The notes under the pieces: generated by a model
Seen by the model: the letters and a program-made list of their open reading frames with translations, nothing else
Told to the model about the DNA's origin: nothing
Databases searched by the model: none
Source: Rhodococcus wratislaviensis
GTDB taxonomy: Bacteria; Actinomycetota; Actinomycetes; Mycobacteriales; Mycobacteriaceae
Direction: 5' to 3'
DNA: 64,000 nt
Assembly (NCBI RefSeq): GCF_900455735.1
Contig: NZ_UAUI01000022.1
Span: 434,001 to 498,000 of the forward strand
Made by a program: the position numbers and the translations under genes
Shown here: positions 1-64,000 of the stretch, piece after piece
How positions within the stretch are numbered: the stretch's first letter is position 1
How the letters are laid out: each line of letters opens with the position of its first letter

Positions 1-1
1 C

Positions 2-736
2 ATCGCGCTTGCCGGAACCCTCCCCACCCTCTTCCTCCTGAAGGTCGCACCCCGAAGCAGAAGTACGCAGGGCACGCCAGGCCGGCCGGCCGACGACGGC
101 GACGACTTCGCCACCATCCGCAGGAACCCCCTCTACTGGCGACTGATTCTCACCTTCGGTCTGATGTCGGTCGCCTTCACCGGCCTCGTCCCGTACCTCG
201 TCCCCATGCTTCGGCAGTACGGGATGAGCGTCGGCGGCGCGGCATCGATCGCTTCGATCATGGGACTCGCGGTCATTCTGAGCCGACTGGTGATCGGACT
301 GCTCATCGACATCCTCCGGCCGACCGCGGTCGCAGCCTCGCTCTGCCTTCTGTGCGCCACCGGCGTCGTGCTGTTCGCAGTCGGCGGAGTCGGATTCGCC
401 CCCGTCCTGGCCTTTACGCTGGGATGCATGCTCGGAGCCGAGCTGGATATGGTGGGCTACTTCACCTCCCGGTACTTCGGACTCGCCGCCTTCGGAAAGG
501 CCTATGCGGGCCCCTACATGGCGTTCGTCCTCGGCGGCGGCATCGCGCCCTTGTGGGTCGGTGCCGTGGTGGACCGAACAGGAAGCTACACCGCAGTCCT
601 CTACGTCGTCGCGGCGCTGACGGTGCTGTGCGCCGTGGCCTTCGTTGCCCTGCCGTCCCCGCGGGGACCGAGGCGGGTCACTCCCGACCCTTCCGAAACG
701 AAGCCCACACCCGCCTCCGTCAACGCAGACCTCTGA
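2..736 (+). CDS. MFS transporter, C-terminal part (5' end outside window)
   Basis: The reading frame is open from the first bases of the window, so the N-terminus is missing; 244 residues are visible. About six hydrophobic segments are separated by short basic loops, including an Arg-rich loop after the first visible helix and an RLVIGLLID stretch, typical of the second half of a 12-helix major facilitator. It most resembles the oxalate/formate or monocarboxylate antiporter-like MFS group, but the substrate cannot be read. It lies 39 nt upstream of a fumarylacetoacetate-hydrolase-family gene on the same strand and probably imports the substrate of that catabolic cluster (inference). Confidence 0.8.
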   Translation: MALAGTLPTLFLLKVAPRSRSTQGTPGRPADDGDDFATIRRNPLYWRLILTFGLMSVAFTGLVPYLVPMLRQYGMSVGGAASIASIMGLAVILSRLVIGLLIDILRPTAVAASLCLLCATGVVLFAVGGVGFAPVLAFTLGCMLGAELDMVGYFTSRYFGLAAFGKAYAGPYMAFVLGGGIAPLWVGAVVDRTGSYTAVLYVVAALTVLCAVAFVALPSPRGPRRVTPDPSETKPTPASVNADL

Positions 737-775
737 CCACACACAACAGACAACGCTCCAGGAGAACCTCGTTTC

Positions 776-1657
776 ATGCGTATCGCCAACATCGACAACC
801 GTGCAGCCCTTGTCATCGGAGAAGAGGGTTCCGAGCGAGGCGTCGACATCGCCCACGCCTCCCACGGCCGGTTCGAACCCGAACTGCCCGGCGTCTACCA
901 GGCGTGGGCCGACATCACCGGATGGGCGGCCCAACAGGATCTTTCCGCCTTCGCCGACGAGAGCTTCCCGATCGACCGGTCCCTCCTCCGGGCACCGTCG
1001 CCGGCTCCCCGGCAGGTGTTCGCCGTCGGCCTGAACTACCACGCGCACGCCGCCGAATCCGGATTCGAATCCCCCACCCACCTGCCGCCGGTGTTCACCA
1101 AGTACGCCTCCAGCTTCACCGGCCCCGACACCGACGTCGTGATTCCCGCCGGCGGCAACGTCGACTGGGAGATCGAACTCGTCGCCGTCATCGGCCGCGA
1201 AACCAGCGGAATCGACGAGGCCGACGCCTGGTCCCACGTCGCCGGCCTGACCGCCGGCCAGGACATCTCCGAACGGATCACCCAGACCCGCGGTCCCGCA
1301 CCGCAATTCGGCCTCGGCAAGTCCTACGCCGGGTTCTCCCCACAAGGCCCCTGGCTGGTCACCCCGGACGAGTTCACCAATCCCGACGACCTCGAACTCG
1401 GCTGCACCATCGACGGCGAACAAGTCCAGAAAGGCCGCACCCGGGACCTGATCTTCCCCGTCCCGACGCTGATCGCCGCCCTCTCCCGCACCGTCACCCT
1501 CTACCCGGGAGACGTGATCTTCACCGGCACCCCCGCCGGCGTCGGTGTCGGCCGCAACCCGCAGCGGTTCCTGCAGGCCGGCGAGAAACTCGACAGCTGG
1601 ATCGACGGCATCGGTCAGCTGCACCAGCGGTTCGTCGCCCACCCCGACGCGAAGTAG
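776..1657 (+). CDS. fumarylacetoacetate hydrolase family protein
   Basis: A 293-residue protein with the FAH fold: GLNYHAHA near residue 85, the metal-binding acidic pattern DWEIEL (E132, E134) with D163 in GQDISER, and the terminal FTGTPAGVGVG loop. Family members use Mg2+ or Mn2+ to cleave C-C bonds of 2,4-diketo acids, or act as 2-hydroxyhepta-2,4-dienedioate isomerases/decarboxylases in meta-cleavage pathways. It sits 11 nt upstream of a VOC dioxygenase-like gene, and that pair is the usual arrangement for ring fission followed by side-chain cleavage of an aromatic compound. The exact substrate is not determinable. Confidence 0.88.
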   Translation: MRIANIDNRAALVIGEEGSERGVDIAHASHGRFEPELPGVYQAWADITGWAAQQDLSAFADESFPIDRSLLRAPSPAPRQVFAVGLNYHAHAAESGFESPTHLPPVFTKYASSFTGPDTDVVIPAGGNVDWEIELVAVIGRETSGIDEADAWSHVAGLTAGQDISERITQTRGPAPQFGLGKSYAGFSPQGPWLVTPDEFTNPDDLELGCTIDGEQVQKGRTRDLIFPVPTLIAALSRTVTLYPGDVIFTGTPAGVGVGRNPQRFLQAGEKLDSWIDGIGQLHQRFVAHPDAK

Positions 1658-1668
1658 AGGACGCGATC

Positions 1669-2595
1669 ATGCCACTGCACGGACTGGGCAAGGTCACCCT
1701 CGGCGTCCCCAACGTCGACGACACCATCGCCTACTACACCGATTTCGGTCTCGGGCACCGCGGGGGCGGGGTGTTCGCCACCCGCAACGGCGGCGACCAA
1801 CTCGAGATCGTCCACGCGCCCACGCGTCGACTGGTCGAGTTGACGGTCGCCGCCGACGACCCCGACGACATCGCCGCGATCACGGGGCGGCTGAGCGGGC
1901 TCGGTGTGGCGATCGACCGGAACGGCACGTCCGTCGGTGCCGTCGAACCGGTCACCGGCACCCGGGTGCGGGTCGCAATCCGGCCCCGGATCGTGATCGA
2001 GCCCGCGGTGTTGCCGACGCCGTACAACGGTCCGGGCCGGATCGACCGCTGGGGCCGGGCCCCGTTCCTGACCCGCGCCGAGCCGGTGCGTCCCCGCAAG
2101 CTCGGGCACGCGGTGATCGGGTCCACCGATCTCGAGACGACGATGCGGTTCTTCACCAAGGGCCTGGGCTTCCAGGTCAGCGACTACATGGGCGACAAGG
2201 CGGCGTTCCTGCGCTGCTCGGTCGAGCATCACAACGTGCTCGTCATGTCCGCACCGGTGAACTTCATGCATCACACCAGTTGGCAGGTCGACGACATCGA
2301 CGAGGTCGGGCGCGGCGCCCACGCGATGCTCGATGGCAACCCCGAACGCCACATCTGGGGTCTCGGCCGGCACTATGCCGGCGCGAACTTCTTCTGGTAC
2401 CTCAAGGACCCGGCCGGGAACTTCTCCGAGTACTACTCCGACATGGACACCGTCCCCGAAGACGAACTCTGGAGCCCGGAAGTGCTGCACGGACTTCATG
2501 GCCTCTACGCCTGGGGGCCGCCGCCGCCCCCGTCGTTCCTCGAACCGGACGACCTCGCCGCCCTCATGACCGGGGCACACAGCAGCACGGGGTGA
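1669..2595 (+). CDS. VOC-family, extradiol-dioxygenase-like protein
   Basis: 308 residues forming two vicinal-oxygen-chelate modules. The second module carries the 2-His-1-carboxylate pattern of type I extradiol dioxygenases: H147 in LGHAVIG, H201/H202 in FMHHTSW and E254 in NFSEYYSD, so an Fe(II)-dependent catechol-cleaving activity is plausible. The frame is open much further upstream, but the ATG at 1669 begins the first VOC strand (KVTLGVPNVDDT) and follows the FAH stop by 11 nt, so it is preferred. It probably acts with the FAH-family enzyme in ring cleavage and hydrolysis. A glyoxalase or isomerase role is the alternative. Confidence 0.85.
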   Translation: MPLHGLGKVTLGVPNVDDTIAYYTDFGLGHRGGGVFATRNGGDQLEIVHAPTRRLVELTVAADDPDDIAAITGRLSGLGVAIDRNGTSVGAVEPVTGTRVRVAIRPRIVIEPAVLPTPYNGPGRIDRWGRAPFLTRAEPVRPRKLGHAVIGSTDLETTMRFFTKGLGFQVSDYMGDKAAFLRCSVEHHNVLVMSAPVNFMHHTSWQVDDIDEVGRGAHAMLDGNPERHIWGLGRHYAGANFFWYLKDPAGNFSEYYSDMDTVPEDELWSPEVLHGLHGLYAWGPPPPPSFLEPDDLAALMTGAHSSTG

Positions 2596-2622
2596 CGAGC
2601 CGGTCGCGGGATTCGGTGCCGA

Positions 2623-2844
2623 TTAGATCAGTTCGACGACGGTCCCCAGGTCGTGCACATGCTCGGTGTCCGACGGCCCGGGGGCCGGCGCGATGTCGCC
2701 GCGTGCCGTGTGTGCCATCGATCGTGCCTCGCCCGCGGCGAAGGCAACCGGTACAGCCACGACGACGGACAGGAGGGCAGCTCCCGCGTCGAACGCCAAG
2801 CGCGCGACACCGAAAGCACAGTTCGCCGATTCTCGGATCGTCAT
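2623..2844 (-). CDS. small membrane or exported hypothetical protein
   Basis: 73 residues starting MTIRESANCAFG, with a hydrophobic stretch (about residues 12-31, AALLSVVVAVPVAFAAG) that could be an uncleaved anchor or a signal peptide ending near AFAAG. The C-terminus is polar and acidic. The start is supported by a strong Shine-Dalgarno (GAAGGAAGG) about 6 nt upstream; an upstream Met in the same frame would bury that site. It converges with the VOC gene. Family not recognised. Confidence 0.55.
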   Translation of the reverse strand: MTIRESANCAFGVARLAFDAGAALLSVVVAVPVAFAAGEARSMAHTARGDIAPAPGPSDTEHVHDLGTVVELI

Positions 2845-3113
2845 CGTCCGCCTTCCTTCATCCCAGTCCACAGGACGTAGCGGACCACTCCTTTTGACTT
2901 AACAATTACCCGTTCGACGTTACGAGGGGCCTGCACTACTCGCGAGTACCAAACCGACCAGATCGAATGATTTTGTCGCCGGCCGTCGAATCCGGCGCCG
3001 GAGGCAGCGAAAGACAGGCACGTCTCCGGGTAATTCGGCCGGTGCACCCAGAACGCGCGAGGACCACTCTGTAAGCAGCGACACCACACCGAGTGCACTG
3101 GAGTAACGACGGC

Positions 3114-3518
3114 ATGAACCCACACACCGGGAACCACGGATATCAGCTGGTTCACACGTTCCCCCCGCCTCCGGTGCGGCCGGGGCGCCAGGCACTGCAC
3201 GCCGCCGCATCCAGAATCGGAATCCCGTGCACCCTCGGCGCCGGTGACCACCGCGCCTTCGACAGCTCCGGTCTCGTCCAATGGGCCTACAAGCAGGCCG
3301 GCATACCGGTTCCGCGCACCACCTACGAGCAACTCCGACACGGGACCGCCGTGGACGCGAGCGACCTGCAGCCCGGTGACGTCGTCCTCTTCTACGGGGG
3401 CGGCCACGCGGGGATCTACGCAGGAAACGATATGGTTGTCCACGCACCCGCTCCGGGACGCCCGGTCACGCGAGTAGCCATGAGCTCCATGTCATTTCAC
3501 GCAGCGCGCCGGTACTGA
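3114..3518 (+). CDS. NlpC/P60-fold protein with Ser at the catalytic Cys position
   Basis: 134 residues matching an NlpC/P60 peptidoglycan endopeptidase core: FDSSGLVQWAYKQAG, PRTTYEQ, LQPGDVVLF and GHAGIYAGNDMVVHA. In active enzymes the first motif is DCSGL; here codon AGC at 3264-3266 gives Ser51. The candidate catalytic histidines H98 and H110 are present. There is no signal peptide or transmembrane segment, unlike most cell-wall hydrolases. ATG 3114 is preferred because GGAG lies about 10 nt upstream; ATG 3093 would add seven residues. It may be a pseudo-enzyme, a serine variant or a decayed paralogue. The M. tuberculosis family includes a non-catalytic member (RipD). Confidence 0.72.
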   Translation: MNPHTGNHGYQLVHTFPPPPVRPGRQALHAAASRIGIPCTLGAGDHRAFDSSGLVQWAYKQAGIPVPRTTYEQLRHGTAVDASDLQPGDVVLFYGGGHAGIYAGNDMVVHAPAPGRPVTRVAMSSMSFHAARRY

Positions 3519-3588
3519 CGGCCGAGCAGACCCCCAGCCGACCCCGACAGCGCGACCGGAGGCGCCGACCACCCGCGGAACCGTGGGC

Positions 3589-3930
3589 TCAGTGAGCGGC
3601 GTTGTACGCTTCCTCGATCTCGGCAGGAATACGTCCACGCGTGGACAACTCATACCCCTGCGACGTCGCCCATTCTCGAATTTCCTTCGCCTGGCTACGC
3701 CCCTGAGACGGTGCCACTGCAGGAGTCGGCCGACGCTTCCTTCCACCGACCCGAGTTGCATGTTCGATGTAGTAGTCGAGAGTCTTGTGGAATTCTTTGG
3801 CGTTCTTGACCTTCAGATCGATCTCGTAGTCGACGCCGTCGACAGAGAACGGAATGGTCTCCCCCTTACCGTTCTTGATCGGAGTTCCGTCGATGTCGTC
3901 GATGCGTTCGACAACAACTTTGCGCGCCAC
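3589..3930 (-). CDS. lsr2: Lsr2 family nucleoid-associated protein
   Basis: 113 residues, the normal Lsr2 length. The N-terminal dimerisation domain (residues 1-60) contains FSVDGVDYEIDLKVKNA, followed by a basic linker (VGGRKRRP). The C-terminal DNA-binding domain has IREWATSQGYELSTRGRIPAEI, with the RGR motif (R98-G99-R100) that inserts into the minor groove of AT-rich DNA. Lsr2 bridges DNA and silences AT-rich, often acquired, genes like H-NS. Rhodococcus genomes usually carry more than one copy and this one is isolated, so it may be a paralogue of the principal Lsr2. Confidence 0.93.
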   Translation of the reverse strand: MARKVVVERIDDIDGTPIKNGKGETIPFSVDGVDYEIDLKVKNAKEFHKTLDYYIEHATRVGGRKRRPTPAVAPSQGRSQAKEIREWATSQGYELSTRGRIPAEIEEAYNAAH

Positions 3931-4070
3931 AGTTCCACTCCTTCATCGTCGATAACCCGGGGAACACTACGTCGAAGTATTGTTCACCTGCCAATCCCCG
4001 ACGGAGTTTTCGAACTGCAAACCCGGGTCCGCCTGATTGGAGCACCCCGCTGTCGGGGTATTCGTCGGAC

Positions 4071-4250
4071 ATGACACCGAAGGACGCATCCGGACCGAAG
4101 ACCACGACCACCGACAGCGGCGCCCCGGGCGCGGACAAGGATGTGATGTCCGATCCGGCCGAGGACGACAAGAGTTCGGGCGCCGACTGGAGCGGCGAAG
4201 GTGGCGCGACCCCTGAGGGGCCCGCCACCGACACCGACACCGAGGACTAG
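4071..4250 (+). CDS. small acidic hypothetical protein
   Basis: 59 residues, very rich in Asp, Glu, Gly, Ser and Thr (MTPKDASGPK at the start, TDTDTED at the end), with no hydrophobic segment; probably disordered and cytoplasmic. The ORF ends one base before the stop of the convergent CitMHS gene. The compact frame and typical third-position G+C favour a real gene, but no clear Shine-Dalgarno is visible. Function unknown. Confidence 0.5.
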   Translation: MTPKDASGPKTTTTDSGAPGADKDVMSDPAEDDKSSGADWSGEGGATPEGPATDTDTED

Positions 4251-4251
4251 G

Positions 4252-5655
4252 TCACCAGGGGATCTGCCCGAGGACCACACCGATCACCAGCATCGACAGC
4301 GACACCAGTGCGGCGCGCCACAGCACCTTCTTGTGATGGTCGGCCAGCGGGACACCCGCCAGGGTCACGAGCAGGAGGATGGCCGGGACGAGGGGGCTCT
4401 GCATGTGGAACGTCTGGCCGGTGATGGATGCGCGGGCCATCTCGACCGGCTCGATGCCGTACGTGGCCGCCGTCTCGGCGAGCACGGGCATGATGCCGAA
4501 GTAGAAGGCGTCGTTGCTCATGAAGAACGTGAACGGCAGGCTCAGGATGCCCGTGATGACGGCCAGGTGCGGTCCGAGCGACGCCGGGATGATCTCGAGC
4601 AGCCACTGCGCCATGGCCTCGACCATTCCGGTGCCCTGGAACACGCCGGTGAGCACGGCCGCGGCGAACACCATCGCGACCACGGAGACGATGCTCGACG
4701 AGTGGCGGGTGATCGCTTCCTGCTGTTCCTTGACCCGCGGGAAGTTCACCGTCAGCGCGATCGATGCGGCCACCATGAACAGGACCGGGATCGGCAGCAC
4801 GTCCATCACGAGCACGACGAGGAGCGCCACGGTCACGAGCGCGTTGAACCACAGCAGCTTCGGCCGCAGCGTGGGCCGCTCGGGATCGAGACCGTCGACG
4901 AAGCCCTGGCCGTCGTCCGATCCGGCGTCGCCGGAGCCGCCCCCGGTTCGGGGTGTGTCACCGTTGCCCCCGGATCCGGTCGCGGACCGGCGGAGGCCGG
5001 AGCCTGCGGAGACGAGGAGGCGTTCGTCGGTGAGTTCGAGCGTGCCGATGCGGCGGCGTTCGCTGTAGCCCAGCTGCACGGCGAACAGCAGCACGACGAG
5101 CAGTCCGACCACCAGCGACGGGATCATCGGGACGAACACGTCCGACGGCGAGATTCCCAGCGCCGCGGCGGCCCGGACCGTCGGCCCACCCCAGGGGACG
5201 ATGTTCATCGCGCCGTTCGCCAAGCCGGCGACCACCGTGAGGACGACGGGGCTGACCTTCAACTTCATGTACAGCGGCAGCAGTGCGGACGTCACGATGA
5301 TGAATGTCGTGGATCCGTCGCCGTCCAGCGACACCACCATCGCGAGCACCGCGGTGCCGACGACGAGCCGCATGGGGTCGTTGCGGACGAGCCGGAGGAT
5401 GAGTTTCACCAGCGGGTCGAACAGGCCGACGTCGATCATGATTCCGAAGAAGATGATCGCGAAGAACAGCAACGCGGCTGTCGGTGCCAGCGCCTTGATC
5501 CCGTCGGTGATCATGTCGCCGATGCCGAGGCCCGCCCCGGCCGCGATCCCGAAGGCGACCGGGACCGCGATCAACCCGACCACGGGAGTGGCCCGTTTGG
5601 ACATGATCAAGAACATGAACACGGCCACCATCAGAAAGCCGAGTGCTACCAGCAT
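4252..5655 (-). CDS. CitMHS family citrate/tricarboxylate transporter
   Basis: 467 residues with about 12 hydrophobic helices and a central polar loop (around residues 205-255). Conserved stretches include SLDGDGSTTFIIVTSALLP, ANGAMNIVPWGGPT and FFMSNDAFYFG, as in Bacillus CitM/CitH, which import citrate complexed with Mg2+ or Ca2+ by proton symport. ATG 5655 is chosen because GAGGAG sits 5 nt upstream; the GTG at 5661 overlaps that ribosome-binding site. It stands alone, with no adjacent citrate sensor kinase. Confidence 0.9.
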   Translation of the reverse strand: MLVALGFLMVAVFMFLIMSKRATPVVGLIAVPVAFGIAAGAGLGIGDMITDGIKALAPTAALLFFAIIFFGIMIDVGLFDPLVKLILRLVRNDPMRLVVGTAVLAMVVSLDGDGSTTFIIVTSALLPLYMKLKVSPVVLTVVAGLANGAMNIVPWGGPTVRAAAALGISPSDVFVPMIPSLVVGLLVVLLFAVQLGYSERRRIGTLELTDERLLVSAGSGLRRSATGSGGNGDTPRTGGGSGDAGSDDGQGFVDGLDPERPTLRPKLLWFNALVTVALLVVLVMDVLPIPVLFMVAASIALTVNFPRVKEQQEAITRHSSSIVSVVAMVFAAAVLTGVFQGTGMVEAMAQWLLEIIPASLGPHLAVITGILSLPFTFFMSNDAFYFGIMPVLAETAATYGIEPVEMARASITGQTFHMQSPLVPAILLLVTLAGVPLADHHKKVLWRAALVSLSMLVIGVVLGQIPW

Positions 5656-5775
5656 TGCCACTCCTCGTCCGAACTCGCGTCGTGGTGTGATCGCGATAAC
5701 AGCCAGTGTCGGGGGGAGGGACGCTCACAGTCACTGTTGCGTACTTAGAGAAGGTTGTGTTCTTTGTGGTGGCAA

Positions 5776-7071
5776 CTACGGGCGACCCCGGAGATGTTCG
5801 CGCAGAGTCTCTGTCTCATACTCCGCGCGGAACAGCCCCCGCTTCTGCAGGACGGGGATCACCTCGTCGACGAAGTCGGCGAGGCCATTCGGGTAGAGCG
5901 GCGGCATCAGGTTGAAGCCGTCGGCCCCGCCGCTGCGGAACCACACCTCGATCTCGTCGGCGATCGATTCCGGGGTTCCGATCATGGTGCAGTGTCCGCC
6001 GCCTGCCGCCAGCGTGCCCAGCAGCGACCGCACGGTGGGACGGTCCTTCTCGATGATGCGGAGGATCGTGTCGTACCGGCCCTGCGGCCCGGTGAACTCC
6101 GACAGCGGCGGCAGCGCGGGAACGGGTGCGTCCAAGTCCCAGGCACTGCAGTCCTGCTGGACGAACATCGACAACTGCGCCAGCGACTGTTCGACGGGCA
6201 GGAGCGCGTCGAGTTCCGCCTTCTTCCGCCGGGCCTCCCCGCTGGTCGAGCCGACATAGGTCACGAGACCGGGCATCACGACCACCGCGTCGGCGTCGCG
6301 GCCGGCCGTGCGGATGCGCCGCTTCACGTCGGTGTAGTAGCTCTGTGCGGCCGAGAGGTCGTAGGCGACGGCGTAGATGCCCTCGGCGCACCGGGCGGCC
6401 AGGTCGCGGCCCTGATCGGACGCGCCCGCCTGGAACAGCACGGGACGACCCTGCGGTGAGTGCGGCACGTTCAGCGGACCGTCCACGAGGAAGTGCTTTC
6501 CCCGATGCTCGACCGGCTTCACCTTGGCCGGGTCCGCGAAGATGCCCTCCCGGTCGAGCACGAGCGCATCGGGCTCCCACGAATCCCACAGAGCGAGTGC
6601 CACATCGACGAATTCCGCGGCGCGCGAATAGCGCTCGTCGTGGGGAGGCATCTCCTCGAGTCCGTGATTGCGCGCCTCCGCGTCGAACATGGACGTCACC
6701 ACGTTCCAGCCGACGCGGCCGCCGCTGATGTGGTCGAGCGACGCCAGCATCCGGGCGGCGTGGAACGGTGTGTAGAACGTGGTGGACACCGTCGTCACCA
6801 GTCCGACCCGCTCCGTCGCCCGCGCCATCGCGGACAGCGCGGTGAGCGGTTCGAGGAACCACATGCCTCCGGACGCGGGGTCGCGCACCGAATGCCCGTC
6901 CGCGAAGAACACCGCATCGAGGCAGCCCCGCTCCGCGGTCTGCGCCAACTCCTCGTAGTAGGTGATGTCGCAGAGTCGCTCGACCTGGGACGACGGGTGC
7001 CGCCACGCGGCGCCGTGGTGCCCGCAGCTGTAGAGGAACGCGTTGAAGTGCAGTTGCCGGGCGTCGCTCAT
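5776..7071 (-). CDS. LLM-class flavin-dependent monooxygenase (NtaA/SnaA/DszA type)
   Basis: 431 residues of the bacterial luciferase-like fold, subgroup of nitrilotriacetate, pristinamycin and dibenzothiophene-sulfone monooxygenases: FFADGHSV near residue 56, DHISGGRVGWNVVTS, VKPVEHRGKHFLVDGPLNVP, GRPVLFQAGASDQGRDLAARCAEGIY and GVDGFNLMPP-like (GGADGFNLMPP). These enzymes use FMNH2 from a separate reductase and O2 to oxidise C-N or C-S bonds. It is the second gene of an operon with the SDR (1 nt gap), whose leader carries a TPP riboswitch. That suggests a thiamine- or thiazole-related substrate (inference). No flavin reductase gene is adjacent. Confidence 0.88.
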   Translation of the reverse strand: MSDARQLHFNAFLYSCGHHGAAWRHPSSQVERLCDITYYEELAQTAERGCLDAVFFADGHSVRDPASGGMWFLEPLTALSAMARATERVGLVTTVSTTFYTPFHAARMLASLDHISGGRVGWNVVTSMFDAEARNHGLEEMPPHDERYSRAAEFVDVALALWDSWEPDALVLDREGIFADPAKVKPVEHRGKHFLVDGPLNVPHSPQGRPVLFQAGASDQGRDLAARCAEGIYAVAYDLSAAQSYYTDVKRRIRTAGRDADAVVVMPGLVTYVGSTSGEARRKKAELDALLPVEQSLAQLSMFVQQDCSAWDLDAPVPALPPLSEFTGPQGRYDTILRIIEKDRPTVRSLLGTLAAGGGHCTMIGTPESIADEIEVWFRSGGADGFNLMPPLYPNGLADFVDEVIPVLQKRGLFRAEYETETLREHLRGRP

Positions 7072-7072
7072 G

Positions 7073-7837
7073 TCAGTCCTTGACCAGTCCGCCGTCGACG
7101 ACGAGGTTCTGGCCGGTCACCGCACGCGACCACGGGGACGCGAAGAACAGCACCGCGTCGGCGAACTCGTCGGGGGTGGTGACCCGCTGCAGCGGGGTGC
7201 TCGCCGCGATGAGGTCGAACACCTCGTCGGGAGTGGCAGCGCTCGCGTCGGTGGTGCGGAGCAGCCCGCCCGAGACCATGTTGACGGTGATGCCGTCGGG
7301 ACCGAGGTCGGAGGCGAGCGTGCGGGTCAGCGACAGCGCCGCCGCCTTGGCTGCCGTGTAGTCGTGGTACGGGACGACCGGGTTCTGGAACAGGTTGGTG
7401 CCGATGTTCACGATCCGGCCGAACCCGAGCGAACGCATGCCCGGCAGCGCGGCCTGCGTCGTGTGCAGTGTCGCCTTCACGCTGCCACGCAGCTGCGCGT
7501 CGAAGGCATCCCACGTGATGACGTCCGCCTTGTCGCGGGCGTCGCCGTTGAAGGAGAAGTCGGCGAGCGCGTTGTTGATCACCGTGGTCACCGGGGAGCC
7601 GAAGTGCTCCTCCGCCGCGGAGAACAGCGCCGCCACCTGTCCGGCATCGGTGACGTCGCCCCGGAGCGCGACCGCACGGTCCGCGCCCAGGGAGGCCGCG
7701 AGTTCCTCGGCCGCCTCCCGGCTGCTCCGGTAGTTCACGATCACCCGCGCGTCCTGCGCCGCGAACGACCGCACGATGGCGGCGCCGAGGCCCCGTCCAC
7801 CGCCGGTCACCAGGACGATCTGCTTGTCGAGCTGCAT
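7073..7837 (-). CDS. SDR oxidoreductase under TPP riboswitch control
   Basis: 254 residues with the Rossmann motif TGGGRGLG (residues 11-18) and the catalytic YTAAK. The usual NNAG is NNAL, and the Ser of the catalytic triad appears to be Thr (IVNIGTN). The C-terminal GQNLVVDGG is typical of FabG-like 3-oxoacyl reductases. ATG 7837 has GGAAGG upstream; longer in-frame starts would run into the riboswitch and are rejected. It is the first gene of the operon with the LLM monooxygenase. Reductase substrate unknown. Confidence 0.87.
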   Translation of the reverse strand: MQLDKQIVLVTGGGRGLGAAIVRSFAAQDARVIVNYRSSREAAEELAASLGADRAVALRGDVTDAGQVAALFSAAEEHFGSPVTTVINNALADFSFNGDARDKADVITWDAFDAQLRGSVKATLHTTQAALPGMRSLGFGRIVNIGTNLFQNPVVPYHDYTAAKAAALSLTRTLASDLGPDGITVNMVSGGLLRTTDASAATPDEVFDLIAASTPLQRVTTPDEFADAVLFFASPWSRAVTGQNLVVDGGLVKD

Positions 7838-7897
7838 GCTGTCACCTTCCGTTCGGTCGGCGACGAGATATCGGATGAGCGCATACGGCCGTCTCCG

Positions 7898-7984
7898 CGA
7901 CATCCCTTCGCCGGCATTACCCAGTTCAGGTTCGACGGGTGTGTTCTCAGCCGTCCGGCTCGTCGCCGGGCAGCACCCCGTGTC
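7898..7984 (-). promoter_or_regulatory. TPP riboswitch (THI element)
   Basis: Read on the minus strand, the segment contains the conserved TPP aptamer blocks in order: CGGGGTGC, GGCTGAGA, ACCCGTCGAACCTGA, CTGGGTAATGCCGGC and GAAGGGA. This covers the pyrimidine-sensing CUGAGA and the diphosphate-binding GCG-AAGGGA parts. It ends about 60 nt before the SDR start codon, so control of translation initiation or of termination in that leader is likely. The gap holds no obvious U-rich terminator. Confidence 0.93.
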
Positions 7985-8026
7985 ACTGGCCAACAGTGTA
8001 AGCACAATCACCGTTTTTGACTCTTG

Positions 8027-8053
8027 GTTGTGCACAACCTAGTTGTGTGCAAC
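8027..8053. promoter_or_regulatory. putative OhrR operator
   Basis: Two adjacent 12-bp elements, GTTGTGCACAAC (8027-8038, perfect palindrome) and GTTGTGTGCAAC (8042-8053, one step from palindromic), separated by CTA. They lie directly before the ohrR start, between ohrR and the divergent SDR-LLM transcript. Position and symmetry fit OhrR autoregulation; occupancy could also touch the divergent promoter. Confidence 0.7.
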
Positions 8054-8062
8054 TATTCAGTG

Positions 8063-8515
8063 GTGACCGACAACCTCGCCCTCGACCGCCAGGTGTGCTT
8101 CGCGCTGTACTCGGCTTCCCGGGCGATGACGGCGAGATACCGGTCGATGCTCGACTCGCTGGGAGTGACCTACCCGCAGTACCTCGTGCTGCTGGTTCTC
8201 TGGGAACAGGACGGTCGCGGAGTACGTGAGATCTGCGACGCCCTCGACCTCGACACCGGCACGCTGTCGCCACTGCTCAAGCGGCTCGAAACCCTGGGCC
8301 TGGTCGAACGCAGGCGCTCGTCCGCCGACGAGCGCCGCGTCGGGATCCACCTCACCGAGAAGGGTGCGGGCCTCCGCGCCGCCGCGGAGGCCATCCCTGC
8401 GGAACTCGCCCAGTCGACGGGAATGGGCATCGACGAACTCGTCGCCCTCCGAAACACCCTGTCGCGGCTCACCGAATCGCTCCACAGCGTCAACACCCCT
8501 ACAGGAGAGAAGTAA
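8063..8515 (+). CDS. ohrR: OhrR, MarR-family organic peroxide sensor
   Basis: 150 residues from GTG 8063. The N-terminus [16 protein letters not shown] contains the conserved peroxide-reactive Cys (C12 from this start), and the winged-helix follows with [24 protein letters not shown]. Oxidation of that Cys by organic hydroperoxide releases the repressor. A TTG at 8024 in frame would lie inside the operator, so 8063 is preferred. The stop is 2 nt before ohr. Confidence 0.9.
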
Positions 8516-8517
8516 CC

Positions 8518-8940
8518 ATGAAGATCGTCTACACAGCCGAAGCCCTCGCCACCGGAGAAGGACGCAACGGCCACGCCCGCACGTCCGACGGCCGGCTCGA
8601 CCTGAACCTCGCGATCCCCACGGAGATGGGTGGGTCCGGCGACGGCACCAACCCCGAGCAGCTGTTCGCCGCCGGATACGCGGCATGCTTCCACTCCGCA
8701 CTCCAGCTGGTCGGCCGTCAGGCAAAGGCGAACGTCGCCGACTCGGCCGTCGGCGCCCGCGTCGGCATCGGCCCGACGGACGGCGGCGGATTCGGTCTCG
8801 CCGTCACCCTCGAGGTCTCCCTCCCCCACCTGCCCCGCGCCGAGGCGCTCGAACTGACCGAGAAGGCACACCAGGTGTGCCCCTACTCCAACGCCACCCG
8901 CGGCAACATCGACGTCACCCTCGAGGTCACCGAAGACTGA
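8518..8940 (+). CDS. ohr: Ohr organic hydroperoxide reductase
   Basis: 140 residues of the OsmC/Ohr family. The peroxidatic Cys57 is in [11 protein letters not shown] and the resolving Cys121 in [13 protein letters not shown], the diagnostic Ohr spacing. It reduces fatty-acid and other organic hydroperoxides to alcohols using lipoylated proteins in the cytoplasm. Start MKIVYTAEA is 2 nt after the ohrR stop, with GGAGAG upstream, so the two form one autoregulated operon. Confidence 0.95.
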
Positions 8941-8961
8941 GAAATCCTGACGGGCGTCGGG

Positions 8962-9840
8962 TCACCCGAACTTGAACTCGACGCCCGTCAGGTCCTCCGA
9001 CAGGGACCACAGCGCCCGCGCGGTGTGCTCGTCCCGCGACTTCTTGTTGGAGCCCACCACTTTCGGGTGGCCACGCTGCTCGAACAGGCCGTCCGGCCCG
9101 ATGTAGCTGCCGCCGATCACGTCGGGAGCCGTGGCCGCGTACAGCATCGGCAGCGCCCCCATCTCCGCCGACTGCGCGAAGATCCGGTTGCCGACGGCCA
9201 TCAGCTTGTCCTGCACCGACTCGGTGTGGGCCTGCAGATTGGTCGACGCGTAACCGGGGTGCGCGGCCACGGCTTTGACGGGTGACCCCGCCGCGGACAG
9301 CCTGCGCTGCAATTCGTATGTGAACAGCAGATTCGCGAGTTTCGACTGCCCGTACGAGCTCCACCGGTTGTACTTGCGGCGTTCCCAGTTGAGGTCGTCG
9401 AGGTGAATCGTTCCCGCCTGATGCGCGGCACTCGACATCGTGGCGACCCGATCGGTGATCTTGTCGAGCAGCAGGCCGGTCAACGCGAAGTGCCCGAGAT
9501 GATTTGTGCCGATCTGCATTTCGAATCCGTCGGCGGTCTTGCGCTGCGGAACCGCCATCACGCCGGCGTTGTTCACGAGCACGTCGACGGAATCGACGCC
9601 GGCCGCGAACTCGCGCACCGAGGCGAGGTCGGACAGATCGAGGCGGCGCACCTCGGCGTTGTCACCGATCGACCGTGCGACGACCTCTCCCTTGTGGGTA
9701 TTGCGGCAAGCCAGTACGACGTGCGCCCCCGCCTTGCCCAGAGCCCGCGCGGCCACCTCCCCCAGACCGCTGTTGGCGCCCGTCACGACGAACGTGCGGC
9801 CGCTCTGATCGACGATGTCCGAAGCTGTCCACTTGGTCAT
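8962..9840 (-). CDS. SDR oxidoreductase, retinol-dehydrogenase/WWOX-like
   Basis: 292 residues with a full classical SDR set: TGANSGLGEVAAR (NADP-binding), LDLSDLASV, NNAGVM, SSAAH (catalytic Ser) and YGQSK (Tyr/Lys). The NRWSSYGQSKLANLLFTYEL region and length match the long-chain alcohol/retinol dehydrogenase-like group common in actinobacteria. It converges with ohr (22 nt between stops) and is transcribed alone. Physiological substrate unknown. Confidence 0.87.
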   Translation of the reverse strand: MTKWTASDIVDQSGRTFVVTGANSGLGEVAARALGKAGAHVVLACRNTHKGEVVARSIGDNAEVRRLDLSDLASVREFAAGVDSVDVLVNNAGVMAVPQRKTADGFEMQIGTNHLGHFALTGLLLDKITDRVATMSSAAHQAGTIHLDDLNWERRKYNRWSSYGQSKLANLLFTYELQRRLSAAGSPVKAVAAHPGYASTNLQAHTESVQDKLMAVGNRIFAQSAEMGALPMLYAATAPDVIGGSYIGPDGLFEQRGHPKVVGSNKKSRDEHTARALWSLSEDLTGVEFKFG

Positions 9841-9880
9841 GACGTCAACCCTACGGATCTCGGGACGTGTCGTGAACCCG

Positions 9881-11926
9881 TCACCACGCCTGCGCTCCGA
9901 CCAGCGGAAGATTCACAAAACTCGGCCGATCCGGGGACAACGCGACGTGCTGCGGCTTCAGTTGACTGTCGGCCAGTATCGGTCCGAGCGGCAGATACCG
10001 GGGGACGCTGCCGGCGTACACGTCGACGCGCAGCCGGTGCCCCGGTTCGAGGACCGCGTCGGTGGGAACGAAGTTGATGTCCACCGGCGTCACTTCACCC
10101 GGAACCAGCGGCTGACGGGCCTCCACCGTCAGATAGTGGTGCGGTTCGGTGTAGTCACCGTTCGCCGACCTGGTGCTCTTCGAATCGTCCACGGCCCGCA
10201 TGGAAGCGGTGAGAGCGCCGTTGGTGAGCGGAGTCGACGTTCCGTCCGGTGCGACGTCGTTCAGCGTCACCGCCCAGAATCCGTCCGGGGCGTCCAGCAC
10301 GGTTTCGAGGTGCAGATTGACCGGGCCCGACAGCTCGGTCGGCTGAGCGACGGGCGCACTGGTGAACGTCAGGCCCTCGGCCTCGTTGAACCGGGAGTCC
10401 TTGCTGCACACCGACCCGAAGACGACGGCAGCGCCTGCGGTGCCCTGTGCACCGTCGCGGGAACAGAGCCCGCGAAGTCCGGGTGCGACGGTGAGCTGTG
10501 CCGCGTCGCCGGGTTTCGCCGACACCAGGCTGCCGTCGTGGGCGGCGTGCCCGGCGGTGCCGCTGGGGGCGCCCGACAGGTACATCCGCTGGTAGTCGAC
10601 ACCGGCCCGCGGGAACTGATCGGTGGTGGTCCAGCCGTTGCCCTGCTGATACAGCGTGACCGGGCCGTACTCGTCGATGCCGTTGTCGATGCCCTTCAGC
10701 CACTTGTCGAACCAGGCGCGTTCGAGGACGTCGAGTCGCGGTGGCGCACCCTGCTCACCGAAGCCGCCGCCGAACGAGATGTGGTAGGCGTCGCTCATGA
10801 TCAGCTGCTTCTCACCGGCAGGCAGCGGGATGTCGTTGTAGACGCGCGGCTCGCTGTTCGCGAAGATGTCGTGCCACGCGCCGTAGAGCATCGTCGGCAC
10901 CTGAATGTTCGCGGCCTGAGCCTTCCGCTCCTCGTAGAACTCGCCGTCCTGCGCCACCCGCAGCGTGCCGGGGTCGAGACCGTTGATGTCCGGCGCGGTC
11001 ATGGCCTCGATGAGTGCGGGGAACAGCGTCAGCGGATCCCGCAACCGATCCTGCAGCCACTGCTGGTCGAAGCGGCCCTGCGCGAGGGCCTGGACGTCGG
11101 GAACGAACTTGAGACCGTTGACCAGCGACAGCCACAGCGGCATGAAGCCCACGCCGAGACCACCGCCCGTTCCGACGATGTCGCGGAGCAGATCGTTGCC
11201 CGGTTCGGTCGGGAAGATCGCCTTCAGCGCCGGCGGCTGATGCCCCGCGGCCTGCAGCGAATTGATCCCCGAGTAGGACACCCCCGCCATGCCGACCTTG
11301 CCGTCCGACCATCCCTGCTTGCTCATCCAGTCGATGATCTCGACGGAGTCCTGCTGCTCGAGCGGACCGAGCGCCTGCCATTCACCCTGCGAGAAGCCGG
11401 TGCCCCGCGCATCGACCACCACCTGGGTGTATCCGTTCCGGACGAGGTCGCGGTTGATGCCGAACACGCGCATTCCGCCGCCGGTGAGCACCTTCGCCGC
11501 TTCACCGACGCCGTCGAACGGGGTTCCGGCGAGGTCGAAGGAGTTCACCAGGTCGACGACGGTGTCCTCGAGCCCGGGCGCCGCGAACACGGAATCGACG
11601 AGATTGCCGACCAGCTTCGTGTACGGCGTGACATTGAGGACCGACGGCATCTTGGTGTCGATCGGTGTGCCGGAGGCGTCCGCGGGGCGATAGACGTTGG
11701 CCTTCAGCACCGTTCCGTCACTCATCGTGATGGGGACGTCCCAGTCGATCGCGATCACCGGGTACTCGGGCGGCGCGTCGACCGCGGCGTTCCACGCCGC
11801 CCCGGCCGCCCCGCCCGTCGGATCTGCCGACGCCGTCACCGTGGGCACCACCGCGAGCCCCACCCCCACCGCCAGAGCGACTGCCACCGCACCCGGTCGA
11901 AACGCCCATCGACGCACGATCACCAC
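9881..11926 (-). CDS. exported CocE/NonD (S15) family hydrolase
   Basis: 681 residues from a GTG start. The N-terminal signal peptide (basic VRRWAFRPG, hydrophobic core, cleavage near TASA-DP) implies secretion. The alpha/beta-hydrolase domain has the nucleophile motif GVSYSG and a later catalytic-His candidate in SDAYHISFGG; a C-terminal jelly-roll (about residues 440-680) is typical of X-Pro dipeptidyl-peptidase/CocE esterases. Relatives hydrolyse acyl esters, cocaine or beta-lactam side chains. No neighbour explains the substrate. Confidence 0.87.
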   Translation of the reverse strand: MVIVRRWAFRPGAVAVALAVGVGLAVVPTVTASADPTGGAAGAAWNAAVDAPPEYPVIAIDWDVPITMSDGTVLKANVYRPADASGTPIDTKMPSVLNVTPYTKLVGNLVDSVFAAPGLEDTVVDLVNSFDLAGTPFDGVGEAAKVLTGGGMRVFGINRDLVRNGYTQVVVDARGTGFSQGEWQALGPLEQQDSVEIIDWMSKQGWSDGKVGMAGVSYSGINSLQAAGHQPPALKAIFPTEPGNDLLRDIVGTGGGLGVGFMPLWLSLVNGLKFVPDVQALAQGRFDQQWLQDRLRDPLTLFPALIEAMTAPDINGLDPGTLRVAQDGEFYEERKAQAANIQVPTMLYGAWHDIFANSEPRVYNDIPLPAGEKQLIMSDAYHISFGGGFGEQGAPPRLDVLERAWFDKWLKGIDNGIDEYGPVTLYQQGNGWTTTDQFPRAGVDYQRMYLSGAPSGTAGHAAHDGSLVSAKPGDAAQLTVAPGLRGLCSRDGAQGTAGAAVVFGSVCSKDSRFNEAEGLTFTSAPVAQPTELSGPVNLHLETVLDAPDGFWAVTLNDVAPDGTSTPLTNGALTASMRAVDDSKSTRSANGDYTEPHHYLTVEARQPLVPGEVTPVDINFVPTDAVLEPGHRLRVDVYAGSVPRYLPLGPILADSQLKPQHVALSPDRPSFVNLPLVGAQAW

Positions 11927-12007
11927 GAACCCCCGTGAAATCCTCCGATGACGCGCCTCAGCGACCAGTCAGGGTGGTCCGCGTCACAAACTTACCGGAT
12001 AGTAACC

Positions 12008-12964
12008 ATGAGTCCCCTCGCGGTCAACGGCGGATTTCCGCAGCCTGTCGACTACCGTGACGGGGTGCCCGACGCCCCACTTCCCGTCCGCGACGGCCTC
12101 AACCCGACGCGGCTGAGGATGCCGGACGACGGCTCGTGGCCCACCGTGCTCGCGTACCTCGTCGCACGTTTTCCGCACGACGAGACCCGCCTTCGCGAGA
12201 AGGTGGCCACTTCGGAAGTCGTCGACGAGCGCGGGCAGCCGATCACCGAGGCCACCCCGTTCGCACCCCGCAGATTCGTGTACCTGTACCGGGATCCGCC
12301 GGTCGAGAAGCGGGTGCCGTTCGAGATCGAGATCCTCCACCGCGACGAGGACCTCCTCGTCGTGGACAAACCCCACTTCCTGGCCAGCACCCCGCGCGGC
12401 GCGTACATCGCGGAGTCGGCGCTGGTCCGGTTGCGCCGAGACCTCGACCTCCCGGAACTGACACCCGCGCACCGGCTCGACCGGTTGACCGCCGGGGTGC
12501 TGATCTTCACGGTGCGTCGGGAGGTCCGGCGCGACTACCAGTCGCTGTTCGATCAGCGCCGGGTGGTCAAGGAGTACGAGGCGGTCGCCCGTCACGACCC
12601 CGACCTTCCGCTCCCCGTCACCGTCCGCAGTCGAATCGTCAAGGAGCGGGGCGTCCTGAAGGCCTACGAGGTGGACGGTCCCGCCAACAGCGAGAGCCGC
12701 ATCGAACTCCTCGAGGTCCACGGCGACGTGGCCCGGTACCGACTGCTGCCGCACACCGGCAAGACGCACCAGTTGCGGTTGCACATGAGTTCGCTCGGCA
12801 TCCCGATCCACGGCGACAACTTCTATCCCGACTTCTACGACGTTGCCGCCGACGACTATTCGACGCCGCTTCGGCTGCTGGCCCGGTCCGTCGAGTTCGT
12901 CGACCCCTATTCCGGCGTCACGCGACGCTTCGCGAGTGTCCGGAGCCTCGACTGGCCGAGCTGA
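12008..12964 (+). CDS. RluA-family pseudouridine synthase
   Basis: 318 residues from ATG 12008. A short S4-like N-terminal part precedes the catalytic domain with HRLDRLTAGVLIFTV, whose Asp is the nucleophile, then VVKEYEAV and LLPHTGKTHQLRLHMSSLGIPIHGD. The enzyme isomerises uridine to pseudouridine in rRNA or tRNA; the exact RNA site cannot be inferred. The ATG at 11948 in frame lacks a matching family N-terminus and is less likely. Confidence 0.88.
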   Translation: MSPLAVNGGFPQPVDYRDGVPDAPLPVRDGLNPTRLRMPDDGSWPTVLAYLVARFPHDETRLREKVATSEVVDERGQPITEATPFAPRRFVYLYRDPPVEKRVPFEIEILHRDEDLLVVDKPHFLASTPRGAYIAESALVRLRRDLDLPELTPAHRLDRLTAGVLIFTVRREVRRDYQSLFDQRRVVKEYEAVARHDPDLPLPVTVRSRIVKERGVLKAYEVDGPANSESRIELLEVHGDVARYRLLPHTGKTHQLRLHMSSLGIPIHGDNFYPDFYDVAADDYSTPLRLLARSVEFVDPYSGVTRRFASVRSLDWPS

Positions 12965-13009
12965 CCTCGCATTCTTTCCCTCCACCCGGACAGGCGGAAA
13001 GATGGTGAC

Positions 13010-14545
13010 ATGAGTACCGCGACGTCCGTCTCCGAAGTGGAACGCAAGTACGAAGCGTCATCCGATCAGCAACTCCCGGCACTCTCGGGACTTCCGGGTG
13101 TCGATGGTGAACCGCGACGCGACACGGTCCAGCTGTCCGCCCTGTATTACGACACCGGCGAACTCCTGCTACTCCGCGCCGGAATCACCCTCCGCCGCCG
13201 GGAAGGCGGCGACGATGCCGGCTGGCACCTGAAGATCCCGGCAGGCGCGGATGAGCGGACCGAGCTGCAGCTGGCACCGGACGCCGAGCACCCCGAGACG
13301 GAGGTGCCCCGGGAATTCACGGAACTGCTCACGGCTGTCACCCGCGGCGCCGCACTGAACCCGGTCGCGCTCATCAGCACCGACCGCGAGCGGCAGCGGC
13401 TCGTGGACGCGGCGGGAACGACGCTCGCCGAGGTCGTCTCGGACGTCGTGATCGCTGCCGTCCCCGAGACGGGGACCGGATCCGACGAGCGGGTGTGGCG
13501 CGAGATCGAGGTCGAACTCGCGGCCGGCGACCGAAACCTGTTCGACGCCATCGACTCCCGGCTGACCGATGCTGGAATCACCCGGTCGGACGCGCCGTCG
13601 AAGCTGCGGCGGGCGCTCGGCGACGCGGTGACCGGCACCCCGCGCCCCGCGCGCAGGAAGAAGGGCTCCGCTCCGCGGACGCTGCTGCTGGAGTATCTGG
13701 CGGCACAGAAGAATTCTCTCGTGGCGGCCGACCTCGGCGTGCGGCGCGACCTCGAGGAGTCCGTCCACGACCTCCGGGTCTCGGCCCGGCGCATTCGGAG
13801 TGTCCTCCAGGTGTACGGGCCCAGCCTGCGCGATCAGGAAACCGTCGACGAGTTGATCGTCGAACTCCGCTGGGTCGGTCAGGCCCTCAGCTCGGCGCGG
13901 GACACCGAGGTGCAGTGGAGCCGGCTCGTCGATCGGCTGGGCGGCGCCGAGGAAATACCCGACCGCGAGGTCGTGCGGGCGCGCCTCGACGAATACTTCT
14001 CGGGGCTTGCCGCGACGGCCCGGCCCGCGGCACTGGCCGCCCTGAACTCCCAGCGCTACCTCGACCTGCTCGCCGGGCTCGACACGTTCCTCGCCGCCGT
14101 CGAGGCGTCCGGGGGCTCGGGCCCGTCGAAGAAGTCCGTCGCGAAGTCCCTGCGCGCGTTGTCGAAGTCCGTCCACCGGCGCGTGCGGAAGGCGGCGGCC
14201 GCGACCACCCGGGCCGAGCGCGACGAGCTGACGCACCGAGCGCGCAAGCGCGCCAAACGAATGCGCTACGCAATCGAGTCGACGCGGTCGCTGGCGCCGA
14301 AGGGCTCCGACCGCGCGCAGACGAGGTTCAAGGGATTTCAGGACGTACTCGGCGAGTACCAGGACGCGGTCGTCGCACGGGACCACATCCTCGCGATGGT
14401 CGCGGAGGATCAGCACTCCGCCGAGTCGAGCCTGGGCCTCGGAATGCTGCTGCAGCGTGAGCTCGATCGCGGTGACGCACTGGCAGTCGAAGTGAAACCG
14501 GAGTGGAAGAGCGCGAAGAAGGTGGCCCGAAAAGTCTGGAAGTAG
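13010..14545 (+). CDS. CYTH and CHAD domain protein
   Basis: 511 residues. The N-terminal CYTH domain (about 1-210) begins with EVERKYE, the ExExK-type signature of the triphosphate tunnel fold, with LYYDTGELLLLRAGITLRRR as next strands. The C-terminal CHAD domain (about 220-505) is alpha-helical with VHDLRVSARRIRSVL and HRARKRAKRMRYAIES, basic helices that bind polyphosphate. CYTH-CHAD fusions are linked to inorganic polyphosphate or triphosphate metabolism. The phosphate genes of the window (37-42 kb) are not adjacent. Confidence 0.9.
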   Translation: MSTATSVSEVERKYEASSDQQLPALSGLPGVDGEPRRDTVQLSALYYDTGELLLLRAGITLRRREGGDDAGWHLKIPAGADERTELQLAPDAEHPETEVPREFTELLTAVTRGAALNPVALISTDRERQRLVDAAGTTLAEVVSDVVIAAVPETGTGSDERVWREIEVELAAGDRNLFDAIDSRLTDAGITRSDAPSKLRRALGDAVTGTPRPARRKKGSAPRTLLLEYLAAQKNSLVAADLGVRRDLEESVHDLRVSARRIRSVLQVYGPSLRDQETVDELIVELRWVGQALSSARDTEVQWSRLVDRLGGAEEIPDREVVRARLDEYFSGLAATARPAALAALNSQRYLDLLAGLDTFLAAVEASGGSGPSKKSVAKSLRALSKSVHRRVRKAAAATTRAERDELTHRARKRAKRMRYAIESTRSLAPKGSDRAQTRFKGFQDVLGEYQDAVVARDHILAMVAEDQHSAESSLGLGMLLQRELDRGDALAVEVKPEWKSAKKVARKVWK

Positions 14546-14591
14546 GGCACAGTCGGGGAGTACCCAACAGCGTGAGCGAAGGGAGCCAGAC

Positions 14592-15476
14592 GTGAGCACA
14601 CCCGCCAGTCATTCCGTCGTCGTCGGCCTGGACGGATCCGACGCCTCCACCGCCGCCGCCCTGTGGGGCGCCACAGTCGCGTCGAAGTGGGGTGCCACGC
14701 TGTCGCTCGTGCACGCGCTGCCGCAGGACGGCCCGTTGTACAGTCCCGCCGCGATCATGCTGGAATCGCAGTTCCTCAGTCAGCTGCGCGAGGACGGCGA
14801 GGCCATCATCGGGACGGCGAAGAGGCTGCTGGGACCGAAATTCCCGGGTCTCGACATCGAGACGACCATCAGTCCCGGTCCGGCGGGCACCGCACTGCTC
14901 GAGGCCGCCGACTGGGCCCGGTTGATCGTGCTCGGATCCACGGGAACGGGAGCGATCCGTTCGGTGCTGCTCGGCTCGACTGCGCTGCACGTGGCCAACC
15001 GCGCACCCTGCCCGGTGATCGTTCTGCGGGGTGAGGTCACCACACCGGACCAGCGCCCGGTGGTGGTCGGGGTCGACGGAAGCGACCTCAGCCGCGACGC
15101 GGTGGCCCACGCATTCGAGTTCGCGTCGTTCTTCGAGGCGCCGCTGAGCGCCGTCCACACGTGGCAGGGCTCCCCGACACTCGGCGCGGGCGGCACCGGC
15201 ATGCTCGTCGACTGGGACGCCGTCAAGCAGGAAGAGGAGGCACTGCTCTCCGAGGGTCTCGCGGGTGAGTCGGAACGATACCCGGACGTGTCGGTGACCA
15301 GGGTGGCCGAGCAGGGCGCCGCAGCCGACGTCATCCTGCGGCATGCGGGGGACGCCCAGCTGATCGTCGTCGGCAGCCACGGCCGAGGACCGTTGCTCGG
15401 CGCGCTGATGGGCTCCACGAGCCAGAATCTGCTCCACCACGCGACGTGTCCGGTCATGATCTGCCGGAGCGAGTGA
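14592..15476 (+). CDS. tandem universal stress protein
   Basis: 294 residues made of two UspA domains (about 1-148 and 155-294). Each has the ATP-binding pattern: VVGLDGSDAS plus GSTGTGAIRSVLLGS in the first, VVGVDGSDLS plus GSHGRGPLLGALMGST in the second. Such tandem USPs are expanded in mycolic-acid actinobacteria and respond to hypoxia or starvation. It follows the CYTH-CHAD gene by 46 nt, with GAAGGGAG upstream of the start. Its specific role is unknown. Confidence 0.92.
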   Translation: MSTPASHSVVVGLDGSDASTAAALWGATVASKWGATLSLVHALPQDGPLYSPAAIMLESQFLSQLREDGEAIIGTAKRLLGPKFPGLDIETTISPGPAGTALLEAADWARLIVLGSTGTGAIRSVLLGSTALHVANRAPCPVIVLRGEVTTPDQRPVVVGVDGSDLSRDAVAHAFEFASFFEAPLSAVHTWQGSPTLGAGGTGMLVDWDAVKQEEEALLSEGLAGESERYPDVSVTRVAEQGAAADVILRHAGDAQLIVVGSHGRGPLLGALMGSTSQNLLHHATCPVMICRSE

Positions 15477-15487
15477 CGGTCGTCCGG

Positions 15488-16225
15488 CTAGACGATGCTC
15501 GTCCCCACCAGCTGGCCGATTCCGTACGTGACGATCATCGCGAGTGCCCCGCCCAGCACGACACGGAGCACTGCACGGGTGCGCTGTGCGCCGCCGAGAG
15601 CGGCGCTGACGGTGCCCGTGAGGGCCAGCGCGACCAGCACCGCGGCGAATGCCACCGGAATGCGCAGGTGCACAGGCGGTAGGAGGATCGCCAGCAGCGG
15701 GACGAGCGCGCCGAGCGTGAAGGACAGCGCCGAGGATCCCGCGGCCTGCCAGGGGTTGGTCAGGTCGTCCGGGTCGATGCCCAATTCCACGTCCACGTGG
15801 GCAGCGAACGCATCGTGATCGGTGAGTTCGCGCGCGACCGTCCGGGCGGTCTCGTCGCTCAGCCCCTTGGCCTCGTACATCGCGACGAGTTCCTCGAACT
15901 CGGCACCGGGGGTTTCGGCGAGTTCGCGGCGTTCCTTCGACAACAGCGCGCGTTCGGTGTCGCGCTGGGTGCTCACCGAGACGTATTCGCCCAGGGCCAT
16001 CGACACCGCCCCGGCTGCGAGACCTGCGAATCCGGCAGTGAAGATCGCCGACCGCTCGGTGGTGGCCGCGGCCACCCCGACCACCAAGCCTGCGGTCGAC
16101 ACGATGCCGTCATTGGCACCGAGAACACCGGCCCGCAACCAGTTGAGGCGGCTCGCCAGACTGGGTGCGTGCGGCTCGTCGGGATGCCGCGAGGGCTCGG
16201 CCCGCTCGGCGTTCGCTGCTGACAT
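15488..16225 (-). CDS. VIT1/CCC1 family Fe2+/Mn2+ transporter
   Basis: 245 residues with the family N-terminus LRAGVLGANDGIVSTAGLVVGVAAA, then SMALGEYVSVSTQRDTERA containing acidic residues of the transport path, a cytosolic metal-binding helical segment (about 85-150) rich in Glu/Asp, and three C-terminal hydrophobic helices. It likely exports or sequesters Fe2+ or Mn2+ across the cytoplasmic membrane. It converges with the USP gene. Confidence 0.9.
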   Translation of the reverse strand: MSAANAERAEPSRHPDEPHAPSLASRLNWLRAGVLGANDGIVSTAGLVVGVAAATTERSAIFTAGFAGLAAGAVSMALGEYVSVSTQRDTERALLSKERRELAETPGAEFEELVAMYEAKGLSDETARTVARELTDHDAFAAHVDVELGIDPDDLTNPWQAAGSSALSFTLGALVPLLAILLPPVHLRIPVAFAAVLVALALTGTVSAALGGAQRTRAVLRVVLGGALAMIVTYGIGQLVGTSIV

Positions 16226-16364
16226 GCGTTCAGGCTAAGGCGAAAAGACCTGGTCGGATAGCCAGGCTAGGCTGCGCTCGGCCGCGGTGAGCCGTTCCCC
16301 GCACACCGAAACCAAGCAGTTGCTAGGTTAGGGGCGCTCGTTCCTCACACGCTTGGAGTTCCTC

Positions 16365-17147
16365 ATGGCGACACCCGCCACCAGCACCCCCCGACGTCGC
16401 TGCGCCGCACTGGTGACGGGCGGCACCGGCGGCATCGGCTCCGCCATCGCACGTCAACTCGCGACCCTCGGCCACGACGTGGCCATCACCTACCGATCCA
16501 ATGCCGATGTCGCCGCGGACCTCATCGGCGAATTGGAAGGCCGGGGCGTCGCCGCGCAGGCGTTCTCCGCCGACCTCACCGACCAGTCCCGCGTCGCGAG
16601 TGTCGTGAAGCAGACCGTCGAACACTTCGGCGGCCTCGGCGTCCTCGTTCACGCCGCGGGACCGCACATTCCGATGATCCACCTGTCCGACGTCGCTCCC
16701 CGGGACTACGCCGAGCACCTCGAACAGGAGGCCGTCGCCTTCTTCACCGTCGTCAAGGCCGCCCTGCCCGCACTCAGGGAGGCGTCCGGTTCCGTCGTCG
16801 CGGTCACGACCGCGGCCACCAGCCGGTTCCCGGTGCGCGACGGACTGTCGCCGGGAACCAAGGGCGCGATCGAACAGCTGGTCAAGGGATTCGCCGCCGA
16901 GGAGGGCCGCTACGGCGTCCGCTTCAACTCGGTGGGCCCGGGCATGCTCACCGACGGCATGGCCGAGCGGCTGATCAACTCCGAAGAACTCGACCAGCGC
17001 GCACTCGACGCCGCCATGAGCCGGATACCGCTACGCCGGTTCGGCACCGCCGCCGATATCGCCGAGGCGGTCTGTTTCCTCGCGAGCGACCGGGCCGGGT
17101 TCGTCACCGGGCAGAAGCTCGACGTCGACGGCGGATACACGGTGTGA
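16365..17147 (+). CDS. SDR-family protein lacking the catalytic Tyr
   Basis: 260 residues with TGGTGGIGSAIA (cofactor loop) and the terminal FVTGQKLDVDGGYTV of FabG-like SDRs. Where YxxxK should be, the sequence reads LSPGTKGAIEQL: Lys is kept but Tyr is Ser, and the triad Ser aligns with Thr (VAVTTAAT). It may be catalytically altered or act on an unusual substrate. ATG 16365 has GGAG 6 nt upstream; a TTG 12 nt earlier overlaps that site. Confidence 0.8.
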   Translation: MATPATSTPRRRCAALVTGGTGGIGSAIARQLATLGHDVAITYRSNADVAADLIGELEGRGVAAQAFSADLTDQSRVASVVKQTVEHFGGLGVLVHAAGPHIPMIHLSDVAPRDYAEHLEQEAVAFFTVVKAALPALREASGSVVAVTTAATSRFPVRDGLSPGTKGAIEQLVKGFAAEEGRYGVRFNSVGPGMLTDGMAERLINSEELDQRALDAAMSRIPLRRFGTAADIAEAVCFLASDRAGFVTGQKLDVDGGYTV

Positions 17148-17173
17148 TCAGCGGCCATGTGTAATGGACGGGT

Positions 17174-18235
17174 ATGACTGACGCCGACGACACCCGCCCG
17201 ACGCCCCGCAGGCGTCGTGTCGAATGGGTGATCGGCGGCCTGCTCGTCGTCGTGCTCGCGGTGGAGATCATCCTCATCTGGCCGGACCTCTCGGAGAGCG
17301 TCCAGAACCTCGGCGACCTCGAATGGGGATGGGTGGCCGCGGCGGTCGTGGCGTCGCTCGCGTCGATGTCGAGTTTCGCCCGGGTCCAGCGCTGCCTGCT
17401 GGGGGTCGCGGACGTGCACGTCAGACAGCGGCAGTCCCTCGCGGTGACGTTCGCCTCCAATTCGATGAGCGTGACGCTGCCGGGCGGCCCGGTTCTGGCG
17501 ACGACGTTCACGTACCGGCAGACGCGCCTCTGGGGTGCCTCACCGGTGGTCGCGACGTGGCAACTGGTGATGGCCGGCGTCCTCCAGGCGATCGGGCTGG
17601 CGCTCGTCGGACTGGCGGGCGCGCTGCTCGTCGGGGCCAAGACCAACCCGTTCTCGCTGATCTTCACGTTCGGCGGCCTGTGCGCCTTCCTCGTCGTGGC
17701 TCAGTACGCCGCATCACGGCCCGACGCCCTCGAAGGTGTCGGCATCACCGCGCTGCGCGGATTCAACGCGCTTCGAAAGAAGCCACCGCTGACCGGTGTT
17801 CGCCAGTGGAAGCACATCGTGAACCAGATGAGCGCCGTCCGGATGGATCGCCGCGACACGGCCCGCGCGTTCGGGTGGTCGCTGTTCAACTGGATCGCCG
17901 ACGCCTCGTGCCTCGCCTTCGCGTGCTACGCGGTCGGCGCCCATCCCGGGTTCGCCGGACTCGCCGTCGCGTACGCGGCGGGCAACGCCGCGGGTTCGGC
18001 CATCCCGCTCCTGCCCGCCGGGCTGGGTGTGATGGACGCCGTGCTCGTCCCCGCTCTGACCGCCAGCGGAATGACCGGCGCCGAGGCGGTATCCGCGATC
18101 GTCGTCTACCGGCTGGTCAGCTTCCTGCTCATGGCGGCCATCGGCTGGATCGTCTTCGCGGCACGCTTCCGGGGTGCGCAACAGCAGGGCGACGAGGGCC
18201 CGGACCTCGAACCGCTGTGGCGTCGCGGCACGTGA
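17174..18235 (+). CDS. UPF0104 / lysylphosphatidylglycerol-synthase-type membrane protein
   Basis: 353 residues with about eight hydrophobic helices after a basic N-terminus, and the family hallmarks SMSVTLPGGPVLATTFTYRQ and GSAIPLLPAGLGVMDAVL. This is the YbhN/AglD-type transmembrane domain found alone or fused to lipid flippase-transferase enzymes. The soluble aminoacyl-transferase part is absent, so an MprF activity is unlikely; a lipid transport or flippase role is inferred from the fold only. It follows the SDR gene by 26 nt and may be co-transcribed. Confidence 0.85.
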   Translation: MTDADDTRPTPRRRRVEWVIGGLLVVVLAVEIILIWPDLSESVQNLGDLEWGWVAAAVVASLASMSSFARVQRCLLGVADVHVRQRQSLAVTFASNSMSVTLPGGPVLATTFTYRQTRLWGASPVVATWQLVMAGVLQAIGLALVGLAGALLVGAKTNPFSLIFTFGGLCAFLVVAQYAASRPDALEGVGITALRGFNALRKKPPLTGVRQWKHIVNQMSAVRMDRRDTARAFGWSLFNWIADASCLAFACYAVGAHPGFAGLAVAYAAGNAAGSAIPLLPAGLGVMDAVLVPALTASGMTGAEAVSAIVVYRLVSFLLMAAIGWIVFAARFRGAQQQGDEGPDLEPLWRRGT

Positions 18236-18297
18236 ATACGTCCCGCTGAGAGAGAAACCCGGGCCGGGACGGCCGACGACGGTCCTACGGTCGATCC

Positions 18298-19125
18298 GTG
18301 ACGGAACCGGAAACACGTGAAAAGCAGGTCGTCGTCGTCACCGGCGCGGCCTCGGGAATCGGTGCGGGGATAGCCCGGCACGCGCATGCCCGCGGTATGG
18401 CCGTAATCCTCGCAGACATCGACACGACCGCACTGGACCGTCTGGCCGCGGACCTGGGCGGAGCCGCCCTCACGTGCGCGACCGACGTCGCGGACTCCGG
18501 GTCCGTCCACGCCCTGGCCGATCTCGCGTACGACTCGTTCGGCCGGGTGGACCTGCTCTTCAACAACGCGGGAATCATGCGGGCCGGATTCCTCTGGCAA
18601 CTCGGCGAATCCGACTGGGACGCCGCCCTCGGTGTCAACGTCACGGGTGTCGTCAACGGGATCCGGGCGTTCGTTCCGCGCATGATCGACCAGGACGGCG
18701 GCGGACGCGTCGTCAACACGGCATCGGTCGGCGGATTCGCGCCCGGGCCGATGATGTCGCCGTACAGCGCATCGAAGTTCGCGGTCGTCGCGATCACCGA
18801 GTGCCTGCAGATGGAGCTGAGCATGGTGGGCGCCCCGGTGTCCGCGAGCGTGCTCGCGCCGGGGCCTGTCATCACGTCCGTCTTCGACAACCCGTTCGGG
18901 GCGGTCTCCCATCCGGCCGTCGACCGGATGGTCGCGCAGATGCGCGAACTGCTCGGCACCGACGGTCTCGACGCCGACACGTTCGCCGAGTTGGTCTTCG
19001 CAGGCATCGACCGGGGCGACTTCTGGCTCGCACCGCAGGGCGAGCACCTCGACGCCATGGTGCGCCAGCACACCGCCACCATCCTCGAGCGGCGAGAACC
19101 GGTGATCCGGCAGTCGTTTCGCTGA
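18298..19125 (+). CDS. SDR-family oxidoreductase
   Basis: 275 residues from GTG 18298 with TGAASGIGAGIA, NNAGIM, the catalytic Ser in NTASVGG and YSASK intact. The C-terminal part (VFAGIDRGDFWLAPQGEHLDAMV) is characteristic of a group of actinobacterial SDRs often near steroid or lipid genes. TACGGT stands 6 nt before the start codon with no Shine-Dalgarno, suggesting a leaderless transcript. It is followed by the ABC importer but separated from it by a 119-nt gap holding a regulator site. Confidence 0.87.
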   Translation: MTEPETREKQVVVVTGAASGIGAGIARHAHARGMAVILADIDTTALDRLAADLGGAALTCATDVADSGSVHALADLAYDSFGRVDLLFNNAGIMRAGFLWQLGESDWDAALGVNVTGVVNGIRAFVPRMIDQDGGGRVVNTASVGGFAPGPMMSPYSASKFAVVAITECLQMELSMVGAPVSASVLAPGPVITSVFDNPFGAVSHPAVDRMVAQMRELLGTDGLDADTFAELVFAGIDRGDFWLAPQGEHLDAMVRQHTATILERREPVIRQSFR

Positions 19126-19202
19126 GCGCGGCACGTCGAGATCGTCCCGCCGAGTGGGACATTCGGCGGACAGCGACCGTTAGTTCTGCTACCTTTTGCC
19201 GA

Positions 19203-19216
19203 ACCAAGCACTTGCT
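19203..19216. promoter_or_regulatory. KstR2-consensus TetR operator
   Basis: ACCAAGCACTTGCT fits the published KstR2 consensus AnCAAGnnCTTGnT at every fixed position. It is 28 nt upstream of the start of the ABC substrate-binding gene, a place where a repressor would block transcription. KstR2 controls the late (C/D-ring) steps of cholesterol catabolism in mycobacteria and rhodococci. The adjacent TetR gene at 23908-24561 is an alternative binder. Confidence 0.6.
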
Positions 19217-19244
19217 TGCTTTCCGTGATGTCAAAGGGGCGCCC

Positions 19245-20462
19245 ATGCGAATTCGATCCTCAGCTCTCACTGCGGCGCTCGCCGTGACCGCGCTCACGCT
19301 CACCGGCTGTTCCGGCGCGGGCGCAGACGACGCCGACGCCGCCGGCGGCCCGTACCGGGTGCTCGTGACCGGCGGAATCAGCGGGCAGGGCGCGCTCGCC
19401 GCGAATGCTCAGACGTCCGTGCTCGCGGCGAAGGCAAGCGCCGAGGCGGTGAACAGGGCCGGCGGCGTCGGTGGACGCCAAGTGGAGATCACCGTCGTCG
19501 ACGACGCGGGCGACGCCACCACTGCCGTGTCCAAGCTGCGAGAGGCCATCGCGTCGGGAAAGAAGCCCGACCTCTTTCTCAACTCGGGCCCGTCGACCAT
19601 CACCACCGCGACCCTGCCGATCCTCGCGCAGAACAAGATCCTCTCGTTCAACATCGGGCCCACCGAGGATTCGGCGAATCCGGAGAAATACCCGCTCAAC
19701 TTCGACCTCGCGTCGGGACCGGCCGAAAACGCCGAGACCATCGTGCGATACATCAAGGGCAAGGGATATCAGTCCGTCGGCGTCGTCCACGGGAGCAGCG
19801 CCTACGGTGAAGTGTTCGGGCAGGCGATGGAAGACGCGCTGAGCGGTGAAAGTGTGAGTAGCACCGGATCCGAGGAGTACGACACCGCAGCACTCGACAT
19901 GACTGCGCAGCTGCAATCGCTGAAGAACCGAGGCACACAGGCGCTCGTCGTGGACGCCTACGGGGCACCACTGGGGTATCTACTCGCGAGCCTTCAGCGG
20001 CTCGACTGGAACATTCCGCTCGTCGGAAACACCTCGGTCGCGGGAACGTCGCTGGTCTCGAAGGCTGCACCGGAAGGTGTGCTCGGCACTCCGGCAACGG
20101 CGAATCTGGTCATGCACGTCCTCTCGAGCACCGTCCACGACGCTGACGACACCGCGGTCAACACCATGGTCGACAACATGAAGGCCATGGGCGACATCCC
20201 GTCGACGCTGATCCTCGCCGACAACTACGACGCACTGCCCCTCGTCGTGGCCGCCGCGAACAAGGCCGGAACCTCGTCCGATCCCGAAGCCCTCGCCGAT
20301 GCGCTCGAGAACCAGGAAGTCCTCGACAGCGCCGAGACCGCGTTCTCCCCGTCCTATCACTTCTCAGCGGACTCGCACGCGTCGAAACCCGGAGACGAAG
20401 CGTACAAGTTCGTGCCGCCGAGCCCACTCCTCAACGGCCAGTACGGAAACCCGAGCGCGTGA
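19245..20462 (+). CDS. ABC importer substrate-binding lipoprotein (LivK type)
   Basis: 405 residues. A type II signal peptide with lipobox LTGC (Cys22) anchors it outside the membrane. The mature part is a type I periplasmic-binding fold of the branched-chain amino-acid/amide group (GGRQVEITVVDDAGDATTAVSKLREAI, GVVHGSSAYGE, LGYLLASLQRLDW). Substrate specificity in this group is broad. It heads a four-gene operon with two permeases and two ATPases, and the KstR2-type operator in front suggests a steroid- or lipid-derived acid rather than an amino acid (inference). Confidence 0.88.
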   Translation: MRIRSSALTAALAVTALTLTGCSGAGADDADAAGGPYRVLVTGGISGQGALAANAQTSVLAAKASAEAVNRAGGVGGRQVEITVVDDAGDATTAVSKLREAIASGKKPDLFLNSGPSTITTATLPILAQNKILSFNIGPTEDSANPEKYPLNFDLASGPAENAETIVRYIKGKGYQSVGVVHGSSAYGEVFGQAMEDALSGESVSSTGSEEYDTAALDMTAQLQSLKNRGTQALVVDAYGAPLGYLLASLQRLDWNIPLVGNTSVAGTSLVSKAAPEGVLGTPATANLVMHVLSSTVHDADDTAVNTMVDNMKAMGDIPSTLILADNYDALPLVVAAANKAGTSSDPEALADALENQEVLDSAETAFSPSYHFSADSHASKPGDEAYKFVPPSPLLNGQYGNPSA

Positions 20463-20484
20463 CACTCGACCACAGGAGATCCCG

Positions 20485-21342
20485 GTGACCATAGTTTGGT
20501 CGGGCCTCGCGCTGGGGGCGGTCTACACGCTCGTAGCGATCGGCTACAACATCGTCTTCATCTCGTCCCACACGTTCAACTTCGCTCAGGCCCAGCTGAT
20601 GATGGTCGGAACCTTCGTCGCCTACACCGGACTGGTCACCTTGAAGTTGCCGATCCTCGTCGTGGCGGTGACAGCGACGGTCACGGTGACGATCCTGGCC
20701 GGTATCGAGGAGATCATTGCAGTCCGGCCCGTCCGTGATCACCAGAATCAGCTCGTCACCACGCTCGGCGCCGCGACGCTGATCAACGGTGCGACGCAGC
20801 TCATCTGGGGAAGCGAACCACTCACCGTCCCGTTCTTCGGTTCGAACGGTCCGATCACGGTCCTCGGCGGCCGCACGTATCCGGTCGAGATCGTGCTGCT
20901 GGTTCTGGCGATCGTGCTGGTGGTCGTCCTCGGCCGGGCCGGGACACGGACCATGACAGGTCTCGCCCTCCTGGGCATCTCCGAGGATCGCGAAGCCGCC
21001 CTCCTGCGCGGTGTCAACGTCCGGGCGCTCGCTCTCGGTGCGTTCGCCTTTTCCGGCGCGCTCGCCGGATTCCTCGGGCTCTTCGTCGGTCCCAAGACGT
21101 TTGCGGTGGCCACGCTGGGTTCGGCGCTGGCCATCAAGGGCTTCGTCGCATTGGCGATCGGCGGGTTCGGCTCGCTCCCCGGCGCATTGGTCGGTGGTCT
21201 GACCGTCGGTCTCGTCGAGTCGTTCGCGGCGCTCGAGTTGGGTAGCCAGTACAGCAACATCGCGGTCTTCGTGGTCCTCATCGCGATCCTCATGGTGCGT
21301 CCGGCCGGACTGTTCGGCCGGGTGCGGGAACGGGTGGTGTAG
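20485..21342 (+). CDS. ABC importer permease (LivH type)
   Basis: 285 residues from GTG 20485, with AGGAG 6 nt upstream. About eight hydrophobic helices carry LivH marks: GLALGAVYTLVAIGYNIVF at the N-terminus and GISEDREAALLRGVNVR in the cytosolic coupling loop that contacts the ATPase. It pairs with the LivM half of the next gene to form the membrane channel. Confidence 0.9.
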   Translation: MTIVWSGLALGAVYTLVAIGYNIVFISSHTFNFAQAQLMMVGTFVAYTGLVTLKLPILVVAVTATVTVTILAGIEEIIAVRPVRDHQNQLVTTLGAATLINGATQLIWGSEPLTVPFFGSNGPITVLGGRTYPVEIVLLVLAIVLVVVLGRAGTRTMTGLALLGISEDREAALLRGVNVRALALGAFAFSGALAGFLGLFVGPKTFAVATLGSALAIKGFVALAIGGFGSLPGALVGGLTVGLVESFAALELGSQYSNIAVFVVLIAILMVRPAGLFGRVRERVV

Positions 21343-21345
21343 ACA

Positions 21346-23169
21346 ATGTCCCTGTGGCGCCTGATTCGATCGGCTCCGAGTTGGCTCTTCCCACTCGCCG
21401 TCGGCCTCCTCGTGCTGTTCCTGCCGGAGTTCGGTCTCGATTTCGCGGTGTCCCGCCAGGTGCAACTCGCCTGCATCCTCGCGCTGGTCGTCAGCGGACT
21501 CAACCTCAGTCTCGGCTATGCGGGTGAACTCGCGCTCGGCCAAGCCGCGATGTACGCGGCCGGGGCATACACCGCAGGGCTCATGTCGATCGCCGGTTAC
21601 ACGGACATCGTGCTGCAGTTGATCGCCTCGGGTCTGGTCGCGCTCGCGGTGGGTATCGTCACCGGAATTCCCGGATTGCGGCTCGGGAGTTGGTCATTGG
21701 CGATGACCTCGTTCTTCCTCGTACTCCTCGTCCCGGACGTCATCGCCGTCTTCGGGGACGCCACCGGCGGCCGGAACGGACTCAGCGGGATCGAACCGGC
21801 AACCCTGTTCGGGGAAGTAGTGGACGGCGACCGGTTCTACACGGTCGTCGTCATCGTCGCGATCCTCTGGTTCGCGGTCATGCGCAACCTGGTGGTCTCC
21901 CGGCACGGCATCGCGTTCCGCACACTGAAACAGAGCCCGGTCCTGGCGTCCTCGGTGGGCATCTCGGTGTTCCGGATGAAACTTCTCGGTTACGCGATCG
22001 GCGCATTCCCCGCCGGCCTCGCAGGCGCATTGTTCGCGAACATCGACATGTATGTATCACCCGAGGCGTTCGGATTCACCTTCGCCACAGCAGTTCTGGC
22101 GGCGTGCATCCTCGGCGGCGCGACGAGCGTCTACGGTGCGGCGGTCGGGGCAGCGATCATGCAACTCGGCCCGAACCAATCGTCCGAGTTCCAGCAGTAC
22201 GCCCTGGTCTTCTACGGTGGGTTCCTGATTCTCGGCGGCGTCCTCCTCAGTGGTGGCCTCGCGAAAGTCGCCAAGCAGGCCGCGGCACGGCTGGACCGGG
22301 CAGCGGGCCTGACCGGCAGCAGAACAGGAACCCGCCCCAGGCCCGCGAACCGATCCGCGATGGACCCGATGTCGGGTCAGACGCTCGTGGTCGACGGCAT
22401 CTCGAAGGCATTCGGCGGCAACCAGGCACTCGACAACGCGTCGCTGCGTGCGGAACCGGGCAACATCACCGCACTGATCGGACCGAACGGCTCGGGCAAG
22501 ACGACGATGCTGAACATGATCTGCGGGTTCTACCGTCCCGACAGCGGGCGAATCCTGATCGGCGACAACGAGGTCCAGGGCAGAGCGCCGGAGCAGGTCG
22601 CCCGATGCGGCGTGGCGCGCACCTTCCAGACACCCGACATCCCCGACGGCGTCACGGTTCTCGAGGCCGTGGCCTCGGGTCGATACAGCACCGATCGAGT
22701 TTCGATGCTGTCGACCGTGTTGCGGCTTCCCCGCCACCACAAGGTCCGCGAGAGCGACGTCGCCGAGGCGGAACGCGCACTCGACATCGTGGGGCTGTCG
22801 CATCTCCGCGACGAGACCGCTACTGCACTCCCCCTGGGTATGCGGAGGCTTCTCGAGGTCGCCCGGTCGGTGGTCGCCGAGCCACGGCTCCTCCTGCTCG
22901 ACGAGGTGGCGTCCGGCCTCGACGAGGACGAAGTGGAACGTCTTGCCGGGCTGATCCGGCAGCTCAGCGATGCCGGATGCACGATCGTGCTGGTCGAGCA
23001 CAACTTCCGCTTGGTACTGGCACTCGCCGACACCATCGTCGTACTCGCCCAGGGACGCGTCATCGCGGCGGGTGCGCCGTCCGAGATCGAACACGACCCG
23101 CGCGTACTCAGCGAATACCTCGGCGTGGTCGCCGAGGGCACGGAACTGGCCGGAGAGGCGACCTCATGA
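21346..23169 (+). CDS. fused ABC importer permease-ATPase (LivM-LivG)
   Basis: 607 residues combining two subunits that are usually separate. Residues 1-310 are a LivM permease with about nine helices and the loop GIAFRTLKQSPVLASSVGI. After a basic, low-complexity linker (about 310-343), a LivG ATPase follows: Walker A GPNGSGKTT (379-387), VARTFQTPDI, the degenerate signature LPLGMRRLLEVAR in place of LSxGQ, Walker B LLLLDEVASGLDEDE and the VEHNF switch. The stop overlaps the start of livF. There is no sign of a frameshift, so the fusion looks genuine. Confidence 0.9.
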   Translation: MSLWRLIRSAPSWLFPLAVGLLVLFLPEFGLDFAVSRQVQLACILALVVSGLNLSLGYAGELALGQAAMYAAGAYTAGLMSIAGYTDIVLQLIASGLVALAVGIVTGIPGLRLGSWSLAMTSFFLVLLVPDVIAVFGDATGGRNGLSGIEPATLFGEVVDGDRFYTVVVIVAILWFAVMRNLVVSRHGIAFRTLKQSPVLASSVGISVFRMKLLGYAIGAFPAGLAGALFANIDMYVSPEAFGFTFATAVLAACILGGATSVYGAAVGAAIMQLGPNQSSEFQQYALVFYGGFLILGGVLLSGGLAKVAKQAAARLDRAAGLTGSRTGTRPRPANRSAMDPMSGQTLVVDGISKAFGGNQALDNASLRAEPGNITALIGPNGSGKTTMLNMICGFYRPDSGRILIGDNEVQGRAPEQVARCGVARTFQTPDIPDGVTVLEAVASGRYSTDRVSMLSTVLRLPRHHKVRESDVAEAERALDIVGLSHLRDETATALPLGMRRLLEVARSVVAEPRLLLLDEVASGLDEDEVERLAGLIRQLSDAGCTIVLVEHNFRLVLALADTIVVLAQGRVIAAGAPSEIEHDPRVLSEYLGVVAEGTELAGEATS

Positions 23170-23903
23170 GCGAGCAGACGACGAAGCCCCTACTCAGCCT
23201 GCGGAATGTGCAGTCCGGCTACGGCGACCTCCGGGTGGTGTGGGACGTCTCGCTCGACGTGTGGCCCGGCAAGGTCACCGCACTGCTCGGGCGGAACGGC
23301 GCAGGGAAGACCAGCACCCTGCGCGCCATCTCGGGACTGAACAAGGTGTCCGCGGGAACGATCGAGTTCGACGGCCGCAACATCTCGAAGGTGCCGCCAC
23401 ACCGGCGGGTCCGTCAGGGCATGGCCTACGTGCAGGAGGGAAAAAGGGTGTTCCACCGACAGACCGTGGAACAGAACCTGATTCTCGGCGGGTACGTCCG
23501 CAAGATGCGACGCTCGGCCATCCGCGAGGAGGTGGCGCGCATCTACGACCTGTTTCCCGTCCTCGGCCGTAAACGTGGTCTGCTCGCGGGTGCGATGTCC
23601 GGCGGGCAGCAGCAGATGCTGGCAATCGGGCAGGCCCTGATGGCCGAACCCACCCTGCTTCTGCTCGACGAGCCTTCCGGCGGACTGGCGCCCGTGATCG
23701 TCAACGAAGTGATGGAGCGCGTGACCGTCCTCAAGGAGGCGGGGCTCGCGGTGCTTCTCGTCGAGCAGGCGGTCGATGCTGCGATGAGCGTGGCCGACCA
23801 CGTCACGGTCCTCGACGTCGGACGCGTCGTCATGGATGCGGATGCGGGCGAGATCGATGACAGGGCGGTGATTCGCGACGCCTACTTCGGACGCGTCGGC
23901 TGA
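23166..23903 (+). CDS. ABC importer ATPase (LivF type)
   Basis: 245 residues starting in the ATGA overlap with the fused LivM-LivG gene. Walker A GRNGAGKTS, Q-loop region YVQEGKRVFHRQTVEQNL, signature MSGGQQQMLAIGQAL, Walker B LLLLDEPSGGLAP and switch His replaced by Gln in LLVEQAV, as is normal for LivF. It energises uptake together with the ATPase half of the upstream fusion. Its stop is 4 nt from that of the convergent TetR gene. Confidence 0.92.
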   Translation: MSEQTTKPLLSLRNVQSGYGDLRVVWDVSLDVWPGKVTALLGRNGAGKTSTLRAISGLNKVSAGTIEFDGRNISKVPPHRRVRQGMAYVQEGKRVFHRQTVEQNLILGGYVRKMRRSAIREEVARIYDLFPVLGRKRGLLAGAMSGGQQQMLAIGQALMAEPTLLLLDEPSGGLAPVIVNEVMERVTVLKEAGLAVLLVEQAVDAAMSVADHVTVLDVGRVVMDADAGEIDDRAVIRDAYFGRVG

Positions 23904-23907
23904 AAAA

Positions 23908-24561
23908 CTAGCCGCCGAGGCGCCGGAACACGAGGCGGACCGCGAGCCCGAGGTGAGCCATCACCTCGTCCACCGAGATGCGGCCGGCCACCCAGGACAC
24001 CAGGCTCGACATCCAGACGTCGCCGATCACGCGGATGGCGTTCAGCTGGTCGTCGGAGATCTGCTCGACGCCGATCGTCTTGGCGAACATCTCGGTCATC
24101 AGGGCGCCGAACGCATCCAGTTCGGCCGAAGCCGACGCGTCCGCGAACATGAACGCGCGCACCAGGGCCTCGTATCGCGGCCGATCCTTCTCGAGGACTT
24201 CCGTGTTCTTGCGGAGCACGAACAGGATCCGCTCCGACGGCGTGTCCCCGGGGATCGCGACGTCCTCGAACCGGGACCGCATTCCCTCGAACACCATCAG
24301 CAGGCCCATCACCAGCATGTGGTTCTTCGACGGGAAGTAGCGGTACACGGTGCCCAGCGCGACCCCCGCCCGATCGGCGATGGCCCGCATCTGCACGGCG
24401 TCGTACCCGCCTTCGGAGGCGAGTTCCATCGCCGCGGCGACGATCCGCTGGTAACGCTCCCGCTGCGGGGCCTTGGCCCCGCGCGAGGGCAGCTGCCCGT
24501 TGCGAAGCAACGACAGTAGCCCGTCACGGCCCGCTGTCAGCGGCTCTTCAGCACTGCTCAT
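23908..24561 (-). CDS. KstR-like TetR regulator
   Basis: 217 residues from ATG 24561. The helix-turn-helix region ELASEGGYDAVQMRAIADRAGVALGTVYRYFPSKNHML closely resembles mycobacterial KstR (recalled, not aligned), and the ligand domain shares RAFMFADASASAELD and VIGDVWMSSLVSWV. KstR itself responds to cholesterol-derived CoA thioesters and controls side-chain and ring-A/B genes. This is probably a paralogue for the neighbouring importer or the hydrolase. It converges with livF and is divergent to the hydrolase at 24686. Confidence 0.82.
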   Translation of the reverse strand: MSSAEEPLTAGRDGLLSLLRNGQLPSRGAKAPQRERYQRIVAAAMELASEGGYDAVQMRAIADRAGVALGTVYRYFPSKNHMLVMGLLMVFEGMRSRFEDVAIPGDTPSERILFVLRKNTEVLEKDRPRYEALVRAFMFADASASAELDAFGALMTEMFAKTIGVEQISDDQLNAIRVIGDVWMSSLVSWVAGRISVDEVMAHLGLAVRLVFRRLGG

Positions 24562-24685
24562 GGACGTCAGCCTAGCGACAGTCGCCTCGGTGTCGTCCGG
24601 TGACGGCACCGGTTCCGGTCCTCACGATGTCCGGATTGCCCAGGGTTCCCCCGGATAGACTCACCTCGACCGCCGGAGGTTTCCC

Positions 24686-25570
24686 GTGCCCAGAGTTCAT
24701 GTCGGACCCGAGGATCGTGTGATCCGGCTGCGCGACGGACGCCTGATGGGTTTCGCGGAGTACGGCGACCCCGGCGGATTCGTGGTCGTGAACGCCCACG
24801 GCGGACTCGCCGGACGCCTCGACGTCGCGGCCGCCGACCGGAGCGCTCGCGATGCGGGCATCCGTCTCCTGTCCCCCGACCGTCCCGGGATCGGACTGTC
24901 GGATCCACAGCCGGGCCGGACGGTCCTCGACTGGGCCCGCGACGTCGAAGACCTCGCGAATCACCTCGGCGTCGACCGTTTCGGCGTCATGGGGTGGTCG
25001 ATGGGCGGACAGTACGCGCTCGCGGTCGGATCCGGGGTCGCGTCGCGCGTGACGAGTGTCGCGGTGATCGCCGGCGCCCTGCCCCTCACCGAACCCGGGG
25101 TGTTCGCCCAGCTTCCCGCCGGGGACCGCGCCTTCACCCGGCTGTCCCAGCACGCTCCGCTGGTGGCGCGGATCTGCTTTCGCGTCATGGGCGCCGCCGC
25201 GCTGCGTGCTCCGCGGCTGTTCCGGCGACTCGGCGCCCGCGACCTCGGCACCGCGGACGCAGCCGTGCTCCGCTCCGAGCCGGTCCGGAACTTCTCGCTC
25301 ATGTCCGGCGAGGCTCTCCGGACGGCGCCCGGGATGGTGGAGGACTACCGCGCGTGGATGCGGCCGTGGGGGTTCGCGCCCGAAGATCTGACCGTGCCGG
25401 TCGACGTCTGGGGCGGAAGCGAGGACGAACTCGTGCCCACGCACTGGCCGCCCGCGCTCGCCCGCCGAATTCCCGGCGCCACGCTGAACATCCGCCCCGG
25501 CGGTCATTTCATGGCTCACCTGCACTACCGGGAGATCTTCGACACCCTGCGGCGGCGCTCGGAGTCCTAG
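24686..25570 (+). CDS. alpha/beta hydrolase
   Basis: 294 residues from GTG 24686 with CGGAGGT upstream. The nucleophile elbow is GWSMGG, the oxyanion region NAHGGLAGR follows strand 3, and the C-terminal His is in GGHFMAH; a cap domain (about 140-215) lies between. No signal peptide, so cytoplasmic. Divergent from the KstR-like regulator, which may control it; the stop codon overlaps the stop of the convergent TetR gene. Substrate unknown. Confidence 0.85.
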   Translation: MPRVHVGPEDRVIRLRDGRLMGFAEYGDPGGFVVVNAHGGLAGRLDVAAADRSARDAGIRLLSPDRPGIGLSDPQPGRTVLDWARDVEDLANHLGVDRFGVMGWSMGGQYALAVGSGVASRVTSVAVIAGALPLTEPGVFAQLPAGDRAFTRLSQHAPLVARICFRVMGAAALRAPRLFRRLGARDLGTADAAVLRSEPVRNFSLMSGEALRTAPGMVEDYRAWMRPWGFAPEDLTVPVDVWGGSEDELVPTHWPPALARRIPGATLNIRPGGHFMAHLHYREIFDTLRRRSES

Positions 25571-26280
25571 GTCGCTGCCGCCAGCTTGTCGAGCCATTCC
25601 CGCATCAGGAGCAGCTCGCCGGTGCTAAGCCCGGACCGCCCCGCGGCGGCGTCGAGGGCGCGTGCGAGGGCGTCCGCCTTCTCGACCACCTCCCGTGAGG
25701 CCTCCGACCGCACAGCGGGCGCAGGCCGGATCAGCCCGGCGATCACGTTGTCGCGCAGTTCCCGTGACAGGGAGAGGTCCGCCTCGCCCTCCGGCTGAGC
25801 GATGAGGTGCAGGGTCATGCCGACGTTCGCCGCCACGAATTGCCCGGCGGCGATTGCCGGCGTCACCCGCAGGCGTCCCTGCTGCGCGATCTCGGTCAGC
25901 AACTCGAGGAGTCTCGTCTCGGCGACGGATGTCACCGCACACGGCGTGCCCGGGGCGATCCGGCCGTACAGCAGGACGTAGAACGAGGGATTGTCGAGCC
26001 CGTAGCGGACGTGATCGTCCCAGCCCTCCCGCAGGTCGGCGATCGGGTCGTCCCCGCGCCGATTCGTGGCCCGGACGTACTGGCCGAACCCGTACTCCAC
26101 GACCGCGTCGAACAGGCCCTGCTTGCTGCCGAAGTGGTGGTACAGCGTCGGGGCCTGCACTCCGGCGAGGTCGCAGACGGCGCGGGTGGAGACGGGCTTG
26201 CCCTTGGCCTCGTCGAGCAGTTGGGCCGCTGCCTTCAGCAGACGGTCGCGGGCGTTGCCGGCCACACTCTTCGTTGTCAC
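25567..26280 (-). CDS. TetR/AcrR family regulator
   Basis: 237 residues with an N-terminal helix-turn-helix (AAQLLDEAKGKPVSTRAVCDLAGVQAPTLYHHFGSKQGLFDA) and a helical ligand domain. Divergent from a small SnoaL-like gene, with a palindrome between them that is its likely operator. Its last codons overlap the stop of the upstream hydrolase gene on the other strand (25567-25570). Confidence 0.88.
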   Translation of the reverse strand: MTTKSVAGNARDRLLKAAAQLLDEAKGKPVSTRAVCDLAGVQAPTLYHHFGSKQGLFDAVVEYGFGQYVRATNRRGDDPIADLREGWDDHVRYGLDNPSFYVLLYGRIAPGTPCAVTSVAETRLLELLTEIAQQGRLRVTPAIAAGQFVAANVGMTLHLIAQPEGEADLSLSRELRDNVIAGLIRPAPAVRSEASREVVEKADALARALDAAAGRSGLSTGELLLMREWLDKLAAAT

Positions 26281-26296
26281 ACCGCTATGCTACTTC

Positions 26297-26311
26297 TATA
26301 GCGTTGCTATA
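26297..26311. promoter_or_regulatory. TetR-type palindromic operator
   Basis: TATAGCGTTGCTATA is a perfect 6-bp inverted repeat with a 3-bp centre, located 16 bp from the TetR start and 36 bp from the SnoaL-like gene start on the other side. The site overlaps where both promoters must lie and is the only strong symmetry in this gap. Confidence 0.65.
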
Positions 26312-26347
26312 CACGCGACACTGCCGCACACGGACAGGGAGAACATC

Positions 26348-26683
26348 ATGCGCACCACCACGACACCCGAGATCGTCACCCGCTATTTTCGAGCAGCCGA
26401 CGCAGGAGACCTGGACGCGCTCACGGCGTGCTTCACCGAGCACGGGGCCGTGACCGACGAAGGCCGGACCGTCCGCGGGCGCGACGGCATCCGGCAATGG
26501 CGCAGGGACCTCGAATCGAAGTACACCTACACAGTCGAGGTGACCGGAACGGAGACGGTCGCCGACGACAGCTATGTGGTCACCACCACAGTGGAAGGAA
26601 ATTTCCCCGGAAGCCCGGTGGAACTGAAGTACGAGTTCGTTCTCAGCGACGGCCTCGTCGACACGCTGCGGATCGCCCCCTGA
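26348..26683 (+). CDS. SnoaL-like / NTF2-fold protein
   Basis: 111 residues of the SnoaL-like polyketide-cyclase fold: IVTRYFRAADAGDLDALTACFTEHGAVTDEGRTVRGRDGI at the N-terminus and mixed beta strands after it. ATG 26348 has CAGGGAGA upstream. Such small proteins act as cyclases, isomerases or ligand binders. It is controlled, by inference, by the divergent TetR gene and ends at the foot of a long palindrome. Confidence 0.8.
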   Translation: MRTTTTPEIVTRYFRAADAGDLDALTACFTEHGAVTDEGRTVRGRDGIRQWRRDLESKYTYTVEVTGTETVADDSYVVTTTVEGNFPGSPVELKYEFVLSDGLVDTLRIAP

Positions 26684-26735
26684 CCCCACGTGAGTGCGAA
26701 AGCGTGCCGGAACACACTTTCGCACTCACGTGGGG
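26684..26735. repeat. perfect 19-bp inverted repeat, candidate terminator
   Basis: Arms CCCCACGTGAGTGCGAAAG (26684-26702) and its exact complement (26717-26735) enclose a 14-nt loop. It begins at the SnoaL-like stop codon. No T tract follows directly on the plus strand. The inner GTGAGT core recurs in the two palindromes at 49.6 and 50.8 kb. Confidence 0.75.
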
Positions 26736-26791
26736 GGAGAACGAAAAAACTCCGCTGTCGACGTTCTCGACAACGGAGCTTCGGTGAATCG

Positions 26792-26868
26792 TGGTGGCCA
26801 GGGCCGGGATCGAACCGGCGACCTTCCGCTTTTCAGGCGGACGCTCGTACCAACTGAGCTACCTGGCC
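26792..26868 (-). tRNA. tRNA-Phe (GAA)
   Basis: Cloverleaf on the minus strand: acceptor GGCCAGG paired with CCTGGCC, D-arm TAGCTCAGTTGG, anticodon loop CTGAAAA with anticodon GAA, and T-arm GGTTCGATCCC. The 3' CCA is encoded (26792-26794). Confidence 0.96.
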
Positions 26869-26934
26869 GGACGGCACCCGAACCGAATGCCTATCGCATT
26901 GTGTTGCCGATACTCGGTATCGGCAACACACTTG

Positions 26935-27008
26935 CGACCCTGACGGGACTCGAACCCGCGACCTCCGCCGTGACAGGGCGGCGCGCTAACCAACTGCGCC
27001 ACAGGGCC
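26935..27008 (-). tRNA. tRNA-Asp (GTC)
   Basis: Minus-strand cloverleaf with acceptor GGCCCTG and CAGGGTC, D-arm TGGCGCAGTTGGTTAGCGC, anticodon loop CTGTCAC (anticodon GTC), T-arm GGGTTCGAGTCCC and discriminator G. CCA is not encoded. Confidence 0.96.
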
Positions 27009-27104
27009 TTGCTTTGTCCTGCTGTGCTTTACAAGTGTAAAGCGTTACTGCGTGTCACTTTTACTGCCGTCGAACCATACCTCATGCTCGACACCGGTCA
27101 AACG

Positions 27105-27177
27105 TACCCCCTACGGGATTCGAACCCGCGCTACCGCCTTGAAAGGGCGGCGTCCTAGGCCGCTAGACGAAGGGGGC
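27105..27177 (-). tRNA. tRNA-Glu (TTC)
   Basis: Minus-strand cloverleaf with acceptor GCCCCCT and AGGGGGT, D-arm TCGTCTAGCGGCCTAGGAC, anticodon loop CTTTCAA (anticodon TTC), T-arm GGGTTCGAATCCC. CCA is not encoded. Third member of the Glu-Asp-Phe series on this strand. Confidence 0.96.
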
Positions 27178-27275
27178 CCGCCGGATTTCTCCGAACCAGT
27201 ACCTCAACGGCGTTCCGTTGGGAGCTTGGATAGCTTAGGACACGGATCGAGAATTTCCCAAATCGCCAGGTCAGA

Positions 27276-27932
27276 CTACGAATCAGGCAGTTCTGAACCG
27301 GAATCCGGCCATCCGTCCCTCGCAAACTTCTCCAACCATTCGGGTGAAGCCATCGCAGCGAGGATCACTTCGAGCGATTCCGCGAACCGCTCGCCGAGGT
27401 CACCCTCCAGAGCCGTCATGTCGGACATGTACCGCTGGCCGGCGAGAGACGCCGCCAGAACCCGGGTGAACTTCTCGGGGTCGGCGTCGGCGCGCAGCAG
27501 ACCGTCGCGCTGCGCGCGGATCGCGAACTCGTGCGCGGTGCGCCCCCACACCTGCGAGCCACCGGACTGCACGTCCGGATAGAACTCGGGTTCGACGATC
27601 AGCCGGAACTCGGCCCGCACGATGACGCTCGAATGAAAGAGCTTCGCCAGGTCGATCACGAAACCGTGGAGGGCTTCGAACGGCCCGATGTCCGTGCGAC
27701 TCGTCCACCTGTCGGTCAGGGCGGTGAATTGCTCCACTCCGGATTGAAGGACGGCACGGGCGAGTTCTTCCTTCGATTGGAAGTGGAAGTACATCGCCCC
27801 TTTGGTGGCGTTCGAGCCCTCGAGGATCGTGTTGACCGACGCCGCCGCATAGCCGCGCTTCGCGAACTCGATCGCGGCCGACTCCACCAGCGCAGCGCGA
27901 GTGCGTCGCGCACGCTCCTGCTGACGTGCCAT
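27276..27932 (-). CDS. gamma-butyrolactone-receptor-like TetR regulator
   Basis: 218 residues from ATG 27932. The DNA-binding part (RARRTRAALVESAAIEF, KRGYAAASVNTIL, ATKGAMYFHFQSKEELARAVL) has the KGAMYFHFxSKEELA pattern typical of ArpA/ScbR-type autoregulator receptors of streptomycetes, and the ligand domain is the right length. Such receptors respond to gamma-butyrolactone signals and control secondary metabolism or quorum behaviour. No butyrolactone synthase gene is in the window. Two direct repeats in its upstream region may be its own operator. Confidence 0.8.
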   Translation of the reverse strand: MARQQERARRTRAALVESAAIEFAKRGYAAASVNTILEGSNATKGAMYFHFQSKEELARAVLQSGVEQFTALTDRWTSRTDIGPFEALHGFVIDLAKLFHSSVIVRAEFRLIVEPEFYPDVQSGGSQVWGRTAHEFAIRAQRDGLLRADADPEKFTRVLAASLAGQRYMSDMTALEGDLGERFAESLEVILAAMASPEWLEKFARDGWPDSGSELPDS

Positions 27933-27957
27933 GACGGTGAATCCCTCTCCCAGATGT

Positions 27958-28020
27958 AGTAACCCCGTTTTCGCCCTGTCAGGACGAGTGCGGAGCCATA
28001 CATAACAGTATCCCCGTTTT
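27958..28020. repeat. two direct repeats AGTAWCCCCGTTTT upstream of the GBL-receptor gene
   Basis: AGTAACCCCGTTTT (27958-27971) and AGTATCCCCGTTTT (28007-28020) differ in one base and lie 49 bp apart, 26 and 75 bp from the regulator start. The second runs into GAAAAAACCG, giving local symmetry around GTTTTGAAAAAAC. They are good candidates for a receptor binding site or for duplicated promoter elements. Confidence 0.55.
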
Positions 28021-28126
28021 GAAAAAACCGACACAGCAGTCTCTAGATCATGGAAACTTCTCAGAAACAAACCTGAAGACCTTTATAGAGTCGAAACCGG
28101 ACCGCTGCCGAAAACACACCAAGTGG

Positions 28127-28184
28127 TATAATTTGGGTCGGCTCGGGTGCGCTGCAGGGGGTGCGCACCCGAGCCGACCCTTTT
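28127..28184 (+). ncRNA. TATAAT box followed by an 18-bp hairpin and T run
   Basis: A consensus TATAAT (28127-28132) is followed 2 nt later by a perfect 18-bp stem (28135-28152 with 28163-28180, 10-nt loop) and TTTT (28181-28184). The hairpin and T tract are a textbook intrinsic terminator on the plus strand, but no plus-strand gene lies upstream: the preceding gene points away. It may end a short unannotated transcript, protect tRNA-Lys from read-through, or be a small hairpin RNA. No good -35 is seen. Confidence 0.5.
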
Positions 28185-28258
28185 CACCCCCGCGCGGCGC
28201 GCCGTGCCGGGGGTCCTGTTTTCTCGGTCACTGTCTGCGCACTAGACTCTGGCCCCGC

Positions 28259-28331
28259 GCCCCTATAGCTCAGTTGGTAGAGCTACGGACTTTTAATCCG
28301 CAGGTCGTAGGTTCGAGCCCTACTGGGGGCA
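28259..28331 (+). tRNA. tRNA-Lys (TTT)
   Basis: Plus-strand cloverleaf: acceptor GCCCCTA with TGGGGGC, D-arm TAGCTCAGTTGGTAGAGCTA, anticodon loop CTTTTAA (anticodon TTT), T-arm AGGTTCGAGCCCT and discriminator A. CCA is not encoded. Confidence 0.96.
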
Positions 28332-28335
28332 CTCT

Positions 28336-28365
28336 CCCCTTACTCGGCACATGCCGGGTAAGGGG
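28336..28365 (+). terminator. hairpin after tRNA-Lys
   Basis: CCCCTTACTCGGCA (28336-28349) pairs with TGCCGGGTAAGGGG (28352-28365), with one wobble. It starts 4 nt after the tRNA and sits before the convergent TetR gene. No T tract, so either a processing hairpin or a bidirectional terminator. Confidence 0.6.
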
Positions 28366-28374
28366 CACAAGCAC

Positions 28375-28980
28375 TCACTCGCGGCCCGGCGCTTCCGCCG
28401 TCGCAGACACCCGGATCAGACGACGAACCGCCTCGACAGCGCTCTGCCGCCGCTGCGCCACCGTGCGCTCCCCCGACTTTCCCCCCGCCGGCTTGCGGCC
28501 GCCACGGGCGACGGCCAGCGACAGGGCGATGTCGGTGATCACGAGCAGCAGCTCGCCTGCGTTCCAGGACGGATCGACGAACCCCTCCTGCTGCCCTCGC
28601 CGAATCTCGGCGATCTTGGGCCGCAGCGTGAGGATCCGCGCATCGCTGTCGGCGATCTGCTCGCGCATCTCCAGGTCGGCCCACTTCTGCAGTCTCGCGT
28701 TCTCGGGGTGCGCCACGTAGTCGTCGAACAACCGGCCCACGTAGCCCGGCAGATCGTCGCCCCGCAACGCCGTCTGCTCCGTCGTCTCGGCGATCCATTG
28801 TGCGATGACGGCGTCGAACAGCGCTTCCTTGCTGTCGAAGTACGCGTAGAGACGGTCCTTGCTCGCCCTGGCCGCCTCTGCGATGCGGTTGATCCGGGCT
28901 CCGGCGACTCCGTGTCGGGCGAACTCTTCTTTGGCCGCGGCGAGGATCCGTTCTCGCGTGGCTTCTCCCGCTGTTCGCAT
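28375..28980 (-). CDS. TetR family regulator
   Basis: 201 residues with an N-terminal HTH (ILAAAKEEFARHGVAGARINRIAEAARASKDRLYAYFDSKEALFDAVI) and a C-terminal ligand domain of the TetR_C_33-like kind. Divergent from the DUF4334-alcohol dehydrogenase operon, with two palindromes between, so it is probably the repressor of that operon. Confidence 0.88.
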   Translation of the reverse strand: MRTAGEATRERILAAAKEEFARHGVAGARINRIAEAARASKDRLYAYFDSKEALFDAVIAQWIAETTEQTALRGDDLPGYVGRLFDDYVAHPENARLQKWADLEMREQIADSDARILTLRPKIAEIRRGQQEGFVDPSWNAGELLLVITDIALSLAVARGGRKPAGGKSGERTVAQRRQSAVEAVRRLIRVSATAEAPGRE

Positions 28981-29004
28981 TCCGACATCCTAAATTGCCC
29001 GTTG

Positions 29005-29022
29005 CCGAACCATCTGGTTCGG
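29005..29022. promoter_or_regulatory. TetR operator 1 (CGAAC-N6-GTTCG)
   Basis: CCGAACCATCTGGTTCGG has perfect 8-bp arms and a 2-bp centre. It lies 25 bp from the TetR start codon, in the gap shared with the divergent operon. Confidence 0.72.
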
Positions 29023-29039
29023 CGTAGCGTGCGAAGTTG

Positions 29040-29057
29040 ACGAACAGTTTGGTTCGT
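29040..29057. promoter_or_regulatory. TetR operator 2 (CGAAC-N6-GTTCG)
   Basis: ACGAACAGTTTGGTTCGT shares the CGAAC-N6-GTTCG core with the site at 29005-29022. It is 34 bp from the DUF4334 gene start. Two sites 35 bp apart centre to centre suggest cooperative repression of both directions. Confidence 0.7.
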
Positions 29058-29091
29058 AAACCTCACACCCCCTCACGCCAAGGACCGTTTC

Positions 29092-29565
29092 ATGGACATC
29101 GATCAGGCCCGCAGCACGTTCCACGAGCTCCGGGGACGCGAGAGCGGCGTCTCCCCCGACGAACTCGACGCCGTGTGGGCGGCGCTCGACACCGTCAGGG
29201 CCGAAGACATCCTCGGCAGCTGGAAGGGCGACGACTTCGCCACCGGACACCGTCTCCACGAGAAACTGTTCGCGAGCCGCTGGCACGGAAAGACGTTCCA
29301 CTCTCTCGAGGATGCGAAGCCGTTGATATGCCGTGACGCGGACGGCAACCTCTACTCCGACGTCAAGGGCGGCAACGGCGAAGCCAGTTTGTGGAACATC
29401 GAGTTCCGGGGAGAGGTCACCGCGACCATGGTGTACGACGGCGCGCCCATCTTCGATCATTTCAAGAAGGTGGACGACTCCACCCTCATGGGCATCATGA
29501 ACGGCAAGTCCGCGCTGGTACTCGACGGCGGTCGGCACTACTACTTCCTGCTCGAAAGAGACTGA
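29092..29565 (+). CDS. GXWXG / DUF4334 domain protein
   Basis: 157 residues. The N-terminal GXWXG segment contains ILGSWKGDDFATGH, and the C-terminal DUF4334 part has LWNIEFRGEVTATMVYDGAPIFDHFKKVDD. Small proteins of this family often stand beside alcohol dehydrogenases or acyl-CoA enzymes; no reaction is established. ATG 29092 follows the two TetR palindromes and it is co-directional with the ADH gene 6 nt downstream. Confidence 0.85.
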   Translation: MDIDQARSTFHELRGRESGVSPDELDAVWAALDTVRAEDILGSWKGDDFATGHRLHEKLFASRWHGKTFHSLEDAKPLICRDADGNLYSDVKGGNGEASLWNIEFRGEVTATMVYDGAPIFDHFKKVDDSTLMGIMNGKSALVLDGGRHYYFLLERD

Positions 29566-29571
29566 GCTCCA

Positions 29572-30660
29572 ATGCAGGTCACAGCAGCCGTCTCACGCGG
29601 ACCCGATTCTCCGTTCACGCTGGAGAAGGTCGAACTCGACGAGCCCCGCGCGGACGAGGTACTGGTGCGGGTCGTCGCCACCGGCTTGTGCCACACAGAC
29701 CTCTTCACCAAGGCGGCACTCCCCCGCGCCCTCGGCGCCGCCGTCCTCGGCCACGAGGGGGCCGGGATCGTCGTGGACGTCGGGTCACGCGTGAGCGGGG
29801 TGGTGCCCGGTGATCACGTGATTCTCAGTTATCGCCACTGCGGCGACTGCGACCAATGCCGAAGCGCGGGTCCGGCATATTGCGTCGACGCGCACCGGCT
29901 GAACAGTTCGGGCCGGCGCGCGGACGGCTCGGCCACCGTCACCCAGAACGGCGAACCCGTGCGCGCCGCCTTCTTCGGACAGTCCAGCTTCGCCGAGCAC
30001 GTCCTCGCGACGGCCGACAACGTCGTCGTCGTCGACAGGTCCGTCGACCTGGCCGCTGCGGCGCCGCTCGGCTGCGGGTTCCAGACGGGGGCAGGCGCGG
30101 TACTGAACGTGCTCCGGCCCGGCAGTGATTCGAGCGTGGTCGTCTTCGGCGCGGGCAGCGTCGGGTTCGCCGCGCTGCTCGCAGCCCGATCAGTCGGCGT
30201 CGCAACGCTTCTCGCCGTCGATCCGGTACCCGCCCGACGTGCGCTCGCGGAGGAGTTCGGCGCGATCGCGATCGATCCCGGGTCGCAGGACGTGGTCGCC
30301 GCGATCCGTGCGGCGACGGGTGGCGGCGCCACCCACACCCTGGACACGACGGGGATCCCCGCCGTCATCGGACAGACGTTGTCCTGCCTGCGGGCGCGGG
30401 GCAGCGCGGTGGTCGTCGGGCTGGGCGCGCCCGAAGTGACGGTGAACATCCAGGACCTGATGCTGAACGGCAAGACCCTCCGCGGCTGCGTCGAAGGCGA
30501 TTCGTCCGTGCAGCAGTTCATTCCGCAGCTGCTCGCGCTGCACGCGGACGGGAAATTCCCGTTCGACCGTCTCGTCACCGAGTACCGATTCGACGACATC
30601 AACCGCGCCGTGGCCGATCAGGCCGCGGGCACGGTGATCAAACCGGTGCTCGTGTGGTGA
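29572..30660 (+). CDS. zinc-dependent alcohol dehydrogenase (aryl-alcohol / class III type)
   Basis: 362 residues of the medium-chain dehydrogenase family. Catalytic zinc ligands are in GLCHTDLF (Cys) and GHEGAGIV (His-Glu). The structural-zinc loop has CGDCDQCRSAGPAYC, and the NAD site is VVFGAGSVGFAALLAA. It resembles benzyl or aryl-alcohol dehydrogenases that oxidise aromatic and terpene alcohols to aldehydes. Operon with the DUF4334 gene under the divergent TetR repressor. Confidence 0.9.
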   Translation: MQVTAAVSRGPDSPFTLEKVELDEPRADEVLVRVVATGLCHTDLFTKAALPRALGAAVLGHEGAGIVVDVGSRVSGVVPGDHVILSYRHCGDCDQCRSAGPAYCVDAHRLNSSGRRADGSATVTQNGEPVRAAFFGQSSFAEHVLATADNVVVVDRSVDLAAAAPLGCGFQTGAGAVLNVLRPGSDSSVVVFGAGSVGFAALLAARSVGVATLLAVDPVPARRALAEEFGAIAIDPGSQDVVAAIRAATGGGATHTLDTTGIPAVIGQTLSCLRARGSAVVVGLGAPEVTVNIQDLMLNGKTLRGCVEGDSSVQQFIPQLLALHADGKFPFDRLVTEYRFDDINRAVADQAAGTVIKPVLVW

Positions 30661-30665
30661 ACTCG

Positions 30666-31268
30666 CTAGGGCGTGGCAGGTGACGGTCCGGCCGGCGGCC
30701 CGTCGCCCACCTGTCCGTCCTTCGCTTTCGTGTCTCTTCGCATCTCGGCGAGATCCTCCCCGCGCTTGCGGTACGTGAAGCTGACGCCGGCGACGCCGAG
30801 GAACAACACCACTCCGATGATGGCGCCGGCGAGTGACGCGCCGCGGAATCCGGGCGCGTCGACGTCCATGATCCGTTCGCCCGCGTGCGCTGCGCTGTTG
30901 CCGCCGAGCACCACACTGAGCGTCAGCAGGTTGGGCAGCACCACCAGGACACCGAGGATCAGCAGCACGATCTGCACGGGCTTGAACCGGCGCCGGCGGA
31001 ACAGCCGCCACGCTCCGCGGAACAGGAGCAACGGCAGGAGGGTGCACAGGGTGCCGAACAACAGTCCCCACAGGATGCCGCCGCCGAAGCTGCCGTCGGC
31101 CAGTCCGCCCACGTTCTGAGCCCACGCCCGCGGGAGGTACGCCGCGAGGATGAAGTACGCGATGACCAGTACCACGAGGAGGACGGCGATGCCGATGGCC
31201 TTCTTGGCCCACGCCGGAAGTCCCGATTTCGCCGGTGTGGAGGTGGATGCGCTGTTCTCGGTCGTCAT
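30666..31268 (-). CDS. four-helix membrane hypothetical protein
   Basis: 200 residues. Helices near residues 23-46, 67-90, 98-120 and 141-162, a basic cytosolic loop FRRRRFKPV, and a polar C-terminal tail ending PPAGPSPATP. Start ATG 31268 overlaps the stop of the MmcQ-like gene by ATGA, so the two are translationally coupled. Family not recognised. Confidence 0.75.
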   Translation of the reverse strand: MTTENSASTSTPAKSGLPAWAKKAIGIAVLLVVLVIAYFILAAYLPRAWAQNVGGLADGSFGGGILWGLLFGTLCTLLPLLLFRGAWRLFRRRRFKPVQIVLLILGVLVVLPNLLTLSVVLGGNSAAHAGERIMDVDAPGFRGASLAGAIIGVVLFLGVAGVSFTYRKRGEDLAEMRRDTKAKDGQVGDGPPAGPSPATP

Positions 31269-31654
31269 GACTGGTCTCCCTGCGTCGGCAACGGTTCTTC
31301 GTCCAGCACCTGCTCGGCCAGTCGCTTCGGGGCGACGAGCGTGTACGACGTCCTGATCCACTCACGCAACTGTTCCCACCGGGGCTCGTCCGCGTCCGCG
31401 ACGTCCAGTGCGATCCAGCCGTGTCTACCGAGACCGTATCCCGCTGGCTCGGCCCCTGGTTCCGTTGCGACGACGGCTTCGGCCTCGTCCACGGTGAGCT
31501 TCACCGTCAACCGGGTGGCCTCGACGTCACTGAACACGAAGTTCTTCCCCCGCACCCGGAACGTCGGGTGTCCGTCCCACTGGGCGATGTCCACCCGAAC
31601 GGCTTCGGGCAACTCGGCGACGATCTGTTCCAGGCGGCTCATGTTGTTGCCCAT
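31265..31654 (-). CDS. MmcQ/YjbR family DNA-binding-fold protein
   Basis: 129 residues from ATG 31654 (ATG 31642 is also possible). Family features: HPTFRVRGKNFVFSDVEATRLTVKL and the C-terminal GRHGWIALDVADADEPRWEQLREWIRTSYTLVAPKRLAE. The MmcQ/YjbR fold resembles a DNA-binding domain, but function is unproven. First gene of a two-gene unit with the membrane protein. Confidence 0.85.
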   Translation of the reverse strand: MGNNMSRLEQIVAELPEAVRVDIAQWDGHPTFRVRGKNFVFSDVEATRLTVKLTVDEAEAVVATEPGAEPAGYGLGRHGWIALDVADADEPRWEQLREWIRTSYTLVAPKRLAEQVLDEEPLPTQGDQS

Positions 31655-31771
31655 GTGACGATTGTCGGCAGCCCTCCGACCGACCGCAACCGGCATAACG
31701 GACATTCGGGATTCACTAGTGTCGGGAGTCCGGGGGTGTCGACGACGAACCCCATGACGAGGCAGGCATCA

Positions 31772-32374
31772 ATGGCATCGATCGACGACCTTCTGTCCCA
31801 GATCCCGATCAACCAGATCGCCCGGCAACTCGGCGTCGACGAGGCCACCGCCGAGACCGCGGTGAAGTCGGCGCTGCCGACGCTCGTCGGCGGGCTCGGC
31901 GCGAACGCACAAGATCCGAACGGCGCCGCGTCCCTCCGGAGCGCGCTCCACGATCACAGCGGCACGACACTGCTCGACGGCGGAATCGACATCGACCAGG
32001 TCGACACGGACGACGGCGACAAGATCGTGTCCAACATCTTCGGCGGCGAACGTGACCGAGTGGCGAGCACACTCGGCGGTGTCGGCGGCGGCAGCGGAGT
32101 GGGCAGCGACCTCGTGAAGCAGTTGCTCCCGATCCTCGCGCCGATCGTGCTGGCGTACATCGCCAAGCAGGTGACGGGCGGCGGAAGTTCTGCTCCGCAG
32201 ACGCAGGGCGCGGGCCAGGCCGGCGGAGGTCTGGGGGACGTCCTGGGCGGGCTCCTCGGAGGCACTGGTGGTTCCGGCGGGCTCGGCGGGGTCCTGGGCG
32301 GCCTGCTCGGAAAGGGTGCGGGCGGCGGACTGGGCGACGTGCTCGGCGGACTGCTCGGCGGCGGAAAGAAGTAG
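31772..32374 (+). CDS. DUF937 glycine-rich repeat protein
   Basis: 200 residues. The N-terminal DUF937 region (about 1-135) has the helical pattern LLSQIPINQIARQLGVDEATAETAVKSALPTLVGGLG and LLPILAPIVLAYIAKQV. The C-terminal third is low complexity: GLGDVLGGLLGG-type repeats rich in Gly and Leu, ending GGGKK. Similar tails occur in many actinobacterial DUF937 proteins; possibly self-assembling. The start at 31772 has GAGGCAGG upstream; ATG 31754 is an alternative. Confidence 0.82.
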   Translation: MASIDDLLSQIPINQIARQLGVDEATAETAVKSALPTLVGGLGANAQDPNGAASLRSALHDHSGTTLLDGGIDIDQVDTDDGDKIVSNIFGGERDRVASTLGGVGGGSGVGSDLVKQLLPILAPIVLAYIAKQVTGGGSSAPQTQGAGQAGGGLGDVLGGLLGGTGGSGGLGGVLGGLLGKGAGGGLGDVLGGLLGGGKK

Positions 32375-32784
32375 GTCCCGGGGGCGGCGGGGCCACCGTC
32401 GCCCTGCGGGTGGCGATATTCACACCTAGGGTGGATCGAATTCCCAGGAGACCGACAGCTCGGACGAACGGGTTTCCGCGCAACCGCCGACACGGCTCGA
32501 GTTACGGCGGGGAATCTGTGGAGACCGACAAATCTGTGATCGTCCACAACTGTCCGCGCGTCGCTGTGATGATCTCTCCCTGCGATGATTACGCTGGTCA
32601 CCGCACACGCATGCTCATCAGTACACTGTCATGTAACGGTTCGCCGCGTGGCGGCGACACATCCCGGAAGATCCATTACGGATCGGTAACTTGGACGGTT
32701 CCCGGGCCGCCGACGGCGTTTACCAACCTACTTACGGTGCCGTAGGCTGAACAAAGTCAAATTGAGCTACTGGAGGCATTACAC
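32375..32784. other. 410-nt intergenic region upstream of desA
   Basis: No credible gene was found in either strand; short ORFs here lack ribosome sites and family features. The last 60 nt hold the desaturase promoter region with a palindrome at 32731-32746 and GGAGG before the start codon. The length suggests a long leader or several control sites. Confidence 0.6.
32731..32746. promoter_or_regulatory. palindromic candidate operator of the desaturase gene
   Basis: CTTACGGTGCCGTAGG has 7-bp arms with one mismatch and a 2-bp centre, 38 nt before the desA start. In mycobacteria the TetR regulator MadR represses desA1 and desA2; whether this is the matching site needs comparison. Confidence 0.5.
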
Positions 32785-33741
32785 ATGGCGAGGGATCTGA
32801 CCCAACTCGAACTGCTGCAGGAGTTGTCGCCGGTTGCAGAAGAGAACGTCAACCGCCACATCTCCATGGCCAAGGAATGGCATCCCCACGACTATGTTCC
32901 GTGGGACGAAGGACGTAACTTCGCCGCGATGGGCGGCATCGACTGGGATCCCGAGCAGTCGCAGCTCGACGAGGTCGCCAAGGCCGCGATGATCACGAAC
33001 CTCCTCACCGAGGACAACCTGCCCTCGTACCACCGCGAGATCGCCGAGAACTTCTCGCAGGACGGCGCGTGGGGAACGTGGGTCGGTCGCTGGACCGCCG
33101 AGGAGAACCGTCACGGCATCGTGATGCGCGATTACCTCGTCGTGACCCGCGCCGTCGACCCCGTCCAGCTCGAGCGTTTCCGCATGGAGCACATGACGAA
33201 CGGCTTCGCCTCCCCCGCCGACGTCGACGCCGGCTTCCTCCACTCCGTCGCCTACGTGACGTTCCAAGAACTCGCCACCCGCGTCAGCCACCGCAACACC
33301 GGTAAGGCGTGCAAGGACCCGATCGCCGACAAGATGCTGCAGCGCATCGCCGCCGACGAGAACCTGCACATGATCTTCTACCGCAACATGTGCGGCGCTG
33401 CCCTCGACCTCGCGCCCGATCAGGCGCTCGAGGCCATCAACATGATCGTCCAGAACTTCCAGATGCCGGGCGCCGGCATGCCGAACTTCCGGCGCAACGG
33501 TGTGCTCATGGCCAAGCACGGCATCTACGACCTGCGTCAGCACCTCGAAGAGGTGCTGATGCCGGTCCTGCGCAAGTGGAACATCTTCGAGCGGACCGAT
33601 TTCACCGCCCGCGGCGAGGAGATCCGCGAGAGCCTCGGCAAGTTCCTCGAGAACCTCGAGGGCCAGGCCACCAAGTTCGAGGAGCAGCGCGACCGCATGC
33701 TGGCCCGTGAGGCCAAGAAGCGCGAGCAGAAGGCTTCGTGA
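32785..33741 (+). CDS. desA: acyl-ACP desaturase (DesA family)
   Basis: 318 residues of the ferritin-like diiron desaturase family. Diiron ligands are visible in E106-ENRH110 and D-E192-NLH195, with an additional E in LLTEDNLPSYHREI. The soluble enzyme introduces a double bond into acyl-ACP and, in mycobacteria (DesA1/DesA2), contributes to mycolic acid or oleate synthesis. Gene order with dus and the LCP gene equals Rv0824c-Rv0822c. GGAGG is 10 nt before the ATG, and a strong terminator follows. Confidence 0.93.
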   Translation: MARDLTQLELLQELSPVAEENVNRHISMAKEWHPHDYVPWDEGRNFAAMGGIDWDPEQSQLDEVAKAAMITNLLTEDNLPSYHREIAENFSQDGAWGTWVGRWTAEENRHGIVMRDYLVVTRAVDPVQLERFRMEHMTNGFASPADVDAGFLHSVAYVTFQELATRVSHRNTGKACKDPIADKMLQRIAADENLHMIFYRNMCGAALDLAPDQALEAINMIVQNFQMPGAGMPNFRRNGVLMAKHGIYDLRQHLEEVLMPVLRKWNIFERTDFTARGEEIRESLGKFLENLEGQATKFEEQRDRMLAREAKKREQKAS

Positions 33742-33755
33742 CGTAAACAGTTATC

Positions 33756-33794
33756 CTGTGCCCGGTACCGGATTCGGTACCGGGCACAGTTTTT
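33756..33794 (+). terminator. intrinsic terminator of desA
   Basis: A 15-bp perfect stem (33756-33770 with 33775-33789; CTGTGCCCGGTACCG) with a GATT loop is followed by TTTTT. It begins 15 nt after the desaturase stop. Confidence 0.9.
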
Positions 33795-33821
33795 GTTCCA
33801 GCACTTTCCCAGAGGTCGTCA

Positions 33822-34964
33822 ATGTCATCCCTTCGTATCGGATCGCTCGAGCTGCGCAGTCCGGTGGTTCTGGCCCCCATGGCCGGGATCACCAACGTCG
33901 CGTTCCGCACGCTGTGCCGTGAGCTCGAGACGGAGCGCGCGGGCAGCACGTCCGGCCTGTACGTGTGCGAGATGGTGACAGCGCGTGCGCTGGTGGAGCG
34001 TCAGCCCGCGACCCTGCACATGACGACGTTCGGCCCGACCGAGACACCGCGGTCACTCCAGCTGTACACCGTCGACCCGGACACCACGTACGCCGCGGCC
34101 AAGATGATCGTGGACGAGAACATGGCCGATCACATCGACATGAACTTCGGCTGCCCGGTTCCCAAGGTGACCCGCAAGGGCGGCGGTGCGGCGCTGCCGT
34201 ACAAGCGCACCCTGTTCGGTCGGATCGTCGCCGCGGCCGTGAAGGCGACCGAGGGCACCGACGTCCCGGTGACCGTCAAGTTCCGCGTCGGTATCGACGC
34301 CGAACACCACACGCATCTCGACGCCGGCAGGATCGCCGCAGGCGAAGGCGCCGCCGCGGTCGCACTGCACGCGCGTACCGCCTCGCAGCGGTACTCCGGC
34401 ACAGCCGACTGGAACGAGATCGCCCGGCTCAAGGAACACGTCACGGACGTGCCCGTCCTCGGGAACGGCGACATCTTCGCCGCCGAAGACGCGGCCCGCA
34501 TGATGGAGCAGACCGGGTGCGACGGCGTCGTCGTCGGGCGCGGATGCCTCGGCCGGCCGTGGCTGTTCGCGGAGCTGAGCGCGGCACTGAACGGGAACCC
34601 GCAGCCCACTCCTCCCAACCTCGGTGAGGTGGCCACGATCATCCGCCGTCACGCGGAACTCCTCGCCGATCACCACGGCGAGGACAAGGGCCTGCGTGAA
34701 CTGCGCAAGCACGTGTCCTGGTACCTGCGGGGCTTCCCCGCCGGGTCCGAACTGCGGGTCGCGATGGCCCTCGTGAGCACCCTCACCGAACTCGACGACC
34801 TCCTCGTCCAGCTCGATCCGACCATCCCGTTCCCCAAGGACGCCGAGGGACCGCGCGGACGGCAGGGGTCGCCCGGCACGGTCGCGCTCCCCGAAGGGTG
34901 GCTCGACGACCCCGACGACTGCCTGGTGCCCGCCGGCGCCGACCTCATGCATTCCGGTGGTTAG
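33822..34964 (+). CDS. dus: tRNA-dihydrouridine synthase (DusB-like)
   Basis: 380 residues of the FMN-dependent Dus family: VVLAPMAGITNVAFRTLCRE, DHIDMNFGCPVPKVTRKGGGAALP with the catalytic Cys, FRVGIDAEHHTH, ALHARTASQRYSGTADW, and GNGDIF...GCDGVVVGRGCLGRPW. It reduces uridine in the tRNA D-loop. Orthologous position to Rv0823c between desA and the LCP gene. Confidence 0.93.
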   Translation: MSSLRIGSLELRSPVVLAPMAGITNVAFRTLCRELETERAGSTSGLYVCEMVTARALVERQPATLHMTTFGPTETPRSLQLYTVDPDTTYAAAKMIVDENMADHIDMNFGCPVPKVTRKGGGAALPYKRTLFGRIVAAAVKATEGTDVPVTVKFRVGIDAEHHTHLDAGRIAAGEGAAAVALHARTASQRYSGTADWNEIARLKEHVTDVPVLGNGDIFAAEDAARMMEQTGCDGVVVGRGCLGRPWLFAELSAALNGNPQPTPPNLGEVATIIRRHAELLADHHGEDKGLRELRKHVSWYLRGFPAGSELRVAMALVSTLTELDDLLVQLDPTIPFPKDAEGPRGRQGSPGTVALPEGWLDDPDDCLVPAGADLMHSGG

Positions 34965-35083
34965 CAGCACGGACGCGCGTCACCTCGCTACATGTGTGGA
35001 GCCTCGACGTTCGATAAGTACTATGGCTGGAATCCGTCGAGGCCGACGGAGGTCGGAGTCGGCGGAGAGGTCAGGTTGCATCG

Positions 35084-37135
35084 GTGGGTGATGATCACAG
35101 CTCGGACTCACCGACTCCCGAATCCCGCGCCCCCTGGGAGCGTCCTCTCGCGGATCCCAGCTACCGAGAAGCCCAGTCGGGACGGCCGCGGCGTCTCCCG
35201 CCGCGGCAGCCACCGCCCGAACGGACCGCACCACCCGAACGGACCGCACCTCCCGAACGGACCGCGCCGCCCGAGCGCCGTGCGCAGGTAGAACGCACCG
35301 AACCGTCCCGCCACGACAGTGGCCGGATCGGCCGCCGGGCCGCGGGTGGACCCACCGAAGCGCTCTCCGTCGCAGACCTGGTGAAGAAGGTTTCCGGGGA
35401 AGAACCGAGCGAGCCGGACGATCCGGACAAGACGGAGATCATTCCCCCGATCGACGAGCGGCAGCCGCCGCCTCCCGGGATTCCGCCGCGGGAGACCCCT
35501 TCCGCGCCTCCGCCGCCGGAGCCGGAGCCCCCGCAGAGCACGCCCGAGCCCGAATGGGTCGCGGATTCCGCCGAGACCACCGCGGTACCGCAGGTGGTCG
35601 GCAACCCGGGCACCACCCGCCTGGCCCTCAGCAAGACCCGTAAACGCAAGCGTCTCCGCGCAGCAGGACGCGCCGTCGTCGCGCTCGTGGCGGTGGTCGC
35701 ACTCGCCGGAACCGGCATCGTCTGGGGTTACCTCCGCTCCACCGAGGGCAAGTTCGACCAGATCGCGGCACTCGACACGGAGTCGACCGACATCGTCGAC
35801 GCCGTCGGGCAGACCGGTGACGAGACCTATCTCATCGTCGGCAGCGACACCCGCGCCGGCGCGAGCGGTGAAGTGGGTGCCGGGACCATCGACGACGCCG
35901 AGGGATCCCGCGCCGACACGGTTATGCTCGTCAACATCCCTGCCGACCGAAGCCGGGTGGTCGCGGTGTCGTTCCCCCGCGACCTCGACGTCGAGCGGCC
36001 CGTCTGCCAAGGCTGGGACAACGCCAGCGGCACCTACACCGAGGAAACCTTTCCCGCCGCCGACGGCGACAAACTCAACGCCACCTACGCACTCGGCGGA
36101 CCGAAGTGCCTGGTGAAGGTGATCCAGAAGATGTCGGGTCTGAAGATCGGTCACTTCGTCGGCATGGACTTCGCCGGCTTCGAGTCGATGGTCAACGAGA
36201 TCGGCGGGGTCAAGGTCTGTACCACCCAGCCGCTCGAGGACGGCGTCCTCGGCACCGTGCTGCCGGAGGCGGGCACCCAGATGCTCGACGGCAAGACCGC
36301 ACTGAACTTCGTCCGCGCCAGACATGTCGAGGCGGAGGGCAACGGCGACTACGGCCGCATCAACCGTCAGCAGAGATTCCTCTCCGCCCTGCTGCGGGGC
36401 GCCCTGTCCAGTCAAGTGCTGCTCAACCCCAGCAAACTGAACGGCTTCATCAACGCGTTCACCCGCGACACGTTCGTCGAGAACATCGACACGAAGTCGC
36501 TGGTCACCCTCGGACGCTCACTGCAGAACGTCGACGCGGGCGCGGTCACGTTCCTGACGGTGCCCACCGCAGGCACCACCGAGTGGGGCAACGAGATTCC
36601 CCGCACCGACGACATCAAGGCCATTTTCCGCGCCATCATCGACGACGAGGCGCTGCCCGGCGAGAAGCGTGCCGAACCCCTGCCCTCCGCCCCCGAACCG
36701 CAGGCAGCGCCGGCACCGTTGTCGGTCCAGGCCGTCGACCCGTCCAGCGTGACCGTGCAGGTGTCGAACGCATCGGGTGAGTCGGGACTGGCCGCGACCG
36801 TGGCCGACTCACTGGCCGCCGAGGGGTTCCAGATCTACAACGTCGGCAACTACACGGGAACCAGCGGCGAGACCGTCGTCCGGTTCTCGCCGGGCCACGA
36901 AGCCGAGGCGGCGACCCTGGCGTCGTCGTTCCCGAGTGCGGTGCTCGAGTCGACCACCGGACTCGGGACGGTCGTCGAGGTCGCACTCGGTTCGAACTTC
37001 TCCGGGACCCTCCAGACACCGAGCCCGATCGACACACCGCTCAGTATGTCGGACGTGCGAATCGGCCAGCCCGAGGACGTGGAAATCCCCGCGGACCTTG
37101 CGGTTGTGAACGCGGGCGACACGTCCTGCGAATGA
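35084..37135 (+). CDS. LytR-CpsA-Psr (LCP) family protein
   Basis: 683 residues from GTG 35084. Residues 1-185 are cytosolic, Pro-rich and low complexity, with tandem PPERTA. A transmembrane helix follows (about 190-212), then the LCP domain (YLIVGSDTRAG, DTVMLVNIPADRSRVVAVSFPRDLDV, VNEIGGVKVC, LNFVRARHVEAEGNGDYGRINRQQRFL) and a C-terminal LytR_C domain (about 545-640). LCP proteins transfer undecaprenyl-linked polymers to peptidoglycan; in mycobacteriales this joins arabinogalactan to the wall. Syntenic with Rv0822c. Confidence 0.92.
   Translation: MGDDHSSDSPTPESRAPWERPLADPSYREAQSGRPRRLPPRQPPPERTAPPERTAPPERTAPPERRAQVERTEPSRHDSGRIGRRAAGGPTEALSVADLVKKVSGEEPSEPDDPDKTEIIPPIDERQPPPPGIPPRETPSAPPPPEPEPPQSTPEPEWVADSAETTAVPQVVGNPGTTRLALSKTRKRKRLRAAGRAVVALVAVVALAGTGIVWGYLRSTEGKFDQIAALDTESTDIVDAVGQTGDETYLIVGSDTRAGASGEVGAGTIDDAEGSRADTVMLVNIPADRSRVVAVSFPRDLDVERPVCQGWDNASGTYTEETFPAADGDKLNATYALGGPKCLVKVIQKMSGLKIGHFVGMDFAGFESMVNEIGGVKVCTTQPLEDGVLGTVLPEAGTQMLDGKTALNFVRARHVEAEGNGDYGRINRQQRFLSALLRGALSSQVLLNPSKLNGFINAFTRDTFVENIDTKSLVTLGRSLQNVDAGAVTFLTVPTAGTTEWGNEIPRTDDIKAIFRAIIDDEALPGEKRAEPLPSAPEPQAAPAPLSVQAVDPSSVTVQVSNASGESGLAATVADSLAAEGFQIYNVGNYTGTSGETVVRFSPGHEAEAATLASSFPSAVLESTTGLGTVVEVALGSNFSGTLQTPSPIDTPLSMSDVRIGQPEDVEIPADLAVVNAGDTSCE
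35216..35269 (+). repeat. three tandem 18-bp repeats in the LCP gene
   Basis: Three consecutive 18-bp units (35216-35233, 35234-35251, 35252-35269; CCCGAACGGACCGCACCA and variants) encode PPERTA repeats, followed by a fourth, diverged copy start at 35270. Units 1 and 2 differ by one base. In-frame, so copy-number change would only lengthen or shorten the cytosolic tail. Confidence 0.85.
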
Positions 37136-37217
37136 GCGCCCGCCGGGTCGCGTCGTTCACTCTGCGTTTACCGTGTGATCGTGACTTGGTTTCCCGTGCA
37201 CCGTAGGCTGTGACCTC

Positions 37218-37916
37218 ATGCGCGTGGCTTACAACGAACAGATGACCGAGCTTGCCGACTTGCTCGGTGAGATGGCGGGGCTTGCGGGGGTCGCCATGGA
37301 GCGAGCCACCCAGTCGCTGCTCCAGGCAGATCTCTCCCTCGCCGAGCAGGTGATCGGCGAGCACGACAAGATCACCGAGCTCAGCACCATCTGCGAGGAG
37401 CGGGCGTTCGCCCTCCTCGCCCTGCAGGCACCGGTCGCCGGCGACCTCCGCTCGGTTGTCAGCGGGATCCAGATCGTCGCCGACATCGACCGCATGGGTG
37501 CGCTGGCTCTCCACGTCGCCAAGATCGCGCGCCGCCGACATCCCAACCACGTGCTTCCCGAAGAGGTCAACGGCTACTTCGCCGAGATGGGACGCATCGC
37601 CGTCTCCATCGGCGCCGCTGCCCGCGAGGTTCTCGAGACGCGCGATCCCGAGCGGGCCGCGCGCCTGCGTGAAGAGGACGAGGCGATGGACGACCTCCAC
37701 CGTCACCTGTTCACCGTGCTCATGGACCGCGAGTGGAAGCACGGCGTGGCCGCGGCGGTCGACGTCACCCTGCTCGGCCGCTTCTACGAGCGGTTCGCCG
37801 ACCACGCCGTCGAGGTGGGCCGCCGGGTGATCTTCCTCGTCACCGGCAAGCTGCCCGACGAGACCCAGACGCCCGCCGTCGACGCCGACACCCTCACCTC
37901 GTACCCCGACCTGTAG
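37218..37916 (+). CDS. phoU: PhoU phosphate signalling protein
   Basis: 232 residues of two PhoU helical repeats, with [41 protein letters not shown] in the first and [24 protein letters not shown] in the second, carrying E/D residues that bind metal clusters. PhoU (PhoY2 in mycobacteria) keeps the Pho sensor off when phosphate is ample. It converges with pstSCAB, as in Rv0821c-Rv0820. TAGGCT 8 nt before the ATG and no Shine-Dalgarno suggest a leaderless start. Confidence 0.93.
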
Positions 37917-37940
37917 AACTCCCCCAACACTTTTCGCGCG

Positions 37941-37981
37941 AACGGGACGCTCGTACGGTCAGACCGTACGAGCGTCCCGTT
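37941..37981. terminator. 20-bp hairpin between phoU and pstB
   Basis: AACGGGACGCTCGTACGGTC (37941-37960) and its exact complement (37962-37981) with a one-base centre form a long hairpin after phoU. No T tract follows, but its place between convergent units fits a bidirectional terminator. Confidence 0.75.
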
Positions 37982-38012
37982 CGTTCGCCCGACGTCCGTC
38001 CGCGGACACGAC

Positions 38013-38044
38013 AACGCCCCGACCGCAGATCCGGCCGGGGCGTT
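38013..38044 (-). terminator. terminator downstream of pstB
   Basis: AACGCCCCG (38013-38021) pairs with CGGGGCGTT (38036-38044) around a GC-rich loop, 16 nt after the pstB stop on the minus strand. Confidence 0.65.
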
Positions 38045-38059
38045 CTCGTGTGCGTCGCT

Positions 38060-38836
<777 letters not shown>

Positions 38837-38879
38837 TACCGGCTCCCTACTGATTGGTGTTCGAGATCGAGTGTATGTG

Positions 38880-39788
38880 TCACTTGCTGCGGACCTGTGA
38901 GAAGTGGCCGACGATCTTGGCCAGGACGTTGAGGATGGCGATGAGGAGGATCAATGTCAGCGCCGCGCCCCAGATGCGGTTGGTACCGGCATCGGTCGGG
39001 TTGTTCATCTCGGCGACCATGACGCCGGGCAGCGTGCCCATCTCACCACCGAACAGATTGAAGTTGATGAAGGGCGCGTAACCCACGAGGATCAGCAGCG
39101 GCGCGGTCTCACCCATCACCCGGGCCAGCGCCAGCATGACGCCCGTGATGATGCCGGGCAGTGCCGTGGGCAGCACGATCTTGGCGATCGTCTTCCACTT
39201 CGGAACACCCAGCGCGTACGACGCCTCCCGCAGGTCCTGCGGAACGATGCGGAGCATCTCCTCCGTGCTGCGGACGACGACGGGGACCATCAGCAGCACC
39301 AGGGCGAGCGCCACGGCGAAGCCGGACTTGGGGAAACCGAACGTCGCGATCCACAGGGCGTAGATGAACAGGGCAGCCACGATGGACGGGACACCGCTGA
39401 GGATGTCGACCATGAACGTGGTCAGCTTCGCGAGTCGCGACTTCCGGTCGGCGTACTCGACGAGATAGATCGCGACGAACAGTCCGAGCGGAATGGACAG
39501 CACCGCGCAGACGAGTCCCTGCAGAATCGTGCCGATCAGCGCGTGATAGATGCCGCCGCCCGCCGCGGAGGACGTCAGTCCGCTGAGCGAGTGGGTGAAC
39601 CACGTGGCCGACGTCAGGGCAGGGATTCCCTTGATGACGGCGGTGACCAGGACCCACACCAGTGGGACCAGCGCCACGAGCACTGCCAGCGTCACGAGGA
39701 CGGTGGCGGTGAGGTCGGTGATGCGTCGGCGGACACCGACCCCCTGGAAGGTGGGGGCCTTGACCGGCTTGTCGAGGGTCGCGGTCAT
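38880..39788 (-). CDS. pstA: phosphate ABC importer permease PstA
   Basis: 302 residues with six helices and the MetI-type coupling motif [41 protein letters not shown]. Forms the membrane channel with PstC. Its start is 3 nt after the pstC stop. Confidence 0.95.
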
Positions 39789-39791
39789 GGG

Positions 39792-40865
39792 TCAGTCCTT
39801 CTTTCCTGCGATCACGGCGCGGGCCGCGGCGTTCACGACGAAGGTGAGCACGAAGAGCACCAGGCCTGCGGCGATGTAGGCGCCGGCCTGAATGTTGTTG
39901 TTGAACTCCGCGTAGCCGAGAGCGATCTTGGAGGCGATGGTGGCGCCGCCGTCGAACAGCGACCATCCGAAGGGCTGCGACGTGGTGCGCAGGATCAGGT
40001 AGAGCGCCATGGTCTCACCGAGGGCGCGACCCAGACCGAGCATCGATCCGCTGATGTAGCCGGACTTGCCGAACGGAATGATCGTGGTCCGCACCACTTC
40101 CCACCGGGTGGCGCCCAGCGCGAGCGCCGCCTCGATCTGGGGCGTCGGCGTCTGCACGAACACCTCGCGAGTGACCGCGGTGATGACGGGAAGGATCATG
40201 ACGGCGAGGACGATGCCCGCGGTGAAGATGGTGCCACCGCCGGTGATGGAACCGCTTCCTGTCGCGAACAGCGGGAACCAGCCGAGCTTTTCGTTGAGCC
40301 ACACGGCAAGCGGCTTGATCGCGGGAGCGAACACCAGCAGACCCCAGAGGCCGTAGACGATCGACGGCACGGCGGCCAGCAGGTCGATGACGTACGCCAG
40401 CGGACGTTTGAGCCAGTTCGGCGAGTACTCGGTGAGGAAGATGGCGATGCCGAGGGCGACGGGCATCGCGAGGATCAGCGCGAACAGCGAGACGAGCACC
40501 GTCACCTGGAACAGGTCGAGCACACCGAACGCCATGGCGTTGATGTTCTGAGTGACCCACTCACTGCTGGTGAGGAAGTTGACCTGGTTCCTGCTCAGTG
40601 CGGGAACTGCGCGCCAGATCAGGAAGATGCCGATCGCGGCGATGAGGATGGAGATGAAGATGGCCGAGGTGGTTGCGAGGGACTTGAAGATCCGGTCCCC
40701 CGGCCTGGCGACGGCCTTGCCGCGGGGTGCACCTGCCGGAGTCGGGGTTTCGGCCTTGGTGGTACTCAACTCGGCCTCCGGGGTGCCGTTCGGACCGCCC
40801 ACCCCGACTCCGCCAGAAGCGGAGCCGGAGGCGCGAGGTGCTGATTCGATGTGCGCTTCACTCAT
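39792..40865 (-). CDS. pstC: phosphate ABC importer permease PstC
   Basis: 357 residues from ATG 40865 (the in-frame ATG at 40904 has no Shine-Dalgarno). A polar 60-residue N-terminal tail precedes six helices with the EAA loop EVFVQTPTPQIEAALALGATRWEVVRTTIIPFGKSGYISG. Conserved MAFGVLDLFQVTVLVSL and AVPSIVYGLWG. Second gene of the pst operon. Confidence 0.94.
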   Translation of the reverse strand: MSEAHIESAPRASGSASGGVGVGGPNGTPEAELSTTKAETPTPAGAPRGKAVARPGDRIFKSLATTSAIFISILIAAIGIFLIWRAVPALSRNQVNFLTSSEWVTQNINAMAFGVLDLFQVTVLVSLFALILAMPVALGIAIFLTEYSPNWLKRPLAYVIDLLAAVPSIVYGLWGLLVFAPAIKPLAVWLNEKLGWFPLFATGSGSITGGGTIFTAGIVLAVMILPVITAVTREVFVQTPTPQIEAALALGATRWEVVRTTIIPFGKSGYISGSMLGLGRALGETMALYLILRTTSQPFGWSLFDGGATIASKIALGYAEFNNNIQAGAYIAAGLVLFVLTFVVNAAARAVIAGKKD

Positions 40866-40932
40866 CTGCGCTCGCAATCTTTCCTGGTCAGAATATCGAG
40901 TCATGGGCGGGTCCGAACGACTAACGGTGCGA

Positions 40933-42051
40933 TCAGCCGATGGCGGCGACCGACGCGTTCAGCTTCTCCTTCATGGAGTCGGGCAGCGGCACGTAGCCCT
41001 GCTCGGCCAGGTTGTCCTGACCCTCGTTGGCTGCGCTGGTCAGGAACGACTTGACCGCCGCGGAGGTGTCGGCGTCGTAGCCCTTCGAGCACACGATCTC
41101 GTAGGTGGCGAGCACCAACGGGTACGCACCCGCTTCCTTGGTACCGAAGATCGAGCCGAGGTCGAGCGTCAGATCGCCCACGCCCTCACCCTTGAACTGT
41201 GCACCCTCGATCGCCTTCGCCGCGGACTCGTCGGTCAGCGCGACCGGGCCGGAGCCGGTGTCGATCTGCGCGGCCGACAGCTTGTTCTGGTCCGCGTAGG
41301 ACTTCTCGACGTAGGTGATCGAACCCGGGGCGGAGGCCACTGCCTGCGCGACACCGGCCGAACCCTTGGCGCCCTCACCGATACCGCCGGTGAAGTCCGA
41401 GCCGGCACCGGTGGTCCACGCGCCGTTGGAGGCGGCCGTGAGGTACTGCTGGAAGTTGTCGGTAGTTCCCGACGAATCCGAGCGGATGATCGCGGTGATG
41501 TCCTGGTCCGGCAGGGTGGCGCCGGGGTTGAGCGCGGCGATGGCCGGGTCGTTCCACTTCTTGATGGTGCCGTTGAAGATCTTGGCGGTCACCTCGCCGT
41601 TCAGCACCAGGTCCTTGACGCCGTCGAGGTTGTAGGCGACGGCGACGGGTCCGAAGACGAGCGGAAGGTTCCAGGCCTCGCCGCCGACGCAACGGGCCTT
41701 GGCCTGCTCGGCCTGCTCGGCCTTGATCGCCGAGTCGGAGCCAGCGAAGTCGATCTGGCTCGCGATGAACTGCGTACGTCCGTCGCCGGAACCGCTGGGG
41801 TTGTACGCCAGGTTGACGGTCTTACCCTTTTCCTGGCAGACGGAGATGTAGGTGGAGACGAACTGGTCCATGGCATTCTTCTGGGCCGAGGAACCGGCCG
41901 AGGAGAGGTTGGCCTTGCCCTCGCACGTCGCGTTGGACGACGCTGCGTCGACGCCGCTCGACGCCGCGTTGTTGTCGCTGCCACACGCGGCCAAGGTCAT
42001 GGCACCCAGGGCCACTGCACCGAGCAGGGCGCCACTGCGCTTGAGATTCAC
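40933..42051 (-). CDS. pstS: phosphate-binding lipoprotein PstS
   Basis: 372 residues with a lipoprotein signal peptide (lipobox LAAC, Cys23). The phosphate-binding loops include NLSSAGSSAQKNAM, IDFAGSDSAIKAEQ, IIRSDSSGTTDNFQQYL and AGSDFTGGIGEGAKGSAGV. High-affinity extracellular phosphate receptor that leads the operon; a PHO box lies about 140 nt upstream. Confidence 0.95.
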   Translation of the reverse strand: MNLKRSGALLGAVALGAMTLAACGSDNNAASSGVDAASSNATCEGKANLSSAGSSAQKNAMDQFVSTYISVCQEKGKTVNLAYNPSGSGDGRTQFIASQIDFAGSDSAIKAEQAEQAKARCVGGEAWNLPLVFGPVAVAYNLDGVKDLVLNGEVTAKIFNGTIKKWNDPAIAALNPGATLPDQDITAIIRSDSSGTTDNFQQYLTAASNGAWTTGAGSDFTGGIGEGAKGSAGVAQAVASAPGSITYVEKSYADQNKLSAAQIDTGSGPVALTDESAAKAIEGAQFKGEGVGDLTLDLGSIFGTKEAGAYPLVLATYEIVCSKGYDADTSAAVKSFLTSAANEGQDNLAEQGYVPLPDSMKEKLNASVAAIG

Positions 42052-42187
42052 CTAGTCCTCCGGAAATACCGTCTCGCCCGCGATCGGGCGGCGACATGAG
42101 GTGCGCTTCGTTGAAATCTGCACCAGGCAACACGGCGCTGCCCACGGAGAAACCTAGGGGTAGCTAATGTCCAGTTGGACCACGATC

Positions 42188-42205
42188 GGTGAACGGAAGG
42201 TGAAC
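42188..42205 (-). promoter_or_regulatory. PHO box upstream of pstS
   Basis: On the minus strand the site reads GTTCACCTTCCGTTCACC: two GTTCACC repeats with a 4-nt spacer (11-nt period), the classic actinobacterial PhoP direct repeat. It predicts phosphate-starvation activation of pstSCAB. Confidence 0.85.
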
Positions 42206-42265
42206 AGACCGAGCATTTGTCCACATTTCCGAGACGAACAACAGGTGCGGAAGTAAAGAAGCCCC

Positions 42266-43183
42266 TCAGGCGCGCGCGTACGCGACGTCGGTGTGGAACC
42301 GCTCGAACCCAAGCCGGTCGTAGGTGTGCAGCGCCGAGGCGTTGTCGCCCTCGACGTAGAGCAGCACCGCACCGAGCCCGCGGTCACGCAGGTAGTGCAG
42401 TCCGGCGAGCGTCAGCAACCGGCCGAGACCACGCCCCTGGGCGTCGGGGCCGATCGCCACCACGTAGACCTCACCGATGGCCGGCTCGTCGCCCTGCTTC
42501 GGATGCACCTTTGTCCAGTGGAATCCGAGCAGTCTCTGCTCGTCCGAAGCGGCGAATGCCATGAACAGCCCGGCCGGATCGAACCAGGCCTCCGCGCGCC
42601 GTTCGGCCATTTCACGTTCGGTCCACGACCCCTGCTCGGGATGCCAGGCGAAGGCGGCAGCGTTGACACGCAGCACCTCGGGATCATCCTCGACTCCGCG
42701 GTACACGCGGAGTGAAATATCTTCCGGTACAACGAGTTCCGGGAGTTCCGCATCGGCGAGCGGACGCCGGAGCTGCAGGAGTTCACGCGCACCGGTCAGC
42801 CCCAGACGCTGCGCCACCGCCTGCGCCGCAGGCAGGTTGCCGTGCGCCCACACCCTCGTGTCCGGACCACCCTCGGACAGGACCTCGGTGACCAGCCTGC
42901 CTCCGATTCCGCGGCCGCGCGCCGCGGGGTCGACGGCGAGTTCGGCCATCGCGGGATGATCCCCGTGACCCGGCTGCAGCTGCGCGTACCCGACGATCCG
43001 ATCGGCGTCGGTCTCGACGAGATGACGGACACCGTCGCTCCCGGCGCCGGACACGGCGTGCACACCCTGCTCCGACACCGGCGCGGTTCCGTCCGCTGCC
43101 GTCGCGCGTTCGAGCAGGGCGGACACGTCCGCGGCCTGCTTGCCGTCGAGTCGATCAGTCCAGGACTGCACGGAGGCACTCAC
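42266..43183 (-). CDS. mshD: mycothiol synthase MshD
   Basis: 305 residues made of two GNAT acetyltransferase domains; the acetyl-CoA loop of the active C-terminal domain is GPDAQGRGLGRLLT and of the N-terminal domain DPAARGRGIGGRLVT. Acetylates Cys-GlcN-Ins in the last step of mycothiol synthesis. GTG 43183 immediately follows the glnR stop, so both are one transcript, as Rv0818-Rv0819. Confidence 0.95.
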   Translation of the reverse strand: MSASVQSWTDRLDGKQAADVSALLERATAADGTAPVSEQGVHAVSGAGSDGVRHLVETDADRIVGYAQLQPGHGDHPAMAELAVDPAARGRGIGGRLVTEVLSEGGPDTRVWAHGNLPAAQAVAQRLGLTGARELLQLRRPLADAELPELVVPEDISLRVYRGVEDDPEVLRVNAAAFAWHPEQGSWTEREMAERRAEAWFDPAGLFMAFAASDEQRLLGFHWTKVHPKQGDEPAIGEVYVVAIGPDAQGRGLGRLLTLAGLHYLRDRGLGAVLLYVEGDNASALHTYDRLGFERFHTDVAYARA

Positions 43184-43939
43184 TCAGATCGCCGGCCCTT
43201 CCGCGGATTCGAAGTCCGCGTCGTCCGCGTCGAGGTCGTCGACGGGCGGCACCGGCGCACCCGACTTGCTGCGGGTGGGACGGACGGCCTTGTAACCGAC
43301 GTTGCGGACTGTACCGATCAAGGATTCGTACTCGCTGCCCAGCTTGGCGCGCAGACGACGCACGTGGACGTCGACCGTGCGGGTGCCACCGAAGAAGTCG
43401 TAACCCCACACCTCCTGCAGCAACTGCGCGCGGGTGAAGACGCGACCCGCGTGCTGTGCCAGGTACTTGAGGAGTTCGAACTCCTTGTAGGTGAGGTCGA
43501 GGGGACGGCCGCGCAGACGAGCCGTGTACGTGCCCTCGTCGATGACCAGTTCGCCCAGCGTGATCTTGCCGGACGCCTCCGGGCTGGCGACGCCGCCGGT
43601 GCGTCCGACCAGCAGCCGGAGGCGGGCGTCCACCTCGGCCGGTCCGGTGCCGGGGAGCAGGATGTCGTCGAGGCCCCAGTCGGAATTGACCGCCACCAGG
43701 CCACCCTCGGTGAGCACCGCCACCACCGGAACCGCGGAACCCGTGCTGCCCAGCAGCCTGCAGAGGCCGCGAGCCGCCGCGAGATCGGTGCGCGCATCCA
43801 CCAGGGCGATGTCGGCGGAGCTCGCTTCCAGGAGAGAGGACACCTCCGTCGGGGCAGGCCGCACCGAATGCGCCAGCAGGGCGAGGGCAGGCAGCACTGC
43901 CTCGGGGTTGGGGTCGGAGGTAAGAAGCAGTAGCTCCAC
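43184..43939 (-). CDS. glnR: GlnR-type orphan response regulator
   Basis: 251 residues from GTG 43939, preceded by GGGAGG; an in-frame ATG at 43951 contains that site and is less likely. The receiver domain lacks a sensor-kinase partner gene nearby, and the C-terminal OmpR-type winged helix has [59 protein letters not shown], nearly as in mycobacterial GlnR. Global activator of nitrogen assimilation. Corresponds to Rv0818. Confidence 0.94.
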
Positions 43940-44145
43940 ACAGCCTCCCATCTCGTCGCCGTCGTACCCGGCCGGCCGACGGATCGTTCATCCGCCGGTC
44001 CAGGTAGATCGACACTGAAGGTATCGACACTTTTGTCGGTGACAGAGTAGCGCGCCGCCGTCGGCGTCCGTTGCACCGAACCCCCGGCAACCGGCGCGGA
44101 GGTTGCACCGACACTCCCCCGGCCGGTGTCCGTCACAATGGGGCC

Positions 44146-44925
44146 GTGCGGAAACTCATCATCGGAATCGTCTTCCTCGTGGCTCTCGGTCTCGTCGTCG
44201 ACTTCGGTTCGGCGGCCTACGCGGAGTACCGGGTGTCGCGGGAACTGCGGGCAGGCGCGTCCCTCACAGCGGATCCCGAGGTGACCGTTCACGGCTTTCC
44301 GTTCCTCACTCAGGCGTGGGACGGCAAGTACGAGAACATCGAGATCCGCGCCCAGGGAGTACAGAGTGACGTGGTGGGCGAGGTGACGATCGAGTCCACC
44401 CTCCTGGGTGTCTCCGCGCCGCTGTCCGACCTCGTCGACGGCTCCGTGAAGACCCTTCCGGTCGATCACCTCTCCGGCCGCATGCTCATCGACGCCACCG
44501 ACCTGGGACGCTTCCTCGACATCCCCGACCTGCAGGTTTCGGCCCCGCCAGCCAGCAAGTCGGACGGCACCGGCGGTTCCGGCGGCTCGGGGATGCCGAC
44601 CGCGGGCGGCGTCGTCCTCACCGGCACCGTCCCCGTCGGGCCCATCGAGACCACCGTCAGCGTGCAGGCCGACCTGGTCCTCGACGGTGGTCAGGTGAAG
44701 ATCGTCGCCAGCGACTTCTACTTCGGGCCCGAGGGCCACGCCGACTTCACCATCCCCGAACCCCTCGCTCCCGCGATCCTCGGCCTCTTCACCCGGACGA
44801 TCGACCCCAGAGAACTCCCGTTCGGCGTCCAGCCGACCGAGGTCTACGCGGAAGGCTCGCAGATCGTCATCGAGGGCGTCGGCAACAACGTCACGATCGA
44901 CCTGAACGAACTACAGAGCCGATGA
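44146..44925 (+). CDS. lmeA: LmeA-like DUF2993 protein
   Basis: 259 residues from GTG 44146. An N-terminal hydrophobic segment (about 5-22) is a signal or anchor; the rest is the DUF2993 beta-rich lipid-binding-like domain with TVHGFPFLTQAWDGKYENIEI. In mycobacteria LmeA (Rv0817c) acts in the periplasm on lipomannan mannan elongation. Upstream and divergent to glnR; ATGA-overlaps the thioredoxin gene. Confidence 0.88.
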   Translation: MRKLIIGIVFLVALGLVVDFGSAAYAEYRVSRELRAGASLTADPEVTVHGFPFLTQAWDGKYENIEIRAQGVQSDVVGEVTIESTLLGVSAPLSDLVDGSVKTLPVDHLSGRMLIDATDLGRFLDIPDLQVSAPPASKSDGTGGSGGSGMPTAGGVVLTGTVPVGPIETTVSVQADLVLDGGQVKIVASDFYFGPEGHADFTIPEPLAPAILGLFTRTIDPRELPFGVQPTEVYAEGSQIVIEGVGNNVTIDLNELQSR

Positions 44926-45398
44926 CCGGAATCACACTGTTACTGATCGCACTGTTCGCCGCCGTCGTGTTCGGGCTCGTCTGGCAGCGCCGCCAGGGAG
45001 CGGTCCGGAGCACCGGCGAGACGACCGCAGTGGTGACCGACCAGCGACGGCTGCTCCTCGAGGCGGCCGGCATCGGGCCGCAGTCGCCCGAACACCCTCG
45101 GCGGGCCACCGTCCTCCACTTCTCCGCCGACTGGTGCGGCCCCTGCGCGGCGGTGCGCAGAGTGGTCGGACAGGTCGTCGCCGACCTCGCCGGCGAACCG
45201 GAACCGCCCGTCGAAGTGGAGGTCGACATCGACGAGTATCCCGCTCTCGCCAAGGAACTCGGCGTTCTGTCGTTGCCGACGACGTTCATTCTCGACGCCG
45301 ACCTGCAGCAACGCTTCCGGGTGTCCGGAGTGCCCGCCGCGACCGACCTGCGGGCCGCTCTCGGACCCCTCACCCGGCCCCCGGCTTCAAATTCCTGA
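44922..45398 (+). CDS. thiX: membrane-anchored thioredoxin-like protein (ThiX)
   Basis: 158 residues with a hydrophobic N-terminus (2-18), then a thioredoxin fold with WCGPC (C72, C75), the cis-Pro in LPTTF and a strand LHFSADW. Corresponds to Rv0816c. It overlaps lmeA by ATGA and is followed, 22 nt later, by the leader of the sulfur operon; a redox partner for the DUF4395 CxxC protein is plausible but unproven. Confidence 0.88.
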   Translation: MTGITLLLIALFAAVVFGLVWQRRQGAVRSTGETTAVVTDQRRLLLEAAGIGPQSPEHPRRATVLHFSADWCGPCAAVRRVVGQVVADLAGEPEPPVEVEVDIDEYPALAKELGVLSLPTTFILDADLQQRFRVSGVPAATDLRAALGPLTRPPASNS

Positions 45399-45407
45399 AG
45401 AACCGGG

Positions 45408-45413
45408 TAAACT
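45408..45413 (+). promoter_or_regulatory. -10 element of the sulfur operon, leaderless start
   Basis: TAAACT, 7 nt before the GTG at 45421, is well placed for transcription to begin on the GTG itself. A weak -35 may be TCAAAT about 17 nt upstream. Confidence 0.6.
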
Positions 45414-45420
45414 CGTCGTC

Positions 45421-45507
45421 GTGCAATCCAGCCACGAGCTCATGCTCACCCGTCGCCGCACAGTTGACCTGTGCCGCCTCGGGGCTTGTTGCTGTACCTG
45501 TTGCTGA
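45421..45507 (+). CDS. leaderless Cys-rich leader peptide (cysteine attenuator)
   Basis: 28 codons from GTG 45421, ending with a run of cysteines: C-terminus GACCCTCC then TGA, with the preceding RRRTVDLCR motif seen in actinobacterial cysteine leader peptides. In mycobacteria a leaderless polycysteine ORF at the same place upstream of the sulfurtransferase genes senses Cys-tRNA supply: slow translation of the Cys codons at low cysteine opens the downstream operon. The same role is inferred. Downstream, a GACGACG/CGTCGTC stem at about 45570-45592 could be part of the switch. Confidence 0.85.
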   Translation: MQSSHELMLTRRRTVDLCRLGACCCTCC

Positions 45508-45635
45508 TCACCAGGGCTGTCGCTTTCTGCTGACACCGCGGACTCCGCGCACGTGATCGAAATCCCGATGACGACGTCTTCCGTCGTCGTTCGGCGCCAG
45601 GCAAGCATTCAGGACTCACCGCAGGAGCACTTCTC

Positions 45636-46088
45636 ATGTCCACAACACTCGAGCTCGAGCAGGTCGACGTTCGTGGCCCCCGGTTCGCCGCCTGGGTCAC
45701 CACCGCTGTCCTCGTCGCCGTGCTCGTCGTGTCGACGTTCTCGCTGGTCGCAGCAGGAATTCTGCTGGCGTTGCAAGCGGTCGTCTTCGCGGCAGGCGCA
45801 GCCACCGGGCCGCGACGCAGCCCGTACGGCCGGATCTTCGGCACCGTCGTCGCGCCGCGACTCGCTCCGGTGAGCGACCGCGAACCCACCGCACCGCTCC
45901 GCTTCGCGCAGCTCGTCGGCTTCGTCTTCGCCGCCGTCGGCACCGTCGGCTTCCTCGCAGGCTCCGGCGTCGTCGGCGCCGTCGCCACCGCATTCGCCCT
46001 GTTCGCCGCGTTCCTCAACGCCGCATTCGGGTTCTGCCTCGGCTGCCAGATCTATCCACTCGTCGCACGCTTCCGCACCGCGGCCTGA
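45636..46088 (+). CDS. DUF4395 membrane protein
   Basis: 150 residues, mostly two pairs of hydrophobic helices, with a polar loop around residues 55-90 and a C-terminal FGFCLGCQIYPLVARF containing CxxC. DUF4395 members occur with thioredoxins and sulfur-transfer genes. First full gene of the operon after the Cys leader, followed by the sulfurtransferase. Confidence 0.83.
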   Translation: MSTTLELEQVDVRGPRFAAWVTTAVLVAVLVVSTFSLVAAGILLALQAVVFAAGAATGPRRSPYGRIFGTVVAPRLAPVSDREPTAPLRFAQLVGFVFAAVGTVGFLAGSGVVGAVATAFALFAAFLNAAFGFCLGCQIYPLVARFRTAA

Positions 46089-46156
46089 AAGTTTTCACAC
46101 CGAGAACCACTGCACGATCCACCCGACACAAGTAAGTACACATCGAAAGGAACACC

Positions 46157-46993
46157 ATGGCTCGCTCCGATGTCCTAGTCTCCGCCGACTGGGCTGAGCA
46201 GAACCTCAACGCCCCCAAGACCGTTTTCGTCGAGGTGGATGAGGACACCAGCGCATACGACGGCGGCCACATCGAAGGCGCCATCCGCCTCGACTGGCGG
46301 AAGGACCTGCAGGACGGCGTCCGTCGTGACTTCCTGAACCAGCAGCAGTTCTCCGACCTCCTGTCCGCCAAGGGCGTCGCCAACGACGACACCATCGTTC
46401 TCTACGGCGGCAACAACAACTGGTTCGCGGCATACGCGTACTGGTACTTCAAGCTGTACGGCCACCAGGACGTCAAGCTGATCGACGGCGGCCGCAAGAA
46501 GTGGGAGCTCGACGGGCGTCCCCTCTCCAAGGAGACCGTCACCCGCGAGGCCACCCAGTACAAGGCCGAGGCACCCGACCTCTCGATCCGCGCGTTCCGC
46601 GACGAGGTCATCGACGCCATCGGCAACAAGAACCTCGTCGACGTGCGTTCGCCCGACGAGTTCTCCGGCAAGATCCTCGCTCCCGCTCACCTGCCGCAGG
46701 AGCAGGCGCAGCAGCGTGGACACGTCCCCACGGCCATCAACATCCCGTGGAGCACCACCGCCAACGAGGACGGCACGTTCAAGTCGGACGACGACCTGGA
46801 GAAGCTGTACTCGGAGAAGGGCTACGACGAGGCCAAGCCCACCATCGCGTACTGCCGTATCGGCGAGCGCTCCAGCCACACCTGGTTCGTGCTCAAGGAG
46901 ATCCTCGGCAAGTCCGATGTCAAGAACTACGACGGCAGCTGGGTCGAATACGGCTCGCTCGTCGGCGCACCCATCGAGTTGGAGGTTCACTGA
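46157..46993 (+). CDS. thiosulfate sulfurtransferase (CysA-type rhodanese)
   Basis: 278 residues with two rhodanese domains. The active Cys233 sits in AYCRIGERSSHTW, the CRxGxRS/T loop of thiosulfate:cyanide sulfurtransferases; the N-terminal domain lacks a Cys at the matching site. Corresponds to Rv0815c (CysA2). Likely moves sulfane sulfur for cysteine or thiocofactor synthesis. GAAAGGA precedes the ATG. Confidence 0.95.
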   Translation: MARSDVLVSADWAEQNLNAPKTVFVEVDEDTSAYDGGHIEGAIRLDWRKDLQDGVRRDFLNQQQFSDLLSAKGVANDDTIVLYGGNNNWFAAYAYWYFKLYGHQDVKLIDGGRKKWELDGRPLSKETVTREATQYKAEAPDLSIRAFRDEVIDAIGNKNLVDVRSPDEFSGKILAPAHLPQEQAQQRGHVPTAINIPWSTTANEDGTFKSDDDLEKLYSEKGYDEAKPTIAYCRIGERSSHTWFVLKEILGKSDVKNYDGSWVEYGSLVGAPIELEVH

Positions 46994-46996
46994 GCC

Positions 46997-47302
46997 ATGT
47001 GTGGAGCACCTGTACAGACCCAGACCCTGCCCGCGGGCGTCGACGTCGAGAAGGAAACGGTCATCACCGGCCGCGTTCTCGCCGCTGACGGCCAGCCGAT
47101 CGGTGGAGCGTTCGTGCGTCTCCTCGACGGCGGCGGAGAGTTCACCGCCGAGGTCGTCGCCTCGGGCACCGGAGACTTCCGCTTCTTCGCCGCTCCCGGC
47201 GAGTGGACCGTGCGTGCACTGTCCAGCTCCGGCAACGGCACCTCGACGGTGAGCCCGTCGAGCGCAGGCGTGCACAACGTCGACGTCACGGTCGGCGAGT
47301 AG
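46997..47302 (+). CDS. sseC: DUF1416 protein (SseC)
   Basis: 101 residues, N-terminus MCGAPVQTQ, then a CarboxypepD-regulatory-like beta fold (GRVLAADGQPIGGAFVRLLDGGGEFTAEVVASGTGDFRFFAAPGEWTVRAL). Matches Rv0814c (SseC2), always next to the CysA-type sulfurtransferase; role in sulfur transfer unclear. Starts 3 nt after the rhodanese stop. Confidence 0.92.
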   Translation: MCGAPVQTQTLPAGVDVEKETVITGRVLAADGQPIGGAFVRLLDGGGEFTAEVVASGTGDFRFFAAPGEWTVRALSSSGNGTSTVSPSSAGVHNVDVTVGE

Positions 47303-47320
47303 TCACCAGCTGACGACACC

Positions 47321-47358
47321 AGAATGGCCCCGCTCCGGATTCGGAGCGGGGCCATTCT
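47321..47358. terminator. bidirectional terminator after sseC
   Basis: A perfect 17-bp stem (47321-47337 with 47342-47358; AGAATGGCCCCGCTCCG) with a GATT loop, between convergent sseC and the cutinase-like gene. Only a short T-containing tail follows. Confidence 0.85.
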
Positions 47359-47369
47359 GTCGTGTGAGA

Positions 47370-48677
47370 CTACTTGCCCTCCGGGACAGGGACGGCTGAC
47401 GCCTCAGCGGCCTTTCGGTCCTTCTCCGAATGCGCGAGTGCGGTGATCCAGTCGACCACCTTCTCGCTCTCCCAGTACCAGGGGTCGTTCGGATTGTTGT
47501 TCCAGTAGAACAGGTGCTGGATGAAGCCCAGGAAGATGTACGGCTTGATCACCAGTTCGAAGACATCGCTGTTGTCCTCGACGAACCCCGGGCCCTCCTG
47601 CGCGAGCTTCGCCTTCACGACCTCCGAACCGGGACCCATCGCCCAGTTGAGCGCCTCGACGATCTGTTCCTGGGACACCTGCATGTTCCGGTCCGGGCCG
47701 TCGGGGTCGTAGGTCCGGTCGGCGACCTTGCGGAGAACGTCCAGGAAGGACTCGTCGGAGGCGAACCAGTCTTCGTGGGTGACGATGTGCACGATCGACC
47801 GCGCCGCCATGTTCGTCACCGCATTCGCGAAGTCGGAGACGGTCTGGCCCGGGTTCAGCAGGGTGAAGTGCATCTGTCCCAGCACCCCGAGCGCCAGTTC
47901 GAGGACGGCGATCTCCTGCGGCGCGTCGCACGCGATGTCGTAGGGCCGGCACGCGTACGTGATCTTGCCGTCGAGAGCGCCGTAGTCGGCCGGCTCGGAT
48001 GACATGAATCCGCCGCCGGGCGGGCCGGGTTCGCCCATCGAGGGGGTGCCCGCGGGGCGGTACGGGTCGCCGATCAACGCGACGCCGGCGATGTCGTCGG
48101 CGGTGACCAGAGCATTGCTGTCGCGGTGCCCGAGTTCGCGCGACACCCGTTCGACCACCTCGGCGCCGACGCTGTACCCGAGCAGCACGTACTTGGTGTC
48201 GTCGCCGCACTTCACCTTGTTCTCGTCGAGGATCCTGTTCGTCGACGCGACACCCGCGGCCATCGAATCCTGGTATGTCGGAACGGGTTGCAGCAGACCC
48301 AGGCCGTACGTGGACGGGTAGGGGACGTACATCCACCCCACCGTTCCCGGTTCGTCCTTGTTCGCCTCGCCGGTCGGCACCGTCACGTTGCCCACCCAGT
48401 TCGACCAGAGCTGCCGATTCTCGTCGGCCAGCGGGTTGCGGTCCTCCGTCGAGTCGGTGGCGCCGGACACGGCGACGATCATCACGTCGGGGCAGTCGGC
48501 GGCGTAGTTGTTCGGATCGACACGGTCCGTGTCGGCACTTCCCGAACCCGCGCTGCCGGTGTCGGGCGCGGCGACGGCGAGACCGGGAGCGCCGAACGCG
48601 GACACGGTCAGCAGCAGCGCCGTCGCCGTGATCGCGGCCCGCACCGGACCGGTGGCGGCAGTACTCGATCGAAGCAT
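47370..48677 (-). CDS. secreted cutinase-family lipase/esterase
   Basis: 435 residues with a cleavable signal peptide (cleavage near GLAVAA-PD). The body has a cutinase-like serine hydrolase domain: [21 protein letters not shown] around the nucleophile Ser, and a Cys-containing [11 protein letters not shown] loop. It is about twice the length of plain cutinases, with a C-terminal extension (after about 290) of unknown role. No equivalent lies here in the M. tuberculosis gene order, so it appears inserted. Confidence 0.83.
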
Positions 48678-48824
48678 GGGACCTCCGGGAGGGGCGGGAG
48701 ACGAGACGACCGCATGAGGATGTTCGGAACCGACCGGGTGGTCGCCTTCGGGAAACCGTAGCCGCAGTCACCGTAAGTCGCCTCCCGTTTCGACCGTTCG
48801 ACGGGTTCGGTTTAGGATGTCCCC

Positions 48825-48923
48825 GTGGTTATCTTCTTCGAGGTACTTCTTGTCCTTGCCGCCGTGTTGATCACGTGGTTCTCGCTCTACACGATCTACC
48901 GCCTGGTCACCGACGAGTCGTGA
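48825..48923 (+). CDS. 32-residue single-helix membrane peptide
   Basis: GTG 48825 to TGA 48923 encodes a single hydrophobic helix ([20 protein letters not shown]) and a short tail ending [14 protein letters not shown] stands 6 nt before the GTG, so the transcript is probably leaderless. Its stop overlaps the GTG start of the nitrobindin-like gene (48920-48923), implying translational coupling. It may be a membrane adaptor; no family recognised. Confidence 0.6.
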
Positions 48924-49642
48924 GTCAGAACCCGGACGCAGGCGCAGATCCGCCTTCCGAGCACCCGACTACGAGCGCGCCCGCTGGGGACACCCCCACC
49001 GTGCGTCGTGGTAGCGGTGACGCAGCCGTCGCGGACGCCATCGAGCGTTCCAAGACGACGGCGTCGCGGAACATCCCGCAGCTTCCGGACCTTCCGCTGC
49101 CCGAGGACACCGCAAATCTGCGCCTCGGCCCGGATCTGAACAACGAACTCCTCGCAGTACTGCCCCTCGTGGGTGTGTGGCGCGGTGAAGGGGAAGGCCA
49201 CGACCCCGACACAGGCGACTACCCCTTCGGGCAGCAGATCATCGTCTCCCACAACGGTGGCAACTACCTCAAGTGGGAATCCCAGACCTGGGTTCTCGAC
49301 GCCGACGGCGAATACGTGCGCCCCGACCTCCACGAGACCGGCTTCTGGCGGATCAGCGGAGACGGCATCCCCGGCAGCACCAACGAGGAAGTCGTCGAAC
49401 TCCTCCTCGCCCACAGCTCCGGCATCGTCGAACTGTTCTACGGCCAGGCCCTCACCCAGTCGTCGTGGGAACTCGCGACCGACGTCGTGATCCGCAGCAC
49501 CTCCGGTGTTCTCGTGGGCGGCGCCAAGCGCCTCTACGGCATCGTCGAGGGCGGCGACCTCGCGTACGTCGAGGAACGCATCATCGCCGACGGCGAGCTG
49601 CGCCCCCACCTCTCCGCGCGGCTGTCCCGCTACGTTGGCTAG
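48920..49642 (+). CDS. nitrobindin-like heme/fatty-acid-binding-fold protein
   Basis: 240 residues from GTG 48920. A disordered N-terminal 75 residues precede a beta-barrel with GVWRGEGEG (GxWxGxG) and a [10 protein letters not shown] strand, as in mycobacterial Rv0813c and the human THAP4 C-domain. These barrels bind heme and can turn over peroxynitrite. Coupled to the upstream micro-peptide; its stop is 4 nt from a 44-bp palindrome. Confidence 0.87.
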
Positions 49643-49645
49643 CGC

Positions 49646-49689
49646 CCGTGAGTACTTATTAACCACGGGCGGTTAACAAGTACTCACGG
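49646..49689. repeat. 44-bp palindromic repeat, copy 1
   Basis: Arms CCGTGAGTACTTATTAACC (49646-49664) and GGTTAACAAGTACTCACGG (49671-49689) pair with one mismatch around ACGGGC. It lies 4 nt after the nitrobindin-like stop and matches copy 2 at 42 of 44 positions. No gene is encoded. Confidence 0.9.
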
Positions 49690-49785
49690 CTCGGGTTATC
49701 CACAACCTGAGGTTCATCCACAGGTCAGTTGAAAACGGCCTGTTTCGGGCGAATCCTGTCGGTCGGCGTGCGCACCGTCGCGTTC

Positions 49786-50838
49786 ATGACGACTGCGACG
49801 ATCGACTTCAGGCCCGACTTCCAACGCGTCCTCGACTATCAGCACGGCCTCGTCACGGCCCGGCAACTGCGCGGACTGGGTATCTCGACCCGGCAGATTC
49901 AGCACATGGTGGAGTCCGGCCAGTGGTCGGCGGTTCTGCACGGCGTCTATGCCGTCACGAACGGTCCGCTCGACCGGCCGATGACGCTGTGGGCGGCGCT
50001 GTTGTTCGGCGGTTCCCGAGCGATTCTCAGCCATCGGACCGCGGCCGAGGAATGGGGGCTGATGCCCATCGATCCGGACGGGCCGATTCACGTCACCGTG
50101 CCCTACGGGTTGTCCGCGGAACCGCAGGGACCGACGTATCGGAAGGTCGGCCGGCGATCCGACCGTCCTGTTCCCCGCGAGGGCGATCTCCTCCACCCCG
50201 GGGTCGTGGTGCACCGGTCCCGGGCGCACGCACACATCCTCGTCCCGACGCTTCAGCCTCGAACGTCGCGGGCAGACACCATCGTCGATCTCGCCGTCGC
50301 GGAGCCGTCCGCGGTGGCGGCCGCACGGGTCCTCGTGTCATTGGTCACCGGCAGCGACATTCCGGTGCACGAAGTGCTTCGACGGATCGAGCAACGTCCA
50401 CCGCGCAGATACCGCAAGGCGCTCACCGACGCGCTGGCGTTCGTTTCCGGCGGAGTCCAGTCGATTCTCGAGCACCGGTACGCCGTCGACGTCGAACTCG
50501 CGCACGGACTACCGGCCGCCCGACGACAGTCGCCCGTTCTCGTCGACGGAAGAACCCTCTACGAGGATGTGGACTACTCGGACAGCGGCGTTCCGCTCCT
50601 CGTGCGGCTGGACGGTCTGCGGTACCACTCGTCGCGGTCGGTGGCGCTGCGCGACCGTCGTCGCGGCAACGCGGCGGAACTCGCCGGCCTGGCGACGCTG
50701 GTCTACGGCTGGGAGGAGGTGACGCGGCGCTCGTGCGAGGTCGCGGCCGAGGTGCGGACGGTTCTCGAGCGGGGCGGTTGGAGTGGGCCGAACCTGTGCC
50801 CGCGCTGCCGTGAGTACTTATTAACGTCGGGCGGTTAA
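49786..50838 (+). CDS. AbiEi-like / DUF559-type protein flanked by palindromes
   Basis: 350 residues. The N-terminal winged-helix part (VTARQLRGLGISTRQIQHMVESGQWSAVLHGVYAV) matches AbiEi-family antitoxin domains. The C-terminal half resembles DUF559/Vsr-like endonuclease folds (SGVPLLVRLDGLRYHSSRSVALRDRRR), with a final CPRC. Such proteins are common accessory genes in rhodococci. No AbiEii-type toxin is adjacent. The last codons and the TAA (50836-50838) lie inside palindrome copy 2, so the repeat forms the C-terminus (REYLLTSGG). Confidence 0.78.
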   Translation: MTTATIDFRPDFQRVLDYQHGLVTARQLRGLGISTRQIQHMVESGQWSAVLHGVYAVTNGPLDRPMTLWAALLFGGSRAILSHRTAAEEWGLMPIDPDGPIHVTVPYGLSAEPQGPTYRKVGRRSDRPVPREGDLLHPGVVVHRSRAHAHILVPTLQPRTSRADTIVDLAVAEPSAVAAARVLVSLVTGSDIPVHEVLRRIEQRPPRRYRKALTDALAFVSGGVQSILEHRYAVDVELAHGLPAARRQSPVLVDGRTLYEDVDYSDSGVPLLVRLDGLRYHSSRSVALRDRRRGNAAELAGLATLVYGWEEVTRRSCEVAAEVRTVLERGGWSGPNLCPRCREYLLTSGG

Positions 50839-50851
50839 CAAGTACTCACGG
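50808..50851. repeat. 44-bp palindromic repeat, copy 2
   Basis: CCGTGAGTACTTATTAAC (50808-50825) and GGTTAACAAGTACTCACGG (50833-50851), same orientation and mismatch as copy 1. Only bases 19-20 of the 44 differ (CA in copy 1, GT in copy 2). The two copies bracket the AbiEi-like gene as direct repeats. Confidence 0.9.
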
Positions 50852-50869
50852 GCGCGGAGCGCACAACAG

Positions 50870-50931
50870 CCCCCGAGCCTTCCGGTGCTGGTGCACCGGG
50901 CCCGATCTGGACCAGACCGGGGGCTCGGGGG
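50870..50931 (-). ncRNA. three-stem structured element
   Basis: Outer stem CCCCCGAGCC (50870-50879) with GGCTCGGGGG (50922-50931), enclosing hairpin CCGGTG...CACCGG (50882-50899) and hairpin TCTGG...CCAGA (50906-50916). This gives a three-way junction on either strand. It lies about 65 nt beyond the small ORF at 50996-51034 on the minus strand, so it may be a terminator or attenuator of that transcript. Confidence 0.55.
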
Positions 50932-50995
50932 CCGGGTAGCTGCCTGGGATTCGCTCGCCGCTCGCGCGGTCAGTGAATTCCGTCAGCGGTAGCGG

Positions 50996-51034
50996 CTAGC
51001 TGGCAGCCACCTCACGTGTCCGTCTGTCATTCAA
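50996..51034 (-). CDS. candidate 12-residue mini-ORF with perfect Shine-Dalgarno
   Basis: TTG 51034 to TAG 50996 encodes LNDRRTREVAAS (Met-initiated in vivo). It follows AAGGAGGT (51044-51051), a full anti-SD match at 9-nt spacing, the strongest ribosome site seen in the window. An overlapping ATG at 51030 would give MTDGHVRWLPASRYR (stop at 50983). It begins 47 nt after the cydC stop on the same strand. Leader, remnant or microprotein cannot be decided. Confidence 0.45.
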   Translation of the reverse strand: MNDRRTREVAAS

Positions 51035-51080
51035 TTTCAGACCACCTCCTTCCTCGTGTACTGAAGAAAGTACGCCGCAC

Positions 51081-52760
51081 TCACGGAGTCGGCAACGCAT
51101 TTTCGCTCTCAGCTTTCTCGACCCGTATCACCAGGTCAGCGCTGGTATCCTCCGGAAGCTGGTGAGTGACCACCACGACGGTGCGCTGCGGCGACACCAG
51201 TCCGCCGTCGCGCGCGAGCAGTCGCCGGAGCAGGTCGGCGCCCGCGTCGGCGTCGAGGTGCTCGGTCGGTTCGTCCAGCAGCAGCACCCGGGCGGACGAC
51301 AGCAGCGCCCTGGCGAGGAGCAGTCGGCGACGCTGTCCGCCGGACACCGCCCTGGCACCACCGGCGAGTGCCGTGTGCACGCCATCCGGCAGCCCCGACA
51401 CCCATCCCCCGAGCCCGACGCACTCCAGGACGGTCAGCGCCTCCGCTTCCTCGAGGTCGCCGCGCGCCACCCGCAGATTCTCGAGCACGGACGTGTCGAA
51501 GAGGTGCGCGTCCTCCGCGAAGAATCCGACGTTCCGGCGCAGAGACTCGGATCTGACCTGGTGCAGGTCGAGCCCGTCCACCTGGACCGTCCCCGACACC
51601 GGTGGGAGCAACCCGGCCAGGGTCATCAGGGTGGTCGTCTTCCCGGACCCGCTGCCGCCGACGATCGCGACTCGGAAGCCGGGCCGCAGGTCGAGGTCGA
51701 GCGGGGCGGTGACCTGTCCTCCGGGCCAGCCGCACCGCAGGTCCTTCGCGACGACCTCGGCGGGTCCGTCCAGCTCCCGGTCGCCGGGGTGCGGATCCGC
51801 GACGGCGGCGTCGAGCACGGCGAGTATGCGGCGCGACGCGATCCGGGCCCGGGTCAGTGCGACCGCCGCGGCGGGCAGCGCGGCCGTGGCTTCGAACGCG
51901 GACAGCGGCAGGAGCACCAGGATGCCCATCGCCATCGGGCTCATGGTCCCCGACGAGTACAGGTCCATGCCGATGAGCAGCGACGCGATCACGCTGACGC
52001 CCACCGCGAGTGGTGTGGCGGCGTCCGCGAACGCGCTGGGTGCGGCGGCGCGGTCGGTGGCCTCGACCGCGGCGTGTTCGGCGGCGACGGCCCGCGACAC
52101 GGTCCGGTCGACGCGACCTGCGACGCGGAGTTCCGCGGCGTGATCGAGCGCCGTGACGGCGTCTTCGCTGAACCGCGCCCGCGCGTCGGCGCCGGACGTC
52201 TCGGCCAGGCGGGCGGCCCGCGCGGACAACCAGGGCGCCGCGACCCCCGACACCGCGAGCGCGACTGCGAGCACGAGCGCCGAGGCGGGCGAGATCACCG
52301 CGAGGATGCCGACCGCGGCCACGGCGAGGACGACGGACACGGCAATGGGGACGAGCGCGCGCACGACGACGTCACCGAGGGTGTCGACATCGGCCCCGGT
52401 GCGGGCGAGCAGTTCGCCGCGGCGCAGGCCGGCGGCGGCTGCGGGGTCGCCGTCGGCCAGCCGCTGGTACAGCTGGGTGCGGGCGGACGTGGTCCCGCGC
52501 AGGGCGGTGTCGTGGGTGGCCAGCCGCTCGAGGTAGCGGAAGACGCCGCGGGAGATGCCCAGCGCCCGCACCGCCACGACGGCGACGCTGAGGTCCAGGA
52601 CGGGCGGCATCTGCCACGCCCTCGTGATCAACCACGCCGACAGCGCCGCCAGCGCGAGCGCACTGCCCAGCGTGGCGACGCCGGCGGCGACGGCCCGCAC
52701 CACCCGTCCCGGTTGCAGGTCGAGGAGCGGCAGTGCCCGGATCAGCGGGTCACGCGACAT
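51081..52760 (-). CDS. cydC: CydC, ABC exporter subunit for cytochrome bd assembly
   Basis: 559 residues: an exporter transmembrane domain (about 20-310) and an ATPase with Walker A GGSGSGKTT, signature VSGGQRRRL and Walker B VLLLDEPTEHLD. CydDC is a heterodimeric exporter (thiols/heme) required to mature cytochrome bd. Starts 11 nt inside the end of cydD. Confidence 0.94.
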   Translation of the reverse strand: MSRDPLIRALPLLDLQPGRVVRAVAAGVATLGSALALAALSAWLITRAWQMPPVLDLSVAVVAVRALGISRGVFRYLERLATHDTALRGTTSARTQLYQRLADGDPAAAAGLRRGELLARTGADVDTLGDVVVRALVPIAVSVVLAVAAVGILAVISPASALVLAVALAVSGVAAPWLSARAARLAETSGADARARFSEDAVTALDHAAELRVAGRVDRTVSRAVAAEHAAVEATDRAAAPSAFADAATPLAVGVSVIASLLIGMDLYSSGTMSPMAMGILVLLPLSAFEATAALPAAAVALTRARIASRRILAVLDAAVADPHPGDRELDGPAEVVAKDLRCGWPGGQVTAPLDLDLRPGFRVAIVGGSGSGKTTTLMTLAGLLPPVSGTVQVDGLDLHQVRSESLRRNVGFFAEDAHLFDTSVLENLRVARGDLEEAEALTVLECVGLGGWVSGLPDGVHTALAGGARAVSGGQRRRLLLARALLSSARVLLLDEPTEHLDADAGADLLRRLLARDGGLVSPQRTVVVVTHQLPEDTSADLVIRVEKAESENALPTP

Positions 52761-54456
52761 CGGCGCTCACCTCGATCACCCGGTCGGCGGCCGCGAGCAC
52801 GGTCGGCCGGTGCCCCACGACCACGACCGTCCGGCCGGCGGCGGCCAGGCTCCGCAGGGAATCGAGCACCGTCCGCTCCGACGCGTCGTCGAGGTGTGCG
52901 GTGGGTTCGTCGAGCACCAGGACCGGACGCCGGGTGGCCAGCACGCGGGTCAGCGCGAGCCGCTGCCGCTGACCGAGCGACAGTCCCGTTCCACCGGACC
53001 CGACGCGCGTGGACCAGCCGTCGGGGAGTTCGGCGAGGACCTCGTCGAAACCCGTTGCTGCACAAGCCTGTTCGAGGTCGACGACCTCGCCGATGAGCCG
53101 AAGGTTCTCGTCCAGCGTGCCGGGAACGAGGACGGGGTGCTGCGGGAGCCACGCCACCTGCGCCCACCACGCGGACCGGTCGAGCGAACTCACGGCGGCG
53201 CCTGCCACGCGTACCTCCCCCTGCTCGGGTTCGACGAGGCCGAGGAGTGCCTGCACCGCAGTCGATTTCCCGGAACCGTTGGGCCCGGTCAGCACGGTCA
53301 CCGCGCCGGGTTCGAGGGTCCCGGTCAGTCCGTGCGGCGCCAGGCCGTGCCGCGACGCGACGTCGACGCCGTCGAATTCGAGACGCGCCCCGGCCGCATC
53401 CACCACGACCGCACCGTCGGCGGCGTCGTCGGGACGATCGGTATCGATGACGGCGAAGGCCCGGCTCGCGGCGGCCATTCCGTCCTCGGCGGCGTGGAAC
53501 TGGGTTCCGACCATCCGCAGCGGAAGGTACACCTCGGGCGCGAGAATCAGCGCCACGATCCCCGCTTCGAGACCCATCTCCCCGTACACCAGCCGCAGTC
53601 CGATGCTGACGGCGACGAGCGCGACGCACAGCGTAGCCAGCAGTTCCAGCACCATCGACGACAGGAACGCCACCCGCAGCGCCGACATCGTGGTGCGGCG
53701 GTGGGCGTCGCCGAGTTCGCGCACCCGCGTCGCCGGGCCCTGTTCGCGGCCCAGCGCGCGGAGTGTGGGCAGGCCGGCCAGGAGGTCGAGCAGCTGGGAG
53801 GACAGTGTGGTCATCGCGGTCAGCGTCTTGGCGGCCTTGCCCTTGGTGAGCAGGCCGATGAGGATCATGAAGACCGGGATGAGCGGCAGCGTGACGAAGA
53901 TGATCGCCGCCGACGTCAGATCCTGAAACGTGATGACCGCGAGCGTCGCCGGAGTGAGCGTCGCAGCGAGAACCAGAGCCGGAAGATACCCGGTGAGGTA
54001 CGGCACGAGACCGTCGATTCCGCGGGTGAGCACGGTCGCGATCTCGTCCCGCCGCGGATCGAGTTCGCGCGGTCGCAGGCGGGTGGCGACGCCGAGAACC
54101 TCCCCCTTCAGCTCCGCCACGACCCGCGTGGCGGACCGGTGCGCGAACCGGGACTGCAGCCAGGTGCCGAGCACTCGCACTCCGACCGCGGCGGCGAGGA
54201 CCACCAGTTCGGTGGACCACCGCCCGACGTCGGTGTCGTCGTCGACGATGACCCCACCGAGCACCCGGCCGATCATCAGCGCCGACACGATGACCATCGC
54301 GACGTTGACCACCGACAGCGCGACGGTGAGGACGAGGTACCCGCGGGCCGCCGCGGAGTAGCGCCAGAGGCGGGGATCGACGGGACGCCGGGATCCTCGC
54401 TCCCCGCCCGGGCGCTCGTCGGCCGGGCGGGGTGCGTCGCCTACCGCTGTGCTCAT
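52750..54456 (-). CDS. cydD: CydD, ABC exporter subunit for cytochrome bd assembly
   Basis: 568 residues from ATG 54456, which overlaps the cydB stop (ATGA); a longer N-terminal reading would extend into cydB and is rejected. Transmembrane domain with six helices, ATPase with Walker A GPNGSGKST, signature LSLGQRQRLALTRVL and Walker B VLVLDEPTAHLDD. Partner of CydC. Confidence 0.94.
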   Translation of the reverse strand: MSTAVGDAPRPADERPGGERGSRRPVDPRLWRYSAAARGYLVLTVALSVVNVAMVIVSALMIGRVLGGVIVDDDTDVGRWSTELVVLAAAVGVRVLGTWLQSRFAHRSATRVVAELKGEVLGVATRLRPRELDPRRDEIATVLTRGIDGLVPYLTGYLPALVLAATLTPATLAVITFQDLTSAAIIFVTLPLIPVFMILIGLLTKGKAAKTLTAMTTLSSQLLDLLAGLPTLRALGREQGPATRVRELGDAHRRTTMSALRVAFLSSMVLELLATLCVALVAVSIGLRLVYGEMGLEAGIVALILAPEVYLPLRMVGTQFHAAEDGMAAASRAFAVIDTDRPDDAADGAVVVDAAGARLEFDGVDVASRHGLAPHGLTGTLEPGAVTVLTGPNGSGKSTAVQALLGLVEPEQGEVRVAGAAVSSLDRSAWWAQVAWLPQHPVLVPGTLDENLRLIGEVVDLEQACAATGFDEVLAELPDGWSTRVGSGGTGLSLGQRQRLALTRVLATRRPVLVLDEPTAHLDDASERTVLDSLRSLAAAGRTVVVVGHRPTVLAAADRVIEVSADVA

Positions 54457-55490
54457 CTGCGCCCGAGCGGGAGACCGATCGACGGCGGGATGTGCTTGGT
54501 CGAGATCCGTTGGCGGAACACCCAGTACGTCCAGCCCTGGTAGATCAGCACCACCGGGGTGAGGAAGGCGGCGGCCCACGTCATCACCTTCAGCGTGTAC
54601 GGACTCGACGAGGCGTTGTCGATGGTCAGGTTGTACGCGGCGTCCAGCGTGGACGGCATGACGTTGGGGAACAGCGAGCCGAACAGCAGCGCCACGGTGG
54701 CGATGACCGCGATGGACGTGAGCAGGAACGCCCAGCCCTCACGTTCGGCGCGGGTGAACGCGACCACCCCGAGGAGTGCGGCGGCGGCGATCGCGACGAG
54801 GATCCATGTCCAGCCCTTGCCGTGCGCCAACTGCGTCCACAGCACGAACGCGCCTGCCACCGGAACGGCCGGGATCGCCAGCCGGGACGCCAGTTCGACG
54901 GCGTCCGTGCGGACTTCGTCGGCCGTCTTCAGCGCGAGGAACACCGCGCCGTGCAGGGCGAACACGAGCGCTGTCGTCAGACCACCCAGCAGCGCATAGG
55001 GATTGAGCAGATCGAAGAGGCTCGAGGTGACCTGCTTGTCGGCGTCGATGTCGACGCCCCGCACGATGTTCGCGAACGCGACACCCCACAGCACGGCGGG
55101 CACCCAGGACCCGAAGACGATGCCCCAGTCGCATCGCCTGCGCCAGGTGTCGTCGTCGATCTTGCCGCGGTATTCGATGGCGCAGATCCGGACGATGAGC
55201 GCGACGAGAATGATCAGCAGCGGCAGATAGAAGCCGGAGAACAGGGTGGCGTACCACTCCGGGAACGCGGCGAACAGCGCGCCGCCGCCGGTGATGAGCC
55301 ACACCTCGTTGCCGTCCCACACGGGCCCGATGGTGTTGAGCACCACCCGCCGTCGCGTGTCTCCGTTCGGGTCCTTGCGCCTGCCCAGCACCGGCATCAG
55401 CATGCCGACACCGAAATCGAATCCCTCGAGGACGAAGTACCCGATGAAGAGCACCGCGATCAGGATGAACCACACTTCTTGAAGTCCCAT
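54453..55490 (-). CDS. cydB: cytochrome bd oxidase subunit II
   Basis: 345 residues with about nine helices. N-terminal QEVWFILIAVLFIGYFVLEGFDFGVGMLMP and WDGNEVWLITGGGALFAAFPEWYA are CydB signatures. With CydA it forms the quinol oxidase used at low oxygen or when the cytochrome bcc-aa3 branch is blocked. Confidence 0.96.
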   Translation of the reverse strand: MGLQEVWFILIAVLFIGYFVLEGFDFGVGMLMPVLGRRKDPNGDTRRRVVLNTIGPVWDGNEVWLITGGGALFAAFPEWYATLFSGFYLPLLIILVALIVRICAIEYRGKIDDDTWRRRCDWGIVFGSWVPAVLWGVAFANIVRGVDIDADKQVTSSLFDLLNPYALLGGLTTALVFALHGAVFLALKTADEVRTDAVELASRLAIPAVPVAGAFVLWTQLAHGKGWTWILVAIAAAALLGVVAFTRAEREGWAFLLTSIAVIATVALLFGSLFPNVMPSTLDAAYNLTIDNASSSPYTLKVMTWAAAFLTPVVLIYQGWTYWVFRQRISTKHIPPSIGLPLGRR

Positions 55491-55501
55491 GACCGTCTCC
55501 C

Positions 55502-56998
55502 CTAGTACGCGAACGAGAGTTGCTCGGGCTTGCCCGGTTCTTCGGGCTCGTCGTGGTCGTCACCCGGTGGATGCGCGTCGTGTTCGAGTGGTCCCTCGAT
55601 CGTGTAGCGGCGGATCAGCGTGAACCACACGACGGCCAGCGCCCCGTAGACCACCGTGAACGTGATCAGTGAGACCCAGACGGTCCACGGGGAGTGATTC
55701 GAGACGCCCTGGTCGACAGTGAGTCTGATCATGTCGACACCGGTCGGGTTGGGTGCCACGACCCACGGCTGGCGGCCCATTTCGGTGAACACCCAGCCCG
55801 CGCTGTTCCCGAGGAACGGCGTCGGGATGACGGCGATGGACAACCAGCCGAACCACTTCTTGTCCGGGACACGGCCGCCGCGGGTCATCCACAGACCGAC
55901 CACGGCGAGCAGCGCCGACCCTGCGGCCCAGCCGATCATCGCGCGGAACGTCCAGTAGGTGACGAACAGGTTGGGCTTGTAGTTGCCGGGCCCGTACATC
56001 TCCTCGTAGCGGGCCTGGATCTCGGTGACGCCCTCGACGGTGGAGTCGAAGGTGCCGTCCGCCAGGAACGAGGTGAGCCCGGGAATCTTGATGAGCTGGG
56101 TGATGCTCTCGCAGTTGTTCTGGGTGCCGACGGTGAGGATCGAGAAGTCGGCACCGGTTTCGGTGTGGCACAGCGATTCGGCCGATGCCATCTTCATGGG
56201 TTGCTGTTCGAACATCAGCTTGCCCTGGATGTCGCCGGTGATCGCGAGTCCGATGCCCGCGGCGACCATCACCCACAGCGCGAGGATGGTGACCGGACGG
56301 AACATCGTCCGTGCGGTCTCCTCGTGCTTCTTCGCCACTTCGGGTTCGGTGGCTTCCTTCGATTTGCGCATGCTGCGCACCATCCACCAGCCGCCGACGC
56401 CGGCCACGAATGTTCCTGCCGTGAGGAATGCTCCGGCCACGACGTGCGGGAAGGCTGCGAGCGCTGTGTTGTTGGTGAGCAGTTCCCAGATGCTGGTGAG
56501 TTCCGCGCGCCCGGTCTCGGGGTTGTAGACGGCCCCGACCGGGTGCTGCATGAACGAGTTGGCGGTGATGATGAAGTACGCGGACGCGTTCACCCCGATC
56601 GCGACGAGCCAGATGGTGGCGAGGTGGACGAGCTTGGGCAGCCGTCCCCAGCCGAAGATCCAGAGGCCGAGGAACGTCGACTCGAGGAAGAAGGCGACCA
56701 GGCCCTCGAGAGCGAGGGGTGCGCCGAAGACGTCACCGACGAAGCGTGAGTACTCGCTCCAGTTCATCCCGAACTGGAATTCCTGCACGATGCCGGTGGC
56801 CACGCCGAGCGCGAAGTTGATCAGGAAGAGCTTCCCGAAGAATTTGGTGAGCCGATACCAGTGATCCTTTCCGGTGACCACCCACATCGTCTGCATGACG
56901 GCGATCAGCGGCGCGAGCCCGATCGTCAGCGGAACGAGGATGAAGTGATAGACGGTGGTTATGCCGAACTGCCACCGGGAGACATCCAAGGCATCCAT
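55502..56998 (-). CDS. cydA: cytochrome bd oxidase subunit I
   Basis: 498 residues. Heme b595/d region begins SRWQFGITTVYHF (His18), with later conserved GRQPWVV and the Q-loop segment of the quinol site. The short Q-loop form is typical of actinobacteria. First gene of cydA-B-D-C. In M. tuberculosis cydABDC lies elsewhere, so here the operon is placed inside the conserved block. Confidence 0.96.
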   Translation of the reverse strand: MDALDVSRWQFGITTVYHFILVPLTIGLAPLIAVMQTMWVVTGKDHWYRLTKFFGKLFLINFALGVATGIVQEFQFGMNWSEYSRFVGDVFGAPLALEGLVAFFLESTFLGLWIFGWGRLPKLVHLATIWLVAIGVNASAYFIITANSFMQHPVGAVYNPETGRAELTSIWELLTNNTALAAFPHVVAGAFLTAGTFVAGVGGWWMVRSMRKSKEATEPEVAKKHEETARTMFRPVTILALWVMVAAGIGLAITGDIQGKLMFEQQPMKMASAESLCHTETGADFSILTVGTQNNCESITQLIKIPGLTSFLADGTFDSTVEGVTEIQARYEEMYGPGNYKPNLFVTYWTFRAMIGWAAGSALLAVVGLWMTRGGRVPDKKWFGWLSIAVIPTPFLGNSAGWVFTEMGRQPWVVAPNPTGVDMIRLTVDQGVSNHSPWTVWVSLITFTVVYGALAVVWFTLIRRYTIEGPLEHDAHPPGDDHDEPEEPGKPEQLSFAY

Positions 56999-57131
56999 GG
57001 CTACTCCGAAACTGGGCCCGTAGGACAGGCTTCAGGGCCGGAGCGTGGGCTTCCGCCCGACCCTTGAAAACAACGTACTGCGGGGTCGTTTCCCCCGCAG
57101 GACTTTGCTACTACGAAATGTAGTAGACCTG

Positions 57132-58004
57132 TCAAGCCTCCGCGGACTCGGCACCCACCGCCTCGACCGCGAGGTCGACCAGCTCCACGATCTCGTCGGC
57201 GAGCGGCGCGTCGGGCAGGGCAAGGCCGTCGATCTTGCGCACGCGCGCGGCCATGGTGACGCTGGAGATGAGCCAAACACCTTCCGCCGTAATGAGATCC
57301 GCCGGACGCAGAGACGCGTACTCGCAGCGGAACCCCTTGCCGGACGCGACCTCGAAGAGCGCCTGCTGCGTGGTGCCGGGCAGGATTCCGTGCTCCGGCG
57401 GCGGCGTGAGGAGCGTCTTCTCGCGGGCGATGACCACCGTGGAACGTGGCCCTTCCAACACATTGCCCTCACTACTGACGAAGATCACATCGTCGGCGCC
57501 GAACGTGGCCGCGTACCGCAGCGCCGCCATGTTCGTCGCATATGACAAGGTCTTCGCCCCGAGTAGCTGCCACGGCGCACTCGCCGACAGATCCACCGAA
57601 TACCCGCGGGCCAGTGTGAGTACCGACACTCCGTCGCGTCGTGCCTCCAGTATCCGCTCGGACACCGGCCCGACGGTGACGAAGGCGGTCGCGTCGCCAC
57701 CGGACTCCCGGCCGCGGCTGAGCACGAGTCGCATCGCGCCCTCCCGCTCGGACCCCCACTCCTCGACGGCCAGCTCGAGGGCCAGGCGCCACTCGTCCAG
57801 GTCCTGAATGGGTAATCCGAGGGCGCGCGCCGACGCGACGAGTCGGGTGAGGTGTGGCTCGACCTTCAGTGCGCGACCGCCGCGCACCAACAGCGTCTCG
57901 AAGACACCGTCGCCGCGCACGACCGCCAGATCGTCCGCGTACAGCAGCGGGGCATCCGCGTCCCGCACCTCGTGGTCCAGCGTCACCAGCACTCGATCAG
58001 ACAT
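57132..58004 (-). CDS. aminotransferase class IV / aminodeoxychorismate lyase-like
   Basis: 290 residues from ATG 58004. PLP-enzyme fold type IV: RGDGVFETLLV, the K-containing QLLGAKTLSYATNMAALRYA with the Schiff-base Lys, EGNVLEGPRSTVVI and GILPGTTQQALFE. Corresponds to Rv0812, an aminodeoxychorismate lyase or D-amino acid aminotransferase homologue, so folate (p-aminobenzoate) synthesis is likely. Confidence 0.9.
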   Translation of the reverse strand: MSDRVLVTLDHEVRDADAPLLYADDLAVVRGDGVFETLLVRGGRALKVEPHLTRLVASARALGLPIQDLDEWRLALELAVEEWGSEREGAMRLVLSRGRESGGDATAFVTVGPVSERILEARRDGVSVLTLARGYSVDLSASAPWQLLGAKTLSYATNMAALRYAATFGADDVIFVSSEGNVLEGPRSTVVIAREKTLLTPPPEHGILPGTTQQALFEVASGKGFRCEYASLRPADLITAEGVWLISSVTMAARVRKIDGLALPDAPLADEIVELVDLAVEAVGAESAEA

Positions 58005-58066
58005 GACACCCAGACTATCGACCCTGCTGACCGCCACCTGTGGTCCATGGTCCCTAGACTGGGTTC

Positions 58067-59188
58067 GTGGTCGACAAACTGCCCGTCTCACCCAGTCCAC
58101 TCGTCACGGCCCCGGGCGCGGTCCCTGCGCCGGAAGGCTCTCCCGACGCCGGCGTCGCCTGGCATCACGGCGATCCCCTCGGCGAACAACGCAGCGCCGA
58201 ACGTTCCGCGGTGGTGGTCGACCGTTCCCACCGGTTCGTCATCGCGATCAGCGGACCCGAACGACTCACCTGGCTGCACACCATCTCGAGCCAGCACGTC
58301 GCCGCACTCCCCGACGGCGCGAGCGCCGAGAACCTCAGCCTCGACGTCAACGGCCGCGTCGAGCATCACTTCGTCCAGACCGATCTGGACGGCGTCACCT
58401 GGATCGACACCGAGGCCGACCGCGGACCCGACCTCCTGTCGTTCCTCACCAAGATGGTGTTCTGGTCCAAGGCCGAACCCCGTGAGGGCAACGAACTCGC
58501 GGTCCTCAGCGTCATCGGCCCCGACGCCGTGACGGTCCTCGACGCGGCCGGTGTCGTGGCGCCCACCGAGCCGTACGCCGCCGCCGCGGTCCCCGGGGGC
58601 GGGTTCGTCCGCGGCATGCCGTGGCCGACCGCCGACTCCTTCGACCTGCTGATCCCCCGGGAAGGGCTCGCGACGTGGTGGGGCCGGCTCACCGCCGCCG
58701 GCGCCGCTCCCGCCGGAACCTGGGCGTTCGAGGCACTCCGGGTGGCCGCCGGCCGGCCCCGGATCGGACTCGACACCGACGAGCGCACCATCCCGCACGA
58801 GGTCCGCTGGATCGGCGGTCCCGCCGAACACGGCGCCGTCCACCTCGAGAAGGGCTGCTACCGAGGCCAGGAGACGGTGGCCCGCGTCCACAATCTCGGC
58901 AAACCGCCCCGTCACCTCGTCCTGCTGCACCTCGACGGCAGCGCCGACGCCCTTCCCGAACCCGGCGACCCGGTGACGGCGGGAGGCCGTGCGGTCGGAC
59001 GGATCGGCACGGTGATCGACCATCACGAACTCGGACCCATCGCGCTGGCCCTCGTCAAACGGTCGATCCCCACCGACACCGAATTGGTGGTCGGCTCGTG
59101 CGCCGCCTCGATCGACCCCGACTCCGTGCCCGCGGACGACACCGTCCAGGCAGGTCGCGCCGCCGTCGACCGGCTCCGGGGCCGATGA
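58067..59188 (+). CDS. YgfZ/GcvT folate-binding Fe-S protein
   Basis: 373 residues from GTG 58067. Motif KGCYRGQETVARVHNLGKPPR is the conserved YgfZ signature, whose Cys is essential in E. coli. Tetrahydrofolate-dependent helper of Fe-S cluster assembly or repair. TAGACT 6 nt before the GTG suggests a leaderless transcript. Divergent from the ADC-lyase-like gene, and ATGA-overlaps the MOSC gene. Confidence 0.9.
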   Translation: MVDKLPVSPSPLVTAPGAVPAPEGSPDAGVAWHHGDPLGEQRSAERSAVVVDRSHRFVIAISGPERLTWLHTISSQHVAALPDGASAENLSLDVNGRVEHHFVQTDLDGVTWIDTEADRGPDLLSFLTKMVFWSKAEPREGNELAVLSVIGPDAVTVLDAAGVVAPTEPYAAAAVPGGGFVRGMPWPTADSFDLLIPREGLATWWGRLTAAGAAPAGTWAFEALRVAAGRPRIGLDTDERTIPHEVRWIGGPAEHGAVHLEKGCYRGQETVARVHNLGKPPRHLVLLHLDGSADALPEPGDPVTAGGRAVGRIGTVIDHHELGPIALALVKRSIPTDTELVVGSCAASIDPDSVPADDTVQAGRAAVDRLRGR

Positions 59189-59853
59189 GCGAGGCGACCG
59201 CGACGGCCGGCGAGGTCCTGGCCGTCTGCGTGCTGCACACCGAACGGGACAGCGGCACCCGACGGGTGCCCCGGACGGCGATCGACAAGCGCCCCGTCGA
59301 CGGCCCCGTGCGCGTCACGACCGCCGGACTGGTCGGCGACCGCGTCTGCGACACCGAATACCACGGTGGCCCGTTCAAGGCCGTCTACGCCTACCAGGAG
59401 GACGAGGCGCAGCGCTGGGCGTCGGAACTCGGCCGCGAACTGCCCCCGGGATGGTTCGGCGAGAACCTCCGCGTCGACGGGATCGCCGCGACCGACGCCG
59501 TGATCGGCGAGCGCTGGCGGATCGGCACCACCGAACTGGAGGTGACCAGCCCGCGGACACCGTGCGGCACGTTCGGCGTCTGGGCCGCCGAGCCCCGGTG
59601 GGTCAAGCGGTTCTCCGAACGCGCGGACACAGGCGCGTACCTGCGGGTGGTGACAGAGGGGTCGGTCACCGCCGGCGACGCCGTCCAGCGCATCCACGTC
59701 CCCGGCCACGGTGTCACCGTGCGCGATCTGTTCACCGGCCGCGACCCGGAACGGTTCGTGGCGCTGCTCGAACAGCAGGAGAACCTCTCTCCGACCGTCG
59801 CGGACAAGGCCCGCCGACGGATCGCCGGACTGGAAGTGCAGGTCACGTATTGA
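59185..59853 (+). CDS. MOSC domain protein (YiiM-like)
   Basis: 222 residues. MOSC features GDRVCDTEYHGGPFKAVYAY, FGENLRVDG and SPRTPCGTFGVW, with the conserved Cys of the sulfur-carrier site. YiiM-like proteins of E. coli use molybdenum cofactor to reduce N-hydroxylated bases. Overlaps ygfZ by ATGA and the asparaginase by TTGA. Confidence 0.87.
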   Translation: MSEATATAGEVLAVCVLHTERDSGTRRVPRTAIDKRPVDGPVRVTTAGLVGDRVCDTEYHGGPFKAVYAYQEDEAQRWASELGRELPPGWFGENLRVDGIAATDAVIGERWRIGTTELEVTSPRTPCGTFGVWAAEPRWVKRFSERADTGAYLRVVTEGSVTAGDAVQRIHVPGHGVTVRDLFTGRDPERFVALLEQQENLSPTVADKARRRIAGLEVQVTY

Positions 59854-60803
59854 GCATCGAACTGGTCGAGGTCGTTCGTTCCGGATTCCGCGAATGCGTC
59901 CACCGCGGTTCCGCGGTGATCCTCCGCGCGGACGGCGAGATCGCGCTCACCCTCGGTGAGGTGCACACACCGATCTACCCGCGGTCGTCGAACAAGCCGT
60001 GGCAGGCCGTGACGATGCTGCGGAACGGTTTCGAACCGTCCAGTTCCGAAGAACTCGCGATCGCGACCGCATCCCACGAGGGTGAGTCGGACCACATCGA
60101 ACTCGTCGAGCGGCTACTCGCCCGGTACGGCCTCGACGAGGACCGGCTCCGCTGCCCCGCCGATCTACCCTCCAACGAACTCGCCCGGGCCGAACTGCTG
60201 GCCGCCGGCGAGCTCCCCCGCCCGGTGTACATGAACTGCTCCGGCAAGCACGCGGCGATGCTCGCCACCTGCCTGGCCAACGACTGGCCGTTGGACAGCT
60301 ACCTCGAGCCGACGCATCCGCTGCAACTCGCGGTCGTCGAGACGCTCGGATCGATCAGCGGCGACGTCGACGCCGAGCTCGGCATCGACGGATGCGGGCT
60401 GCCGATCGTCCCGCTGTCGCTGACGCATCTGGCGCGCGCGTTCGCCCGGCTCGTCACCGCCGAGCCCGACTCCCCCGAGCTCGCCGTCGCCGACGCCATC
60501 CGCGAACACCCCTACCTCGTCTCCGGCACCGGCAAGGACGACGCGCGGCTGATGCCGGTCGTGCCCGGACTGCTGTCCAAGGCGGGCGCCGACGGTGTCT
60601 ACGCCGGCGCGCTTCCGGACGGCTCGGCGTTCGCGCTGAAGATCGACGACGGCCACGAACGGGCCCGGTTGCCCCTCGCCGCAGCACTTCTCCACAGGAT
60701 GGGCGCCGAGTGGACCGAGGATCTGGCGGCCCTCGCGTCGCAGCCCGTGCTCGGCGGCGGCGTCCGAGTGGGGACGGTCCGGGCAATTCCGGGAGTCTTC
60801 TGA
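59850..60803 (+). CDS. Rhizobium etli-type L-asparaginase
   Basis: 317 residues from TTG 59850, whose TTGA overlaps the MOSC stop. The class-3 asparaginase residues are in place: S46xxK49 in YPRSSNKPW, C130 and K133 in MNCSGKHAAM, and C182 in GIDGCGLP, matching the R. etli enzyme spacing of Ser/Lys, zinc-Cys and Lys. Hydrolyses Asn to Asp and ammonia. Third gene of a tightly packed operon with ygfZ and MOSC. Confidence 0.9.
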   Translation: MSIELVEVVRSGFRECVHRGSAVILRADGEIALTLGEVHTPIYPRSSNKPWQAVTMLRNGFEPSSSEELAIATASHEGESDHIELVERLLARYGLDEDRLRCPADLPSNELARAELLAAGELPRPVYMNCSGKHAAMLATCLANDWPLDSYLEPTHPLQLAVVETLGSISGDVDAELGIDGCGLPIVPLSLTHLARAFARLVTAEPDSPELAVADAIREHPYLVSGTGKDDARLMPVVPGLLSKAGADGVYAGALPDGSAFALKIDDGHERARLPLAAALLHRMGAEWTEDLAALASQPVLGGGVRVGTVRAIPGVF

Positions 60804-60984
60804 AAGCGAAATACCGGCATCGGGGCAGCTCGCGAGCCCGGTGAGACTAAACCGACACCGCTTCGGGGTGTGGATGGAAGCGCGAGGGACTTTTCCACGC
60901 TAGAGTGTGGGGCAGGAACTTACACACTCAAACGGGGCCGCCAAATTCCCCAGGCCGCCCCGCGAAAGCGCGAGGGGGTCAGCC

Positions 60985-61185
60985 ATGGGCCGCGGCCGGG
61001 CTAAGGCAAAGCAGACCAAGGTTGCACGCGAGCTGAAGTACAGCGTACCGACCACGGATTTTGACAGCCTGCAACGAGAGCTCTCAGGTGGGTCGTCCAA
61101 CTCGCATCGGGACGAGGTCTTCGCTGACCAGCGTGCCGACAGGGAGGGTCACTCCCGGGAGGACGACGACGACTGGCGGCGCTGA
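60985..61185 (+). CDS. DUF3073 small basic-acidic protein
   Basis: 66 residues: a basic N-terminus (MGRGRAKAKQTKVARELKYS) and an acidic, polar C-terminus ending DDDDWRR. Corresponds to Rv0810c; conserved in actinobacteria, function unknown, possibly nucleic-acid associated. AGCGAGGGGG precedes the ATG by about 9 nt, and a palindromic terminator follows. Confidence 0.9.
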   Translation: MGRGRAKAKQTKVARELKYSVPTTDFDSLQRELSGGSSNSHRDEVFADQRADREGHSREDDDDWRR

Positions 61186-61200
61186 GATCTGAAGACAACG

Positions 61201-61236
61201 AAATGAGGGGGAGCCGCTACCGGCTCCCCCTCATTT
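61201..61236. terminator. bidirectional terminator between DUF3073 and purM
   Basis: AAATGAGGGGGAGCCG (61201-61216) pairs with CGGCTCCCCCTCATTT (61221-61236) around CTAC, giving A and T tracts on both strands between convergent genes. Confidence 0.9.
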
Positions 61237-61296
61237 CCACATCTTCAGCCGGTCGGGGCCACTAGCTCGCCCCGTTCCGACCGACGGCGTCCGACC

Positions 61297-62376
61297 CTAG
61301 AACCTCGGGTGATCGCCGGCGAGAATTGCGCGCTCGGCCGACACGTCGTGCGACTTCTTGATGCTGCCCAGCGTCCAGCAGTCGATGTGGCGTGCCGTCA
61401 GGACGGCCAGCGCACGATCGACGTCCTCGGGCGCCACGATCGCGACCATGCCGACGCCCATGTTGAACGTCTGCTCCATCTCGGCCCGCTCCACGCGTCC
61501 GCGCTGCGCGATCATCGCGAAGATCGGAGCCGGGCTCCACGTGCCGCGGTCGAGTTCGGCGACCAGACCCTTCGGCATGACCCGCGCGAGGTTGTTGGCC
61601 AGTCCACCGCCGGTGACGTGGCAGAACGTGCGCACGTCGGTCTCGGCGGCGAGGGCCAGGCAGTCCTTCGCGTAAATCTTCGTGGGCTCGAGCATCTCCT
61701 CGCCCAGGGTGCGGCCGAACTCGTCGACGTGCGCCGTCAGGCTCATGTGGTCGATCTCGAGCAGGACCTTGCGGGCCAGCGAGTAACCGTTGGAATGCAG
61801 TCCGGACGATCCCATCGCGATCACCACGTCGCCGGGACGGACCCGGTCCGGCCCCAGCACCTGGTCGGCTTCGACCACACCGACGCCGGTCGCGGACAGG
61901 TCGTAGTCGCCGTCCGCCATCACACCGGGGTGCTCCGCCGTCTCGCCACCGAGCAGCGCGCAACCAGCCTGGATGCAGCCTTCGGCGATGCCGCTGACCA
62001 GTTCGGCGACACGCTCCGGGACGACGCGCCCGACGGCGATGTAGTCCTGCAGGAACAGCGGCTCGGCACCGCAGACGACGAGGTCGTCGACGACCATCGC
62101 GACGAGGTCGAGGCCCACGGTGTCGTGCTTGTCGAGTGCCTGAGCGACGGCGAGCTTCGTGCCCACACCGTCCGTGGACGCCGCGAGCAGCGGCTCCTTG
62201 TAGTCACCCTTGAGCGAGAACAGACCCGCGAATCCACCGAGACCACCGAGAACCTCGGGACGGCTGGCGCGCTTGGCCAAGGGAGCGAAGAGTTCCACCG
62301 CCCGATCGCCTGCGGCGATGTCCACTCCTGCGGCGGCGTAGGACGCGCCAGGGCGACTTGTCGGATCCTCGGTCAT
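61297..62376 (-). CDS. purM: phosphoribosylformylglycinamidine cyclo-ligase PurM
   Basis: 359 residues of the PurM/ThiL ATP-dependent ligase fold: DGVGTKLAVAQALDKHDTVGLDLVAMVVDDLVVCGAEPLFLQDYIA, LLGGETAEHPG, and GSSGLHSNGYSLAR. Makes AIR, the purine intermediate that also feeds thiamine pyrimidine synthesis. Corresponds to Rv0809; 120 nt downstream of purF. Confidence 0.96.
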   Translation of the reverse strand: MTEDPTSRPGASYAAAGVDIAAGDRAVELFAPLAKRASRPEVLGGLGGFAGLFSLKGDYKEPLLAASTDGVGTKLAVAQALDKHDTVGLDLVAMVVDDLVVCGAEPLFLQDYIAVGRVVPERVAELVSGIAEGCIQAGCALLGGETAEHPGVMADGDYDLSATGVGVVEADQVLGPDRVRPGDVVIAMGSSGLHSNGYSLARKVLLEIDHMSLTAHVDEFGRTLGEEMLEPTKIYAKDCLALAAETDVRTFCHVTGGGLANNLARVMPKGLVAELDRGTWSPAPIFAMIAQRGRVERAEMEQTFNMGVGMVAIVAPEDVDRALAVLTARHIDCWTLGSIKKSHDVSAERAILAGDHPRF

Positions 62377-62496
62377 GTGGTTGTTACTCCAGCCTTCTGT
62401 TGCTCGTCAAAATCGTGTCGGTCGGGCAATCGAGTGCTGTGATTGCGTCCTTACGGTACCGGAGTACGTTCTCCGGCCGGATCCCGATGTACCGGC

Positions 62497-64000
62497 CTAC
62501 GGCCGACTGAGGGCGTTCGCGTTGTCGTTCTCCCGCGTCGCGGGACCGCCTGCCGCGCTCTCGAGCATTCCCTCGAGAACGTTCTTTCCGATCGACGTCT
62601 CCGTGGGGAGCGCGATGGGGTACGTGCCGTCGAAGCAGGCCGCGCACAGTCGTGTCGCAGGCTGCTCGGTCGCGGCGATCATGCCTTCGGTGGAGATGTA
62701 GCCGAGGGTGTCGGCGCCGATGGAACGGCGCACCCCTTCGAGCATCTCGTCGAAGCTGCCGGGTTCGCCACCGCCGCCCGCGCCGTTGGCGATCAGCTCG
62801 GCCGGCGAGGCGAAGTCGATGCCGTAGAAGCAGGGCCATTTGACCGGCGGCGACGCGATCCGGACATGGATCTCCAGTGCGCCGGCCTCACGGAGCATCC
62901 GGATGAGCGCGCGCTGGGTGTTGCCGCGGACGATCGAGTCGTCCACCACCACGAGGCGCTTACCGCGGATGACTTCCTTGAGGGGGTTGAGCTTGAGGCG
63001 GATACCGAGCTGACGGATCGTCTGCGACGGCTGGATGAAGGTGCGGCCCACGTAGGCGTTCTTCATCAGACCCTGCCCGTACGGAATGCCCGACCCCTGC
63101 GCGTAACCGACCGCGGCGGGAGTGCCCGACTCGGGGACCGGGATGACGAGGTCGCCCTCGGCGGGGTGCTCGGTGGCGAGGCGACGGCCGATCTCGACGC
63201 GGGTGGAATGCACCGAACGTCCGGCGATGACACTGTCCGGACGGGCCAGGTACACGTACTCGAACACGCAGCCCTTGGGCTCGGGGTTCGCGAAGCGGGA
63301 GGAACGGACGCCGTCGGCGTCGATGGCGAGCAGTTCGCCGGGCTCGATGTCGCGGACGAAGGACGCGCCGACGATGTCGAGTGCGGCCGTCTCGCTGGCC
63401 ACGACCCAGCCGCGGTCCAGGCGTCCGAGGCACAGCGGGCGGATGCCGTGCGGGTCACGGGCCGCGTAGAGCGTGTGCTCGTCCATGAAGGTGAGGCAGA
63501 ACGCGCCGCGCAGTGTCGGCAGGAGCTTCATGGCCGCCTGCTCGATGGTGCTGTCGGCGGCGGCGTGCGCGAGGAGGGCGCCGACGACGTCCGAGTCGGA
63601 CGTGGCGCCGCCGGGGCGCTTGTCGTTGACCAGTCCGGCTTCACGGGCGCGCTGCGCCAGCTCCGCCGTGTTGACGAGGTTGCCGTTGTGCCCGAGGGCG
63701 ATGCCGCTGCCCGCGGCGGTGGTGCGGAAGATCGGCTGCGCGTTCTCCCACGTGGTCGAGCCCGTGGTGGAGTAACGACAGTGACCGACGGCGACGTGGC
63801 CCGGCATCGCTGCCAGGGTCTGCTCGTCGAACACCTGGCTGACCAACCCGAGGTCCTTGAAGACCAGCACCTGCGAACCGTCGGCGACGGCGATACCCGC
63901 CGCTTCCTGCCCACGGTGCTGCAGAGCATAAAGTCCGTAGTAGGTGAGTTTCGCCACATCCTCTCCCGGCGCCCAGACGCCGAAGACTCCGCATTCCTCG
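62497..64000 (-). CDS. purF: amidophosphoribosyltransferase PurF (5' end outside window)
   Basis: At least 500 residues; the start lies beyond the window. The coding frame runs to 64000, where the codons read E-E-C-G-V-F-G-V: that Cys (63991-63993) is the N-terminal glutaminase nucleophile exposed after propeptide removal. Also visible: ALQHRGQEAAGIAV, GHCRYSTTG, GHNGNLVN, and the PRPP site VVDDSIVRGNTQRAL. First step of purine synthesis; Rv0808 equivalent. Confidence 0.96.
   Translation of the reverse strand, partial: EECGVFGVWAPGEDVAKLTYYGLYALQHRGQEAAGIAVADGSQVLVFKDLGLVSQVFDEQTLAAMPGHVAVGHCRYSTTGSTTWENAQPIFRTTAAGSGIALGHNGNLVNTAELAQRAREAGLVNDKRPGGATSDSDVVGALLAHAAADSTIEQAAMKLLPTLRGAFCLTFMDEHTLYAARDPHGIRPLCLGRLDRGWVVASETAALDIVGASFVRDIEPGELLAIDADGVRSSRFANPEPKGCVFEYVYLARPDSVIAGRSVHSTRVEIGRRLATEHPAEGDLVIPVPESGTPAAVGYAQGSGIPYGQGLMKNAYVGRTFIQPSQTIRQLGIRLKLNPLKEVIRGKRLVVVDDSIVRGNTQRALIRMLREAGALEIHVRIASPPVKWPCFYGIDFASPAELIANGAGGGGEPGSFDEMLEGVRRSIGADTLGYISTEGMIAATEQPATRLCAACFDGTYPIALPTETSIGKNVLEGMLESAAGGPATRENDNANALSRP

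Follow-up and report, generated by a model that had tools for sequence, protein, structure and literature searches.

A TPP riboswitch-controlled reductase and flavin monooxygenase pair in Rhodococcus wratislaviensis with a probable role in vitamin B1 salvage

The window considered here is a stretch of 64,000 nucleotides from Rhodococcus wratislaviensis, in which a TPP riboswitch precedes two genes on the minus strand. The features of this locus are as follows.

7886..7990, minus strand: TPP riboswitch aptamer (RF00059), Rfam score 61.5 bits
7838..7885, minus strand: leader from the aptamer to the SDR start, the predicted expression platform, with an anti-Shine-Dalgarno hairpin over AGGTGA at about 7842-7865
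7073..7837, minus strand: SDR oxidoreductase of 254 amino acids, PRK08642 subfamily (NF006393, 460.9 bits)
5776..7071, minus strand: LLM flavin monooxygenase of 431 amino acids, NtaA/DmoA family (TIGR03860, 552.9 bits)

The end of the aptamer match is separated from the SDR ATG by 48 bases, which agrees with the first-pass annotation of a riboswitch directly upstream of an SDR and an NtaA-family LLM monooxygenase. The SDR stop codon and the LLM ATG are one base apart. The LLM gene is followed in the window by a CitMHS transporter gene (4252-5661). This gene was ruled out as a third member of the module, its cluster (c26) being found in only five of the 80 wider loci described below.

The full RF00059 model (positions 1-105) matches the window at 7990-7886 of the minus strand with 61.5 bits and an E-value of 1.3e-9 (64-kb window, both strands), above the Rfam gathering score of 54.3 bits. 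The covariance search thus confirms the aptamer that had been placed at 7898-7984 of the minus strand, a span lying inside the match. Chance or artefact as the source of the match is ruled out by the Rfam score and by conservation. Our own model, R1, gives the window aptamer 85.1 bits, a value to be read with the window being part of its training set (18 riboswitches, 17 of them among the 80 loci later scored, plus that of the window). Across the whole genome, four TPP riboswitches pass the Rfam cut-off, including the one before the SDR-LLM pair. By position, the other three precede thiC-thiD, the strand holding thiG (divergent from thiE), and a TenA-like gene accompanied by an NMT1/THI5-type ABC transporter. 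The nine other listed LLM-family genes of the genome are located more than 50 kb from all four riboswitches or on contigs without one.

The behavior of the leader was approached by folding prediction (ViennaRNA). In the window leader, the mean unpaired probability of the Shine-Dalgarno hexamer is 0.41 in the free form and 0.18 with the aptamer pairs enforced. Among 15 leaders of the training set, whose start codons and Shine-Dalgarno sites were assigned by a simple criterion and are in several cases doubtful, formation of the aptamer is predicted to make the hexamer less open in 12, to leave it equally open in two and to open it slightly in one; three of the 18 training leaders were left unscored. 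The window leader is predicted to act as a translational OFF switch. When TPP is scarce, the leader would expose the ribosome-binding site and the SDR and LLM proteins would be made, and when TPP is bound, the Shine-Dalgarno sequence is predicted to be sequestered. Such a direction of control fits salvage and speaks against the breakdown of thiamine for food. Breakdown or detoxification of thiamine or of an antimetabolite, by an operon switched on by TPP, would find a parallel in the catabolic enzymes among the LLM relatives, riboflavin lyase included. However, both the predicted OFF switch and the genetic linkage, which is to salvage genes and importers, make this explanation highly improbable.

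The SDR exceeds the cut-off of NF006393 (292 bits) by a wide margin, and its best FabG equivalog model gives 156.4 bits, with a cut-off of 296. The subfamily is elsewhere annotated as 3-oxoacyl-ACP reductase. All seven module C relatives carry residues Y160 and K164, as do at least 35 among the 36 relatives from modules A, B and solo, and an NAD(P)H aldehyde reductase is the proposed function. The LLM protein is likewise well above the TIGR03860 cut-off of 279.7 bits. In a quick tree, with long-branch warnings among the paralogues and two shortened orthologue rows (L018 and L024) omitted, its clade of 82 rows is split from 20 paralogues by a branch with an SH-aLRT of 100. Twenty-two residues are nearly fixed in the clade and rare in the 20 paralogues, the two shortened rows being scored as misses (82/84), while the NxV element (N123, V125) is kept in both. 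The nearest solved relatives include DszA, the nitrilotriacetate and EDTA monooxygenases, riboflavin lyase and YtnJ/MoxC (a 327-bit match), which we take to be CmoJ. These enzymes share TIGR03860 and the NxV element with the window protein, which differs from the NtaA/DmoA enzymes in forming its own clade and in its TPP control. A dioxygen-reactivity motif with NxV is reported for RutA, DszA and CmoJ (PMC8234197). By analogy with these relatives, the LLM enzyme may cleave a C-N or C-S bond at this locus.

Within the genus, the SDR and LLM genes are both present and adjacent in 22 of 28 genomes, and the riboswitch accompanies them in 21 of the 22 carriers. The expected conservation upstream of orthologous operons in other rhodococci is therefore found, and it extends to 68 of the 80 wider loci (model R1) across Actinomycetota and Pseudomonadota. 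The cut-off of Rfam itself is reached in 17 of the 26 wider loci tested with Rfam, a sample that included the doubtful ones. Plasmid records add Bacillota, in which the aptamer is of a different type. In three Dietzia genomes and one Nocardiopsis MAG (drafts), the two genes stand apart and each has its own TPP riboswitch; for these genomes and for the genus survey, riboswitch and gene coordinates were matched by eye. The Achromobacter pairs (11 of the 80 loci) have no TPP riboswitch, and none is found at G015. The SDR occurs alone, without a riboswitch, in two Caballeronia, and in G215 and G127 the SDR is present with no Rfam match before it.

The family names, 3-oxoacyl-ACP reductase and NtaA/DmoA monooxygenase, would suit a pair unrelated to B1, acting for example in fatty-acid or sulfur metabolism, which merely came under TPP control. 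Such an origin is very unlikely, given that TPP control extends over three phyla (Bacillota having another type of aptamer), to genes standing apart, and into thiMED operons. A Rhodococcus-only or fatty-acid role was set aside in view of the same context of Actinomycetota, Pseudomonadota, Bacillota and thiMED operons.

The thiMED operon is a salvage operon of rhizobia. In all six rhizobial or Gemmobacter plasmids read, a relative of the SDR is the last gene of a TPP-thiM-thiE-thiD-SDR operon, i.e., the fourth gene behind the same riboswitch, but an LLM match is absent within the stretches read around these operons. In Yaniella, the LLM gene is followed directly by a second TPP riboswitch with thiD, an MFS gene, thiM and thiE. 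The linkage to salvage genes thus takes two forms, as relatives of the SDR lie inside the operons and the SDR-LLM pair itself lies only next door (Yaniella). The initial view that thi genes and transporters are absent nearby holds for the thi genes of this window, but not for the transporter that follows the LLM gene, nor for the relatives. The description of the pair as controlled instead of thiamine genes is misleading, since relatives of the SDR sit inside thiM-thiE-thiD operons.

Relatives of the SDR also end TPP-controlled LuxE-LuxC operons. These proteins are 40-49% identical to the window SDR and may differ from it in substrate. Their operon partners match PF05893 and PF04443, as in the LuxC-LuxE fatty-acid reductase, but they fall far short of the NCBIfam cut-offs for true LuxC and LuxE, are under TPP control and are joined to an SDR. 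A sodium:solute symporter gene is present in 24 of 28 proteobacterial loci, in all 24 with its own TPP riboswitch; PF00474 is matched by the two members scanned, and the symporter reaches the cut-off of neither the sss nor the panF model. ThiV of SAR11, described as a likely HMP importer (PMC11452348), resembles this symporter in TPP control and at the level of the superfamily. In Cryobacterium, an NMT1/THI5-type binding protein is under TPP control, and the LuxE-LuxC-SDR operons include an NMT1-type ABC transporter or an NCS2 nucleobase-type permease. For the two NMT1-type binding proteins there is also a match to the sulfonate SsuA model, and for the permease the closest model is that of a xanthine permease, in each case with a score below the cut-off of the model.

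The conservation of the riboswitch with the pair, the riboswitch on each split gene, and the neighboring salvage genes and TPP-controlled transporters strongly indicate a salvage role, and the SDR-LLM module very probably recovers some B1 moiety. The first-pass annotation had proposed that the pair may salvage or process thiamine, a thiazole or a pyrimidine; its salvage part is upheld, and action on any of these compounds we infer. The preferred reading, which as a whole has a probability of about 0.5, is a TPP-repressed module in which the LLM enzyme releases a pyrimidine aldehyde and the SDR reduces it to HMP; the direction of control, the reaction types and the pyrimidine as the moiety we likewise infer. 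With reduced FMN and O2, the LLM enzyme would cleave a compound that carries the thiamine pyrimidine on an N or S leaving group via its 5-methylene, with 4-amino-2-methylpyrimidine-5-carbaldehyde as the product. Candidate substrates are ring-damaged thiamine, aminomethylpyrimidine derivatives, the pyrimidinylmethanesulfonate made by sulfite, and the base-exchange products of thiaminase. The SDR would reduce the aldehyde to HMP with NAD(P)H, and HMP would be converted to thiamine phosphate via ThiD and ThiE. In the LuxE-LuxC-SDR operons, the same aldehyde would be obtained from the matching carboxylic acid. The aldehyde step is suggested by the operons that LuxE-LuxC (acid to aldehyde, by family) share with the SDR, and the pyrimidine by the TPP-controlled symporter of the ThiV superfamily, the NMT1/THI5-type binding protein and the NMT1-type ABC transporter or NCS2 permease.

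As the thiMED operons handle both moieties, the thiazole also has to be considered. In this scenario, the SDR would reduce a thiazole aldehyde (e.g., 4-methylthiazole-5-acetaldehyde) to hydroxyethylthiazole, and the LLM enzyme would free the aldehyde or the thiazole from a larger compound. The position of thiM at the head of the thiM-thiE-thiD-SDR operons and next door in Yaniella would fit. However, 37 of 40 carriers retain a ThiG-family match, and most can therefore probably make their own thiazole, and the module-side transporters look more pyrimidine- or nucleobase-type, though their labels are broad. The thiazole branch is thus unlikely.

Another route starts from formylaminopyrimidine, which is converted to HMP via a deformylase and TenA. 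The LLM enzyme might supply this compound by opening the thiazolium ring of thiamine, whether intact or damaged, with the SDR taking the other fragment. Enzymes with the NxV element could attack an electrophilic carbon such as thiazolium C2, and the window genome has the TenA-like gene with the NMT1-type transporter behind a TPP riboswitch. Nevertheless, ring opening seems quite unlikely, as 11 of the 40 carriers have no TenA match and the association of related SDRs with LuxE-LuxC suggests a series from acid through aldehyde to alcohol.

A TenA-family match is present in the other 29 of the 40 carriers, so replacement of TenA by the module is not clear-cut, and the presence of this known pyrimidine-salvage enzyme counts against pyrimidine salvage by the module. 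The TenA-family gene of the window genome is over the cut-off of PF03070 and gives 123.4 bits with TIGR04306 (cut-off 130). The 40 carriers were picked from the loci in hand, not at random, and thiC is present in 25 of them. Since 14 are Pseudomonadota, the fair comparison is that of the 26 actinobacterial carriers, 12 of which have thiC (one more with a fragment), versus 103 of 217 in the class background. Carriers are not poorer in thiC than their class, and therefore pyrimidine auxotrophy fails to explain the module.

The locus resembles known TPP riboswitch (RF00059) regulons in the sequence and fold of the aptamer, in the predicted translational OFF control, and in the presence of thiM, thiE, thiD and importers in the operons of relatives or next door; it departs from them in that an SDR and an LLM monooxygenase are controlled. 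TenA, YlmB and ThiXYZ constitute a pyrimidine salvage pathway. TPP-controlled recovery of the pyrimidine would be common to both systems, and a TenA-family gene and an NMT1-type ABC transporter are found in the window genome, but the known pathway is hydrolytic, whereas the present locus encodes a flavin monooxygenase and a reductase.

In the open-access literature, no paper was found joining the TPP riboswitch, luciferase-like monooxygenase and thiamine, while a mention in a regulon database is possible. Among the matches listed, titles and abstract openings tie neither an LLM monooxygenase nor this SDR to TPP control. The first survey of the TPP regulon, by Rodionov in 2002, may reportedly include a similar oxidoreductase.

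The known starting points of salvage are thiamine, HMP, thiazole, and formyl- or aminomethyl-pyrimidine. Many habitats are poor in B1 and in its pyrimidine, and some of the pool consists of degraded forms. It is tentatively suggested that the module represents an unrecognised redox branch of B1 salvage, in which the LLM enzyme strips the pyrimidine as the aldehyde from damaged, sulfite-cleaved or base-exchanged thiamine, and the SDR converts it to HMP and is also supplied from the carboxylic acid by an acid reductase of the LuxE-LuxC type, with the riboswitch-gene cassette moving between phyla as a unit. If so, a TPP-repressed oxygenase and reductase would open degraded forms of B1 as a source of the vitamin in several phyla. 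Two gene families now labelled after distant relatives would gain functions, the reductase family being the one joined to thiMED operons.

The first-pass annotation had placed a TPP aptamer on the minus strand upstream of an SDR gene and the gene of an NtaA-family flavin monooxygenase (LLM). The covariance search with the Rfam TPP model (RF00059) confirmed this placement, and the three features are arranged as follows.

7990-7886, minus strand: full-length TPP riboswitch, 61.5 bits against a cut-off of 54.3, E 1.3e-9
7837-7073, minus strand: SDR, member of NF006393, 48 bases 3' of the riboswitch
7071-5776, minus strand: LLM, member of TIGR03860, 1 base after the SDR stop

Judged by the LLM, the closest named relative among the best 80 of 342 loci is Rhodococcus opacus (97%). 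The Rfam scan of the genome yields four TPP riboswitches above the cut-off, and the other three serve, by position, thiC-thiD, the strand holding thiG, with thiE divergent from it, and a TenA-like gene accompanied by an NMT1/THI5-type ABC transporter. There are 12 LLM-family matches in the genome; among the matches listed, nine other genes, a count which leaves out two of the 12, are more than 50 kb from TPP riboswitches or on riboswitch-free contigs. A MarR/OhrR-type regulator (8024-8515, plus strand) and an Ohr peroxiredoxin (8518-8940, plus strand) are divergent from the riboswitch, and a CitMHS citrate-type transporter (4252-5661, minus strand), its cluster present in just 5 of the 80 loci, lies 3' of the LLM. 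Elsewhere in the window, the actinobacterial sRNA Ms_IGR-5 is strongly matched at 50861-51059 (minus strand, 147.8 bits), and the TB sRNA family ASdes is matched at 33103-33170 (minus strand, 80.4 bits).

Within the genus, the SDR orthologue (at least 74% identity) occurs in 22 of 28 genomes, and the same 22 hold the LLM orthologue (at least 73%, next paralogue at most 52%), which always adjoins the SDR. The riboswitch, whose conservation with the two genes the first-pass annotation had put forward as a check, directly precedes them in 21 of these 22 genomes. The exception, G015 (locus L094), has no TPP riboswitch at the SDR-LLM locus even at E 0.01; it retains both genes at 87-88% identity.

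The wider set, the best 80 of 342 loci in a scan of genome contigs, covers Rhodococcus, Rhodococcoides, Dietzia, Micrococcales, Nocardiopsis and 28 loci of Pseudomonadota. R1, a covariance model trained on 18 riboswitches from these loci, finds a coding-strand riboswitch ahead of the genes in 68 of the 80, each at E 3.1e-14 or better; in L033, one of these 68, some 1.5 kb separate it from the SDR. The 12 loci without an upstream R1 riboswitch are L044, whose contig has only 489 bases upstream, and all 11 of Achromobacter, in which a TPP riboswitch instead serves a divergent sodium:solute symporter. The second copy in the Kocuria genome of L044 has a sub-cut-off match. The Rfam cut-off is reached upstream of the pair in 17 of 26 loci tested, a sample that included doubtful loci; L016 and L017 stay short of it. 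The SDR is rare in the class (7 of 217 genomes in an even draw). Kocuria rhizophila TA68 (G254) carries two SDR-LLM copies, on contigs C39 and C2.

The LLMs of these loci form one side of a branch against 20 paralogues (SH-aLRT 100) in a quick tree with long paralogue branches and two orthologue rows omitted, and the proteobacterial LLMs nest among the actinobacterial ones. This clade has 22 nearly fixed positions that are rare in the paralogues. In a model-free comparison, the module's riboswitches are 71-85% identical among five proteobacterial examples, 61-74% between three actinobacterial examples and these five, and 52-63% to a further TPP riboswitch from the locus or genome concerned. 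Because these ranges touch, the comparison is suggestive of a riboswitch travelling with its genes. A Bacillota example scanned with both models (R1 43.8 bits, Rfam 82.0 bits) has a different aptamer type, and TPP control was therefore probably gained more than once.

In four draft genomes, a Nocardiopsis MAG (G244) and three of Dietzia (G247, G248, G249), SDR and LLM are on separate contigs and a TPP riboswitch precedes each. No other observation indicates as strongly that the two products serve one need. In the three Dietzia genomes the LLM gene begins immediately next to the aptamer match or within it. The SDR also occurs without an LLM orthologue, with the riboswitch in G118, and with no Rfam match before it in G127 and G215; in G127 the R1 score there is 45 bits.

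The SDR search of plasmid records gave 31 at E 1e-40. A TPP riboswitch above the cut-off heads the operon in 17 of the 20 examined, the one of the Priestia operon is below it (49.0 bits), and two Caballeronia records have none at the operon head. Three operon types are found.

Operon types in the plasmid records
Module A, TPP-SDR-LLM: Rhodococcus DMU1, Pseudochrobactrum, Mesobacillus, Exiguobacterium
Module B, TPP-thiM-thiE-thiD-SDR: Neorhizobium, four Rhizobium, Gemmobacter
Module C, TPP-LuxE-LuxC-SDR: Azospirillum, Priestia, Lactiplantibacillus, Niallia, Pantoea

The module B arrangement is present in 6 of 6 records examined, two further Rhizobium records being outside this count. Module C is accompanied by an NMT1/THI5-type ABC transporter in Azospirillum and Priestia (with its weak riboswitch), by an NCS2-type permease in Lactiplantibacillus, by a resembling putative open frame in Niallia, and by neither transporter nor permease in Pantoea. 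The SDRs of modules A and B, with two solo genes, are set apart from those of module C (98/99), which are 40-49% identical to the window SDR; two unrelated SDRs reach 22-27%. On the Niallia plasmid (L141), tandem TPP riboswitches (1176-1284 and 1363-1472) precede the operon, and an unannotated LLM on the Exiguobacterium plasmid (L132, 6803-7877) matches as two pieces in different frames. In Achromobacter marplatensis (G266, contig C44), a second SDR (529098-529844), 45% identical, lies about 5 kb downstream of another same-strand TPP riboswitch (535023-535114) and perhaps belongs to a module C operon. The TPP riboswitch itself is already known; its link to SDR-LLM or LuxE-LuxC-SDR was not met in the open-access literature searched, a body that does not include the earliest survey of TPP regulons or the regulon database.

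Transport genes under TPP control also accompany module A. A sodium:solute symporter gene is present in 24 of the 28 proteobacterial loci, each time preceded by a TPP riboswitch; the family was confirmed in two members scanned, with NCBIfam scores below the cut-offs. It shares its superfamily and TPP control with ThiV, the likely HMP importer of SAR11 (PMC11452348), a likeness at superfamily level. Arthrobacter rhombi carries a YkoE/ECF-type transporter that is divergent and TPP-controlled, in Cryobacterium an NMT1-type gene is under TPP control, and in Yaniella thiD, MFS, thiM and thiE accompany a second TPP riboswitch. The transporter family labels are broad: NMT1-type proteins also have sub-cut-off matches to the sulfonate SsuA model, and the NCS2-type permease has one to a xanthine permease model.

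Folding models predict that the leader is an OFF switch. The modelled openness of the window Shine-Dalgarno hexamer is 0.18 with the aptamer pairs enforced versus 0.41 without, and among 15 leaders enforcement lowers it in 12, leaves it equal in two and raises it slightly in one. Several proteobacterial leaders contain a CGCCTC element with two potential pairing partners: the GAGG ribosome-binding site or, when the preceding bases take part, the aptamer's 3' part.

In module C, LuxE and LuxC would convert an acid into an aldehyde and the SDR would convert the aldehyde into an alcohol; in module A, the LLM would take their place as the aldehyde source. The nearest solved relatives of the LLM include YtnJ/MoxC, DszA, the nitrilotriacetate and EDTA monooxygenases and riboflavin lyase, which cleave C-S or C-N bonds. 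Thiamine breakdown products are candidate substrates. A related flavin enzyme converts sulfonates into aldehydes by oxidation, according to PMC8234197.

Against this mechanism stand counts from 40 genomes with the module. As thiC is present in 12 of the 26 actinobacterial carriers (one more is a fragment) versus 103 of 217 genomes in the class, and in 25 of all 40, with a TenA-family match in 29 and ThiG in 37, a pyrimidine need is not visible as auxotrophy among these carriers against the class background, and it is thus possible that the module serves the thiazole rather than the pyrimidine. The pyrimidine is favoured by the surroundings of the operons: since several co-controlled transporters look pyrimidine- or nucleobase-type and ThiD needs HMP, the thiamine pyrimidine alcohol, the alcohol product is likely HMP, and the SDR-LLM pair would act in vitamin B1 salvage.
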